From the NCBI GenBank assembly GCA_014843695.1, contig CM026387.1, forward strand, positions 75,766,013-75,830,012: 64,000 bases of DNA, written 5' to 3'. The notes under the pieces were generated by a model, which was given only the letters and a program-made list of their open reading frames with translations, did not search any database and was not told the origin of the DNA. The DNA is from Archivesica marissinica (lineage: Eukaryota > Mollusca > Bivalvia > Venerida > Vesicomyidae). Below, piece by piece: positions 1 to 64,000 of the stretch. Positions within the stretch are counted from its first letter, which is position 1. The number at the start of each line of letters is the position of its first letter. The position numbers and the translations under genes were made by a program.

Positions 1-1090
1 CAAAATGGAAACACATATATAATAAGCAGCTAGAATCCTTCGGAGGAACACTTTTATTTAGAAGCAATATAAATGAAAAAACATGCGAAAACTTAAATAT
101 AAAATCACGCTTTCTAAAGGAAATGATACAATCATGGTCAAAAGCCAATCTTGACAAAAATAAAATATCCATCTCTAAACAATTGTTATGGAATAATGAA
201 AACATTAAGGATTCAAGAAAGAAAACCTTCTTTTATAATGATTGGTTTAATAATGGAGTGCAAATCATTGAACATGTGTACGATTTTCGAAATAAAATGT
301 TTTACAATTTTCCAGACTTTATAATGTAAAAACCAGAGATTATCTTAAGTACCATACATTAATAAACAATATACCAAAGAAATGGAAAGAGGATATGAAA
401 AATGAAATTATGATGTATAACCCACCAGTGCTATTACTTGATAAAATTCACACAATAAAGAAAGTGAATAAATTTATTTATGATATTTTGATAAAACAAA
501 GAATACCCGCAAAAAGAAAAAATCACTGCAAATATGAAATTGAAAATTTTAATCCAAACTGGGATGAAATATACACAAATTATTCTAAATATACAATTGA
601 CACAAAATTACGTGCATTTCAATACAAATACATAATGAGAATTATACCTAACAACTCATTTCTGTTCAAATGTAAAATTATAGCTTCCAATCTCTGCCAA
701 TTCTGTAACATGTACACTGATTCAAATATACATATGTTTTGGAACTGTATTATAGTACAAGCATTTTGGACAGACTTACAGAACTTTCTGAGCAATATAT
801 TTAACAATGTGTCAAATTTAACGTATACAAATATTTCGTTTCTAAACTTCATTTCTGGCAGTAAAAGAATTGCAGAAAATATTAATTATATTATCTTGCT
901 AGCAAAATATTTCATTTTCAAATGTAAATGTGCAAGCTTATTACCAACGTTGATAGATTTTAGACCATACGTTTTATGGAAACTAAATATAGAGGAGACA
1001 ATTTCATTTATGAAAGGAAGCAATCGTAAATTTGAAATCCAATGGAGAGATTTTCTCAACTCCAATAACACTACTAGTGAGCATGCCTAG
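1..1090 (+). pseudogene. LINE ORF2 C-terminal part (L1/Tx1-like), frameshifted
   Basis: This is the end of a non-LTR retrotransposon polyprotein. The frame is open from the window edge through 'ESFGGTLLFRSN', breaks near base 320 (a one-base shift), and reopens as 'YLKYHTLINNIPKKWK' to the stop at 1088-1090. The second half holds the zinc-binding region found after the reverse transcriptase of L1/Tx1-type elements: 'FQYKYIMRIIPNNSFLFK', then C-x2-C ('CQFC'), a His and a Cys in 'HMFWNC', then 'FWTDLQ'. The reverse transcriptase catalytic core would lie upstream of base 1. The single frameshift makes this copy inactive but fairly young. It lies in the left-hand TNPO3 intron or beyond it. Clade assignment (L1/Tx1 versus a neighbouring clade) rests on motif style only. 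Confidence 0.82.
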
Positions 1091-1345
1091 TTTTAACATA
1101 TGTTGTTGTTTTAAGTAGGAATCCTTTCCGTAACACAAAAAAAAATTCATTTGACAATTGTTATAATCCAAATTCAGTCTCGTTGAACAACGCTTTATTG
1201 ATGTAATAGCTAGTCTCAAGCTTATTTATTAAAAAGCAAACTTTGTATTATACCATTGTGTACAATTGTTATTTGTGTATATACCTATGTAATATGTACA
1301 ATTGTTTGAATAAAAAACATCGAAAAAACATCGAAATTCCAAAAA
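1091..1345 (+). mobile_element. 3' UTR and A-rich tail of the LINE
   Basis: AT-rich non-coding sequence follows the ORF2 stop. It ends near 1305-1340 with an AATAAA-type signal and an A-rich duplicated stretch ('AACATCGAAAAAACATCGAA'), as expected for the 3' end of a retroposed element. I could not fix a target-site duplication because the 5' end is outside the window. Confidence 0.5.
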
Positions 1346-1384
1346 AGAGATCCAATATTTGTAACGAGGTAGTTACTGAGACTG

Positions 1385-1560
1385 AGTAGTTAGGGTCGTT
1401 ACTTCCATCATTGCTGCAAGTTCGATTCCCACTGCACTGGGAGAGAGGGGTTGAATAATTCCATGAGAGAAAGATATCCAGCTCTTTGTAGAAGGTCAGT
1501 GGTTCTACCTAGATGCATGCCTGTGCTGCCTGAAATACTGGTCAGAGAGGCACCCATGTT
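1385..1560 (+). mobile_element. SINE-E copy 1 (tRNA-derived)
   Basis: A pol III B-box-like motif ('AGTTCGATTCCC') is followed by a body with 'ATATCCAGCT', 'GGTCAGTGGTTCTACC' and 'TGCCTGAAAT'. The same order of blocks occurs at 49990-50130, so this is a dispersed family. The A box is poorly preserved. Confidence 0.55.
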
Positions 1561-1620
1561 TTTCTTCCACCAATAACAGCTGGCAGCACAATATCTGCTT
1601 TCATTAACCATTAGCATGTT

Positions 1621-1727
1621 GTAGGCGAAATGAGCAGATAACAAATGTATAATATTCATGAATGAAATGTCAAATCCTACTTTCTAGGAAAAATATTACA
1701 CATTTCTTATCTGTTCATTTCGCCTAC
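1621..1727. repeat. 36-bp inverted repeat with 35-bp loop
   Basis: Bases 1621-1656 and 1692-1727 are reverse complements over 36 bp with three mismatches. The arms begin 'GTAGGCGAAATGA'. The repeat is compact enough to be a tiny MITE or a hairpin-forming insertion. No matching copy was seen elsewhere in the window. Confidence 0.8.
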
Positions 1728-2499
1728 AGGTTGCTAAATGTTAAAGCGACATTACATCGCAAAAAGCAAATAAAATGCATTTTTCACGTATAAATGCATT
1801 GCTACTACAAATTCTTCCGAATACATTCGAACACTAACATTGAATTAATAAATAGTGTTTTTGTGGTCTACAAACTTTCAAAATTGAAAATAGGATTTCA
1901 TATAATGGTCATCCATGCTCCTGAATTGACGTTTAGTGATAATTTAACTAAGATTAGTCTACTAATAAATACGCATAGGCACAAATGTGAGATACAGCGG
2001 TAAATCTGTACCATAAATTGTGTTATTCAGGATACACAAGTTGTATTACGCTTGGATGTCGACCGTATTTACATTATGTTGTTAATGTCAACAAACCGTT
2101 TGTTTGTTAGTTGAAATACTCAGTTTTTAAGGCAAATATTTGGATTTTTTTTATATATTATGAAAATACATTCTGTAGAAATTTGCATTTTCACTGATGT
2201 AGTGTCGTTTTAATAAACAGTGCAACAATTATAATTTGAAATCAAATATCACAAAATTTAGACATTAGACTAAATGCAAATACATGTACACAACTGCTGC
2301 CATCAACATTTACCCCATTCGAAAATATCTAACATGTGAAGGATACACGTTGGGGTAAAGCCTTGATGTGTGTGTAATCGTTGGTCGTTCACAAACAGTG
2401 TCTATGGGGAGGCAGACCTATATAAACTCGAAACACAACAATATCTTCAACAGTACTCAAAACATCCCTCTTCTGGAGCAATGCTTTCCCCCTCTTTGT
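1728..2499. other. TNPO3 left-hand intron or flank, nothing recognised
   Basis: AT-rich single-copy sequence. I searched the minus strand for the next TNPO3 exon (after '..VIVTQ') and did not find it here, so the gene probably continues to the left of the window. Confidence 0.5.
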
Positions 2500-2714
2500 T
2501 TAACCCATTCAACACCAAGTAACCGACATGGACTGGTCCATGATATTTTTAGACCAATAAATTATTAAGAAAATTACATTTGGACCAGTTCATTTATCAA
2601 AATGGGTAATTTTGTCTAAAAAATAGTAATATTACTGGCAAAACGTGCAGATGCTCATCTGGATCTACACTTTTTGCAAGCCTATTTAGAGGTATGTGGT
2701 GTTGAAAGGGTTAA
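2500..2714 (+). mobile_element. TTAA MITE, family PB1, copy 1
   Basis: The copy is flanked by TTAA at both ends. The terminal inverted repeats read TTAACCCATTCAACACC on the left and, as reverse complement, TTAACCCTTTCAACACC on the right. TTAA targets followed by CCC are typical of piggyBac-type transposons. No coding capacity. Part of the internal hairpin is deleted relative to the ~240-bp copies at 20955, 52325 and 62074. Confidence 0.8.
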
Positions 2715-2833
2715 TAAACAGATACATAATGTCCCCATATGAATTCCACATACATATTCTTCGTACTTATTCAGGAAGAATTGCGGCTACCTCTATAACA
2801 GGTGAGTGATGGGTAGACAAGAAGCACACATAC

Positions 2834-2946
2834 CTGTGTGACTATAACAGGTGAGTGATGGGAAGACAAGAAGCCCACATATCTGTGTGACTATAACAGG
2901 TGAGTGATGGGAAGACAAGAAGCCCACATACCTGTGTGACTATAAC
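2834..2946. repeat. 49-bp tandem repeat spanning the TNPO3 exon 4 donor
   Basis: The block beginning 'CTGTGTGACTATAACA' recurs at 2834, 2883 and 2932, a period of exactly 49 bp. The 2932 copy is the true end of exon 4 (15-17 exonic bases). The other two place copies of the exon end and its donor inside the intron. Confidence 0.9.
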
Positions 2947-3003
2947 ATGTGCCGTGTCACCTGTCACCTTCCCAGCATGCTCCAGCAACGAGTCTCTCAA
3001 AGA
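2932..3003 (-). CDS. TNPO3: Transportin-3 exon 4
   Basis: On the minus strand a TTCAG acceptor precedes 24 codons starting 'SLRDSLLEHAG' and ending 'AHVIVTQ', followed by the donor GTATGT at 2931. TNPO3 family members have 'SLRDSLLTHIQ...VIVTQLALA' at this point, directly after the segment encoded by exon 3. Transportin-3 is the karyopherin-beta that carries SR-rich splicing factors into the nucleus. The exon is 72 bp, phase 0 at both ends. Its last ~15 bases are repeated twice in the following intron as part of a 49-bp minisatellite, creating one intact and one destroyed decoy donor. Exon 5 was not found in the remaining 2.9 kb. Confidence 0.9.
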
Positions 3004-3845
3004 CTGAAGATAATTAATTATCAATTGTACATATCATACATATATACATGCTTATACATAATATACTTTTAGTATCAATAAATAACAGGAACATTTCATA
3101 GTGACATAGTTAAACTAGGGATGGCAACGAATGTTCGCTCGGACGTCCGAATATCCAAATACCGGTACTATTCCAGTATTCGAATAATCGGAAAAATTAT
3201 TATATTTGCAAAAATGAAATAAACTGTCATAAATTCGGATACGTTGTTTTCTTTTGAAACCAACATAAAACATTCCAATACAAAAGAAATCGCCAGAGGA
3301 TATGTGAATAAACCATGTTGTGGTCACATCCATGGCAGGTGACACTCTGCCATGTAATCGAATAATTTAATTACAGTAGGTGCTAAGTAGTGTTTAATTA
3401 TGATGTCAAAACTGTTTATACGAATAAATTCCGTTGAAATAGTATGGACACTTTGCAGCATCATCCACCTCCATGTATCTTAAATTTTTAATTAACTGCT
3501 CAATATTACCGTTATCAAAGTGATTAGTTAGAACTCAGGGATTACACATATGTCTTCTGTCTGATATATATATATTTATGTATACATGTAATTTATGTGA
3601 AGCATGCATCGCTCACTATCTAAAAATAGAAATGCAAATTATAGAAATTGTAATATACGAGGATTTGGTCAATTAAATTGGAAACTTTGGAAATAGACAT
3701 AAATTTGATTGTCCTCGGGTTAATGACCGTACATGCCACTGTACTAGACTGTTACCGATTATCGATTTTTCTCTCCATGTGTATTTGCTACTATATCTGC
3801 AGGCTAAACCAACACATGCAACACAGTACTCTAGATTTGGACAAT
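3004..3845. other. TNPO3 intron 3, distal part
   Basis: AT-rich single-copy intron sequence between exon 4 and the MITE at 3846. Nothing else recognised. Confidence 0.5.
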
Positions 3846-4210
3846 GAGAGACATCTGTAATTTTCTATTATCTCCCTTGGCAGATAAAGTCCGATTTATT
3901 CCAAGATGTGAATAGGTCCTTTTAATTAGAATCCTTTGTTTTTACTGTTGTACCCTAACCAGATGTTGCGGTATGATAATTGTGATTGTATCAAAAACGC
4001 GTTAATTAAGTGATAACATTATTTTACAAATAAGTACCCATTGCATATACTGTTGAGATATAGTAATTTAATAATTATAAGAAACGATAGTGGTATCAAA
4101 TTGCTTACATGTTGTGCAAAGGAAACAACGATAAAAACAGAGGAAAACACTTAATAGGACCTATCTACTTTTAGGGAGTATTCAGGGGCAGTAACTGACC
4201 GATGTCTCTC
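3846..4210 (-). mobile_element. MITE with GAGAGACATC termini, copy 1
   Basis: Terminal inverted repeat GAGAGACATC...GATGTCTCTC, length 365 bp. The interior matches, in reverse orientation, the element at 58956-59272, for example 'CCAGATGTTGCGGTATGAT' and 'AATAGGACCTATC'. The flanks are AAT on the left and ATT on the right. The superfamily is not certain. It lies in TNPO3 intron 3. Confidence 0.75.
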
Positions 4211-4366
4211 ATTATAGACGGATTTCAGTAAATATTGCTAGAAAAATCGGGACATTTCGATAAATTAGACAAATGAGGGTCATTTTCCGAATTTTGAGCA
4301 CAAGGGCGACTACCCTCCTCTTCCTGTATATGGGAAACACTAATCCCACAATTCCGGGTACCTCAC

Positions 4367-4408
4367 CTGATGTACATTAGCTGGTAGTTCATGGAAGGCG
4401 TACTGGAT
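4367..4408 (-). CDS. TNPO3: Transportin-3 exon 3
   Basis: A very short exon of 42 bp: TTTTGCAG acceptor, 14 codons 'IQYAFHELPANVHQ', donor GTGAGG at 4366. It fits between exon 2 ('..AAQTMRTK') and exon 4 ('SLRDSLL..'), where vertebrate TNPO3 has '[22 protein letters not shown]'. Phase 0 at both ends, so skipping it would remove 14 residues without changing frame. The encoded stretch belongs to the N-terminal importin-beta-like HEAT region. Confidence 0.9.
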
Positions 4409-5269
4409 CTGCAAAAATGGGAATCAAATGTACCAGTATTGTAAAACAACTGATTTTAGCAAGAAAGATTATTGAATTGCAAATCATGATATATTTTCAT
4501 ATATTTGTAAGATTCTATGTATGTACTGTACTACGCTGATAACTTATTAATTATGGCAAAGTATGTTGCAAACATTCATTTATATGGTCATGAAAAAGCA
4601 CATCTTTTACAGTTTTCATATTCTAAGCTGTGATGATATTTTCGAATATGTTATTAAGAATTCTAACACGACCCAGCTAATAACATACATACTTGTAGAG
4701 TAAAATCTACCTTGGGTTATTCTGCGATATACCTACCTTAAACTATGCTGCGCACGCACCGTGTTTTGGCTATTCCATTTATACAATGCGTGTAAAGTTT
4801 TATGAATGAAAGTCATGTGATGTTTGTAAATACTACCGTGGGAATTCGATGAAGTGAGCTATTTTTAGAATCAGATAATCTCTTGTCCGTCTTGTTTTTC
4901 TGTTAAGTAACGTTTCAGTTACTATTCTGTACAGTTTTATTTGACAAAATAAATAAAATTATTGATCAGTTACAAATTTTGTTCATTTATGCACTAGATT
5001 GGTATTTTCCATAAAAAATAACATCATCACCCCTTACGTGGGAGGAAATTTCGAAAGCCAAATGCAACATAGTACAACAGCGTTTGAAGAAAATACTCCT
5101 TTGATTCTTAAAATTATTAGAAGTATGTCGTGTTAGAATCGAAATAATAAGTATCAACCGTGGTATATCGCAGAATAACCTGATACTTATTATTTCTTAA
5201 ATAATACAAGTACAAGTTTGCTGCAATATTTATAATAATTTACATAAAATGTGTAACTTCAGTAATTTA
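4409..5269. other. TNPO3 intron 2, distal part
   Basis: AT-rich single-copy intron sequence. A local inverted similarity ('TATTCTGCGATATACC' near 4718 and its complement near 5160) suggests a loose palindrome, otherwise nothing recognised. Confidence 0.45.
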
Positions 5270-5426
5270 CAGTTTGACCTGTGTTAGTGGTCACCTCAAT
5301 TAAGCAACAAACCAGCCAGTTTCCAGATTCCCAATATTTTGTTTTAGTGTACATTTGACCTCTATTAAGCAGCAATACAAACACACTCTGGCTGGCTGCT
5401 TAATTAAGACAAGACAAGTTTGACTG
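5270..5426 (+). mobile_element. TA-flanked MITE (pogo/Tigger-like), copy 1
   Basis: It starts CAGTTTGACCTGTGTTAG after TA and ends GTTTGACTG. The subterminal 'CTATTAAGCAGC' blocks occur on both strands near the ends. The same left end and body ('CAGTTTCCAGATTCCCAATA') recur at 60472, where the element has expanded internally. CAG-ended TA-target MITEs are typical of Tc1/mariner-pogo elements. Confidence 0.6.
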
Positions 5427-5469
5427 TGCTGTATTTGCTATATGCTAAATTTAATTTATGGGATTTGTG

Positions 5470-5690
5470 GAAGTCATTATTGCGCAATGGATGCGTGGTT
5501 GTTTCAGGTGCGCTGGAGCCGTTACAACTGTGCCCTAAGGCAAGTCATTTAAATTCCACATTGCCTCTTCTCTCTCGTTCATGGCGATGGATTCCATCAG
5601 GAATGAGGTCTCGAGAGTGATTAATATAAGTTGAAAGAACTTGTTTCGCAATCCAGCTAAAATAAATTTGTATAAACTAACTTTAATTTC
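5470..5690 (+). mobile_element. SINE-B copy 1, B box deleted
   Basis: Degenerate tRNA-like 5' end ('TTGCGCAATGGATGCG'), then the family body: 'TGCCCTAAGGCAAG', 'CCTCTTCTCTCTC', 'GGCGATGGATTCCATCAGG', 'GAGGTCTCGAGAGTGATTA' and a 3' end like 'AAATTTGTATAAACTAA'. The B-box segment present in the 46585 copy is missing. Confidence 0.75.
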
Positions 5691-5875
5691 TTGACCTATA
5701 TAATATAATTATATAATATATGCTGAATTGCATGTCAATAAGAACATGATGGTGATCAGGTTGAAATACTGAGCCATAGCAAATATAAAGATGCTAACAT
5801 TAATGATATTGTGTAATATTCAAAATGTGGACTACCTTACATGCAAGTCTTATCAATTGAACATTGAATACACAC

Positions 5876-5965
5876 CTTGGTTCTCATGGTCTGTGCAGCA
5901 AAGTAGCAAGCTTCTAGACTCTGATGCTGGGTGAGCAACTGGTCTGCTATCTGCCATGCATGAAC
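5876..5965 (-). CDS. TNPO3: Transportin-3 exon 2
   Basis: Minus-strand TTTCAG acceptor, then 30 codons starting '[11 protein letters not shown]' and ending '[11 protein letters not shown]', then donor GTGTGT. The vertebrate protein reads 'VHAWEISDQLLQ...[11 protein letters not shown]' at the same place. The 'CYFAAQTM' block is a hallmark of the TNPO3/importin-13 branch of karyopherins. Exon 1 ends 'WLGELQRS' in phase 0, so the join restores the family sequence exactly. 90 bp, phase 0. Confidence 0.93.
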
Positions 5966-6211
5966 CTGAAACCAAATAAATTGTATTCCAATTAATGTTG
6001 ATGTAATCTCAACCATGAAGGCCTTTGATAAATCAATGTCTGGTCGTCATCTCAGTTTACCAGGGCAGTAATTGTATGTATATTAGGTGAACGTTCAGGT
6101 CTCTCTATGGTAAACATTGGGGTGTACATGTATACTGTTACAGCTTCTGAGAATTGTCCAGTGAACAATATGACTCATTGCAGACACCAATTTAATTAAT
6201 TTTGTTCATTT

Positions 6212-6425
6212 CTACTCAATATAGTACATTATCTGTCCAAAATATTACATTATCTGTCCAAAATATTACATTATCTGCCCACCAAAATATTACATTATAT
6301 ATACACCAAAATATTACATTATATGTCCACCAAAATATTACATTCTCTGTCCACCAAAATATTACATTATATGTCCACCAAAATATTACATTCTCTGTCT
6401 ACCAAAATATTACATTCTCTGTACA
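6212..6425. repeat. 18-24 bp AT-rich minisatellite
   Basis: About ten head-to-tail copies of a unit around 'AAAATATTACATTATCTGTC', with or without an inserted CACC. It lies in TNPO3 intron 1. Open frames here are artefacts of the repeat. Confidence 0.85.
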
Positions 6426-6635
6426 AAATAAGCAAAGATCCAGTAACAGACATGGAATTCAGCAGCAATGGTAACAAAATCATTGACTACATATTTTACC
6501 AATTTATTTTTCATAAATATAATGATGATGACTTTTAAATGGTTACATTGCTGTCATACAATGTATAAATGGTAATTTTAAAAAACTGGAAAGACCCGTA
6601 CTGACAATAATTTGGAATCATGATCAATACATATT

Positions 6636-6901
6636 ACCGTCTCCGTGGACCAGTGGTTAAGGCGTCTGCCTACGGAGCGGGAGGTCGAAGGTTCGAATCT
6701 CGTCAGGGGTTCGTTCTGATATGGCCGGTTGGTGAGCCGCCAGCTAGTTAAATAATGGCTACCGATTGCCTACCAGTCTGGCATACAAGCATAGGATTCG
6801 GGAAGTACTGATGTTCGTAAAAAGAGGTGTCTCATAAGTCAGAAATGGTTGGCCCTTTAAATAGGGGTGACACTATAATAAACAAACACTTTACTTTACT
6901 T
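6636..6901 (+). mobile_element. SINE-D (tRNA-derived)
   Basis: tRNA-like head with A box 'TGGACCAGTGGTTAAGG' and B box 'AGGTTCGAATCTC', then a non-tRNA body and a short A/T-rich tail 'AACAAACACTTTACTTTAC'. Single copy in this window. Confidence 0.7.
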
Positions 6902-8924
6902 TTATTCTATTTCATAGAAAGTTCTAAAATATATGTTTAAAATACTGAACTTTGAAAATTCATTTTCTATAATGCTAATTGTCACCTATAGCGGAGAACG
7001 AGTCTTCAATGTACTAAACATCTTAATGCGCTTTTTTACATTTTGGTACGAAGGTATATTTCTTCCCGACTCTGTACAACCGAATAGATGACGCAAAACG
7101 GCGTTGTATCCATTCTATATAGTAGCCTGACCAAAATTGCAGGAAATATGTAAACAGACGAAGGTACATGTAAGACGTCCAGACCACAATCGTTTGATAG
7201 ACAAATGATTGCTGCGGAGAACTAAAATAGTGCTTTTGCAAGTAACTGTAGATACTGGCATATTACATCCGTTGAATTGTGTAGCACGCTGTTTGTTTTA
7301 CATTTTACAGGCGTATGTGAAAGTTAATAAAGTCTGAAACGTATTGTGATACATTTCCAAAAAGCTGTTTGTGTAACTTATCAGGGTGCCATTTTCTTTT
7401 CTTCTTTTACTGCCCATCAATCATTTTGTGATTATTATTCGGAGGTCAATTTGTTGTGGCGCAGAGTAGACAACCTGCATTTCCTGGGTATGAACCAGTA
7501 CTCAACTCTCCAACCTCGTACACTATTGATAACTATCCTGGCATGAAGGATTTTCGCCCATAACAGGTTTTTGTCTGTGCGAATAGCAAGTCGCGAGAGA
7601 CCACGCGATATTTCACGCTCCAGTTACCGGAAATATAAACAAGCATACCTTGTGCACTTCCAATCTATTTCAAACCGATCATGGAGATCAGACAGGTAAA
7701 TAAGCGGTGAAAACATTAAACCTATCCCAGTTTTCACTAATTTCACTATATCCCATGTATGTCGCCATATAAATATCATTTTTTAAAGAAATTAGCAACA
7801 TATAACATCGTCTGCCACACCAATATATTTACGAATAAATAATGTCATCATAGTCTCACTGTTCCATGTTTTATGGGGTCCTTATGAATTCAGGTCCATG
7901 TGTAGTCCAAATATTTAGACTTGAAAAATGTGACATTTTACTATCCAGGCATTTTTCAAACTCTAAACCTCAATTACGCATAGTATATTATATATTCTAA
8001 ACAGTCGTTTTTATAAATTAAAATTGTTAACAAGATCAACACACATACCGTTGTTTGAATTCTGCACAGTCTATAACGTCTCTTGACACAATATTATACA
8101 AGAAATCAACGTTTAAATTTCATGGCAGAGTTTTGAATATTTGATTATTGCGAAAAACAAAAATAGAAATCATTAGACGTAAATGTTTACAAGATTTATC
8201 TCCGTGCCATTACGGTGAACCAAATAAGATTGCGTTTAATATCCAATTGTTCATACGCATGCATGAAATGTACTAACAAATAATTCATTCGGATTTCTTT
8301 TGTGAAGACTGCGCAGAAAAAATCTCACCTGTCGAGTTTAAACAGCTAAATGATATGCACAACGGTTAGACAATATATTTTAACCGTTCTTAATATCTAT
8401 ATTTAGGATTATTCTTAATTTATAGGGCTAGTCCATGTGTTGTCACAGAGGTTCTCCAACTGATATACTAGTACATGGTTGTGTAAGCCTAGTTATTCTC
8501 TGTTGGGCACTGTGTGATATGTGCGATTGATGGGTCCATTTAAGGTTCTGCACCTAGTCAGAGTAATTAGGAGGGGTGACGACTTCTTACGTCCAGTGTG
8601 TTTGTTTAAGTTAAACTAAATGTTAGTGTTTTAATTAAATGTTAGTGTTTTAGATACAGTATATAGACAAATGCTGTCCAACAAATGAATTTTGAGTGAA
8701 AATGATAAATCTGTCATTAAAGTAAATTAAATCTGTCATTAAAGTAAGTGTTCCTTATTTATATTGTTTTATTAAAAAGAAAGTTCTGTTGTTTACATAC
8801 TAATGCTTACAAGTGCAGTTGGCAATTTCCACAGTTAGGCCATGTGACTTCATTACGGATTACTTTTCTCACAAAGTAAACAATCGGTTTTGTTCGAGAT
8901 TTTGTATGTATGTATGTATGTTCC
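6902..8924. other. TNPO3 intron 1, single-copy part
   Basis: About 2 kb of AT-rich sequence. No exon-like homology was found on either strand. A short TATG microsatellite sits at about 8905-8921. Confidence 0.5.
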
Positions 8925-9152
8925 ATTAATGTCAAACCCCATGCGGGGACCTAGACATGTTTTCCTGGGCAGGCTTAGCCTCGACATGTTTTCCTGGGCA
9001 GACTTAGTCGACATAAGTGGTTAACCAGTACTAAGCAATGTGTGTGAGGTGCCTACTCAATGACACTACATACGTGGCCTGACCAAGTATCGATCCTGGG
9101 ACCATTCGATTCCAAATCCTATGCTATACCACTGGACGCCACACTAATTTTG
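8925..9152 (-). mobile_element. SINE-C-related copy (reverse orientation)
   Basis: Read on the minus strand, a tRNA-like head with A box 'TGGCGTCCAGTGGTATAGC' and B-box-like 'AGGATCGATAC' is followed by a body sharing 'GGTTAACCAGTACT' (read on the plus strand) and 'TTTCCTGGGCA' with the SINE-C copies at 32 kb and 48.8 kb. An internal block 'GACATGTTTTCCTGGGCAG' is doubled. Confidence 0.55.
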
Positions 9153-9805
9153 TGATTGAAAGGTAAAATATTGTTTATTCAATGACATAAATTGTTTGCA
9201 GTGTTTGAGCATTCTAAACCTATAGGAGTCCATTATGTATTATTATCGTGAGTATACTTTAGACAGAGTGATGCGATTACTACAGATGATGATGATGTAC
9301 TACATTGTCGTAAACCAGTAACACCGGGATACTTTCTCACATATCACCATTTATCACTAGTCTCTGAAATGGTGCAAAATTTCTTCTACTTGATTACCCT
9401 ACCTGCATAGTATATACAATTGCGAATATAATCTCTGAAGTGTGCCGCAATCACTCAAGATAATTTTAGTTTAATCATATTTTATTGTATATATATACAT
9501 AAATACAATCACAATCATACAGGTATTACATACATACACAAATGGGTTGGACCACAAGTTATAACAACATTAGATTCGGTCCTCCCACTCAAGATAATGA
9601 TGAACCTGCAGTTGTGATAAGAGCGGTCAACTGGTCAAAGGCGAGTTCCAACAACGGCGTAGTAGTCTAAATAGTTCACTCAATACCGTCAAGTTTCTGG
9701 ACATAGCAAGACTCTACAGAGGAATATAATTGAAAATGTCAAGGTGATAAATAATTTCGTCCGAGATGAAATTGTTAAAAAAAATAATAATAAAAAGTAC
9801 GGTAC
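9153..9805. other. TNPO3 intron 1, promoter-proximal part
   Basis: Single-copy, AT-rich, with a short GAT microsatellite near 9287. Nothing else recognised. Confidence 0.45.
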
Positions 9806-9922
9806 CGATCTTTGAAGTTCTCCCAGCCAAACTGACGCTTTTTCTTTACCGACCACATCTGGATTGTTGTACAAAGCTTGGAGAGCTTCGCTAACCGTCT
9901 CCATTGACGGTGGACTCTCCAT
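9806..9922 (-). CDS. TNPO3: Transportin-3 exon 1 (start of protein)
   Basis: The minus strand gives ATG at 9922 in good Kozak context (A at -3, G at +4). The 39 codons run '[18 protein letters not shown]', then '[12 protein letters not shown]' and 'VWLGELQRS', followed by donor GTACCG in phase 0. Vertebrate TNPO3 reads '[27 protein letters not shown]', so the identity is clear. Transportin-3 is a cytoplasm-to-nucleus carrier of SR-type splicing factors, released by Ran-GTP. This stretch is the first HEAT-repeat helix pair that contacts Ran. Introns to exons 2, 3 and 4 are 3,840, 1,467 and 1,363 bp. Importin-13 is the nearest alternative and fits less well. Confidence 0.93.
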
Positions 9923-10010
9923 CTTTAAATATTTCTCCGAATTTTGCCCAAAAAAGCCAAAATTTCTTCCCGGAAATGTGTTTTGTCAGAGACTGCGCAT
10001 GCGCCATTCA
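9923..10010 (-). promoter_or_regulatory. Probable TNPO3 core promoter with NRF1-like and ETS-like sites
   Basis: Just upstream of the TNPO3 start codon lies TGCGCATGCGCC (9994-10005), a near-perfect NRF1 palindrome. An ETS/GABP-like CCGGAAAT (about 9970-9977) overlaps a TTCCCGGAA palindrome. NRF1 and GABP sites close to the start are typical of TATA-less housekeeping promoters, which fits a nuclear import receptor. The transcription start itself cannot be placed. Confidence 0.6.
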
Positions 10011-10587
10011 GAAACCTAAAGTTATTAAACAACGTGCAAGGAGTAAGATATGGGTATGACTATAGTGCGGACACGACCGCGTTTTGCGCGAAATCAACAC
10101 ACTATGTTTAGTTTATACAAATTAATTTTAGTTCGATTGCGAAATAAGTTCTTACAAATACAAATACATAGCATTTATATAGCGCACACATTAAAACGTA
10201 TTCTATTGCGCTTCACAATTACATATGCAATTTTAAACATTTACACATGACAATAATATATGGAAATATAAATAAAAATGTATACATATATAGATATACC
10301 TAGGATTTTAGTAATTGGATAAGAACATATTTTATCATGATATCTACACCATTACAGTATATAAGTGAATGATTGGATTAGCGATAAAAGTAGCAATATA
10401 GACCAAAACACCGCCGTGAGAATGACAACCGTGATGTGGCCAGTACAATGATTGGGCCGGTACAGTGATCCGCCCATCACCATACGACAGAGCTCGAACC
10501 CAGGAGAATGCCCATACAACACTTCGCTCGTCAATCCAATACTTATAAAGTCGATCTTTGATCTTATTGAACACAACTATTGTATTT
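10011..10587. other. Upstream flank of TNPO3
   Basis: Single-copy AT-rich sequence. Open frames here have no recognisable homology. Confidence 0.4.
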
Positions 10588-10762
10588 TTGAGCCATTACG
10601 ATTGTGCCCTTAGGCAAGGTATTTAAATTCCACATTGCCTCTTCTCTCTCCCTCGTGGCGATGGATTCCATCAGGAATGAGGTCTCGAGAGTGATTTATA
10701 TAAGTTGAAATAACTTGTTTCGCAATCGAGCTAAAACTAAATTTGTATAAATAAAAAACAAA
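10588..10762 (+). mobile_element. SINE-B copy 2, 5'-truncated
   Basis: It starts at the body block 'GAGCCATTACGATTGTGCCC' and keeps 'GGCGATGGATTCCATCAGG', 'GAGGTCTCGAGAGTGATTT' and the 3' end. The tRNA head is missing. A short inverted fragment of the same family lies at 10814-10850 ('ATTAATCACTGTCGAGACC'). Confidence 0.75.
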
Positions 10763-10948
10763 CAAACAAAAACTTGTATCATCACAGATGTTATTTTTGT
10801 ACAAGGAGCACAACACTTACAACTTATATTAATCACTGTCGAGACCTCATGATTTGATTCACTTCACAGGACCAGTTATTGCGGAACAACGTAATGTCAT
10901 GGATGAACATACGTTTTGTAAGTCGTTTATTGTCAATTTTTATTAACC

Positions 10949-11171
10949 TGTGGTGATAACTCCGGTTCGGTACGGCTTGAGGACGGGGAAATATCACCAC
11001 GGCAGCACGAGACGAGATTATGGGAGATACGACGAGACGAGAGAAGACTGAAGATGGAGGCTGCCCCGCTCAACGTTCTTTAATGACAGAACTCAGAACA
11101 ATGCAGATAGTACATTCGAGACAACCGGTTGTGCAAGCAAAGACAGATACAGATAAAGCAATACTGACTAG
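10949..11171 (+). mobile_element. 5' LTR of Gypsy element, first segment
   Basis: Begins TGTGGTGATAACTC and matches the 3' LTR at 15917 over most of its length, including 'GGTTCGGTACGGCTTGA', 'CACGGCAGCACGAGACGAG' and 'GTACATTCGAGACAACCGG'. It breaks off inside the LTR at 11171. The kinase start codon follows at the next base. A second copy of the LTR end occurs at 12747-12825. Confidence 0.85.
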
Positions 11172-12746
11172 ATGCAGCTCACAGGTAGCCAAGCTGCGGG
11201 CCATACGACAGCCAGCTTCAATACTGGTTCCCTGCAACAGACAGAACATTACATATCGAATACGGCGGACGCATTGGGAAGAGGGGCCACAGCAGTCGTT
11301 TATTTCGGAAGGCACAAGGTTTCTGGTGATGTTTGTGCCGTGAAGGTGTTTCATGAACGTATTGTTCGTCATAATATTATGTTATCGACACGACAACGCG
11401 AGATCGAAACCTTACAAAGCTTGCAACATGACAACATTGTTAAACAGATTGCATTAGAAATAGAGACTGTTACTGGTAATGCGATACTGGTTATGGAGTA
11501 TTGTTCCGGAGGATCGCTTCACTCTATGCTGGAGCAACCCCAATATGCATTCGGATTGCCAGAAGCAGAGTTTCTCTTGTTCCTTAGACATACTGCCGAT
11601 GGTATGCGCTATTTACATTCACAAGGGTAGATAAATAGGGACATCAAGCCGGGAAACAACATGCGATTTATTTCCGAGGATGGGAGATCTTTGTACAAGA
11701 TAACAGATTTCGGTGCTGCTCGCGAATTGCAAGATGACGAAACGTTTATGTCCATTTATGGAACAGACGAATATCTGTTTCCCAAATTGTACGAGCAAGC
11801 TGTGTTGTGGCGTCCGGGAGTGCACGAGTTTGACGCGTCTGTGGATCTTTGGAGTCTATGAGTGACCATTTACTACGTGGCTACTGGTCAGTTGCCATTC
11901 CAACCGTTTGGTGGTCGCAGTAATGCAACTACAATGCATCTCATCACCTCACAAAAAATGTCTGGCATTCAGAGAACTTCGAATGGACATATAGAGTGGA
12001 GTAATACGCTACCAGATACATGTCAATTATCAGAACATCTGCAGTCAGTGTTGATCAACATGTTAGCTGGATTGATGGAGATGGACTCACAAAAGATATG
12101 GATATTTGATTAATTCTTCCACATCGCTCATAACATCAACAGTAGATTAACACTGAACATCATTTTTTGCGATTCATTTTGCGTTTATGCGTAGTACCGT
12201 GGTTTATTAGAATGCGCCGTGCGGCCCAGTACTTCCGGCTTCAGCATTCGAGGTTTCTGTTGGGGTTACCTCACCCTTAGGCTAGGACTTTTAAGGCGGT
12301 TCATATATTCGCCTGATGCACCCATTGTGGGACACGTGGAGTATTTAATAGGAGTAGCTTTGCCTTGTGCTATCCTGCCCCGTCCTGGTAGGTACACCGC
12401 CGTATGGTCCGGGACTGCTTATTTGATTCACAGCTAACCCCCATATCCGAGGGCCGTTCCCCTATCCGCCACCTGAGGACCCGCTGGGTAGGGGATGGTC
12501 GCCCCACTACTGAATTGGAAGCAGCATGGACCCAGCCACTGAACATATTTTCCTGTTGCACGACAGAGCATATACGTCTCTATGTAAACATGACGGACAC
12601 ATATACCAAAGTGCAAGAGCGGATAGCTGCTGAGACAGAATTACCAGCAATGAACCAGATGATCCTGTGGCATGACTAATTGTTGTCTGATGTTATCGAA
12701 CAAACTGCGGAAGTTCAAACGTACCCACAATATGTTACAAGAACTA
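11172..12746 (+). pseudogene. Intronless TBK1/IKK-epsilon-like kinase captured in the LTR element
   Basis: A processed copy of an IKK-related innate-immunity kinase. Numbered from the ATG at 11172, it shows the glycine loop 'LGRGATAVVY' (35-44) and the ATP lysine in 'CAVKVF' (K58). Further along come 'NRDIKPGN' (catalytic loop, His of HRD replaced by Asn), 'DFGAARE', and the activation segment '[10 protein letters not shown]' with the serine equivalent to TBK1 Ser172. A ubiquitin-like domain ('IRLYVN', 'ETELPA', 'ILWHD') follows. The coiled-coil half of TBK1 is absent; the coding part runs straight into LTR sequence at 12747. All introns are missing. One frame holds from 11172 to about 12150, but stops occur at 11628, 11859, 12111 and 12677, all explicable by point changes, and a 370-bp insertion splits the ubiquitin-like part. 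TBK1 and IKK-epsilon phosphorylate IRF3-type factors downstream of STING. Which paralogue donated this copy cannot be told. Confidence 0.88.
12151..12551 (-). mobile_element. 370-bp retroposed insertion inside the kinase, with 15-bp target duplication
   Basis: The flanks 'CACTGAACATCATTTT' (12151-12166) and 'CACTGAACATATTTT' (12537-12551) are a target-site duplication. The 370 bp between them are GC-richer than the surroundings. Read on the minus strand the insert ends in A-rich sequence with an AATAAA, as expected for a retroposed RNA or a truncated LINE. I do not recognise the family. Its removal puts the kinase reading frame back in register. Confidence 0.7.
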
Positions 12747-12825
12747 GACAGATAGTACATTCGAGACAACCGGTTGTGTAAGCAATGACAGATAAAACAA
12801 TACTAAATAGGTAATACGCTTTATA
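12747..12825 (+). mobile_element. Second copy of the LTR end (probable R-U5)
   Basis: Matches 11103-11171 and 16070-16147 ('GTACATTCGAGACAACCGG', 'CAATACTAAATAGGTAA'). It sits between the kinase and the primer-binding site, so it is the genuine 3' end of the 5' LTR. Confidence 0.85.
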
Positions 12826-12837
12826 TGGTGGCAGCGA
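12826..12837 (+). promoter_or_regulatory. Primer-binding site, tRNA-Leu type
   Basis: TGGTGGCAGCG directly follows the LTR end. It is complementary to the 3' end of metazoan tRNA-Leu (..CGCTGCCACCA) and is a common Ty3/Gypsy minus-strand primer site. Confidence 0.8.
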
Positions 12838-13174
12838 AGGATTTTGACTTACGTCGAGTGAAGGAAATCCCCTGATAAAGTGGATTTGTTTTTTGGAAAC
12901 CACGTGTTTCAAGATTCTACATTCTCGGGGATTATTTTGAGAATATTGTATTTGTCTAACCGGTTGAGAAGTTGTGAAGACTAGTGTCCAGTTAAAGACT
13001 GTGAATAGTTCGTTTTTGTTGCGTTATTGACATTTGTTTACGTAGACAATTGTTGATATCGTCAACATTGGCACAGGCAAGGCCGTATCGAGCGTGGGCA
13101 GCACTAATATAGTTCGACATATGCAAAGTCCCTGGTTGGCTATATTTAGTACAGTATATTATTTTTTCATATGT
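12838..13174 (+). other. Gypsy leader / residual internal region
   Basis: Sequence between the primer site and a pogo-like fragment. No gag, protease or reverse transcriptase motif is visible. These genes have been deleted. Confidence 0.5.
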
Positions 13175-13385
13175 ATAGTGAAACCCCTCAAAACCGGAAC
13201 CCCTCTAAATCGGAATTCCCTCCAAACCGGACAATTTTCGCGGTCCCGATATTTTCCATTCTTTGTTCATTGTAAAAAAACCTCTCTAAACCGGAACCTC
13301 TCTTTTCCGAAAACCGGAAAAGTTTTCGGGACCATCTGTGCACATTTCTATTGCAAATTACCCCTGAAAACCGAACAGCCAGCGG
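13175..13385 (+). mobile_element. pogo/Tigger-like DNA transposon fragment inside the Gypsy remnant
   Basis: Starts TAGTGAAACCCCTCAAAACC and repeats 'CTCTAAACCGGAA'-type blocks, resembling CAGTGAAACCTCT termini of Tigger-like MITEs. A matching right terminus is not clear, so limits are approximate. Confidence 0.4.
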
Positions 13386-13407
13386 AGTAAAATCCGGATC
13401 CTAAACA

Positions 13408-14433
13408 ACCTTTGTCTCACCTTCAAAGAGCCACAAGGTCAGCTAGCCAGGTGGATGGAGGAGTTGTCCTAGTACAACGTGATCCTGAAACACCGGGCTG
13501 GCCGGAAGCATGAACATGCAGATGCATTGTCCCGAATACCCGAAGAATGGGGGGGGGGTGAAATGTCTAGCATATGAGGCCAACGAAAGGTTGAGTGAAT
13601 TACCTTGTGGGGGATGTGACCATTGTAAAAGGGCTAACGAAAATTGGGGATCGCTTGTGAGGGATGTCGATGAGGCATTTGCTTCGACAAGGAATGATGT
13701 CAAAGATGGATATTGCGGTTCCATCGATGTCGGTGAGGAAATTTCTTTGACGAGTAAGGATGTCAAAGATGGATATTGCGGTTACATCGATGTCGGTGAG
13801 GCAATTTCTTTGACGAATAGAGGTGTCATAGATGGATATTGCGGTTCCATCGAGGTCAGTGAGGCAATTTCTTTGACGAATAAAGGTGTCAAAAATGGAT
13901 ATTGCGGTTCCATCGATGTCGGTGAGGCAATTTCTTTGACGGGAAATGGTGTCAAAGGACGAGATTGCGGTTCCATCGATTCGGATGATCACCAGCCATT
14001 AATAGTGAGGAATGGTACTGCAGGAAATCGTAAAACAGGTAGAAGTGATAACGAATCGACCAAAGGAGCACAGGTGCTAGAAGTGAGAGACATGGACCAA
14101 GATCAACCAGAATGTAATCTTGGGAGTTGTTCAAAACGTGGAGAACATGCTGATGTGGAGATCATCATGAACAACGGTGAATTCCAAATGCTGAGCTGTA
14201 AAGCGGCACAGAATGTGAATTCAAATGTATTAATACAACCATCGTGTTGGGGCTTCACCGTGACAGAAACTAGAGAGGCTCAAGCCAAAGATGAAGATCT
14301 TGAGATAATTCTCGATTGGCTTGACAACAAACAAGAGCCTAGCGAGAAATTATTGTTTCTTGCAAGCCCTGCGACAAAGTCGTACTGTCTAAACAAGGAA
14401 CACTATTATCTATTAATAGACAAGGTACCCTAG
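13408..14433 (+). pseudogene. Gypsy pol: RNase H end and RH-integrase linker with internal repeats
   Basis: The RNase H tail is read from about 13418: 'FKEPQGQLARWMEEL', an in-frame TAG, then 'YNVILKHRAG' and 'HADALSRIPEEW'. At a run of ten Gs (about 13549-13558) the frame shifts. The next frame is open to 14433 with 'LPCGGCDHCKRANENW', the Cys-rich linker common between RNase H and integrase in mollusc Gypsy elements. Residues between about 13690 and 13980 consist of five copies of a 21-residue unit ('GVKDGYCGSIDVGEAISLTN'). The upstream RT half of RNase H, RT, protease and gag are all missing. The element could not replicate on its own. Confidence 0.8.
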
Positions 14434-14467
14434 GTCCCTAAACAAGGGGAGTTCGGAGGACAAAGAT

Positions 14468-14957
14468 TTGGATATTCCAAGAAGTTTGAAAGAGTTAGCT
14501 CTGCAGTGGAATCATGATTTGCCCTCTGCAGGTCATCAGGGAGTTGCAAGGACCAAGGCCAGGATGAAAGATAAATTCTTCTGGTATGGCATGAGTCAAG
14601 AGATAGCTAACTTCGTGACAACGTGTGATCTATGTAGTCGAAACGAGATACGGTCCCTGTGGGATGAAGGAATAACAAGCAGGGGCACCCATGGAGAGGG
14701 TACACATATAGTTTATGGGTCCATTGCCCCGTACACCACTGGAAAATGAACACATCCTCATGATGGTAGATCAGTTCACCAAATGGGTGGAATGTGTGCC
14801 TTTGCCGTCTCAGACAGCGGAAGTGACGGCAAGGGCGGCGGTAAATCAATTCTTTTCTAGGTTCAGGTACCCGCTGCAGTTGTTTTCTGATCAAGGTCGT
14901 AATTTCGAATCTAAGCTGTTTACTGCTCTACAAGGCTCTACAAATCCACAAAACTAG
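14468..14957 (+). pseudogene. Gypsy integrase: zinc domain and partial catalytic core
   Basis: The H2C2 zinc-binding domain is visible in frame 1 of this block: H in 'ALQWNHDLPSAGHQG', second H in 'GHQGVARTK', and 'CDLC'. The frame then shifts near 14650-14715 and the core continues with 'MMVDQFTKWVECVPL' (first catalytic Asp) and 'LFSDQGRNFES' (second Asp). The stretch with the catalytic Glu is deleted before 14998. It is enzymatically dead. It follows the RNase H linker after a further frameshift at 14433. Confidence 0.85.
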
Positions 14958-14997
14958 GACAACACCATATAAAGCTGTAGCAAAGCTTACTAGTACA

Positions 14998-15507
14998 ATG
15001 CAAGAAGCACATAGTGCAGCGAGAAAGACTTTGAAGGTTTCCTTGAAGCGGATGAAAAGGAATTATGACCGTAGAATACTGAAAAGGTCGTATGAGGTAG
15101 GCGATATAGTCTATCTATTAGATTCGGCTACGTTGAAAGGTAAGTGCAAGAAGTTGTCTTCCCCTTGGAAAGGCCCAGCAATAATTGAGAAGAAGTTTTC
15201 AGTCTCTCGTTTTAGGGTCAAATTGTGGAATAACGTATTGGTAGTGAACCATGATCGACTGAAGCCCTGTAATGACAGGAAGCTGCCAGCTTGGATCAAA
15301 CAGTGGAAAGAGGCGCCAGGTGACGATTCGGGTCCTGCTCAAGCAGATGGTGAATTGTACTGTTTATGTAGGAAGCCATGGCAGGGACGGTTCATGATCC
15401 AGTGCGACTACTGCGATGTATGGTACCATGGGTCGTATGTGGATGTGACAGCGACAGACGCTCTGTCCATAGATAAGTACCGATGTGGAAATTGTCAAAG
15501 GAAATAA
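14998..15507 (+). pseudogene. Gypsy integrase C-terminus fused to a PHD finger
   Basis: An open 169-residue segment. The first ~110 residues are the integrase C-terminal domain ('YEVGDIVYLLDSATLKGKC', 'LSSPWKGPAII', 'VVNHDRLKPC'). Then comes a PHD-type zinc finger: 'LYCLCRKPW', 'MIQCDYCDVWYHGSYV', 'YRCGNC'. Ligands C-x-C, C-x2-C, H and the final C-x2-C are present, but the sixth ligand expected after the His is Tyr ('GSYV' where families have 'xxCV'), a one-base change from TGT. PHD fingers read histone H3 tails, so in an integrase the module may guide insertion, much as chromodomains do. The ATG is not a true start: this is the end of a polyprotein. Confidence 0.83.
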
Positions 15508-15916
15508 TCCATGTGGGTAGTTATTGTATTCTTTCAGGCATGGCAATGGAACCAGTCAGAAAGAATGACTTCCTGGACGAGGTGGAGCAAAGCTCTATGC
15601 AACGTCTGTTGGTGTCTTCTAGTCGGCTAGTAGTGCTCAGCATCTGATAGCTTTTTGCATGGCATGTTCTGGAGTAACGCAGCCAACCAAGGAAAGTGAG
15701 ATATCATGGTAGTTTCTTACATGCCATAATACATTGATAACGGACAGTGTGAAATTTCAATCTGATAGTTATTTACATGTCAGATCAACGGAAAAAATCA
15801 TCTCGATTCAGCTCTTCGTTAGCTTCTTACATGTCGGATTACTGTGTGGATATAAATCAACCGGACTGGTTCTTGAATTACTATATGCCAAGCACTTTTG
15901 ATAATGCGGGGGAGAG
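15508..15916 (+). other. Gypsy 3' untranslated region and polypurine tract
   Basis: Non-coding except for short chance frames. The purine run 'GCGGGGGAGAG' (about 15906-15916) directly precedes the 3' LTR and is the likely plus-strand primer. Confidence 0.65.
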
Positions 15917-16147
15917 TGTGGTTATAACTCGGGTTCGGTACGGCTTGATGCCGGGGAAATATTACCACGGCAGCACGAGACGAGATTCTGGGAGATACAA
16001 CGAGACGAGAGAAGCGTGGAGATGGAGGCTGACCCGCTCAACGTTCTTTCATGACAGAAATCAGAACAAGACAGATAGTACATTCGAGACAACCGGCTGT
16101 GTAAGCAAAGACAGGTAAAGCAATACTAAATGGGTAAGACGCTTTAT
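15917..16147 (+). mobile_element. 3' LTR of the Gypsy element
   Basis: Begins TGTGGTTATAACTCGGG and ends near 'AAGACGCTTTAT'; about 231 bp. It is close to, but clearly diverged from, the 5' LTR pieces. No matching target-site duplication was seen beside 10949 and 16147. Confidence 0.83.
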
Positions 16148-16448
16148 TATATTATATAAGACGCCTATTCCAGCAACGTAAGATCCATCCCTAGCATCTG
16201 TATATACTAGGTACCCATCCAGTATCTCCGTATAACGCCAAAATCGGTGCGAAACGGTGCACGCCTAGGTAATACCGTATGGCCCTGTGTTGTATGTTGT
16301 CAATCTATATTAGGGCCACTTGACCACCTAGTTTCAATCTTTATTATAGTCTCGTCTATGTACATAGCATTTTATAAAACAAAGCATGAACAATAATCAA
16401 CAGTACATAGCCATTCAATGTTAATGAATTATATGAGAATTATATGAC
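16148..16448. other. Unassigned, single-copy
   Basis: Flank of the Gypsy element. Nothing recognised. Confidence 0.4.
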
Positions 16449-16455
16449 ATTTATA

Positions 16456-16771
16456 GGGGCGTAGCCAGGAGGCAAATTATGTGCAGGCCCGGGTAAAGAA
16501 TGTTGAGTGAGTGTAGCGAACAAGGTTGCTAGGGGGTCCGGGGGCATGTACCCCCTGAATATTTTGTTTTTTAGGATGTAATTTCCCGCATTCTGCTGCA
16601 TTTAAAAGACAAATTTGGACATGTTTTTATAACAAATAAACATGACAATACACTGTTCTGCTTAGCTATACATGTACATCAAAAGCAATAACAATTCTAT
16701 ATATTTTTTTGTTGTTGGTCAAAATGATGTGCAGGCCCGGGCCTTTTGGCCTAATGGCAGCTACGCGCCTG
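16456..16771. mobile_element. hAT-like MITE
   Basis: Left end GGGGCGTAGCCAGG and right end GGCAGCTACGCGCCTG are inverted repeats. The flanks share ATTTATA (16449-16455 and 16772-16778). CAGGSGCGTAGC-type ends with 7-8 bp duplications are typical of hAT elements. Confidence 0.65.
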
Positions 16772-16824
16772 ATTTATATATATATCACACACTATCACAT
16801 ACAACATTAGGGAAAGCCTAAAAA

Positions 16825-17290
16825 TAAAAATGTTAAAGGTCGTTTCCGTAGTTGTAACTCGTTGACCATAATCTAGAGTTCATGGAAAAGACACTGGTAC
16901 GCATATTTTCTTATTAAAATGATACTAAATCGTAATATTTTTCAACAAAGCTCGGCATAATAGTGTAATTTATGAATTGGAATAACATCCTATACATTTT
17001 TTTAATGAATGTTTAAAACTAAAACGTTATAGGTCGTTTCCGTAGTTAATACTCCATTATCATAGTGTGTTGATTTAACGGAAATGACATTGGGTACACA
17101 TGTATATGTCGATTAAAATGATACTAAATCGTAATATGTTTTAACAAAAATTAGCACACTAGTGTATTAATGTTTAATTCTGATTACCACACTGTAATAA
17201 ACATTACGGAATATTTTAAAATAAAGAATTTATAGGTCGCTTCCATCGTTAAATGTCGTTTCGCGCGAAACTAGGTCGTTTCCGTACTCT
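16825..17290. repeat. Degenerate ~200-bp tandem repeat, 2.5 copies
   Basis: 'GGTCGTTTCCGTAGTT' and 'AAAATGATACTAAATCGTAA' recur in the same order about 190-200 bp apart. A third, partial copy starts near 17233 ('GGTCGCTTCC'). The copies are well diverged, so this duplication is old. Confidence 0.65.
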
Positions 17291-17663
17291 AGTCATACCG
17301 GTAAGAAATTAAATATCAGAAAACATACACTCCGCCGAGTCCGATTTATACTACCTAGTCCGGAAGGAACCACGTGGACGACTAAAACAACTTGTCATCA
17401 TCACACTTGGTATTGACGCATGGGCGTACAATTTCTGTTGGCGAGACACCTTTGTTCCACTAATCATGGACTGCAGAAGCCTATCTGCTATTAACATTCT
17501 CGCATTCTTTAACTGTTGAGCGAGATAGAAAAATATCTAGATGCCTTTGTTATAAACACCATAATCAGAGACTAAGAATACTAAATAAATTAGGCTTGAA
17601 ATTGAGAGTTGGCGATATCAATTTATTCATAGGCCAGAAATATTGAGTATTTAAGTTAACTGT

Positions 17664-17740
17664 AGTACATGTACAAATAAACCCTTATTTGTGATAGTAC
17701 ATGTACAAATAAACCCTTAATTGTGATAGTACATGTACAA
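17664..17740. repeat. 35-bp tandem repeat, 2.2 copies
   Basis: 'AGTACATGTACAAATAAACC' recurs with period about 35 bp. Each unit carries the palindrome GTACATGTAC. Confidence 0.8.
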
Positions 17741-19136
17741 AAGGCTGTTACTCTAGACGAGGGAAAAAACGAAATCAGTGAGGCGTAACGCTATTTGATC
17801 ATTATGTAGTGTATAACGGCAACTGGGTCATTGGGTGTACATTTATCAATACACGGAAACACGGTTTGGACACCGTCTTGACCCAGATTCTTATAAACAG
17901 GTAGACAAACATTAAAACCGTTCGTTATAAAATCACCGGTTTAGCGTATTTTGGCAATATACTACCTTCGACATACTATGTTTACTTTGGTAGGTAACTG
18001 TATTATATCCGTATTTATATAACTACTGATAACAGAAGTGAATATTAGAGAATAAACACGAATTCCCGTACTAGTTTCGTCTAAAACCCACTTTCGCCTA
18101 ACGATGATTTCGGTGGTATGACAGGGTGGCGCTTGTCGGGGACCGTTGATAAACATCTCATTTGAAACACAGAATGTTGAAAATAACCACATACTAAGGT
18201 AAACAACAATCCTCGGGAGTGGTACAGTGGCCAGCCGCTCAGCAAAAATGGTAAATGCTGGGGCTGGACTGTACATAGTCTACCTACCCAGCCCAGATCG
18301 GTATGCAGCTGGTGGCTAACCTACCGGCCATAACGGAACGAACTGCCTCGAAGATCGAACCCTTCCATTTTAACCACGGAAGACCTATATACGTAATATT
18401 GAGTCGATGTAAAATGCTTCATAATATTCTACACGTCGTACGCTACGGCGCGCTGACCATCCCCATTGTCTGGGGTGCGCTCACCTACCTACCAGTGTAC
18501 CGTCTATTGTTGTACTGTCCTCTATTGTCGCAAACAGTCCCGTATCGGATATCTATTTCGTAACTAGCTAGCTATATAAGTTTATTTAAAGTCGCCACCG
18601 CATAAATGCATTTGGGCGACTAAATTATCTAAGGTGATTAAAGAGGTCTAAAAATAGTTAATAAACTATTAGAATTTCAATACTATGATGTTTAGAGTGC
18701 TAAGTGGGTTGCATTAATCTCAGAGTGTGTTCGGTTATCATATCTCCCACCCCCGCTCGCACACGATTGTGTACCAACGGGGGTCGGAGGTAGACCGGGT
18801 GAAGAAATTACCCGGTGCAATTACTAATTCTAAGAAGATTTAGACATAAGTTGGTTAGTAAATTGTTTGTTAGTCCGTTCTATAGCCGATTTATACCGTA
18901 TGTCCTTGGTGAGATAAATACTGTGCAAATGTTTGATTCTAAGTAGCATTCAAACCAGTGTAGAAGATAACAAGGACACACACTAGATTTTTGAAATGTG
19001 TGTCCTAAACAAAATGAACAAGAAATTAGGAGTGGACCAATGAGATATATGCATGGAACTCTGATTGATCCAAAAAATAAACTAGTTTGACTATAACAGC
19101 AGATAAATAATATAGAGACAGGTTTGACCTTAATTA
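17741..19136. other. Single-copy stretch
   Basis: No recognisable gene. A weak tRNA-like region (A-box-like 'GTGGTACAGTGGCCAGC' at about 18219, B-box-like 'AAGATCGAACCC' near 18350) may be an old SINE. Confidence 0.35.
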
Positions 19137-19332
19137 GGGATCTTCGGGTATATTTTTATATCAGCATACCCCATCACCAAAATGTATTTAGAGTAGGTGA
19201 TTTATAATGGGTTGCATAAGGTAGAGAGATAGATTAAACTCAGTAGTGAGAAGGAAGAAGGTAGAAGGGCACTGTCTGTCAGAAGAAAATCAACAGCTCA
19301 TAGGTGTGTCCTTCATATATCCCAAGATCCCT
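19137..19332. mobile_element. Possible TA-flanked MITE
   Basis: Left end GGGATCTTCGGGTATAT and right end ATATATCCCAAGATCCC are inverted repeats with two mismatches, flanked by TA on both sides. An outer pair TAGTTTGACTATA / TATAGTCAAACCT lies about 50 bp out on the left and just outside on the right. Confidence 0.45.
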
Positions 19333-19662
19333 AGTAGCATATAGTCAAACCTGCAACATATAGACTGCGTTGCCCATTGAGGGTTGTACTAATAAATATC
19401 AATAAAGATATTGCTACGAAAATTAAAAGTAAGACCTAGTCGCAAATAGTTAACTAGTCACACGGACCGGTGTGAAAAATAACAGGTGCCCCTGAGCAAA
19501 GAAGAACGAGCGCTCAGGAATGTGCACTGACTGACCTCTGCAAATGTAAACAAACAATTGAGAATTTTACGTTCACGCGAACGAGAAAGAGATATGGCAG
19601 GTGCCCGTTTACCTTGTAAAGTGCAAAGCAGTATCAAGGTTGCTACGAAGATTAAAATTCAT
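19333..19662. other. Single-copy stretch
   Basis: Nothing recognised between the MITE-like element and the microsatellite. Confidence 0.35.
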
Positions 19663-19954
19663 GGTGTGGTGGTGTGTTGTGTGGTGGGTGGTGGTGGTGG
19701 TGGTGGTTGTTGTTGTGTGGTGGTGGTGGTGGTTGTTGTTGTGTGGTGGTGGTTGTTGTTGTGGTGGTGGTTGTTGGTGTGGTGGTGGTGGTTGTTGGTG
19801 TGTGGTTGTTTGTGGTGGTGGTTGTTTTTGTTGGTGGTTTGGTGGTGGTTGTTGTTTGGTGGTGGTGGTTTTTTGGTGGTGGTGGTGGTGGTTGTTGTTG
19901 TTTGGTGGTGGTTGTTGTGGTTGTTGTTGTGTGGTGGTGGTTGGTGGTGGTGGT
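19663..19954. repeat. TGG/TTG microsatellite
   Basis: About 290 bases made almost only of TGG, TTG and TGTG steps, running into the assembly gap. Frames rich in Trp, Gly, Val or His across it are artefacts. Confidence 0.95.
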
Positions 19955-20954
19955 NNNNNNNNNNNNNNNNNNNNNNNNNNNNNNNNNNNNNNNNNNNNNN
20001 NNNNNNNNNNNNNNNNNNNNNNNNNNNNNNNNNNNNNNNNNNNNNNNNNNNNNNNNNNNNNNNNNNNNNNNNNNNNNNNNNNNNNNNNNNNNNNNNNNNN
20101 NNNNNNNNNNNNNNNNNNNNNNNNNNNNNNNNNNNNNNNNNNNNNNNNNNNNNNNNNNNNNNNNNNNNNNNNNNNNNNNNNNNNNNNNNNNNNNNNNNNN
20201 NNNNNNNNNNNNNNNNNNNNNNNNNNNNNNNNNNNNNNNNNNNNNNNNNNNNNNNNNNNNNNNNNNNNNNNNNNNNNNNNNNNNNNNNNNNNNNNNNNNN
20301 NNNNNNNNNNNNNNNNNNNNNNNNNNNNNNNNNNNNNNNNNNNNNNNNNNNNNNNNNNNNNNNNNNNNNNNNNNNNNNNNNNNNNNNNNNNNNNNNNNNN
20401 NNNNNNNNNNNNNNNNNNNNNNNNNNNNNNNNNNNNNNNNNNNNNNNNNNNNNNNNNNNNNNNNNNNNNNNNNNNNNNNNNNNNNNNNNNNNNNNNNNNN
20501 NNNNNNNNNNNNNNNNNNNNNNNNNNNNNNNNNNNNNNNNNNNNNNNNNNNNNNNNNNNNNNNNNNNNNNNNNNNNNNNNNNNNNNNNNNNNNNNNNNNN
20601 NNNNNNNNNNNNNNNNNNNNNNNNNNNNNNNNNNNNNNNNNNNNNNNNNNNNNNNNNNNNNNNNNNNNNNNNNNNNNNNNNNNNNNNNNNNNNNNNNNNN
20701 NNNNNNNNNNNNNNNNNNNNNNNNNNNNNNNNNNNNNNNNNNNNNNNNNNNNNNNNNNNNNNNNNNNNNNNNNNNNNNNNNNNNNNNNNNNNNNNNNNNN
20801 NNNNNNNNNNNNNNNNNNNNNNNNNNNNNNNNNNNNNNNNNNNNNNNNNNNNNNNNNNNNNNNNNNNNNNNNNNNNNNNNNNNNNNNNNNNNNNNNNNNN
20901 NNNNNNNNNNNNNNNNNNNNNNNNNNNNNNNNNNNNNNNNNNNNNNNNNNNNNN
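19955..20954. other. Assembly gap (1,000 N)
   Basis: Exactly 1,000 N, the usual placeholder for a gap of unknown size. It begins in the microsatellite and ends at the terminus of a TTAA MITE. Confidence 0.98.
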
Positions 20955-21194
20955 TAACCCTTTCAACACCGCAGACCGCTAAATAGGCTTACAAAAAGTG
21001 TAGATCCAGATGAGCCGGCTCGTGACGAGCCGTCTCATCATGATCTGCACTTTTTGCCAGTGATATGACTATTTTTAGACATAATTACCCATTTTGATAA
21101 ATGAACTTGTCCAAATGTGATTTTCTGATTCATTTATTGGTTTATGAATATCATGGACCAGTCCATGTGAGTTACTTGGTGTTGAATGGGTTAA
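20955..21194 (-). mobile_element. TTAA MITE, family PB1, copy 2
   Basis: Reverse-oriented copy from TAACCCTTTCAACACC (the first T of TTAA is lost in the gap) to GGTGTTGAATGGGTTAA. The interior includes a hairpin with 'AAAAAGTGTAGATCCAGATG' and 'CATGATCTGCACTTTTTG'. Confidence 0.85.
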
Positions 21195-21830
21195 GAGATG
21201 AATGCATTTCATTGCAGATATATGTGTATAGTGCGAAATGACAGATTTCCCGCCTACAAGTCACTACTCACTGTTTATGGTTGCAATAAGGAGTACCCAT
21301 ACACAGCGAGTTGGATGTGGTTCATAGCAATCGTATGATAGAGCTGTATTGTATTATGAAACTACTCATCCGCTTGGAGAGAATAAACTCCGTACATCAA
21401 TCAGTTCTCGTTACATGGCTTAGTATTGCGCAGTAGTAATTATTCAAATACTCATTCAAATGAGGCTGATGTCAGCAATGATGTCACTTCAATGATGTTG
21501 CATTTTTGTGAACGAACAATCTTCCTTGGAGCATTCAAAATTATCCATAGATTAATATAATTTTCAATTATTTGTTGCTAAGTTTTATCCCCACCCTCTA
21601 ATAGTGCTAGTTTGTATATAATATGGTCATTACAATTTGATAAAAGTGACAGTGCCTGTCGATTTCATCCCCAGTTAATAATAATTAACAGTTGGATAGA
21701 AACCAATACTGTACCTACAAATATGTAGAAATGTTTCTCTAGAATGCAGACCCAAATAAAAAATATATAAACAACTTGTTGATAAAATCCTTAAAAAGTT
21801 GGATGTAAATTGCCAAAAATATTTCTAAAA
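21195..21830. other. Single-copy stretch
   Basis: AT-rich. Nothing recognised. Confidence 0.35.
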
Positions 21831-23468
21831 TGTAAACATGATAACTGTACATGAAGGAGCAGTCAGTGTTTGATCTCATCAAGGCAGATCATTGCTAAAT
21901 CAATGTGATCAGGCGTCGAGGCAGATCATTGCTAAATGAATGTGATCAGGCATCAAGGCAGATCGTTGCTAAATCGATGTGATCAGGCGTTGAGGTAGAT
22001 CAGGCATTGAGGCAGATCATTGCTAAATCAATGTGATCAGGCGTCGAGGCAGATCATTGCTAAATCAATGTGATCAGGCATCGAGGCAGATCATTGCTAA
22101 ATCAATGTGATCAGGTGTCGAGGCAGATCATTGCTAAATGAATGTGATCAGGTGTCGAGGCAGATCATTGCTAAATCAATGTGATCAGGCATCGAGGCAG
22201 ATCGTTGCTAAATCAATGTGATCAGGCATCGAGGCAGATCATTGCTAAATCAATGTGATCAGGCATCGAGGCAGATCAGGCATTGAGGCAGATCATTGCT
22301 AAATCAATGACCAGGTGTTACATAACTAGTTCATTTCCAGTTTGTTAACAGACCACTAGGAAAAACACTTGGGACATGTAAACATGATAACTGTACATGA
22401 AGGAGCAGTCAGTGTTTGATCTCATCAAGGCAGATCATTGCTAAATCAATGTGATCAGGCGTCAAGGCAGATCATTGCTAAATGAATGTGATCAGGCATC
22501 AAGGCAGATCGTTGCTAAATCGATGTGATCAGGCGTTGAGGTAGATCAGGCATTGAGGCAGATCATTGCTAAATCAATGTGATCAGGCGTCGAGGCAGAT
22601 CATTGCTAAATCAATGTGATCAGGCATCGAGGCAGATCATTGCTAAATCAATGTGATCAGGTGTCGAGGCAGATCATTGCTAAATGAATGTGATCAGGTG
22701 TCGAGGCAGATCATTGCTAAATCAATGTGATCAGGCATCGAGGCAGATCGTTGCTAAATCAATGTGATCAGGCATCGAGGCAGATCATTGCTAAATCAAT
22801 GTGATCAGGCATCGAGGCAGATCAGGCATTGAGGCAGATCATTGCTAAATCAATGACCAGGTGTTACATAACTAGTTCATTTCCAGTTTGTTAACAGACC
22901 ACTAGGAAAAACACTTGGGACATGTAAACATGATAACTGTACATGAAGGAGCAGTCAGTGTTTGATCTCATCAAGGCAGATCATTGCTAAATCAATGTGA
23001 TCAGGCGTCGAGGCAGATCATTGCTAAATGAATGTGATCAGGCATCAAGGCAGATCGTTGCTAAATCGATGTGATCAGGCGTTGAGGTAGATCAGGCATT
23101 GAGGCAGATCATTGCTAAATCAATGTGATCAGGCGTCGAGGCAGATCATTGCTAAATCAATGTGATCAGGCATCGAGGCAGATCATTGCTAAATCAATGT
23201 GATCAGGTGTCGAGGCAGATCATTGCTAAATGAATGTGATCAGGTGTCGAGGCAGATCATTGCTAAATCAATGTGATCAGGCATCGAGGCAGATCGTTGC
23301 TAAATCAATGTGATCAGGCATCGAGGCAGATCATTGCTAAATCAATGTGATCAGGCATCGAGGCAGATCAGGCATTGAGGCAGATCATTGCTAAATCAAT
23401 GACCAGGTGTTACATAACTAGTTCATTTCCAGTTTGTTAACAGACCACTAGGAAAAACACTTGGGACA
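21831..23468. repeat. 37-bp satellite in three 546-bp higher-order units
   Basis: Monomers of about 37 bp ('GGCAGATCATTGCTAAATCA', 'ATGTGATCAGGCATCGA') with variants in a fixed order. The header 'ATAACTGTACATGAAGGAGC' recurs at 21841, 22387 and 22933, exactly 546 bp apart. The three units differ at only a few bases. Confidence 0.95.
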
Positions 23469-23905
23469 ATTTTTACATCATTTTAATTTGGTTTAAAGCG
23501 TAAAACGCTCATGCATGTACTGTGGTAAGGCAGTTATACATGATGGCATACAAACCGAGAATGCAGTGAATACAAGTATAATGTATTCAACAGACTAAAC
23601 TTTCATTTTAAAATACAATATGAATGTGTCATTATAGTTCACAGTTTTAAATAAAAAACTAAAACATATTCAGACACTGGAATTTAGCTTATAGCCACTA
23701 CAGCAACATGTTAATAATAAACAAACTTATTAAAATAGAATTATTACTAAATTTAATGTAGTCTGAAGTTATATTATGAACAGAAACGAAAGTATAACAT
23801 AGCCAGGTTAGACATTTTACACTCCTGTAATGCCTGTATTTACCGGAATCAATTATAATTTATACTGTATTATCAGTACTTAAAGCTGACATTGTATGCC
23901 AGGTA
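23469..23905. other. Single-copy stretch
   Basis: AT-rich. Nothing recognised. Confidence 0.35.
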
Positions 23906-24100
23906 TTAACCCTTTGCCTGCTGAGTAAATAAAAGCACATTTCAAACAACATAGATCCAGATCAGCCACGGCGTAATGCTGCATCTGATCAGGATCTATG
24001 TTGTTTGCTATTCAGCCAGTGTTTTAGCTCCACTATCCGAATAGCAAACAGCATAGAGCCTGATCAGACGGCACGGCTGATCTGGATCTACTGTGTCTGA
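23906..24100. mobile_element. TTAA MITE related to family PB2, right end replaced by satellite
   Basis: Starts TTAACCCTTTGCCTGC and contains both hairpins of the PB2 type: 'AACAACATAGATCCAGATCA' with 'TGATCAGGATCTATGTTGTT', then 'AGCATAGAGCCTGATCAG'. Its right half passes without a break into the 22-bp satellite, and no right terminus is found. Confidence 0.75.
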
Positions 24101-25075
24101 TCTGGATCTACAACCCTGGCTGATCTGGATCTACACCCCTGGCTGATCTGGATCTACACCCCTGGCTGATCTGGATACACACCTAGGCTGATCTGGATCT
24201 ACACCCCTGGCTGATCTGGATCTACACCTAAGTTGACCTGAATCAACACCTAGTCTGATCTGGATCTACACCTAGGCTGATCTGGATCTACACCCCTGGC
24301 TGATCTGGATCTACACCCCTGGCTGATCTGGATATACATCTAGGCTGATCTGGATATACATCTAGGCTGATCTGGATCTACACCCCTGGCTGATCTGGAT
24401 CTACACCCCTGGCTGATCTGGATCTACACCCCTGGCTGATCTGGATCTACACCCCTGGCTGATCTGGATACACACCTAGGCTGATCTGGATCTACACCCC
24501 TGGCTGATCTGGATCTACACCTAGGCTGATCTGGATCTACACCTAGGCTGATCTGAATCTACACCCCTGGCTGATCTGGATCTACACCCCTGGCTGATCT
24601 GGATCTACACCCCTGGCTGATCTGGATCTACACCTAGGCTGATCTGAATCTACACCCCTGGCTGATCTGGATCTACACCCCTGGCTGATCTGGATCTACA
24701 CCCCTGGCTGATCTGGATCTACACCTAGGCTGATCTGGATCTACACCCCTGGCTGATCTGGATCTACACCCCTGGCTGATCTGGATCTACACCTATGCTG
24801 ATCTGAATCTACACCCCTGGCTGATCTGAATCTACACCCCTGGCTGATCTGGATCTACTTTGTGTCTGATCTGGATCTACACCCCTGGCTGATCTGGATC
24901 TACACCCAGGCTGATCTGGATCTACACCTAGGCTAATCTGGATCTACACCCCTGGCTGATCTGGATATACACCTAGGCTGATCTGGATCTACACCTAGGC
25001 TAATCTGGATCTACACCCCTGGCTGATCTGGATATACACCTAGGCTGATCTGGATCTACACCTAGACTGATCAGT
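24085..25075. repeat. 22-23 bp satellite derived from MITE hairpin arm
   Basis: About 45 copies of 'GGCTGATCTGGATCTACACC' plus 2-3 bases, in CCCTGG and CCTAGG variants. The core GGCTGATCTGGATCTA is the right arm of the second hairpin in the adjacent MITE and in the PB2 copies at 29567, 31169 and 58031. Confidence 0.92.
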
Positions 25076-25373
25076 CTGATTAGTATAATAATTTCGATTA
25101 TTCAAAAACCCACATGCAAAATAATATTTCTGTCGCTATATTGTTATACCATGGTAGGGAAGGAAACTCCCTGACACACTTGAAATGAAATCGGAACACT
25201 GCTCACTTCATACAGACCTTCGCTGAACGTACATAGGCAAATGTGTAATGGCATAGCCAGGCCAAATGAGCTGCAGTTTTTTTATTTATTAATACATCAT
25301 AATTAGGTGATAATTATACTTTGTAGCCAAATAGCATGACATTATCTTAGGAGATATATGCAACCTGCTCCCG

Positions 25374-25500
25374 GCAAAATACATTCTTTGTGATAGTAAA
25401 TTCTTAGTAGTATGTATAAAGTACTATTGACTTATCCCAGCAAAATACATTCTTTCTGATAGTAAATTCTTAGTAGTATGTAGTACTATTGACTTTATAC
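25374..25500. repeat. ~65-bp tandem duplication
   Basis: 'CAAAATACATTCTTTGTGAT' and the following 'AGTAAATTCTTAGTAGTATG' occur twice in tandem just before the next satellite. Confidence 0.8.
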
Positions 25501-25504
25501 TTAA

Positions 25505-26371
25505 ATAGGCCATGTGTACCATGTCTCCAATGTTAAATCTACTGTACTGTACTGCAACATTCTCACATGTCTTGCATGTGTACCATGTCTCCAATGTTAA
25601 ATGTACTGTACTGTACTGCAACATTCTCACATGCCTTGCATGTATACATTATACTGTCTCCAATGTTAAATCTACTGTACTGTACTGCAACATTCTCACA
25701 TGTCTTGCATGTATACAGTATACTGTCTCCAATGTTAAATCTACTGTACTGTACTGCAACATTCTCACATGCCTTGCATGTATACCGTCTCCAATGTTAA
25801 ATCTACTGTACTGCAACATTCTCACATGCCTTGCATGTATACTGTCACCAATGTTAAATCTACTGTACTGTACTGCAACATTCTCACATGCCTTGCATGT
25901 ATACTGTCTCCAATGTTAAATCTTACTTTACTGTACTGCAACATTCTCACATGCCTTGCATGTATACTGTCTCCAATGTTAAATCTACTGTACTGTACTG
26001 CAACATTCTCACATGTCTTGCATGTATACTGTCACCAATGTTAAATCTACTGTACTGTACTGCAACATTCTCACATGCCTTGCATGTATACATTATACTG
26101 TCTCCAATGTTAAATCTACTGTACTGTACTGCAACATTCTCACATGTCTTGCATGTATACAGTATACTGTCTCCAATGTTAAATCTACTGTACTGTACTG
26201 CAACATTCTCACATGTCTTGCATGTATACTGTCTCCAATGTTAAATCTACTGTACTGTACTGCAACATTCTCACATGTCTTGCATGTATACTGTCTCCAA
26301 TGTTAAATCTACTGTACTGTACTGCAACATTCTCACATGTCTTGCATGTATACCGTCACCAATGTTAAATC
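25505..26371. repeat. 62-bp satellite (with 71-bp variants)
   Basis: About 13 copies of a unit containing 'CTCCAATGTTAAATCTACTG' and 'CAACATTCTCACATGCCTTG'. Some units carry a 9-base insert, and the insert-bearing units recur in the same order, giving a higher-order pattern. Cys/Leu-rich frames here are artefacts. Confidence 0.93.
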
Positions 26372-28752
26372 TATGTGTGTGGATGGTCAGTAGCAAATTC
26401 CAATAACATAATGCACCATGTGGATGGTCAGTAGCAAACTCCAATAACATATTGCACCGTGTGGATGGTCAGTAGCAAACTCCAATAACATATTGCACCG
26501 TGTGGATGGTCAGTAGCAAACTGCAATAACATAATGCACCATGTGGATGGTCAGTAGCAAACTCCAATAACACAATGCACCGTGTGGATGGTCAGTAGCA
26601 AACTCCAATAACATATTGCACTGTGTGGATGGTCAGTAGCAAACTCCAATAACATAATGCACCATGTAGATGGTCAGTAGCAAACTCCAATAACATATTG
26701 CACCGTGTGGATGGTCAGTATCAAACTCCAATAACATAATGCCCGTGTGGATGGTCAGTAGCAAACTCCAATAACATAATGCACCATGTGGATGGTCAGT
26801 AGCAAACTCCAATAACATATTGCACCATGTGGATGGTCAGTAGCAAACTCCAATAACATATTGCACCGTGTGGATGGTCAGTAGCAAACTCCAATAACAT
26901 ATTGCACCGTGTGGATGGTCAGTAGCAAACTGCAATAACATAATGCACCATGTGGATGGTCAGTAGCAAACTCCAATAACACAATGCACCGTGTGGATGG
27001 TCAGTAGCAAACTCCAATAACATATTGCACTGTGTGGATGGTCAGTAGCAAACTCCAATAACATAATGCACCATGTAGATGGTCAGTAGCAAACTCCAAT
27101 AACATATTGCACCGTGTGGATGGTCAGTATCAAACTCCAATAACATAATGCACCGTGTGGATGGTCAGTAGCAAACTCCAATAACATAATGCACCATGTG
27201 GATGGTCAGTAGCAAACTCCAATAACATAATGCACCATGTGGATGGTCAGTAGCAAACTCCAATAACATATTGCACTGTGTGGATGGTCAGTAGCAAACT
27301 CCAATAACATAATGCACCATGTGGATGGTCAGTAGCAAACTCCAATAACATATTGCACCGTGTGGATGGTCAGTAGCAAACTCCAATAACATATTGCACC
27401 GTGTGGATGGTCAGTAGCAAACTCCAATAACATATTGCACCGTGTGGATGGTCAGTAGCAAACTGCAATAACATAATGCACCATGTGGATGGTCAGTAGC
27501 AAACTCCAATAACACAATGCACCGTGTGGATGGTCAGTAGCAAACTCCAATAACATATTGCACTGTGTGGATGGTCAGTAGCAAACTCCAATAACATAAT
27601 GCCCAGTAGATGGTCAGTAGCAAACTCCAATAACATATTGCACCGTGTGGATGGTCAGTATCAAACTCCAATAACATAATGCACCGTGTGGATGGTCAGT
27701 AGCAAACTCCATAACATAATGCACCATGTGGATGGTCAGTAGCAAACTCCAATAACATAATGCACCATGTGATGGTCAGTAGCAAACTCCAATAACATAT
27801 TGCACTGTGTGGATGGTCAGTAGCAAACTCCAATAACATAATGCACCATGTGGATGGTCAGTAGCAAACTCCAATAACATATTGCACCATGTGGATGGTC
27901 AGTAGCAAACTCCAATAACATATTGCACCGTGTGGATGGTCAGTAGCAAACTCCAATAACACAATGCACCGTGTGGATGGTCAGTAGCAAACTCCAATAA
28001 CATAATGCACTGTGTGGATGGTCAGTAGCAAACTCCAATAACATAATGCACCGTGTGGATGGTCAGTAGCAAACTCCAATAACACAATGCACCGTGTGGA
28101 TGGTCAGTAGCAAACTCCAATAACATAATGCACCGTGTGGATGGTCAGTAGCAAACTCCAATAACATATTGCACCGTGTGGATGGTCAGTAGCAAACTCC
28201 AATAACACAATGCACCATGTGGATGGTCAGTAGCAAACTCCAATAACACAATGCACCGTGTGGATGGTCAGTAGCAAACTCCAATAACATATTGCACTGT
28301 GTGGATGGTCAGTAGCAAACTCCAATAACATAATGCACCATGTGGATGGTCAGTAGCAAACTCCAATAACATATTGCACCGTGTGGATGGTCAGTAGCAA
28401 ACTCCAATAACATAATGCACCATGTGGATGGTCAGTAGCAAACTGCAATAACATATTGCACCGTGTGGATGGTCAGTAGCAAACTGCAATAACATAATGC
28501 ACCATGTGGATGGTCAGTAGCAAACTCCAATAACATAATGTACTGTGTGGATGGTCAGTAGCAAACTCCAATAACATATTGCACCGTGTGGATGGTCAGT
28601 AGCAAACTCCAATAACATAATGCACCATGTAGATGGTCAGTAGCAAACTCCAATAACATATTGCACCGTGTGGATGGTCAGTAGCAAACTCCAATAACAT
28701 ATTGCACTGTGTGGATGGTCAGTAGCAAACTCCAATAACATATTGCACCGAC
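26372..28752. repeat. 41-bp satellite
   Basis: About 58 copies of 'GTGTGGATGGTCAGTAGCAA' + 'ACTCCAATAACATATTGCAC' + C. Blocks of variants recur (for example the GCAATAACATAATGC variants), showing multi-unit amplification. A few units have one-base deletions. Confidence 0.95.
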
Positions 28753-29253
28753 CATCTTTAATTTAAAAAAATAATGGAATTTAATCGTATCGATTCAGAA
28801 TTTTAAACGTGTTTAATTGTTTTCGGAACGTATTTTAGTCAAATAAATCGGCTTCAAAATGTAAAGTTAGAAGATGACTCATCATAACTGCTGGCAAGAA
28901 GAACCTGTCAGTATCAGTTTCTGTATTTAAAGTTCTTTTGGTTAACCTTAGATATATATAGATAGATTATGTTCCATCATTGCAGGGTTGCTAGAAACTA
29001 GGAGGCTGTCGCTTCATTCTAACTTTATATTTTGACCCCGACCTATTTAACTAAAGTAATAATTGAGATTTTATAAAAGCTGCCATTTTTTCTACTGACC
29101 ATACAAGAGATATTTACTGAACCCCCCCCCCCAGTCTCATGTAGTGTCACCACGTGACTGCCCGCCTTAGACCAATGGAAAAGGATGGAATTTAGTGGAA
29201 AGTGCAATAAAGCTTAGCAGGGACAAGGGGCTTGTCGGTGACATAAACTGTTA
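28753..29253. other. Single-copy stretch
   Basis: Nothing recognised except a short C run near 29124. Confidence 0.35.
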
Positions 29254-29502
29254 TTAACCCATTTCATTCAGGATATATTTAAAGTCTTTTGCAAACAACA
29301 TAGATCCAGATCAGCCGCAGCATGCTTATCAGGATCTATGTTGTTTGCTACATAGCCAAGTGTCTTAACAAGATCATCTGAATAGCAAACAGCATAGAGC
29401 CTGATCAGACGGAATGGTCCGTGGCACAGTCTGTGGTGGTTGATCTGGCTCTATGTTCTTTGCAAATACTGTTTGAACGGTATCCAGAATGAAATGGGTT
29501 AA
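29254..29502 (-). mobile_element. TTAA MITE, family PB2, copy 1 (reverse)
   Basis: TTAA-bounded, ends TTAACCCATTTCATTC and GAATGAAATGGGTTAA. Contains the two internal hairpins of the family. Faces copy 2 across a 64-bp spacer. Confidence 0.9.
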
Positions 29503-29566
29503 TATGCTGTGGCTAATATAATCACTAGTAACAATATTCAATTTACACAGTTACTCTAATTTGTGT

Positions 29567-29813
29567 TTAACCCATTTCATTCTGGATACCGTTCAAACTG
29601 TATTTGCAAAGAACATAGAGCCAGATCAACCGCCACGGAATGTGCTGTCTAATCAGGCTCTATGCTGTTTGCTATTCAGATGATCTTGCTAAGATACTTG
29701 GCTATGTAGCAAACAACATAGATCCTGATCAGCACACAACGTCACCCTGCGGCTGATCTGGATCTATTTTGTTTGCAAAAGCCTTTAAATGTATCCAGAA
29801 TGAAATGGGTTAA
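29567..29813 (+). mobile_element. TTAA MITE, family PB2, copy 2
   Basis: TTAA-bounded, 247 bp. Terminal inverted repeat at least 23 bp and perfect (starts TTAACCCATTTCATTCTGG). Piggy-Bac type by target and CCC terminus; no coding capacity. Confidence 0.92.
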
Positions 29814-30117
29814 TTGACAGTGCAATTTGAGACAGAGATTTACTTCAGCTTTGAGGAGTGTAGCTGCACTAATACACGATGAATGTACAGTAATCAGTGA
29901 CCTCATTAAGCAAACTTATACGCCTGTGCTATATGCAAGATCTGCGCATCATCACTGCAAGCGCATACGCATAATCGTACTACTACATTCATGTACTGGT
30001 ATACCTTGGGAAATGGAAGGACAAAATTCTAGCTTACTTTTTCTGCGTTTTCAATTTTTTTTACATAAGCTACACTTGTATTTCCTCCTGTGTGGTAAAT
30101 TAGTAGCCTATAACAAA
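29814..30117. other. Single-copy stretch
   Basis: An open frame of 114 codons (29827-30171) has no recognisable homology and runs into the next MITE. Not called as a gene. Confidence 0.35.
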
Positions 30118-30387
30118 CAAGGTTCATTCCCGGTCAGATTTTTTGGGATAAACCAGAAAGCCCACGATTGAGTCCTTGAATGGTGTTCTTTAATATACTT
30201 CTGCAAAATAGGGTTAAAATGCACAGTACAACCATTAAATACAACATTTGAATAGAAGGAGTGCTTTATAACGGGCCAACATTTTGTGTGAAAATGGGTT
30301 TTTTTAAAGGGAGAAGTGGGTTCATCCCCTAAGTCAAGGTCCCTAGGGAGACTATTTCACCCACGTCGCCCTCTAGAATGAACCCTG
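30118..30387 (+). mobile_element. CAGGG-ended MITE, copy 1
   Basis: Left 'AAGGTTCATTC', right 'CTCTAGAATGAACCCTG'. The interior shares 'GGTGTTCTTTAATATACTTC' and 'GGTCCCTAGGG' with copies at 57475, 61251 and 61573. The left end is worn. Confidence 0.75.
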
Positions 30388-30914
30388 ACAAATGGGGGGG
30401 GGGGGCGATGGGGGGGTAAAGACTACAAGAGAGTTTATTTGAACCGCCAACTCTGCCTGTCTCAGTAGATAAGCAGGCAAGAGCATGGAGTAAACCGGTG
30501 AGATACCATGTTCATATTATATAAATGTACATAAAAAATATTATGTAATTATACAATCACTTCATTCAGTGAAAACAACACCTAGTGTCTGGTAACCAGC
30601 TAAAATATATTAACAATGGATTGATCAAAATCATGGTGTTTAGCAACCGGTCATAGGAAATATTCATTTAGAGGTGGGCTTTTACACAAGTTGGGCTGTA
30701 GCAAGTTCACGGATGTAGGAATGTGGATTATTGTTTGTCATTATTATTTATAAATGGCTGGCCTGTTTCCTGGCTTGCGGTGGATAAATATGTAACAATT
30801 CTAGTTGATGTAATTCGGTAGTTGTAACTGAACATATACATTCAAACAGCTTGCATGACTGTCTGACTATTTCTCAATATTACTATAGATTTTATTCCAG
30901 ATTTCACACATTGC
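30388..30914. other. Single-copy stretch
   Basis: Two G runs (about 30397-30420) follow the MITE. Nothing else recognised. Confidence 0.35.
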
Positions 30915-31135
30915 AAGTCGTGATAGTGCAGTGATAGAGGTGTGAGAGGCCCGGAGTTCGCACCAATCTGGAGCCGTTACGATTGTGCCCTTAGGCAAGG
31001 CACTTAATTTCCACATTTGCTCTTCTCTCTCCCTCGTGGCGATGGATTCCGTCAGGAATGAGGCCGCGAGAACGATTAAACTAACGTTGTAAGAACTTGT
31101 TTCGCAATCACGCTAAAATAAAAATTTGTATAAAC
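30915..31135 (+). mobile_element. SINE-B copy 3
   Basis: tRNA-like start 'AAGTCGTGATAGTGCAGTG', a degenerate B box ('GAGTTCGCACC'), then the family body and 3' end. Confidence 0.8.
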
Positions 31136-31168
31136 TTGAAACCCATTGCACAACTGAGACATGATGTA

Positions 31169-31415
31169 TTAACCCATTTCATTCTGGATACCATTCAAAC
31201 AGTATTTGCAAAGAACATAGAGCCAGATCAGTTGCTATGGAACGTGCCGTCTGATCAGGCTCTATGCTGTTTGCTATTCAGATAATCTTGCTAAGACACT
31301 TGGCTATGTAGCAAACAACATAGATCCTGATCAGCACGCAGCGTCACGCTGCGGCTGATCTGGATCTATGCTGTTTGCAAAAGCCTTTAAATGTATCCAG
31401 AATGAAATGGATTAA
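31169..31415 (+). mobile_element. TTAA MITE, family PB2, copy 3
   Basis: TTAA at both ends, same 23-bp terminal repeat with one change on the right. It sits about 30 bp after the 3' end of SINE-B copy 3. Confidence 0.9.
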
Positions 31416-31639
31416 AGAGGAATTAAGCTATATCGAGTTATTCGGTTTATGCCCACCAATAAAACAACTGCATTGATATAAACCATACAGAACTTCTATT
31501 TGATATCATATGTTTGTGGTTTTCCGCAATAACGGTGATATTGTTAGAATGTGATACTTGACATCCTATCCACTCAATGTCTCCCGTAAAAGGGAGATAC
31601 TAAATAGGCAAATACAGCATTCAACAGAATTAACATTAT

Positions 31640-31825
31640 GTGCATATTTTGGTAAATCGTGTTAGGTTTCGTGTGTTAGGTTTCGTGCATATTTTGGTAA
31701 ATCGTATGTTAGGTTTCGTGCATATTTTGGTAAATCGTGTGTTAGGTTTCGTGCATATTTTGGTAAATCGTGTGTTAGGTTTCGTGCATATTTTGGTAAA
31801 TCGTGCGTTAGGTTTCGTGTGTAAT
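31640..31825. repeat. 33-bp minisatellite, about 5.5 copies
   Basis: 'GCATATTTTGGTAAATCGTG' followed by 'TGTTAGGTTTCGT'. Open on both strands because the period is a multiple of 3. Confidence 0.9.
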
Positions 31826-31969
31826 GGACAAATATTGTACTTGCACATCTCACATACATCGAAATAAACACAGGAGATATGGAAATAAAACATTCACATT
31901 TACTTGCATGACGGACTCGCAGAGATGCAGAAAACCCCAACAACAGTTATTTGTTTTGTTTTTTTAATT

Positions 31970-32130
31970 CAAATTCGCTACCGGTTTCCCATTTGAGCGA
32001 CGTACAGTTTACCTAACACCACCATTCCTCGCCAGGCTTCAGCAGTTAACAAGCACCGTACTTGGTGCACCAACCTCCGTCAGAAACTGCCAACTTTTTT
32101 ATATTAAGAGACACAGTCTCGAACTCGTGA
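31970..32130 (-). mobile_element. SINE-C body (reverse), parent of the 68-bp satellite
   Basis: Shares 'GGTGCACCAACCTCCGT', 'AGAAACTGCCAACTTTTT' and 'CAGTTTACCTAAC' with the complete copy at 48765-49015. Its tRNA-like head, expected next on this strand, is replaced by the tandem array. Confidence 0.8.
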
Positions 32131-33485
32131 CCATCAGCGATAGGTTACAGTGATATACAAGTCAGTTACCATAACCACTCGACCACAGAGGCGGACCATC
32201 AGTGATGATAGGTTACAGTGGTATACAAGTCAGTTACCGTAACCACTCGACCACAGAGGCGGACCATCAGTGATGATAGGTTACAGTGGTATACAAGTCA
32301 GTTACCATAACCACTCGACCACAGAGGCGGACCATCAGTGATGATAGGTTACAGTGGTATACACGTCAGTTACCATACCCACTCGACCACAGAGGACCAT
32401 CATTGATGATAGGTTACAGTGGTATACAAGTCAGTTACCGTAACCACTCGACCACAGAGGCGGACCATCAGTGATGATAGGTTACAGTGGTATACAAGTC
32501 AGTTACCGTAACAACTCGACCACAGAGGCGGACCATCAGTGATGATAGGTTACAGTGGTATACAAGTCAGTTACCATAACCACTCGACCAGAGAGGCGGA
32601 CCATCAGTGATGATAGGTTACAGTGGTATACAAGTCAGTTACCGTAACCACTCGACCACAGAGGCGGACCATCAGTGATGATAGGTTACAGTGGTATACA
32701 CGTCAGTTACCATAACCACTCGACCACAGAGGAGGACCATCATTGATGATAGGTTACAGTGGTATACAAGTCAGTTACCGTAACCACTCGACCACAGAGG
32801 CGGACCATCAGTGATGATAGGTTACAGTGGTATACAAGTCAGTTACCGTAACCACTCGACCACAGACGCGGACCATCAGTGATGATAGGTTACAGTGGTA
32901 TACAAGTCAGTTACCTAACCACTCGACCACAGAGGCGGACCATCAGTGATGATAGGTTACAGTGTATACAAGTCATTACCATAACCACTCGACCACAGAG
33001 GCGGACCATCAGTGATGATAGGTTACAGTGGTATACAAGTCAGTTACCGTAACCACTCGACCACAGAGGCGGACCATCAGTGATGATAGGTTACAGTGGT
33101 ATACAAGTCAGTTACCGTAACCACTCGACCACAGAGGCGGACCATCAGTGATGATAGGTTACAGTGGTATACAAGTCAGTTACCGTAACCACTCGACCAC
33201 GGAGGCGGACCATCAGTGATGATAGGTTACAGTGGTATACAAGTCAGTTACCGTAACCACTCGACCACAGAGGCGGACCATCAGTGATGATAGGTTACAG
33301 TGGTATACAAGTCAGTTACCGTAACCACTCGACCACAGAGGCGGACCATCAGTGATGATAGGTTACAGTGGTATACAAGTCAGTTACCGTAACCACCCGA
33401 CCACGGAGGCGGACCATCAGTGATGATAGGTTACAGTGGTATACAAGTCAGTTACCGTAACCACTCGACCACGGAGGCAGACTAT
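32130..33485. repeat. 68-bp satellite made from a SINE tRNA head
   Basis: About 20 units of 68 bp ('CCATCAGTGATGATAGGTTA', 'CAGTGGTATACAAGTCAG', 'TAACCACTCGACCACAGAGG'). On the minus strand each unit contains the A-box-like TGGTCGAGTGGTTACGG but no B box. The same 68 bp occurs once, as the tRNA-like head, in the SINE-C copy at 48940-49010. Confidence 0.93.
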
Positions 33486-33597
33486 CCATAGTAAGTGATT
33501 GATTTAGTTATGTATTATTTTCATGCAAAAGTAAGACATTGTCTCAATTCCAAATTACCCGGACGGCCAAGAAAGCACACCTGGCAGTTATCATGCA

Positions 33598-33820
33598 TAG
33601 AGCAACTGACATTCAGTATATTTCACATCCTAGTCTTCGGCATCCGTCAGTTTTGTCAGACTATGAACATTTCACATCCTAGTCTTCGGCATCCGTCAGT
33701 CTTGTCAGACTATGAACATTTCACATCCTAGTCTTCGGCATCCGTCAGACTATGAACATTTCACATCCTAGTCTTCGGCATCCGTCAGTCTTGTCAGACT
33801 ATGGACATTTCACATCCTAC
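33598..33820. repeat. ~49-bp minisatellite, 4-5 copies
   Basis: 'ATTTCACATCCTAGTCTTCG' followed by 'GCATCCGTCAG' and 'TTGTCAGACTATGAAC', with one shortened unit. Confidence 0.88.
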
Positions 33821-34319
33821 CATCACAGGAATATAAAGATATTCCCGTAGGACACAGAACAGACAAAGAATTTTAAGTAAGGATATATGTAATGTGCGAG
33901 ACTAAATTATCTTCATAAATCAGTACATGATATTAAATCAATGGTGTACATTTGTACAGCATCTTCCTATTTTCAGCTTAGTGGATTTCACTTTAAAAAA
34001 TAAGAAACATTGGTGTGTTATTTGTCTGGCACATGACACAGTGAAAATATGTTTAGTTTATATTCTAATTTCTTTTAGTTTGATTGTCAGACAATATTAC
34101 AATATTGGTATACAATATCGCTCTCCAGTTTCATCTTGGTGAGGGAGAGCATGCTGGGTAAAATAACGGTTATAAATAGTTCAAATAATTGAAGCAGCCG
34201 ACAATTCATTAATGTGTTTTTCTTATTTGTAACTGAAAACTCAGGAAATATGTCACAGAATTTCATTAGGATTGTGTCGTTATGACATATGACTGTTATT
34301 TTCACCACTAGCATGCAGA
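33821..34319. other. Single-copy stretch
   Basis: AT-rich. Nothing recognised. Confidence 0.35.
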
Positions 34320-34520
34320 GCTAAGTGTGCTAAAGGCCCGGAGTTCGAGCCATGCTCGAGATGTTACGATTGTGCCCTTAGGCAAGGCATTTAAATTCCA
34401 CGTTGCCTCTTCTCTCTCCCTCATGGCGATGGATTCCATCAGAAATGAGATCTCGAGAGTGATTAACATAAGCTGTAAGAATTTGTTTCACAATCGCGCT
34501 AAATAATTTGCATAAACTAA
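34320..34520 (+). mobile_element. SINE-B copy 4
   Basis: Has the B box 'GAGTTCGAGCC', body and 3' end. The A box is worn. Confidence 0.78.
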
Positions 34521-34617
34521 AGAGTTAAGTACGTTGCTTAAGGACACGACCACCACCACAGTTCTTGCAGGACTCGAACACAAGGCACACACCGCATACC
34601 GTGTATGTATAGGATAT

Positions 34618-34858
34618 AAGCCGAAAACAGTACCAATATTATACATATTGGACTGTGTGAGGCACGTAGCGCCGAAGACAGTACCAATATTATACATATT
34701 GGACTGTGTGAGGCACGTAGCGCCGAAGACAGTACCAATATTATACATATTGGACTGTGTGAGGCACGTAACGCCGAAGACAGTACCAATATTATACATA
34801 TTGGACTGTGTGAGGCACGTAACGCCGAAGACAGTACCAATATTATACATATTGGATC
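34618..34858. repeat. 51-bp minisatellite, 4.6 copies
   Basis: 'CCGAAGACAGTACCAATATT' and 'GACTGTGTGAGGCACGTA' recur every 51 bp. The array is nearly homogeneous and open on both strands. Confidence 0.92.
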
Positions 34859-35120
34859 CGTTTGAGGCTTATATCTTACTTAAAACGCACACTTATATAA
34901 CAAAATCCTACTAACTAACATTGTTAATTTCGTGCATTTACGCATAGGATTTGATATAATACGGCCTTTTGACACCAGTCCAATATTAATAATAATGGTA
35001 TGAAATCACAACAGTGTTTTAAAGAGACATATACATTGTAACGCTCTATATGTCATAACATGTAGCATTAAAAGTAATCAACAATACCCCAAGGTGCTAT
35101 AATATATACTATTGTAAACA
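34859..35120. other. Single-copy stretch
   Basis: Nothing recognised. Confidence 0.35.
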
Positions 35121-35553
35121 GAAATCAACTCCACTCCCTGCAATCATATATAACAGCCCGTTTTCAGCAGGAAGGCATAAAAGTTCATTATTTTGTAATG
35201 ATTATAGCGGTAACACGCTGGACTGGTAATCCAGGGATCATAGGTACGATCCCCTGTCTGACCCTAATAAAAGTAACAGGTTGGGACTTTAAAGCGAGGT
35301 CTTGTGTCGGTACTGTACACCGTGCACGTAAAAGAACCAGAGGAGACTCTGGAATGGGTCTCTGTCTGTATCATTGCACTATCCTCCAAAACGACTAATC
35401 TCTTCAGGAGGCGTCGCTCATATGGGCAACCGGTAGCGACGATAAAAAACGTAAAACACACACACAGTAATCAACGCCACTCCCTGCAATCGTAAATAAC
35501 AGCCCATTTTCAGCAGGAAGGCATTAAAGTTCATTCTTTTGTAATGATTATAG
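35121..35553. repeat. 87-bp direct duplication flanking a SINE
   Basis: 35121-35207 and 35467-35553 are near-identical ('CCACTCCCTGCAATC', 'TTTTCAGCAGGAAGGCAT', 'GTAATGATTATAG'). They bracket SINE-A copy 1. Confidence 0.88.
35208..35466 (+). mobile_element. SINE-A copy 1, 5'-truncated
   Basis: Starts inside the tRNA head at 'GGTAACACGCTGGACTGG'. Body blocks: 'GCACGTAAAAGAACCAGAGG', 'CTGTATCATTGCACTATCC', 'GTCGCTCATATGGGCAACCG'. Tail of CA repeats. The head folds like tRNA-Thr(GGT). Confidence 0.85.
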
Positions 35554-36059
35554 CCGTAAGCAGTGAAATAGGCATCTTCTAACATTGTGCTAACAGTTCA
35601 CATGAGAATCACTGGCAAGGTATGAACTACTAGTTTGGCATTTATTTACAATTAACTTGTCAGTATATAGAACAGATACTGATATAATATTTACACAAGT
35701 CGTACATGTTTTTACATTATATACATGTACACAATGCACAAAAATATAACATTTGAGCAAACAATACACAAACAATGTCAATGTACAATACACCATATGA
35801 AATGAAAAAAATAGTCTAGAGGCTGCGCTTAAACCATTATCATATTGTGATAATATACATGTATGCAAGGTAAATGTATTTATTTGTGAGATTTGTAATT
35901 TTATAATGTGAAAAGCAGTGAGGCCCAAAACCCATTGCTATATACCAGGCAATAAATTATGTTTTGGCTGAAGTACATTATTATAGTATGTTAGGCCTGT
36001 AACACTGAAGTCTAAATAAATGGTCATTATTGCTGAAACTTGCTTGGTTGATTTGAAAT
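35554..36059. other. Single-copy stretch
   Basis: AT-rich. The minus-strand open frame here has no homology I can recognise. Confidence 0.35.
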
Positions 36060-36715
36060 CTGCATTACCACAGCATGTCGCCTAGTCATAACAAACCTTC
36101 ATTACCACGGCATGTTGCCTAGTCATAACAAACCTTCATTGCCACGGCATGTCGCCTAGTCATAACAACCCTTCATAACCATGGCACATTGCCTAGTCAT
36201 AACAACCCTTCATTACCATGGCACGTCACCTAGTCGTAACAAACCTTCATTGCCATGGCACGTCACCTAGTCGTAACAAACCTTCATTGCCATGGCACGT
36301 CACCTAGTCGTAACAAACCTTCATTGCCATGGCACGTCACCTAGTCGTAACAAACCTTCATTGCCATGGCACGTCGCCTAGTCGTAACAAACCTTCATTG
36401 CCATGGCACATCACCTAGTCATAACAAACCTTCATTGCCACGGCACGTCACCTAGTCGTAACAAACCTTCATAACCATGGCACGTCGCCTAGTCGTAACA
36501 AACCTTCAATGCCATGGCACGTCACCTAGTCATAACAAACCTTCATTGCCATGGCACGTCGCCTAGTAACAAACCTTCATTGCCATGGCACGTCGCCTAG
36601 TAACAAACCTTCATTGCCATGGCACGTCGCCTAGTCAAAACAAACCTTCACTGCCATGGCACGTCGCCTAGTCAAAACAAACCTTCACTGCCATGGCACG
36701 CCGCCAAGTCATAAC
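36060..36715. repeat. 38-bp satellite, about 17 copies
   Basis: 'CATTGCCATGGCACGTCGCC' followed by 'TAGTCGTAACAAACCTT'. Shortened units near 36570-36610. Confidence 0.92.
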
Positions 36716-37060
36716 AAATCAGACCTCCCAAACAATAGATGTATGACAGCATCGGAGCACATTGCTTGAGATGCAAAGTGGAATAGATGTGTATCAGGTA
36801 CAATTTGATGGATGCAACGAGAAAGTATGCTCAAAACCTTTATAAACCTTATAATATTTTATGATATCATCTGGTATGTCACAGTGAGATATTAAAGTCA
36901 AATTAGTCAGCTTTCTTCGAATGGGCAGGAAATATTTTCAGCATTTGACGTGTTTCTGAATATATACAAATATCTTGATCAATATTCAGAAGATGCATGT
37001 ACGTGATTGTGAAGCGGTTTATCCACAAACTAACTGTTGAATGCAAACCATTTCATGGAA
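36716..37060. other. Single-copy stretch
   Basis: Nothing recognised. Confidence 0.35.
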
Positions 37061-37335
37061 GTCGTGATAGCGCAGTGGAAGTCGTGATAGCGTAGTGGAA
37101 GTCGTGATAGCGTAGTGGGAGCGTGTTCACTTCAGATGCGAAAGGCCCGGGGTTCGAGCCCCGCTGGAGCCGTTACAATTGTGCCCTTAGGCCAGGCATC
37201 TAAATTCCACATTCCCTCTTCTCTCTCCCTCGTGGCGATGAATTCCATCAGGAACGAGGTCTCGAGAGTGATTAATATAAGTTGTAAGAACTTGTTTCAC
37301 AATCGAGCTAAAATAAATTTGTATAAACTAAACCA
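37061..37335 (+). mobile_element. SINE-B copy 5 with triplicated A box
   Basis: The 20-bp 5' unit 'GTCGTGATAGCGTAGTGGAA' occurs three times in tandem before a complete head with B box 'GGGTTCGAGCCCC', body and 3' end. Well preserved. Confidence 0.85.
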
Positions 37336-38089
37336 TTTAGATTAATAAGTCGGCCATCTTGGATTGGATAAAGAAATACTCTGCATAGATGACACACGCA
37401 GCCGTTTCGTGTAAAATGAAATATCATGTTCCCCTCAATGCCAAACATATGCATGATGATATCTTATGTAGTATTCCCATATGCTAAACACAATCTATTC
37501 ATAGTAAAAAGTCAGCCATTTAGGATCTGTTGACATTTTCTTTGCTAATGGATTCAATGGATGTGCACGCCAAATCTTTGAAGAATGCTAAGTTGTTTGG
37601 ATAAAAATGAAACGTTGAATGTTGCATCTACGTACATCGGCGGCCCCAATGGGATCGCAGACGCTCATCACGGAGAGCTAAAAGAGTGATTCGCATCACA
37701 ACAAGGACAGGTTTAGTACAATAACACCAACGACAAGCACAGGCAATTTTCTCTCTTGTTTTTTAACTTTTTACAAGATTTTGCACTTACAATGAATTAT
37801 CACAATATTTATGTGGCATTATAATTCTCTTGTTTCTGGAGCTCCCAAGAAGATTGATATTTAGCCCCCTCCCTAAACCCCCCCACCCCACACAGCAATA
37901 TTTAAATTAAGGACTACCAGCAAGAGCCTACTCATTTACATGAATATAACTGTACAAATGAACAAAATATATCTTATTCATAAGCAACATTTACAAATTA
38001 TAAATTTTCAAAAATGTATACAATATGTCCCGGCAATATGATAAGGAGTGTTTCTGGCCAAAAATACAAACATGAAATTACCCATACTC
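37336..38089. other. Single-copy stretch
   Basis: A C-rich run at about 37875-37900. Nothing else recognised. Confidence 0.35.
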
Positions 38090-41000
38090 GGGGTTGTATA
38101 CCTGTCATTGTGATGTCACACAGCATGGTTGTATACCTGGCATTGTGATGTCACACAGCATGGTTGTATACCTGGCATTGTGATGTCACACAGTATAGAT
38201 GTATACCTGGCATTGTGATGTCACACAGTATGGTTGTATACCTGGCATTGTGATGTCACACAGTATGGTTGTATACCTGACATTGTGATGTCACACAGCA
38301 TGGTTGTATACCTGGCATTGTGATGTCACACAGTATAGATGTATACCTGGCATTGTGATGTCACACAGTATAGATGTATACCCGTCAATGTGATGTCACA
38401 CAGTATAGATGTATACCTGTCATTGTGATGTCACACAGTATAGATGTATACCTGGCATTGTGATGTCACACAGTATGGTTGTATACCTGGCAATGTGATG
38501 TCACAAAGTATAGATGTATACCTGTCATTGTGATGTCACACAGCATGGTTGTATACCTGGCATTGTGATGTCACACAGTATGGTTGTATACCTGACATTG
38601 TGATGTCACACAGCATGGTTGTATACCTGGCATTGTGATGTCACACAGTATAGATGTATACCTGTCATTGTGATGTCACACAGTATAGATGTATACCTGG
38701 CATTGTGATGTCACACAGTATGGTTGTATACCTGGCATTGTGATGTCACACAGTATAGATGTATACCTGTCATTGTGATGTCACACAGCATGGTTGTATA
38801 CCTGGCATTGTGATGTCACACACTATGGTTGTATACCTGTCATTGTGATGTCACACAGCATGGTTGTATACCGGGCATTGTGATGTCACACAGTATGGTT
38901 GTATACCTGGCATTGTGATGTCACACAGTATGGTTGTATACCTGTCATTGTGATGTCACACAGTATGGTTGTATACCTGACATTGTGATGTCACACAGCA
39001 TGGTTGTATACCTGACATTGTGATGTCACACAGTATGGTTGTATACCTGACATTGTGATGTCACACAGTATGGTTGTATACCTGTCATTGTGATGTCACA
39101 CAGTATGGTTGTATACCTGGCATTGTGATGTCACACAGTATGGTTGTATACCTGTCATTGTGATGTCACACAGTATGGTTGTATACCTGACATTGTGATG
39201 TCACACAGTATGGTTGTATACCTGGCATTGTGATGTCACACAGTATGGTTGTATACCTGACATTGTGATGTCACACAGTATGGTTGTATACCTGTCATTG
39301 TGATGTCACACAGTATGGTTGTATACCTGGCATTGTGATGTCACACAGTATGGTTGTATACCTGTCATTGTGATGTCACACAGTATGGTTGTATACCTGT
39401 CATTGTGATGTCACACAGCATGGTTGTATACCTGGCATTGTGATGTCACACAGTATGGTTGTATACCTGACATTGTGATGTCACACAGTATAGATGTATA
39501 CCTGTCATTGTGATGTCACACAGTATGGTTGTATACCTGGCATTGTGATGTCACACAGTATGGTTGTATACCTGACATTGTGATGTCACACAGCATGGTT
39601 GTATACCTGTCATTGTGATGTCACACAGCATGGTTGTATACCTGGCATTGTGATGTCACACAGCATGGTTGTATACCTGACATTGTGATGTCACACAGTA
39701 TAGATGTATACCTGTCATTGTGATGTCACACAGTATAGATGTATACCTGTCATTGTGATGTCACACAGTATAGATGTATACCTGGCATTGTGATGTCACA
39801 CAGTATGGTTGTATACCTGACATTGTGATGTCACACAGCATGGTTGTATACCTGACATTGTGATGTCACACAGTATGGTTGTATACCTGGCATTGTGATG
39901 TCACACACTATGGTTGTATACCTGACATTGTGATGTCACACAGCATGGTTGTATACCTGGCATTGTGATGTCACACAGTATGGTTGTATACCTGGCATTG
40001 TGATGTCACACAGTATAATTGTATACCTGGCATTGTGATGTCACACAGTATAGATGTATACCTGGCAATGTGATGTCACACAGTATGGTTGTATACCTGT
40101 CATTGTGATGTCACACAGCATGGTTGTATACCTGGCATTGTGATGTCACACAGTATGGTTGTATACCTGGCATTGTGATGTCACCCAGTATGGTTGTATA
40201 CCTGACATTGTGATGTCACACAGTATAGATGTATACCTCACATTGTGATGTCACACAGTATAGTTGTATACCTGGCATTGTGATGTCACACAGTATGGTT
40301 GTATACCTGACATTGTGATGTCACACAGTATAGATGTATACCTCGCATTGTGATGTCACACAGTATAGTTGTATACCTGGCATTGTGATGTCACACAGTA
40401 TGGTTGTATACCTGTCATTGTGATGTCACACAGCATGGTTGTATACCTGGCATTGTGATGTCACACAGTATGGTTGTATACCTGGCATTGTGATGTCACC
40501 CAGTATGGTTGTATACCTGACATTGTGATGTCACACAGTATAGATGTATACCTCGCATTGTGATGTCACACAGTATAGTTGTATACCTGGCATTGTGATG
40601 TCACACAGTATGGTTGTATACCTGACATTGTGATGTCACACAGTATAGATGTATACCTCGCATTGTGATGTCACACAGTATAGTTGTATACCTGGCATTG
40701 TGATGTCACACAGTATGGTTGTATACCTGTCATTGTGATGTCACACAGCATGGTTGTATACCTGACATTGTGATGTCACATAGCATGGTTGTATACCTGG
40801 CATTGTGATGTCACACAGTATGGTTGTATACCTGACATTGTGATGTCACACAGTATAGATGTATACCTCGCATTGTGATGTCACACAGTATAGTTGTATA
40901 CCTGGCATTGTGATGTCACACACTATGGTTGTATACCTGTCATTGTGATGTCACACAGCATGGTTGTATACCTGGCATTGTGATGTCACACAGTATAGAT

Positions 41001-44000
41001 GTATACCTGTCATTGTGATGTCACACAGCATGGTTGTATACCTGTCATTGTGATGTCACACAGTATGGTTGTATACCTGACATTGTGATGTCACACAGTA
41101 TGGTTGTATACCTGGCATTGTGATGTCACACAGTATGGTTGTATACCTGACAGTGTGATGTCACACAGCATGGTTGTATACCTGTCATTGTGATGTCACA
41201 CAGCATGGTTGTATACCTGGCATTGTGATGTCACACAGCATGGTTGTATACCTGTCATTGTGATGTCACACAGTATGGTTGTATACCTGTCATTGTGATG
41301 TCACACAGTATGGTTGTATACCTGTCATTGTGATGTCACACAGTATAGATGTATACCTGGCATTGTGATGTCACACAGTATGGTTGTATACCTGACATTG
41401 TGATGTCACACAGCATGGTTGTATACCTGTCATTGTGATGTCACACAGCATGGTTGTATACCTGGCATTGTGATGTCACACAGCATGGTTGTATACCTGA
41501 CATTGTGATGTCACACAGTATAGATGTATACCTGTCATTGTGATGTCACACAGTATAGATGTATACCTGTCATTGTGATGTCACACAGTATAGATGTATA
41601 CCTGGCATTGTGATGTCACACAGTATGGTTGTATACCTGACATTGTGATGTCACACAGCATGGTTGTATACCTGTCATTGTGATGTCACACAGCATGGTT
41701 GTATACCTGGCATTGTGATGTCACACAGCATGGTTGTATACCTGACATTGTGATGTCACACAGTATGGTTGTATACCTGGCATTGTGATGTCACACACTA
41801 TGGTTGTATACCTGACATTGTGATGTCACACAGCATGGTTGTATACCTGGCATTGTGATGTCACACAGTATGGTTGTATACCTGGCATTGTGATGTCACA
41901 CAGTATAATTGTATACCTGGCATTGTGATGTCACACAGTATAGATGTATACCTGGCAATGTGATGTCACACAGTATGGTTGTATACCTGTCATTGTGATG
42001 TCACACAGCATGGTTGTATACCTGGCATTGTGATGTCACACAGTATGGTTGTATACCTGGCATTGTGATGTCACCCAGTATGGTTGTATACCTGACATTG
42101 TGATGTCACACAGTATAGATGTATACCTCGCATTGTGATGTCACACAGTATAGTTGTATACCTGGCATTGTGATGTCACACAGTATGGTTGTATACCTGA
42201 CATTGTGATGTCACACAGTATAGATGTATACCTCGCATTGTGATGTCACACAGTATAGTTGTATACCTGGCATTGTGATGTCACACAGTATGGTTGTATA
42301 CCTGTCATTGTGATGTCACACAGCATGGTTGTATACCTGGCATTGTGATGTCACACAGTATGGTTGTATACCTGGCATTGTGATGTCACACACTATGGTT
42401 GTATACCTGACATTGTGATGTCACACAGCATGGTTGTATACCTGGCATTGTGATGTCACACAGTATGGTTGTATACCTGGCATTGTGATGTCACACAGTA
42501 TAATTGTATACCTGGCATTGTGATGTCACACAGTATAGATGTATACCTGGCAATGTGATGTCACACAGTATGGTTGTATACCTGTCATTGTGATGTCACA
42601 CAGTATGGTTGTATACCTGTCATTGTGATGTCACACAGCATGGTTGTATACCTGGCATTGTGATGTCACACAGTATGGTTGTATACCTGGCATTGTGATG
42701 TCACCCAATATGGTTGTATACCTGACATTGTGATGTCACACAGTATAGATGTATACCTCGCATTGTGATGTCACACAGTATAGTTGTATACCTGGCATTG
42801 TGATGTCACACAGTATGGTTGTATACCTGACATTGTGATGTCACACAGTATAGATGTATACCTCGCATTGTGATGTCACACAGTATAGTTGTATACCTGG
42901 CATTGTGATGTCACACAGTATGGTTGTATACCTGTCATTGTGATGTCACACAGCATGGTTGTATACCTGGCATTGTGATGTCACACAGTATGGTTGTATA
43001 CCTGGCATTGTGATGTCACACAGTATGGTTGTATACCTGACATTGTGATGTCACACAGTATGGTTGTATACCTGGCATTGTGATGTCACACAGTATGGTT
43101 GTATACCTGCATTGTGATGTCACACAGTATAGTTGTATACCTGGCATTGTGATGTCACACAGTATGGTTGTATACCTGACATTGTGATGTCACACAGTAT
43201 AGATGTATACCTCGCATTGTGATGTCACACAGTATAGTTGTATACCTGGCATTGTGATGTCACACAGTATGGTTGTATACCTGTCATTGTGATGTCACAC
43301 AGCATGGTTGTATACCTGACATTGTGATGTCACACAGTATGGTTGTATACCTGGCATTGTGATGTCACACAGTATGGTTGTATACCTGACATTGTGATGT
43401 CACACAGTATAGATGTATACCTCGCATTGTGATGTCACACAGTATAGTTGTATACCTGGCATTGTGATGTCACACAGTATGGTTGTATACCTGTCATTGT
43501 GATGTCACACAGTATGGTTGTATACCTGGCATTGTGATGTCACACAGTATAGTTGTATACCTGTCATTGTGATGTCACACAGCATGGTTGTATACCTGTC
43601 ATTGTGATGTCACACAGTATGGTTGTATACCTGACATTGTGATGTCACACAGTATGGTTGTATACCTGGCATTGTGATGTCACACAGTATGGTTGTATAC
43701 CTGGCATTGTGATGTCACACAGTATGGTTGTATACCTGACATTGTGATGTCACACAGCATGGTTGTATACCTGGCATTGTGATGTCACACAGTATGGTTG
43801 TATACCTGGCATTGTGATGTCACACAGTATAGTTGTATACCTGGCATTGTGATGTCACACAGTATAGTTGTATACCTGTCAATGTGATGTCACACAGTAT
43901 GGTTGTATACCTGTCATTGTGATGTCACACAGCATGGTTGTATACCTGGCATTGTGATGTCACACAGTATGGTTGTATACCTGACATTGTGATGTCACAC

Positions 44001-45066
44001 AGCATGGTTGTATACCTGGCATTGTGATGTCACACAGTATGGTTGTATACCTGGCATTGTGATGTCACACAGTATAGTTGTATACCTGGCATTGTGATGT
44101 CACACAGTATAGATGTATACCTGGCATTGTGATGTCACACAGTATGGTTGTATACCTGGCATTGTGATGTCACACAGTATGGTTGTATACCTGACATTGT
44201 GATGTCACACAGCATGGTTGTATACCTGGCATTGTGATGTCACACAGTATGGTTGTATACCTGGCATTGTGATGTCACACAGTATAGTTGTATACCTGGC
44301 ATTGTGATGTCACACAGTATAGATGTATACCTGGCATTGTGATGTCACACAGTATGGTTGTATACCTGGCATTGTGATGTCACACAGTATGGTTGTATAC
44401 CTGACATTGTGATGTCACACAGCATGGTTGTATACCTGGCATTGTGATGTCACACAGTATGGTTGTATACCTGGCATTGTGATGTCACACAGTATAGTTG
44501 TATACCTGGCATTGTGATGTCACAATGTGATGTCACACAGTATAGTTGTATGCCTGTCATTGTGATGTCACACAACATGGTTGTATACCTGGCATTGTGA
44601 GGTCACACAGTATAGTTGTATACCTGACATTGTGATGTCACACAGTATAGATGTATACCTGTCATTGTGATGTCACACAGTATAGTTGTATACCTGGCTT
44701 TGTGATGTCACACAGCATGGTTGTATACCTGGCTTTGTGATGTCACCCAGTATGGTTGTATACCTGGCATTGTGATGTCACACAGTATAGTTGTATACCT
44801 GGCATTGTGATGTCACACAGTATAGATGTATACCTGGCATTGTGATGTCACACAGTATGGTTGTATACCTGGCATTGTGATGTCACACAGTATAGTTGTA
44901 TACCTGTCATTGTGATGTCACACAAAATGGTTGTATACCTGGCATTGTGATGTCACACAACATGGTTGTATACCTGGCATTGTGATGTCACACAACATGG
45001 TTGTATACCTGACATTGTGATGTCACACAACATGGTTGTATACCTGACATTGTGATGTCACACAGC
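38090..45066. repeat. 35-bp satellite, ~7 kb, about 200 copies
   Basis: Unit 'TGGTTGTATACCTGGCATTG' + 'TGATGTCACACAGTA'. The phase is kept for 5 kb, then shifts by one base at about 43110. Rare variants such as 'TATAATTGTATACC' recur 1,890 bp (54 units) and 595 bp (17 units) apart, so long blocks have been copied within the array. Each unit holds TGATGTCA, one base from the CRE palindrome TGACGTCA. Confidence 0.97.
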
Positions 45067-45829
45067 ATTGTGAATATTGTCCATGGGGAATATCTACAAA
45101 TTTACAGTATCAAGATTCTTTACACAAAGTATCCCGCTTATGAATAGATCAACATCGACGGCCGAAGGTAGTGCGAATAGATCAACATCGGCGGCCGAAG
45201 GTAGTGCAATTTTTTTCCCAGCTCGTCTTGTATGTACAGGATTTGTTCACCTGGCTTAAGAATGAAATTCCCCAAATTTAGAAAGCAATTTTTCATAAAA
45301 TAATATTCGCAAAAATGATGGCAATTATTTTATTAAACAATTTCAATTCTACTCAGCTGTCGTTTGCGGAACTGTGGCTAATTATACCGTTGTCTGTGTG
45401 ATTGGTACGAACCAGTGTACAGACCATGCGTGTCCTAATATTTTCTAAACCGACATTATTTGCAAAACATGTTCACAAAAATTAAATATTTGTTACGATT
45501 TCAAACTACAAATTTCGAGAAGTACTCGGGCAGTTAATTTTTATCAAGGTTACATATTCCGTGCCAAAACCACACCTTATTGTATATTACCTGGCCTTAC
45601 ATTTTCTGTACAATTTGCCATTTTTAACGATGAATGTGAAACATATAAAAATAAACTGTAAAATACTATTCATGGTAACGGCCTATCTAGGAATGAAATA
45701 TGTTTTATACAGGCATTAACCTGAAAATGTGTTTTGGTTATATAAAAGATAATATTGAGAAGAAAAAAACTATAAAGTATACTGTCCATTAGCCTATTAA
45801 ATTATTGCAAAGAATTCAATGGGTGTACA
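45067..45829. other. Single-copy stretch with a 32-bp doublet
   Basis: 'GGCCGAAGGTAGTGC' with 'ATAGATCAACATCG' occurs twice at about 45146-45208. Otherwise AT-rich and without recognisable genes. Confidence 0.4.
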
Positions 45830-45834
45830 ATAAA

Positions 45835-45935
45835 TAACTGGTAAAATCGATCAAGCGGTAAAATCAATCAACAGGTAAATTCAACTAAGCAGTAAATTCA
45901 ACTAAGTGATAAAATCAATTGAGCAATAAAAACCA
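45835..45935. repeat. ~15-bp degenerate tandem repeat
   Basis: About six units of the type 'GGTAAAATCAATCAA', diverged. Confidence 0.65.
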
Positions 45936-45943
45936 ATAAATCC

Positions 45944-46429
45944 TTAACCTGCCAATCATGACCAAAGATGGACGGATCTGTAGTCCAGTGGTGACACGCT
46001 GGACTGGTAATCCAGGGATCACAGGTTTGATACCCCGTCTGACCCTAATAAAATTAACAGTCTTTCAGATGGGACGTTAAACCGAGGTCTCGTGTCGGTG
46101 CTTTACACCGTGCACGTAAAAGAACCAGAGGAGACTCTGGAATGGGTCTCTGTCTGTATCATTGCACTATCCTCCAAAAATCGAAAATGACTAATCTCTT
46201 CAGGAGGTGTCGCTCATATGGGCAACCAGAAGCGACGATAAATAAACGTAAAACACACACATAACCAAAGTCTGATCAGGCTCTATGCTATTCGGACACT
46301 GGAGTTAAAACACTTGTCTGAATAGCAAACAACATAGATCCTGATCAGGTGTGCAGATACGCTGCGGCTGATCAGGATCTATGTTGTTTGCACATTCCGT
46401 CCATTTTATTCGGCAGGTTACGGGCTAAG
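45944..46429 (+). mobile_element. PB2-related TTAA MITE split by a SINE
   Basis: Left end TTAACCTGCCAATCATG at 45944. The right part resumes at 46271 with 'CTGATCAGGCTCTATGC', 'CAACATAGATCCTGATCAG' and 'CGGCAGGTTACGGGCTAA'. SINE-A copy 2 lies between. The ends resemble the 23906 copy more than PB2 proper. Confidence 0.65.
45968..46263 (+). mobile_element. SINE-A copy 2, full length
   Basis: A-box-like 'TAGTCCAGTGGTGACACGC' and B-box-like 'GGTTTGATACCC', complete body, CA-rich tail, and target duplication ACCAAAG (45961-45967 and 46264-46270). It is inserted into the MITE, so the MITE is older. Confidence 0.9.
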
Positions 46430-46584
46430 TACTAAAACTAAGCAAGGTAACTAAAATGTTGTTAACTCGCTGATCTCTAAATAGTTCTAAGCTATATAAA
46501 TGTACATACCGGTACACACAGACTAGATGATTCTGCCTTCTGTGCATTCATGTCATTGTTAAAAACACCGGTAGTATATAGTGG
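46430..46584. other. Single-copy spacer
   Basis: Nothing recognised. Confidence 0.3.
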
Positions 46585-46818
46585 AAGTCGTGATAGCGCA
46601 GTGGATGCGCGTTCGCTTCAGGTGCGAAAGGTCCGGAGTTCGAGCCCCACTGGAGCCGTTACGATGGTGCCCTTAGGCAAGGCATTTAAATTCCACGTTG
46701 CCTCTTCTCTCTCCCTCGTGGCGATGGATTTCATCAGGAATGAGGTCTCGAGAGTGATTTATATAAGTTGAAATAACTTGTTTCGCAATCGAGCTAAAAT
46801 AAATTTGTATAAACTAAG
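46585..46818 (+). mobile_element. SINE-B copy 6, full length
   Basis: Best-preserved copy: A box 'GATAGCGCAGTGGATGCG', tRNA-Leu(CAG)-like anticodon stem-loop 'TTCGCTTCAGGTGCGAA', B box 'GAGTTCGAGCCCC', body and 3' end 'AAATTTGTATAAACTAA'. Confidence 0.87.
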
Positions 46819-47232
46819 TGCTATAATATACAATATATAGGAAATGGATTCAAAGCTGAGTCAATTAGATTGATCCTGGATGTATCATGTCCAAACAGTC
46901 AGAAGTAGGGAATGTTCCAGCCAGCCTGACCGTATTAAAGTCCCCCAACTGTGTTTACTTACAATGTGCCATATTGAGATAAGCTAGGAGCTGATTACTA
47001 GAATACAATTTAGCAACATTTTGATGCCGATGTTGTGAAACTGTAATCTATAAATTACCTCCCTTTATGATTGGAGTTGCAGTTTGGTGCTGGATAAGGT
47101 CCAAGTTTCTTTCTTTATTACAGGACAATCTGATTAGAAGTGGGAGGTCAGTCTGTTGTAGCAGGGATCAGACCACCCACATGTAGCAGTGTGCATATTA
47201 ACTGTATATGTATGAGATGGTTACATGCAGGT
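46819..47232. other. Single-copy stretch
   Basis: Nothing recognised. Confidence 0.35.
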
Positions 47233-47304
47233 AGTCCAGTTAGCTCAGCCAATAAGAGCATTTGCCCTGCACGAAAGGTCCCGGGTTTGAGCCCCGGGTT
47301 GACT
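47233..47304 (+). tRNA. tRNA-Ala(TGC)-like sequence, probably a pseudogene or SINE head
   Basis: 72 nt with A box 'TTAGCTCAGCCAATAAGAGC', an anticodon arm that presents TGC, and a T arm 'CCGGGTTTGAGCCCCGG'. The acceptor stem has two mismatches and the T loop departs from TTCRANY (TTTGAGC), so a working tRNA is doubtful. Confidence 0.45.
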
Positions 47305-48002
47305 GCACATTTTTCTCATCCTGTGACACACCTTTCCGGGGCAAGAATCAGTACTGAATTCTCCGCGATTTGCTATTTATCCTACCTTCATGCGAAATAA
47401 CGTACAAAAACGGCCTGTCTAATAAATTTTAAAGCTTTCGTGACGGACTACTTTTATGACCCAGATTACGGTTTGTAAATAAACAAAGCGTCTGTCGTCA
47501 CATTGTGTTGTCTGCTGAGTTTGGAAACTGTGGATAGAAATATCAATGCGCAACATATTACCAACTGCGTAGCGAGTTTGTAAGCTGTCATGGCTAGCTT
47601 GTTTGTTTTTGTGTTGGGTGCACTCAGAATGTAGGATAAATAGGCAGAGCCGCGCCTTGTATTTTTACTCAGACTCGCCTAATAAATTAAAATTTATAAG
47701 ACAGTAACCTAATATTCTCTATATATAATACAAGTACCGGAAGGAATAATGTATGAACACACTGTAAACAGATGCCATAAAATTCCTACACCCATGATTA
47801 CATTTTGTAATTATACAGAAAACAATAAGGATAGCATTGATGTTCTACGATATAAATAGAAACAACTGCAACATCACACTTGGATAAAGCCGTATATAAA
47901 TGTGTGATCATCCTCAAGGTAAACAAGTACCCTACACAGGACAAAGAGAAGCTACAAATACTGGAGCGATTCAATAGAACACTGACTGTACATTGTACGG
48001 TT
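47305..48002. other. Single-copy stretch
   Basis: Nothing recognised. Confidence 0.35.
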
Positions 48003-48140
48003 TGTTTGTTTGCCTGTTTGGGGTGTACACCTGCATCAGCACAATTTTGGGCTATATCACCAACACCCTTCCTGGGCAGGCTCCAGCGGTTAATCAGTAT
48101 TTGGTGCACCAACTTCTGTAAGAAACTGCAAACTTGTTCA
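48003..48140 (-). mobile_element. SINE-C fragment
   Basis: 'CTGCATCAGCACAATTTTGG', 'CCTTCCTGGGCAGGCTCCAG' and 'GTAAGAAACTGC' match the copy at 48765. It lacks the tRNA head. Confidence 0.75.
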
Positions 48141-48165
48141 TGTATTCTCTTCTGCAACATCGAGT

Positions 48166-48748
48166 TCTGACACTAGTGCTGAAACTAGTTCTGACACTAG
48201 TATCAACATTAGCAACGACACTAGTGCTGAAACCAGTTCCGACACTACTAACGACAATAGTGCTGAAACCAGTTCCGACACTACTAACGAAAATAGTGCT
48301 GAAACCAGTTCCGACACTACTAACGAAAATAGTGCTGAAACCAGTTCCGACAATACTAATGACACTAGTGGTGAAACTAGTTCCGACACTACTAACGACA
48401 CTAGTGCTGAAACCAGTTCCAACACTACTAACGACAATAGTGCTGAAACCAGTTCCGACACTACTAATGACACTAGTGCTGAAACCAGTTCCGACACTAC
48501 TAACGACAATAGTGCTGAAACCAGTTCCGACACTACTAACGAAAATAGTGCTGAAACCAGTTCCGACACTACTAACGAAAATAGTGCTGAAACCAGTTCC
48601 GACAATACTAATGACACTAGTGGTGAAACTAGTTCCGACACTACTAACGACACTAGTGCTGAAACCAGTTCCAACACTACTAACGACAATAGTGCTGAAA
48701 CCAGTTCCGACACTACTAATGACACTAGTGCTGAAACCAGTTCTGTTA
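48166..48748. repeat. 36-bp minisatellite, left block
   Basis: Units of 36 bp such as 'GACACTACTAACGACAATAG' + 'TGCTGAAACCAGTTCC', built from a 12-18 bp sub-repeat. The period is divisible by 3, so long frames are open on both strands. These are not genes. Confidence 0.93.
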
Positions 48749-49015
48749 TGTTATATTTCGGGTTTTACGCCTGCATCAGCACCATTTTGGGCTATATCGC
48801 CGGCGGGCAGTTTACCTAACAACACCTTTCCTGGGCATGCTCCAGCGGTTAACCAGTACTTGGGTGCACCAACCTCCGTAAGAAACTGCCAACTTTTTCA
48901 TATAAATGAGACACGACCTGAGCGGGGCTCGAACCCGTGTGACCATCAGTGATGATAGGTTACAGTGGTATAAAAGTCAGCGACCTTAACCACTCGACCA
49001 CGGAGGCGGACTCGA
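48749..49015 (-). mobile_element. SINE-C copy with tRNA head, inside the 36-bp array
   Basis: On the minus strand: A box 'TGGTCGAGTGGTTAAGG', B box 'GGGTTCGAGCCCC', then a body with 'GTTTCTTACGGAGGTTGG'. It interrupts the minisatellite, which resumes at 49016. The head includes the exact segment expanded at 32.1-33.5 kb. Confidence 0.85.
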
Positions 49016-49505
49016 AACTAGTTCTGACACTACTAACAATACTAGTGGTGAAACCAGTTCTGACACTACTAATGACACTAGCAATGAAACTAGTTCTGAC
49101 ACTACTAACGACACTAGTGCTGAAACCAGTTCCGACACTACTAATGACACTAGTGGTGAAACTAGTTCCGACAATACTAATGACACTAGTGGTGAAACCA
49201 GTTCCGACACTACTAACAACACTAGTGCTGAAACCAGTTCCGACACTACTAATGACACTAGCAATGAAACTAGTTCTGACACTACTAACGACACTAGTGC
49301 TGAAACCAGTTCCGACACTACTAACGACACTAGCAATGAAACTAGTTCTGACACTAGTAACAACACCGGTAGTGACACTAACAACAAAACTAGTTCTGAC
49401 ACTATTAATAACACTAGCAATAACACTAGTTATACCACCATAGTTGACACAAGCTACAACACCAGTTGTGAAACTAGTTCTGACACTAGCAACAACACAC
49501 TAGAG
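49016..49505. repeat. 36-bp minisatellite, right block
   Basis: Same unit as 48166-48748, more diverged toward the right end ('AACACTAGCAATAACACTAG'). Confidence 0.92.
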
Positions 49506-49989
49506 TTCTGACACCAGTAAGAAGAGTAATTATCTCATCCAATCCACTGCACATGAAATAAATGTACTATTATTGAAGAAAGAAATTAGAAGCATCAACA
49601 TCAGCGGAATTGAAGAGCAATGTCTAGCTGTGAATGATCAATTACACACGATTCAACATTGATTTTCTTAATTGCTTGGCCTTTCAAGCTCATCTGTAAA
49701 TCACTGCACAGTTTCATTCAGTAAAGATCTAGGACCAGTGACATAAATGCTGATAATGCAACAGACCATTTCCTGGAAGTATCCTCAATCAATAACCTAA
49801 TCCCCAGAGCTCTTAATTATTCCATCATATCTTACTATTCTCTATGCGGCAAGTGTTTAGGACCCCCCAACGGCTACTCTCGACAGCATCTAGATTTAGT
49901 GAATCTTAATGTTTATCTCAAATTTCCAAAAGCCCTTAGAAATAGCACATGAACGAACAAACCCAATACTGACAGCTAGAAGGGGGCTT
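49506..49989. other. Single-copy stretch
   Basis: Nothing recognised. Confidence 0.35.
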
Positions 49990-50150
49990 TCACGGCCGAG
50001 CGTGGACTCCGAATCACTTGCCTGTAACCACTGTAGGTTCGAATCCCACTGGGGGTTGGCGTGTTAATTCATGTGAGGAAGCTATCCAGCTGGCTAGTGG
50101 GAGGTCGATGGTTCTACCAGTGTGCCAGTCCATGCCTGAAATGGGGGTGG
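49990..50150 (+). mobile_element. SINE-E copy 2
   Basis: B box 'AGGTTCGAATCCC', then 'AGCTATCCAGCTGGC', 'GGTCGATGGTTCTACC' and 'CATGCCTGAAAT', in the same order as at 1385. Confidence 0.65.
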
Positions 50151-50645
50151 GGGTGGAGGTTAGATATTATGAGCGTCGGTCATTTTGGAAGCAGGTGGGG
50201 GGGGGGGGTATTGATGAAAAACATATTCCAAATAATGTTTCAAGTGAATTCTGTAACAGAAAAGCAAAACTTAAAATCTATCTCCTCCATGTGGTATGCC
50301 ACACAGACGAGACCTGTGACAACTGTGAGCATAATTTATAAACAAGTCACAGACTTAAACAAATTGGTAACATATATTAACAACTTCTCACTTACAGAAC
50401 ATTTCATCACAAATATCACAACTATAACAATTAAAATTACCGGTAAATATGATTAATTAATTTTTCAAAACATAAAACAAACTTCCTTGTTCTACATCTA
50501 ACATCCTTGAATCTATACTATTCTCTAACAACAATAATACCGCTTTCCTTTGTTCAACTATACTCTATTAACAAAAAACAACAGAACTTGTGAAATATCA
50601 ACATTTGGTACTGGTAAGCATATTCACTTCTTCAAAATGACAATA
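50151..50645. other. Single-copy stretch
   Basis: A G run at 50196-50207. Nothing else recognised. Confidence 0.35.
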
Positions 50646-50653
50646 GCAATTTT

Positions 50654-50955
50654 TACACAGACGGACCTGCAGTCCAGTGGTTAACACGTTGGACTGGTAA
50701 TCTAGGGATCGCAGGTTCAATCCCCCCGTCTGACCATAATAAAATGAACAGTCTTTCAGATGGGACGTTAAACCGAGGTCTCGTGTCGGTTCTTTACACT
50801 GTGCACGTAAAAGAACCAGAGGAGATTCTGGAATGGGTCTCTGTCTGTATCATTGCACTATCCTCCAAAAATCTAAAATGACTAATCTCTTCAGGAGGCG
50901 TCGCTCATATGGGCAACCGGTAGCGACGATAAATAAACGTAAAACAAACACACAG
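50654..50955 (+). mobile_element. SINE-A copy 3, full length
   Basis: Head 'GCAGTCCAGTGGTTAACACG', B box 'AGGTTCAATCCCC', full body and CA-rich tail. Target duplication GCAATTTT (50646-50653 and 50956-50963). Confidence 0.9.
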
Positions 50956-50963
50956 CGCAATTT

Positions 50964-51911
50964 TAAAAGGGTTACCATATCACTGTACTAGTTACAATTT
51001 ATAAAACCAGTAATACACAAGAATATCCATCGTAGGACATCCTAATGTACTTCATTATAGATAATTATATACGTATATAGGATACTGCTTTTTTTGTTCA
51101 TCTTTCTCCATTTTTTAAATTTCTTAATCCTCTGTCTGTATTTTGTTTATAATTAATATCTATCATTTGAAGTGATATAGCTTGACACTGTTTATCTGAT
51201 TTTAATTCTCGACACTAAAAATAGGGCTCGGCATTTAAACTAGGATCATGTTTACGAGCTTCCCTGAGTGGTAATGACAATACATGTAGATGTGAAACTG
51301 AATTCATCGGATATCACGAAAATTAATGACCGTAAATCATTTTTAGCCGGTTTTATTACAGTGCAATTTCATTTTTCTTAAAAATAATATTACTTTTAAT
51401 GTTCGGTATTTTAACCCCATTATTTAAGATTTATAAATTCTTCATTAAATAGAACAATACAAAAACAGTTGATCACCCAACAGTGTTTTCCAACTCTCCA
51501 GCCTATATGGGTATAATGCATCAGTAACCTGTAGGTGCACATGTACCCACTGTAGATGTATAACACAGAACTTCTGGACTACAATATCATAAAATATCAA
51601 AACAGCAACTAAGTATACTTCTGTAACATGAGAGTTTCCCTATGGCTATTTCCAATAACAGGTAACAACCAACAACAAGTTATCAACCACATTTACATAC
51701 ATGTATCTAACATCCAAGTCCTGCTCAAACACAGACACTGTATCTATACAGACCGCTCCACATATAGTGGGCACCTCAACACAACAAAGACTACTAGTTT
51801 GCCAGCATCTAGTTGCCTTGTCAATTACTTGTAATCTAAACCCTTTTCCACAGAGAAATGTACGAAATGTACGTTTCTATATTTATGTTTATGGATCTTC
51901 ATACTATCATG
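50964..51911. other. Single-copy stretch
   Basis: AT-rich. Nothing recognised. Confidence 0.35.
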
Positions 51912-51913
51912 TA

Positions 51914-52111
51914 CAGTCTACATCCGTTATGTCAAAGTCAGCTATGTCGAATTCTTCGGTTATCTCGAAGTCGGATCAAAGTACCGTTTCAGACACTTAT
52001 CATTTTACATATAACTGGATCTGTTTATATCGATTTTCGTTAAGTCAAACTTCGGTTATGTCGAAGTATTTTGTTCGGTCAGACGGAATTCGACATAACG
52101 GATGTAGACTG
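51914..52111. mobile_element. TA-flanked palindromic MITE (pogo/Tigger-like)
   Basis: Perfect ~20-bp terminal inverted repeat CAGTCTACATCCGTTATGTC, TA duplicated on both sides (51912-51913, 52112-52113), 198 bp. Interior repeats of 'TTATGTCGAA(G)T' type. CAG ends and TA targets fit Tc1/mariner-pogo. Confidence 0.82.
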
Positions 52112-52324
52112 TACTTATAAATGACAGATCATCTCTAGATAAGTAGTGAACATTTCGATCAGATCTCTATATATAGAGAGAGATTACTGGGAATGTATTG
52201 TTGCATCCACTACATGTATGTTAATCTCACTTTCATTATTATTTTTCGGTTTGAGCACTAATACGACACTGTACATGTATGTTGTATTGGTACTAGCATG
52301 GAGTCACTTTTATATGGGAAAGGG

Positions 52325-52565
52325 TTAACCCATCCAACACCAAGTAACTCACATGGACTGGTCCATGATATTCATAAACCAATAAATGAATCAGAAAATC
52401 ACATTTGGACCAGTTCATTTATCAAAATGGGTAATTATGTCTAAAAATAGTCATATCACTGGCAAAAAGTGCAGATCCTGATGAGACGGCTCATCACGAG
52501 CCGGCTCATCTGGATCTACACTTTTTGTAAATCTATTTAGAGGTCTGTGGTGTTGAAAGGGTTAA
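52325..52565 (+). mobile_element. TTAA MITE, family PB1, copy 3
   Basis: TTAA both ends, complete internal hairpin around 'GTGCAGATCCTGATGAGACG' and 'CGGCTCATCTGGATCTACAC'. Lies 0.9 kb downstream of the FOXO stop, possibly inside its 3' UTR. Confidence 0.88.
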
Positions 52566-53487
52566 GACCGTAGGTAATCCTGTGTACTACTATTATTCCC
52601 TTTACTACACTACAAGCACTATCTATTTCCCGTGTATCTCAGTGCTGTCAAGTTATTGTCAAGATCCTTTACTCCATCGTCCCGTCCCTCCTCTTCATCA
52701 ATTAACAGATCCAATTCTCCTATTTTCATACCATATTCTCCAATCTTCGAAATTATCCCGTTTCATAAATTTGTTTCCCGCATCTTCATTTCACAGATCT
52801 ATGGTACCCATTTTTTTCATCCAGTCTTTTCTTACATGTATATTAAGCAATCCGTCTTCGTATACATGTAATGAATACAAATTAGCACTTTTCTGTTCTT
52901 TTCTTCAAGAAATCATGACACTGCTTTCATGGAATACATCAACATACATGAACATGTATATACATACCTATCTGAACATCTTACAATGATTTCCATTTCC
53001 CACCAGACGTCAATCTTCCTGACCTGGTATTTCTATCTTTTCCGAAGAATTTAACACAACATCTTATTTGATAAGATAGCTCTGATAATTTCCCACCAGA
53101 CGTCAATCTTCCTGACCTGGTATTTCTATCTTTTCCGAAGAATTTAACACAACATCTTATTTGATAAGATAGCTCTGATAAACACAAACACCTTAAATTG
53201 AGGATTCACTCTTCCTACACGGAGACAGTGAGACCCAACACCTGTTTCCTTTTAACCCAAACTGGCCATGTCTGCATAACGGCATTGCACTAACACTTAC
53301 ACAGTATGATCAGCGCCACCCAACATAAACACCCATCAAACTATATGACATGTACAGTATTTTCACAACATTTGTTTTCCGACCTTCCATTGAAACATTA
53401 CCAGTTCCATCCAATGCAATATACTAATCTACTCAATAGATCTATGCAAAGCACTACATGTTTTTTTTACCTAGCTTAGGAGTCTCG
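52566..53487 (-). other. Probable FOXO 3' UTR / downstream region
   Basis: Follows the FOXO stop on the minus strand. It contains a 93-bp tandem duplication (52996-53182). No certain polyadenylation signal was identified. Confidence 0.4.
52996..53182. repeat. 93-bp tandem duplication
   Basis: 'TCCCACCAGACGTCAATCTT' and the following 70 bases occur twice with period 93 and essentially no differences. Confidence 0.93.
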
Positions 53488-54936
53488 TTACCGAACAAGA
53501 TTTTGACTGTCGGACGTACTGCCATTTTGAGTTGATGAATTCCCATCAAAGTTAAAGTCAAGGTTGGAATCTAGGGCCAGTTCATGACGTAGAAGTTGCT
53601 CAACATCGTAGTCGAGATCAAGCATATTGTTAGTGTCGATCTGTTCCTCTAGACTCATATTACTTTCAGTGCGAACCGGACCATTCACCGCTTCAGAAGT
53701 ATTTGTCGGTTGAGAAAAGATTACCATATTTGTCTCGGGCAAAGCATTAATTTGGTTATTGTTAACTACAGTATCTATACTTGGCATTGGAGAATTTGAG
53801 AACATATTGAATTGTTCAAACGGCTGTGGCTGGCTAGTGCGTACCTGAGGCTGATATGCCGATGAATTGATGTGCTGCGTGAGCGCCGCTCGCAACATCG
53901 AATCATTTGGCGCTTCTAGGCACTGCTGAAGAAGAGATCGGCCACTTCCTATAACACCCATCGGAACCTGGGGCTGTACGTGATTCATTGGCACTTGATT
54001 AGCCGGTGACGGGATTGGTGATGATTTGATTGGCTGTGGCGAGTATCTCGGTCTCGGTGAGTAGTTTGAGGGACTCAGCTGGGGAGATCGTACTGGTGAA
54101 AGTTGGGTGTTAATCCCTAATATTGTTGAGCCAGGGCTGGTCATGGTTTGTGGTGATAAAATCTGCCGCTGAGACATCGCATTATCCTGATATAGATGAT
54201 TCGGTGACATATTTGTATAGTTACGCGATTGGCTCGTCAGTGTATCCAGATTTAATACTGAGGACTGATGTGAGTTCTGTTGCTGCAAGTGATCGTTATA
54301 CGATGGTGGGGCGGGAAGGTTGGAAAATGAAGGACCGTCGAAATTGTTCTGTGAATTAAACTGAATCATAGACCCTCCAGAAAGTAATTGTTGTTTCAAT
54401 GTCATGTCAATATCATTAGAGTCACCTGAAAGACCTTGGCTTATAGGCTCAGACTTTATATTAAGTCCTCCAACTAAAGAATCAACCAAAGAATATGCCT
54501 CGTTACTATTTGAATTAAAGTTTTCCGCACGTAATTCAGTAGCCCATGGAATTGGAGACATTGGTGGCACCTGGCCGTCATGTAAATCTGGTTCAACAGC
54601 AGCTTGTATCGGAGACAACCTCCCACAGCTGCTTGCGTTGCTTTCAGCTCGAGTGCGAAATTCAGGGCTCAAATTAAAGCTATAATGTAAGTCTTGAAAA
54701 TCTTCACCCGACAAGGAAGAGCCATTTTCCTGAGCAGCTCGAATGGCTTCTATACGTTTTTTAATCCGACCCCTCTTTTTTTCTAAATTTTTTGTTTCCA
54801 TGCTGCCAGCACGACGTCTAGGCGCTTTCCCTGGTTTGGCATCTGGGTTGATAACCCACCATGAACTCTTGCCAGTACCTTCATTTTGAATGCGCATAAA
54901 TCGACTGTGAAGTGACAGATTGTGCCGAATGGAATT
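53488..54936 (-). CDS. FOXO: FOXO transcription factor, last coding exon
   Basis: Encodes 482 residues plus a TAA stop. The acceptor TTTTCAG precedes '[13 protein letters not shown]', the forkhead recognition helix; vertebrate FOXO genes have an intron at this same point. Exon residues 1-31 finish the forkhead domain (WW at 26-27). 'PRRRAGSME' (Ser45) and '[10 protein letters not shown]' (Ser99) are Akt-type R-x-R-x-x-S sites matching FOXO1 Ser256 and Ser319. A basic stretch 'KKRGRIKKR' (53-61) fits the nuclear localisation signal. 'GRLSPIQ' follows the second Akt site as in vertebrates. The acidic C-terminus with 'LDFNFD' (about 459-464) is the transactivation motif. FOXO is the nuclear effector of insulin/PI3K signalling, excluded from the nucleus when Akt phosphorylates these sites. 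The first exon, with the N-terminal Akt site and most of the forkhead, is not in the window, so intron 1 exceeds 9 kb. The frame stays open 69 codons into the intron by chance. Confidence 0.96.
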
Positions 54937-55143
54937 CTGAAAATATATGGAAAAACTTGTGTAGAATATAGTATAGAAGTTATGCAATTCTGAACATATA
55001 TGAAAACTTGTGTAGAATATAGTATAGAAGTTATGCAATTCTGAACATATATGAAAACTTGTGTAGAATATAGTATAGAAGTTTATGCAATTCTGAAAAT
55101 AAACTTGGGTAGAGTGAAGCATAATGGAATTCTGAAAATACAA
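54929..55143. repeat. ~52-bp tandem repeat that copies the FOXO splice acceptor
   Basis: The junction block 'GGAATTCTGAAAATA' (minus strand: TTTTCAG then AATTCC) at 54931 recurs exactly at 55126. Variants 'GCAATTCTGAACATATATGA' recur at about 54985, 55036 and 55088. Each copy keeps a TTCAG acceptor-like sequence followed by AATT. Confidence 0.9.
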
Positions 55144-55176
55144 GTGAAGTTATTGGCCTCAGCTACACCTTCAGAA

Positions 55177-55310
55177 TAGGGAGAGGGAGAAGTTGAGTGT
55201 ACATGAGGGAGAAGTTGAGTGTATATGATGGAGAAGTTGAATGTATATGAGGGAGAAGTTGAGTGTATATGAGGGTGAAGTTGAGTGTATATGAGGGAGA
55301 AGTTCAGTTG
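55177..55310. repeat. ~21-bp minisatellite
   Basis: About six copies of 'GAGGGAGAAGTTGAGTGTAT' plus 1-2 bases, in FOXO intron 1. Confidence 0.85.
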
Positions 55311-55656
55311 AATTCAGGGGGAAACTCATGTATAACTTCTACATGTACACTGCATAATTGTATGTTCCGAAATTTAGCTATGCATGTTTGGCCAAAGTTC
55401 ACGGTCAATATTGGGGGTGGAGACTTACTGTGGGTGTAGAGAATTAGTATTTGGATGTGTATGCCAAGATTGAGAAATGACAACGTTCAAGGTTATTTTG
55501 ACGCATAATTTCTGAAATCATACTACCGGTACATTTGTCCAAAATTCAAGTACATTTAAGACACTCTTAGGGTGGGGAACAACATCTAGAAACAGTACAT
55601 TGCTGGTTTTTAGTTAAAATGTATATGCAAGTATGTAATTGTTGACAGCACCTCTG
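55311..55656. other. FOXO intron 1, single-copy part
   Basis: Nothing recognised. Confidence 0.4.
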
Positions 55657-55669
55657 AACCAGAAAGGTG

Positions 55670-55960
55670 TGTGTGTGTTTTACATTTATTTATCATCGCT
55701 ACCAGTTGCCCATATGAGCGACGCCTCCTGAAGAGATTAGTCAATTTAGATTTTAGAGGATAGTGCATGATACAGACAGAGACCCATTCCAGAGTCTCCT
55801 TTGGTTCTTTTACGTGCATGGTGTAAAGCACCGACACGAGACCTCGGTTTAAAGTCCCATCTCAAAGACTGTTAATTTTATTAGGGTCAGACGGGGGTCG
55901 AACCTGAGATCCCTGGATTACCAGTCCAGCGTGTTACCACTGGACTACAGATCTGTCTGC
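55670..55960 (-). mobile_element. SINE-A copy 4 (reverse), full length
   Basis: Full reverse copy with CA tail (seen as GTGTGTGT) and tRNA head. 13-bp target duplication AACCAGAAAGGTG / AACCGGAAAGGTG at 55657-55669 and 55961-55973. Confidence 0.9.
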
Positions 55961-55973
55961 AACCGGAAAGGTG

Positions 55974-56590
55974 ACTACCTAGTCTGGCTTTTCACTAGAC
56001 AAAATCTACTCCCTCACCCGAGTAAGCTGAAATAACTGACTTCTGTCAAGGAATTTATGACCTAGCGACTCTTGACGTAATTCTTAAACAACTGTTATGA
56101 ATTGGGACATCAGTTGCATTACAGTTTGTAAAACCATTAATTTTATACAGTTGAAAGAATTATTAAAATGTAACAATTAAGGAAGTTATTGCAAATTTGA
56201 ATGTTTCGGTTAAATCTGGCAACAACAGGACACAATTTAAATATATCATTTATACATAATGCAGTATTGTGATTAATTATATACACTGTACGTCTATACC
56301 TATATTATTAGAGTTTGTTGAATATGTACAGCATCTAGACATGTTTCACATTACAGTAAAATTCCTCGACAACCCATATATTAAGACCACCCTGCTATCC
56401 TGCTATTAGACCAGTTTTTCACAAAACAGAATTATTTCTTCTATATTTCAATGGTGACCAACCCCTTTAATAGGACCACCTTGATATTCAGTAATAAGAC
56501 CACCTATTTCAGTCCCAAATGATACCAAAACTCTAGTAATAAGACCCCGACAAATTCACAAGTGTTCTGACACTTATTATTATATATAAG
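55974..56590. other. FOXO intron 1 with a possible pogo-like remnant
   Basis: From about 56353, 'ACAGTAAAATTCCTCGAC' is followed by several degenerate 'TAATAAGACCACC' blocks, reminiscent of Tigger-like MITEs. No right end was found. Confidence 0.35.
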
Positions 56591-56872
56591 ACGGATTTGT
56601 AGTCCAGTGGTAACGCGCTCGACTGGTAATCCAGGGATCGCAAGTTCGATCCCCCATCTGACCCTAATAAAATTAAGTCTTTCAGATGGGACTTTAAACC
56701 GAGGTCTTGTGTTGGTGCTGTACACCGTGCACGTAAAAGAACCAGAGGAGACTCTGGAATGGGTCCCTGTCTGTATCATTGCACTATCCTCCAAAAATCT
56801 AAAATGACTAATCTCTTCAGGAGGTGTCGCTCATATGGGCAACCGGTAGCGACGATAAATAAACGTAAAACA
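56591..56872 (+). mobile_element. SINE-A copy 5
   Basis: Head 'TAGTCCAGTGGTAACGCGC', B box 'AAGTTCGATCCCC', body and tail as in the other copies. The target duplication is not clear. Confidence 0.87.
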
Positions 56873-57474
56873 CACTTAATTCTGTACATTGTGTCATCCA
56901 TCTCATGTCACAAATGTGTGAAAGTTGAGTTTATTTCATACAATAATTATTGATATGAACATGTCAATAACCAACAAATATAACATAGCAATAGAGCAAT
57001 GCTGTAAAACATGCATACAATTATTTAACATTTATTTATTAATGTGCACTTTCAACTTCAACTTCTTACTGCTGAACAATCAGTCATGATTATATTCTTT
57101 GGCAGGCGCAGTCTAGAATGGTTAGTTAATCTAAAATGGTATGTACAAGTTAAAAAGATAAAAGGAACTACAAAGCTATAGAAAAAGCAGACAGTACAAA
57201 GATTAGAGAGAGTTATGTCCAGTCTGCTAACAAAGGTCGGCAGACTGCTTTGTTAGCTGACTGAGACTCTACTGTATATATGTCAGTAGACTGTTCCATA
57301 GCCTGATTGTTCTTGGGGGAAATGAGTTGGCATGATATTGGGTTTTTGACTGTGGGATTAGATAGTTATGGTTTCCAAATAATCATTGCCACATTTCTTA
57401 CTTTAAATCGATATTTATCGTTTATTTCACAGACTTTTAAAATAAATTTATAATCATTTTGTAATAATGAGTTT
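56873..57474. other. FOXO intron 1, single-copy part
   Basis: Nothing recognised. Confidence 0.35.
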
Positions 57475-57780
57475 CAGGGTTCATTCTAGGTCAGAATTTT
57501 TGGGAGAAGTGAGAAAGCGCGTGATCGCTTCCTTAATTAAATGGTGTTCTTTAATATACTTCTGCAAAATAGGGTTAAAATGCACAGTACAACCATTAAA
57601 TACAACATTTGAATAGAAGGAGTGCTTTATAATGGGCCAGTGTATCTTAATAGACAATATTTTGTTTGAAAATCGTAAAAACCAAAAAATATTTTTATTT
57701 TTTTTAGGGAGAAGTGGGGCCCCCAGAGGGCAAAGTCAGGGTCCCTAGGGCGACTATTTCGCCCTCTAGAATGATCCCTG
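57475..57780 (+). mobile_element. CAGGG-ended MITE, copy 2
   Basis: CAGGGTTCATTCTAGGTCAG to CCCTCTAGAATGATCCCTG, 306 bp, with 5-bp duplication AGTTT on both sides. hAT-like by terminus, though the short duplication leaves this open. Confidence 0.82.
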
Positions 57781-58030
57781 AGTTTATAAAGAGAACTATT
57801 CCGATATTTCATAATTTACGAATTAAAAAACATTACCATATATTTCTTTTATTGCATTAAACTTGACATTTATTATTGTTTCCTCTGCTGTTTAAACACA
57901 ATTATTCCTAGTAAATATAACATACATTTATCTTTCATTTATTATAATATGGTGGTGAACTCAGCAATGGGACTTTATGGTTTATAAAGATTTTACTGTA
58001 CATACATCTCGACTTGTGAGCGAGATTCAC
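57781..58030. other. FOXO intron 1 spacer
   Basis: Nothing recognised. Confidence 0.3.
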
Positions 58031-58277
58031 TTAACCCATTTGATTCTGGATACCGTTCAAACAGTATTTGCAAAGAACATAGAGCTAGATCAGCTGCCAC
58101 GGAACGTGCCGCCTGATCAGGCTCTATGCTGTTTGCTATTCAAATGATCTTGCTAAAACACTTGGCTATGTAGCAAACAACATAGATCCTGATCAGCATG
58201 CAGAGTCACGCTGCAGCTGATCTGGATCTATGTTGTTTGCAAAAGCCTTTAAATGTATCCAGAATGAAATGGGTTAA
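58031..58277 (+). mobile_element. TTAA MITE, family PB2, copy 4
   Basis: TTAA both ends, full double-hairpin interior, 247 bp. Confidence 0.92.
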
Positions 58278-58750
58278 CAAAGTATTCTTATTAGACTGGA
58301 CTTGTGTGACTAAGTATAAGACTGACTTATAGTAGAGTATATACAATGCATACTGATCATGCAATAAACCATAAAGACCAATGCCTGAGATACATACATA
58401 TAAACTGATGGATTGGTTTGGAATGTACTTCAAGGTAAATTTGCAAATGTAAGTATGGTACATTTCGGTGAAAATTTACACTGTTGTGGTTTTTCCATGT
58501 TGAGGTTACCAGGTATTTGGGGGGTTTTCTGAATCTGTCAAGAATCCATTCATACTTTTAATATTTATGGAAGATATTGGTTTGCAAGTGTGTAACAATG
58601 AAACCTAATATATGTAATATAATGTATTTGGGAAATTAATGTGTGGTGAATGATAGAATGAAGCATAGTAAATTTACTAATTACTGTAAATAAATAATCA
58701 TATAGACAGCATGCACCATTCTGCCACATACATGTGTATTAATGTATGGC
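58278..58750. other. FOXO intron 1, single-copy part
   Basis: Nothing recognised. Confidence 0.35.
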
Positions 58751-59303
58751 AAGTTGTGATAGCGTAGTGGTAGCACGTTCTCTTCAGGTGCAAAAGGCCC
58801 CGAGTTCGTGCCAAGCTGTAGCCGTTACGATTGTGCCCTAAGGCAAGGCATTTAAATACCACATTGTCTTTTCTCTATCCCTCGCGGCGATGGATTACAC
58901 CAGGAATGAGGTCACGAGAGTGATTAATATAAATTGTAATAACTTGTTTTGCATTGAGAGACATCGGTCAGTTACTGCCCCTGAATACTCTCTACAAGTA
59001 GATAGGTCCTATTAAGTGTTTTCCTCCGTTTTTATCACAAAATGCTAGCAATGTTATCCCACTATCGCTTCTTCTCCTACAGTATATGCAGTGTGTACTT
59101 ATTTGTAATATAATGTTATCACTTAATTATCACGTTTTTGATACAATTACAATTATCATACCGCAACATCTGGTTAGAGCACAACAGTAAAAACAAAGGA
59201 TTCTAACTAAAAGGACCTATTCACATGACTTTATCTGCCAAGGGAGGTAATACAAAATTACAGATGTCTCTCATTGAGCTAAAATAAATGTGTATAAACT
59301 ACA
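58751..59303 (+). mobile_element. SINE-B copy 7, split by a MITE
   Basis: Head 'AAGTTGTGATAGCGTAGTGG' through the body to 58955. The 3' end 'GAGCTAAAATAAATGTGTAT' resumes at 59276 after the inserted element. Confidence 0.82.
58956..59272 (+). mobile_element. MITE with GAGAGACATC termini, copy 2
   Basis: 317 bp, GAGAGACATC...GATGTCTCTC, flanked by ATT on both sides (3-bp target duplication). Inserted in SINE-B copy 7, so it is younger than that SINE. Confidence 0.85.
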
Positions 59304-59544
59304 TGTAATGTGTGGCAAACCTTGTTGTTTATTCAATGTTTCCGATGATAATCTCTTAAACAATTATATCCTATTGTATTCAAATGGTGAAGTAACGCTC
59401 CATTTAGGACCAAGCTTACAAGCCTTTATAATTGTAAAGAAAGACAACTCATGAAAATTATTTTATTTTGATTTCCGATAAACAGCATAATGGACCGACC
59501 ATAAATTCATGATTGGTGTACAGTACAGTAAATCCTTATTTACA
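59304..59544. other. FOXO intron 1 spacer
   Basis: Nothing recognised. Confidence 0.3.
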
Positions 59545-59725
59545 TAGAGTGTAGAGCTAAACTAGAGGTATTCTCTATGACCCTCCACATTGTGGAGTGT
59601 AGAGCTAAACTAGAGCTATTCTCTACGACCCTCCATATGTGGAGTGTAGAGATAAACTAGAGCTATTCTCTATGACCCTCCACATTGTAGTGTAGAGCTA
59701 AACTAGAGCTATTCTCTATAACTTC
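59545..59725. repeat. ~48-bp minisatellite, 3.7 copies
   Basis: 'GAGTGTAGAGCTAAACTAGA' followed by 'GCTATTCTCTATGACCCTCC'. Confidence 0.88.
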
Positions 59726-60469
59726 CTCACTTCTCCCTACTTTAAGCTCAGGGAGAATAGTTTTCATGCATAGAGGGAGAACACATGTCTGAGTGAACAA
59801 ACATCTCCATATTTTCATAGTCCAGCTATGTGTAACTGAGTGACACGGTTGAATCTACACAAACTATACAGCCACGTAAAATATACATAATATATTAGTT
59901 ACTGTAGTAATACAGCCTGTGGTTGAGGAAAAGCATTTCATAAATTATTATATTCACTTTTACCAAGCATAACCAACCACCCTATTATTTTTTGCTTTAA
60001 AAACTCCGGTTGTGTGTGAAATGAAAGCCGACTGTGTGTGAAATGAAAGGCCGTATAGTGACACCATATAGCGTAGTGCTCAATTACACATCATTATCAT
60101 ATCAACCCAAGTACATTATACTGAATAAACTTTGTATTTCGTATTGAAACAGCTTAGTAATTCAAGCATAGTAGCACCGGTTAAATAGCGTCTTTTATCT
60201 CTCATATTCACAGGAGTGTACTTAGTCATGATTAATTTTGCGGTTGTGGTTTGTTTGTAAACAAATATGCACTTTAATGTGCCGTCACCCCCCCTGACCT
60301 GATTGACTCGGATAACCTACATGTTGTTTATTTACTCACACTGTGGATCCTGTATGGCTCATTTCTAGGTAGCAGAAGTAGGTGAGTATACATGTGTATG
60401 AGATTGATATTTGTTGGGAATTACAGGCCAATAACTTTCCCACTTGATATTCGGTAGAATAAATACATG
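59726..60469. other. FOXO intron 1, single-copy part
   Basis: A small duplication ('GTGTGTGAAATGAAAG', twice near 60010). Nothing else recognised. Confidence 0.35.
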
Positions 60470-60471
60470 TA

Positions 60472-61071
60472 CAGTCAAACCTGTGTTAGCAGTCATCTCT
60501 ATTAAGCATCCAACCTGTATTAAGCATCCAACCTGTATTAAGCAGCCAGTTTCCAGATTCCCAATATGTTGTTTTATTATACATTTGACCTCTATTAAGC
60601 AGCCACCTGTGCGTAGCAGCCATGTTATTTAATTCCATTAGCTGACTGCTGAATTAAGCAGCCACCTGTGCTAAGCAGCCATGCTATTTAATTCCATTAG
60701 CCGACTGCTGAATTAAGCAGCCACCTGTGCTAAGCAGCCATGCTATTTAATTCCATTAGCCGACTGCTGAATTAAGCAGCCACCTGTGCTAAGCAGCCAT
60801 GCTATTTAATTCCATTAGCCGACTGCTGAATTAAGCAGCCACCTGTGCTAAGCAGCCATGCTATTTAATTCCATTAGCCGACTGCTGAATTAAGCAGCCA
60901 CCTGTGCTAAGCAGCCATGCTATTTAATTCCATTAGCCGACTGCTGAATTAAGCAGCCACCTGTGCTAAGCAGCCATGCTATTTAATTCCATTAGCTGAC
61001 TGCTGAATTAAGCAGCCACCTGTGCTAAGCAGCCATGCTATTTAATTCCATTAGCTGACTGCTTAAGACTG
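60472..61071 (+). mobile_element. TA-flanked MITE with an internal satellite, copy 2 of the 5270 family
   Basis: CAGTCAAACCTGTGTTAGCA at the left after TA, and GCTTAAGACTG followed by TA at the right. The left third matches 5270-5426. The rest has grown to 600 bp through the 59-bp array at 60590-61065. Confidence 0.72.
60590..61065. repeat. 59-bp satellite inside the MITE, about 8 copies
   Basis: Unit 'GCCACCTGTGCTAAGCAGCC' + 'ATGCTATTTAATTCCATTAG' + rest, exact period 59, very homogeneous. Confidence 0.94.
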
Positions 61072-61250
61072 TAGGCAGGTAACCTTCCCATTTCGTATTA
61101 ATTATTTGGTAGAATAAACAATTACATGCAGATAATTTTCCCATTTCATATTTGGTGGAATAAAGATGCAGATCTCTTTCCAATTTGACATTTGGTGGAA
61201 TACATTTGCTGAAGCAAGCTGTGACAATATCCAAATTACAGTAGTGTATA
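61072..61250. other. FOXO intron 1 spacer
   Basis: Contains three loosely repeated 'CCCATTTCATATTTGGTGGA' type blocks (61085-61203). Confidence 0.45.
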
Positions 61251-61556
61251 CAGGGATCAGTTTAGAGGGTGATGTGGGCGAAATTGTCGCCCTAGGAACC
61301 CTGACTTCGCCCTCTGGGGGCCCCACTTCTCCCTTAAAAAAATAAAATTGTTTTTTACGATTTTCAAACAAAATTGTGTCTAGTAAGATACACTGGCCCA
61401 TTATAAAGCACTCCTTCTATTCAAATGTATTTAATGGTTGTACTGTGCATTTTAACCCTATTTTGCAGAAGTATATTAAAGAACACCATTTAAGGAAGTG
61501 ATCACATCACGCGCTTTCTCACTTCTCCCAAATATTCTGACCTAGAATGAACCCTG
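61251..61556 (-). mobile_element. CAGGG-ended MITE, copy 3 (reverse)
   Basis: CAGGGATCAG...GAATGAACCCTG with 5-bp duplication GTATA on both sides. Mirror orientation to copy 4, 16 bp away. Confidence 0.83.
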
Positions 61557-61572
61557 GTATATATGGCATACA

Positions 61573-61768
61573 CAGGGTTCATTCTAGGTCAGAATTTTTG
61601 GGAGAAGTGAGAAAGCGGTGATCGCTTCCTTAATTTAAATGGTGTTCTTTAATATACTTCTGCAAAATAGGGTTAAAATGCACAGTACAACCATTAAATA
61701 CAACATTTGAATAAAAGGAGTGCCTAGGGCGACAATTTCGCCCACATTGCCCTCTAGAATGATCCCTG
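61573..61768 (+). mobile_element. CAGGG-ended MITE, copy 4 (internally deleted)
   Basis: CAGGGTTCATTCTAGGTCAG to GAATGATCCCTG, 196 bp, flanked by CATACA on both sides. About 110 bp of the centre is missing. Confidence 0.83.
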
Positions 61769-62073
61769 CATACAATGTTCGTGTACAACCATAGTGTGCT
61801 GTGGTACATGAATTAACATGAACAGAACAGAACTGTTCAATAATGTAGATAAGTTGTCAAATTAAAATATGTCTGCCTTTTGTGCAAAGCGTAAATGCAA
61901 AAACTGAAATGATAAAAATTACTGCGTAACATAAATAGGTTGTTTACAAATAAAATTAGCTTGTAACTGTATAATTGAATGTATATGTTGTTGAGACGGG
62001 AATTAGCATGGGTTCATATCATATACTCTACATTATTCTATTCTAGTGTAGGGCTGTGTTCTGAAACAGTTTG
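61769..62073. other. FOXO intron 1 spacer
   Basis: Nothing recognised. Confidence 0.3.
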
Positions 62074-62316
62074 TCAACCCATTCAACACCAAGTAACTGA
62101 CATGGACTGGTTCATGATATTTTTAGACCAATAAATTAATAAGAAAATTACATTTGGACCAGTTTGTTTATCAAAATGGGTAATTTTGTCTAAATATAGT
62201 AATATAACTGGCAAAGAAAGTGCAGACCCTGATGAGAAGGCTCGTTATGAGCCGGCTCATCTGGATCTACACTTTTTGTAAGCCTATTTAGAGGTATCAG
62301 GTGTTGAAAGGGTTAA
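62074..62316 (+). mobile_element. TTAA MITE, family PB1, copy 4
   Basis: Left flank TCAA (one change from TTAA) then CCCATTCAACACC; right end GGTGTTGAAAGGGTTAA. Internal hairpin kept. Confidence 0.87.
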
Positions 62317-62428
62317 ATTTCGTTTCGGTAAGGTGTACTCTCGGGATCAGATATTATAGTTAATTCAATGTTCGATTTTTTATGCGAGGCTGGAAATTCT
62401 TGTCACAATGTTGCATATCTGTTATATA

Positions 62429-63903
62429 CTGAGTCAAAAAAGAAACGATACCAAACTAAAAATGATGTAAAACGGATAAAACCATAGAAAGGTTTAATAT
62501 ATTATTACGTATCAGTACCGGGTATCTTATTGCAACGTCAGCCAACCATAAACACAGGTAAATAAACACCCGATAATCCTGGAACGCCGAATTTCCGATT
62601 TGCACGTGCTCCTCAACGAAGACAACTTCCTACACATGTACAAATCGGAAAACCGGTTTATTGTACTGGTATTGCATTATCATCGAGGAAAACACCTTAC
62701 ATACCCATTGTTACCTTTAACAAAATGCCTAGGCTAAACCGCAATCAGAGAATGCGTGCCATTGGCATGATTGAACGCGGTTTACGTCAGCGTGACGTCG
62801 CAAATCGACTCGGGGTTACGCGGATCACGATAACACGTCTACTTCGACGTTATCGAACACATGGATCGGTGGACGACCGTCCAAGATCTGGTCGACCACG
62901 TGTGACGACGAGTGAACAGGACCGTCACATTCGGACGTCACATTTACGTGACCGGTTCCTACCTGCTACGCACACAGCTGCCGTTACTACTGGGATGACC
63001 AACAATCGCATCAGTGCACACACAGTCAGGAACCGGCTCAGTGAACGTGGCATTCGTGCCTATCGGCCATACGTTGGGAATGGACGACGGAACGTGCTCG
63101 CTGGACTCGGTTACAGTGGAATTCGGTGATGTTTAGCGATGAATCACGGTTCTGTTTGCGTCGAGCGGATGGCAGAGAGCGGGTATATCGCAGACGCGGT
63201 GAACGTTACGCCGACGCATGTGTACGTCAGGTCGATCTGTTCGGGGGCAGAAGCGTTATGGCGTGGGACGGTATCACCTTCGGCAGTCGCACTGAACTGT
63301 TAGTGATGGACGGGAACCTAAACGCCCAGCGGTACTGTGATGAGATCCTTGCGCCAGTTGTTGTGCCGTTCTTTAACGCCAACAGAAACGTCACACTGTT
63401 CCAACAGGACAACGCCAGGTGTCATACTGCTCGGATTTCCACCACATTATTGGAGCAGAACAATATTGAAACCCTGCCGTGGCCTGCTTTGTCACCAGAC
63501 TTGTCACCCATAGAACATTTGTGGGATACGTTAGACCGCCGCGTCAGACGACGTCAGCCGGTAACGTTAAACCAACTGAGGGATGTTTTGCGTCAGGAGT
63601 GGACAAATATTGACCAGCAAGAGATTCAGACACTCTTCCGTTCGATGCGACGGCGGTGCATTGCAGTGAGAGACGCAAATGGTGCCCATACTCGGTATTG
63701 ACGTCTGTGTGAAAACTCCATTAGACCCCTGTCCGACGAATTACGTCATCACGCAGCAGACAGTTTCGGAGGCTCATTATGCTTTATGTGCTCCTCTTTC
63801 AAACATGTTGGACTATCATCTTATGAATTTTCAAAGAATTTTCTTAATAAATGTTGAAATTATAGACACATAAACACCAGGTATCGTTTCTTTTTTGACT
63901 CAG
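62429..63903 (+). mobile_element. Tc1-like DNA transposon, full length
   Basis: 1,475 bp with perfect 24-bp terminal inverted repeats beginning CTGAGTCAAAAAAGAAACGA and TA duplicated on both sides. It carries a broken transposase. The perfect ends point to recent insertion in FOXO intron 1. Confidence 0.95.
62725..63701 (+). pseudogene. Tc1-like transposase, broken by an internal deletion/frameshift
   Basis: Cut-and-paste transposase of the Tc1/mariner superfamily. The first 134 codons carry the paired-like helix-turn-helix DNA-binding region ('LRQRDVANRLGVTRITITRL', 'GRPRVTT'). After 'RPYVG' (about 63070) the frame changes and some 15-20 residues usual in the family are missing. The second frame is already open before the ATG at 63126 and reads on with the DDE catalytic core: first Asp in 'MFSDESRF', second in 'FQQDNARCHTA', Glu in 'LSPIEHLWD', a DD34E arrangement. 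Both halves are otherwise clean, so one small deletion seems to have killed it. It could still be mobilised in trans because the ends are intact. Confidence 0.92.
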
Positions 63904-64000
63904 TATATGTTTTTTCGTGTTGTTTATTTTTGTAATTACATATATATAGTTTAATTACATGATATCACAATGTTTGTTCGTATTCAATAATAGTTGTAAT

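Follow-up and report, generated by a model that had tools for sequence, protein, structure and literature searches.

A TBK1-type kinase retrocopy within a Ty3/Gypsy-type LTR element, with a 5′ seam suggesting splicing from the LTR into a host exon

The window, a stretch of 64,000 nucleotides from the bivalve Archivesica marissinica, contains an LTR element in which an intronless kinase sequence is placed between two parts of the same LTR. The features of this locus are listed below; positions are counted from the first letter of the window, and a slash marks a seam or a splice point.

10949..11171, + strand: 5′ LTR (c1), running from TGTGGT to the splice-donor point
11170..11172, + strand: 5′ seam ACTAG/ATGCAG, LTR donor point joined to the predicted parental splice acceptor
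11172..12166, + strand: TBK1-type kinase retrocopy, first piece, with a 6-base insertion and a 12-base deletion
12167..12535, + strand: later insertion of an abundant 369-bp repeat, splitting the kinase
12552..12749, + strand: kinase retrocopy, second piece, with the start of the ubiquitin-like domain; ends in the middle of the CDS
12740..12749, + strand: 3′ seam, kinase/LTR microhomology of 10 nt with one mismatch
12745..12823, + strand: second LTR tail (c2), passing the donor (AAATAG/GTAATA) and ending at the LTR end
12826..12840, + strand: putative primer-binding site TGGTGGCAGCGAAGG, directly after the LTR, assigned by position
13422..13559, + strand: RNase H tail-like frame with one stop and no Pfam hit
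13663..14040, + strand: 63-bp tandem repeat of about 6 units, lying within an open frame
14489..14647, + strand: integrase zinc-binding (H2C2) domain remnant (PF17921, E 4.1e-16)
14712..14936, + strand: integrase core remnant (PF00665, E 2e-9)
15361..15495, + strand: PHD finger at the end of pol (PF00628, E 2.7e-7)
15917..16146, + strand: 3′ LTR (c3), cargo-free

Three copies of the LTR are present in the window, namely c1 (10949-11171), the c2 tail (about 12740-12823) and c3 (15917-16146). In c1 the final 13 bases, which read GTAAGACGCTTTA in most members of the LTR family, are missing; this copy is identical to c3 at 139 of 152 upstream sites and 57 of 65 downstream sites. About 70 bp of the LTR is present twice and flanks the kinase cargo as direct repeats. 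The c3 copy may be a product of direct-repeat collapse from c1/c2, a reading based on one informative indel. An LTR pair, a primer-binding site (assigned by position alone) and a polypurine run preceding the 3′ LTR were found, as in Ty3/Gypsy elements, and a near-identical TGGTGGCAGCGAAGG stands at the 5′ ends of the C6 and C2144/C8/C5 copies. The pol region is represented by integrase parts; reverse transcriptase was not seen in the window copy and none was classified in the other copies. The 13422..13559 frame contains the motif HADALSRIP, which we take to be RNase H tail-like. No gag, protease or reverse transcriptase was seen when the three forward frames of 13391-15930 were read, no open frames of 120 aa are listed between 12841 and 13390, and Rfam gave 0 hits up to E 0.5 on 10500-16500. 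The 63-bp tandem repeat was seen by eye in the C16 copy as well. On visual inspection, other copies of the LTR family have 4-bp target duplications, such as the CTAG bordering the paired C6 LTRs; no 4-bp duplication is common to both ends of the window element (5′ AACC versus 3′ TTAT). In addition, a gene for a TatD nuclease is found in this family, and about 30 near-full copies occur across the genome.

The cargo at 11172-12749, between c1 and c2, is a TBK1-type kinase sequence that lacks introns and includes part of a ubiquitin-like domain. It was matched by the Pkinase profile with E 4.7e-19 and by the TBK1_ULD profile with E 1.1e-5 and 25.6 bits, which is below the curated cut-off of 31. 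When the matched part of the parent (399 aa) was compared with PDB, TBK1 was obtained with E 3.7e-116 and IKK-alpha with E 5.2e-27. A kinase domain followed by a TBK1-type ubiquitin-like domain, the latter below its cut-off, is the arrangement of the TBK1/IKK-epsilon type. The cargo derives from a C13 gene that has introns, recognised as the donor by direct exon matches with 59 substitutions over 1186 sites. Nine exons of this gene match the cargo one by one. All nine have an AG acceptor and eight have a GT donor, the cargo match stopping in the ninth. The locus thus holds what is expected of an LTR-mediated retrocopy, an intronless copy of an intron-containing gene which lies within an LTR element and has no poly-A, the absence of poly-A being one mark of such copies. 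The repeat that splits the kinase has other copies 97-99% identical to it (814 candidates, 40 scored) and is flanked by a duplication of about 15 bp, CACTGAACAT(C)ATTTT, at 12151-12166 and 12537-12551. The original prediction, which had placed an intronless kinase and ubiquitin-like domain between LTR pieces and before the primer-binding site, was right in its coordinates and, given the Pkinase match, in its identification. The pol remnants and 3′ LTR that it saw downstream were recovered as the H2C2 and core parts of integrase, the PHD finger and c3. It had read 11172-12746 as one kinase, and here the identity stands while the single piece does not, owing to the repeat at 12167-12535.

The 5′ seam is exact on both sides. 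The LTR breaks at a GT splice-donor-like site (AAATAG/GTAAG) 13 bases before the LTR end, and the cargo starts exactly at the splice acceptor predicted from the sequence of the parental gene on C13 (GATTATCAG/ATGCAG); the bases AG are common to the LTR side and the kinase side. The LTR sequence at the donor site was compared across the 30 best-scoring LTR rows, taken from 197 candidates of which 40 were scored; the window's own copies and near-identical ones are counted among these rows. In 18 of the 30 the LTR continues into its tail, 17 of these having GT at the donor, and 8 are broken elsewhere. The remaining 4 stop exactly at the donor, and they are those of the window, of C4 and two of one C16 element. 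By arithmetic, a random breakpoint would coincide with an exon start with a probability of about 0.0075 in the kinase and, on the assumption of 5-10 exon starts, of 0.007-0.014 in the C10 gene described below. A search of the 49 kb preceding the parental gene gave no family LTR, the best match there being at chance level (E 0.23). Therefore, the LTR that drove the chimera may be absent, lost, polymorphic or located farther from the parental gene, or trans-splicing may have been involved.

The C4 and C16 loci join the same LTR base as the window to two successive exons of one C10 host gene. The C4 cargo begins exactly at the exon start TTGCAG/TGTCGGTG and the C16 cargo at that of the exon following it (TTTTTAG/GTACACAAAG). 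Introns are present in the host gene and missing from the cargo at both loci. Because the C10 gene and the cargo are only about 82% alike, the true donor may have been a gene related to it. Moreover, the cargos of C4 and C16 come from one and the same host gene and could go back to a single LTR insertion, hence these loci are possibly not fully independent. The end structures differ between the loci: by eye, neither an LTR tail nor a primer-binding site follows the cargo in C4, and in C16 the order LTR-cargo-LTR is similar to that of the window. A pattern search for LTR ends followed by a non-G base, with up to 2 mismatches (exons starting with G being caught only as a mismatch), gave 39 matches against 41 for a control pattern and no new capture. 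By comparison with the known family LTR rows, we take 18 of these 39 to be family LTR tails and 14 to belong to a single different repeat, the other 7 being probable chance matches. The candidate C19:38964900-38965400 was rejected as a capture; it passes through the donor as usual copies do. All three LTR-to-host-exon loci examined (3/3) thus use the same LTR base and a host exon start. This disfavours plain LTR-mediated retroposition, in which microhomology switches would have occurred at both sides and the 5′ match would be due to chance. Such an origin, which is improbable, could draw on the AG common to both sides of the 5′ seam and on the published model, which in the passages of PMC5408686 requires microsimilarity only.

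Since three loci join the same LTR base to exon starts, LTR transcripts are likely to have been spliced into host exons and the chimeras reverse-transcribed. For the window, we consider it very probable that the LTR splice donor was joined to a host TBK1-type mRNA and that the chimera was reverse-transcribed and captured into the element. A transcript starting in a Gypsy-type LTR would have been spliced from the GT splice-donor-like site, which lies 13 bases short of the LTR end, to the first coding exon of the TBK1-type gene. The LTR-kinase chimeric mRNA that we infer from the seam would then have been reverse-transcribed by the machinery of the element. The 3′ seam reads AGAACGAGAC in the kinase, AGAACAAGAC in the LTR and AGAACTAGAC in the window; with the 3′ junction query, the parent matches query positions 44-195 and LTR c3 matches from 186. 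This 10-nt microhomology fits a template switch, as would be expected, and microhomology of the kind associated with LTR-mediated retrocopies was found at this seam, the 5′ seam sharing AG only. The kinase would lie between two LTR parts because, at these 10 nt, the cDNA being synthesised changed template between kinase and LTR tail, although the order of the switches is itself conjectural. The presumed outcome was a kinase between a donor-ended LTR and a second LTR tail with a primer-binding site, followed by pseudogene decay. Against this model, standard strand transfer puts cargo in both LTRs, yet c3 is cargo-free, and the ends of the window element have no shared target duplication. It is possible, if rather unlikely, that DNA break repair instead placed the chimeric LTR-kinase cDNA in the 5′ LTR of an element that was already integrated, with LTR homology on the left and the 10-nt microhomology on the right; the splicing step would be the same and only the last step different. 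Such repair accounts for cargo in the 5′ LTR only and for the roughly 70 bp of LTR duplicated around it, and break repair via captured reverse-transcribed spliced mRNA is reported in mouse zygotes (PMC4516963). However, the similar LTR-cargo-LTR order in C16 suggests a process tied to the element, and the missing target duplication is not accounted for by break repair either. The direct LTR repeats around the cargo could also be read as a target duplication of about 70-75 bp, left when kinase mRNA was retroposed into an old LTR by a LINE-type mechanism. Known LINE target duplications are much shorter than this. The cargo has no poly-A tail, no full 3′ end and no short target duplication of its own, its 3′ end lies within the CDS, its 5′ end falls at a predicted exon start, and the LTR is homologous to the kinase at the 3′ seam. 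LINE-type retroposition with a short target duplication, the origin opposed to capture in the original prediction, is contradicted by the missing poly-A and the 3′ end in mid-CDS, and we regard any LINE-type origin as very improbable.

The kinase cargo is a dead pseudogene, found once. It contains four premature stops, at parental codons 151, 228 and 316 in the first piece and 376 in the second. Its substitutions relative to the parent comprise 23 synonymous, 32 nonsynonymous and 4 stop changes (synonymous and nonsynonymous rates of 0.075 and 0.041), a pattern that resembles a free copy and fits, as expected, one free and one constrained branch. For both LTR-kinase junction queries, the single row spanning the junction was the window itself (40 of 51 and 28 of 28 candidates scored), and the searched kinase pieces revealed no loci besides the window and the parent. 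A functional kinase decoy spread by the element therefore has practically no probability: its identity alone speaks for such a role, and against it stand the one locus found, the four stops, the indels, the truncated domain and the free-copy-like substitutions. Consequently, of the transducing Gypsy element originally proposed, the capture of a host TBK1-type mRNA is retained and the spreading of the cargo is not, and the suggested decoy or regulator of innate immunity has to be dropped in favour of a decayed passenger. The genome-wide junction search proposed with it gave a one-off for the kinase junction and a seam type common to two other loci.

Host-gene acquisition by LTR elements is usually inferred from blurred junctions. 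The family described here keeps base-exact seams, from LTR donor to host acceptor, for two host genes, and these point to the step by which capture may occur; therefore, splice-driven capture can be tested with RNA data and with surveys of donor-ended LTRs. The new point suggested by the sequences is the 5′ seam, in which an LTR donor-like site is joined to a predicted host acceptor. With considerable doubt, a wider reading may be proposed, in which the LTR donor would be the family's own splice site for TatD at the envelope position, and its misfiring into neighbouring host genes would act as a standing gene-capture device. LTR-driven host exons would be packaged, copied and re-integrated. 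In this view, the kinase and the C10 gene would be failed cases, and TatD would have been captured long ago in the same way, then retained and spread.

Among the titles and abstract starts listed in the literature searches, no TBK1-bearing Gypsy element, no splice-defined capture by an LTR retrotransposon and no TatD in LTR elements was found. LTR-mediated retroposition of host mRNA was reportedly described by Tan et al. 2016. In retroviral transduction, cellular genes are acquired via LTR-host chimeric spliced RNA, and the locus resembles it in the element-host chimeric spliced RNA that would have been recombined into the element. It differs in that the donor lies inside the LTR, before the primer-binding site, the carrier is of Gypsy type, and the kinase is dead and single. 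Bdelloid rotifer LTR retrotransposons have extra ORFs at the ORF3 position that encode non-envelope enzymes, including an exonuclease, and are expressed from spliced messages, according to passages of PMC5408684 in which the word TatD is absent; these ORFs parallel the TatD gene of the family and not the kinase. The maize Bs1 element, as presented in parts of PMC5408686, is likewise an LTR element tied to host-gene retrocopies, but it is a plant element with three host genes. The same passages describe LTR-mediated retroposition, with which the locus shares a processed host gene in an LTR element, junction microhomology and a partial mRNA. However, the model given there is a microsimilarity switch, whereas here the 5′ junction is splice-like, from LTR to host exon, at 3/3 loci.

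In the 1.54-Gb source genome the window is part of contig C2, and its positions 10949-16146 hold a broken LTR element of a Gypsy-type retrotransposon family.

Parts of the element, in window positions
10949-11171: 5' LTR
directly after the 5' LTR: kinase sequence, 1.58 kb, with a repeat inside
ending at 12823: second LTR tail
after this LTR tail: putative primer-binding site
between the putative primer-binding site and the 3' LTR: pol remnants, among them the H2C2 and core domains of the integrase
15361-15495: terminal PHD finger of pol (PF00628, E 2.7e-7)
15917-16146: 3' LTR

A 63-bp in-frame tandem repeat (13663-14040) lies within the internal open frame of the element, and the copy on contig C16 (stretch L033, C16:37779846 onward) has the same repeat by eye. 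The Rfam search of 10500-16500 gave no match. Elsewhere in the window, a long open frame on the minus strand (53491-55149) partly matches Forkhead (E 5.5e-9) and FOXO-TAD (E 1.2e-5, under the cut-off) and is probably a FOXO gene exon. The helix-turn-helix and DDE_3 frames at 62566-63701 form a transposase-like DNA element.

The whole-genome search with 11172-11772 as a DNA query, in which 6 of 6 candidates were scored, returned the window, one repeated exon end and five exons of one intron-containing gene on contig C13. Nine exons of this parent gene, bounded by nine AG acceptors and eight GT donors, match the intronless copy in order, and the match runs out in the ninth exon. In the PDB comparison of the matched 399 residues, TBK1 was a far better fit than IKK-alpha or -beta. 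In the parent, an exon end with its splice donor (C13:11127808-11128022; L010 1809-2023) is tandemly repeated in the next intron, with one further copy at 91% and then weaker ones; exon length variants might arise there. The retrocopy differs from the parent by 59 substitutions in 1186 aligned sites (23 synonymous, 32 nonsynonymous, 4 stops), a 6-base insertion, a 12-base deletion, and a 1-base insertion at the edge of the later 369-bp repeat which split the kinase copy. This repeat (12167-12535) is very abundant, with 39 other copies, 97-99% identical, scored among 814 candidates. The substitution rates of 0.075 (synonymous) and 0.041 (nonsynonymous) fit one free copy and one constrained parent. 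Searches of the genome with kinase pieces found none beyond the window and the parent (4 of 4 candidates scored in one search), and the only row spanning the join between LTR and cargo was the window itself, for both the 5' seam (40 of 51 candidates scored) and the 3' seam (28 of 28). The original prediction had considered a kinase-bearing element spread in multiple copies; the single locus, the unique seams and the decay indicate instead that the kinase is, as far as these searches reach, a dead one-off passenger.

On the kinase side of the 5' seam, the match to the parent begins AG/ATGCAG (slashes mark boundaries), in which AG is a predicted splice acceptor. The LTR match stops there at TAG, while most other family copies continue AAATAG/GTAAGACGCTTTA, a GT splice-donor-like site 13 bases before the LTR end. 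In the LTR search, 40 of 197 candidates were scored; of the 30 best rows, which include those of the window itself and of near-identical copies, 18 continue into the tail (17 of them with GT), 8 break off at other points, and 4 end at the donor point, namely the window, the C4 locus and two within one C16 element. The C4 and C16 loci served as the test. Beyond the seam, the C4 sequence is about 82% like a C10 gene, exon by exon (7 of 7 candidates scored), and it starts at the exact start of a C10 exon, TTGCAG/TGTCGGTG; the C16 cargo starts exactly at the next one, TTTTTAG/GTACACAAAGACATACC. Therefore, in all three LTR-to-host-exon loci examined, one and the same LTR base is followed directly by the start of a host exon. 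In the second LTR copy in C16, the exon-2 seam is repeated, with divergence after about 24 bases. At 82% similarity, the C10 gene may not be the true donor gene but a relative of it. Since the same host gene is represented at C4 and C16, both loci may derive from a single LTR insertion that gave two splice products; the captures are therefore counted as two for host genes and as two or three for events.

The best supported explanation is that a transcript starting in the LTR would be spliced into host exons, and that the chimeric LTR-host mRNA would then enter reverse transcription. The 3' seam has AGAACGAGAC in the parent, AGAACAAGAC in the LTR and AGAACTAGAC in the window; the matches to the parent and to the 3' LTR overlap by ten bases, a microhomology consistent with a template switch. 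The cargo is cut there mid-CDS, without poly-A. Under ordinary strand transfer, cargo is expected in both LTRs, and the 3' LTR carries none. The last step would be either loss of the cargo from one LTR via recombination between repeats or elements, or patching of the chimeric cDNA into an existing LTR in break repair. The tail form of the 5' LTR is 6 bases longer than in the second tail and the 3' LTR, the one informative difference, and the flanks of the element have no common 4-bp duplication (paired LTRs on C6 share CTAG by eye). For mouse zygotes, break repair that captures reverse-transcribed spliced mRNA has been reported (PMC4516963). A search of the 49 kb upstream of the parent for LTRs of the family found none, which counts against a source resident in this assembly.

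Another gene carried by the family, a TatD DNase gene (PF01026, E 3.7e-19), lies ahead of the 3' LTR, in the envelope position, and this cargo is truly mobile.

TatD copies, by contig and fetched stretch
C9, L034 288-1202: nearly whole
C4, L029 301-1200: nearly whole
C1, L041: partial
C5, L043: partial

The genome search gave at least 43 TatD matches (40 of 57 candidates scored), and among those listed 31 rows were unbroken near full length, the query itself and 30 others at 87-93%. In the 600 bases downstream, sampled for 10 of these 30, family pre-LTR sequence was present in every case and the LTR start was visible in five (four by BLAST, one by its first 13 bases at the stretch end). About 72-bp tandem repeats, apparently differing in number among copies, lie between TatD and the 3' LTR (L058-L065). 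The best match of the family protein is a Ruditapes TatD-like protein (53%), and further named matches come from other molluscs, a brachiopod and two bacterial metagenome bins; on these matches, the source animal is probably a bivalve.

Retroviruses capture genes via chimeric spliced RNA. The literature search listings contained no retrotransposon family whose LTR donor repeatedly fixes the seam. LTR elements that retrocopy host mRNA by switching template at microsimilarities have already been described (PMC5408686).
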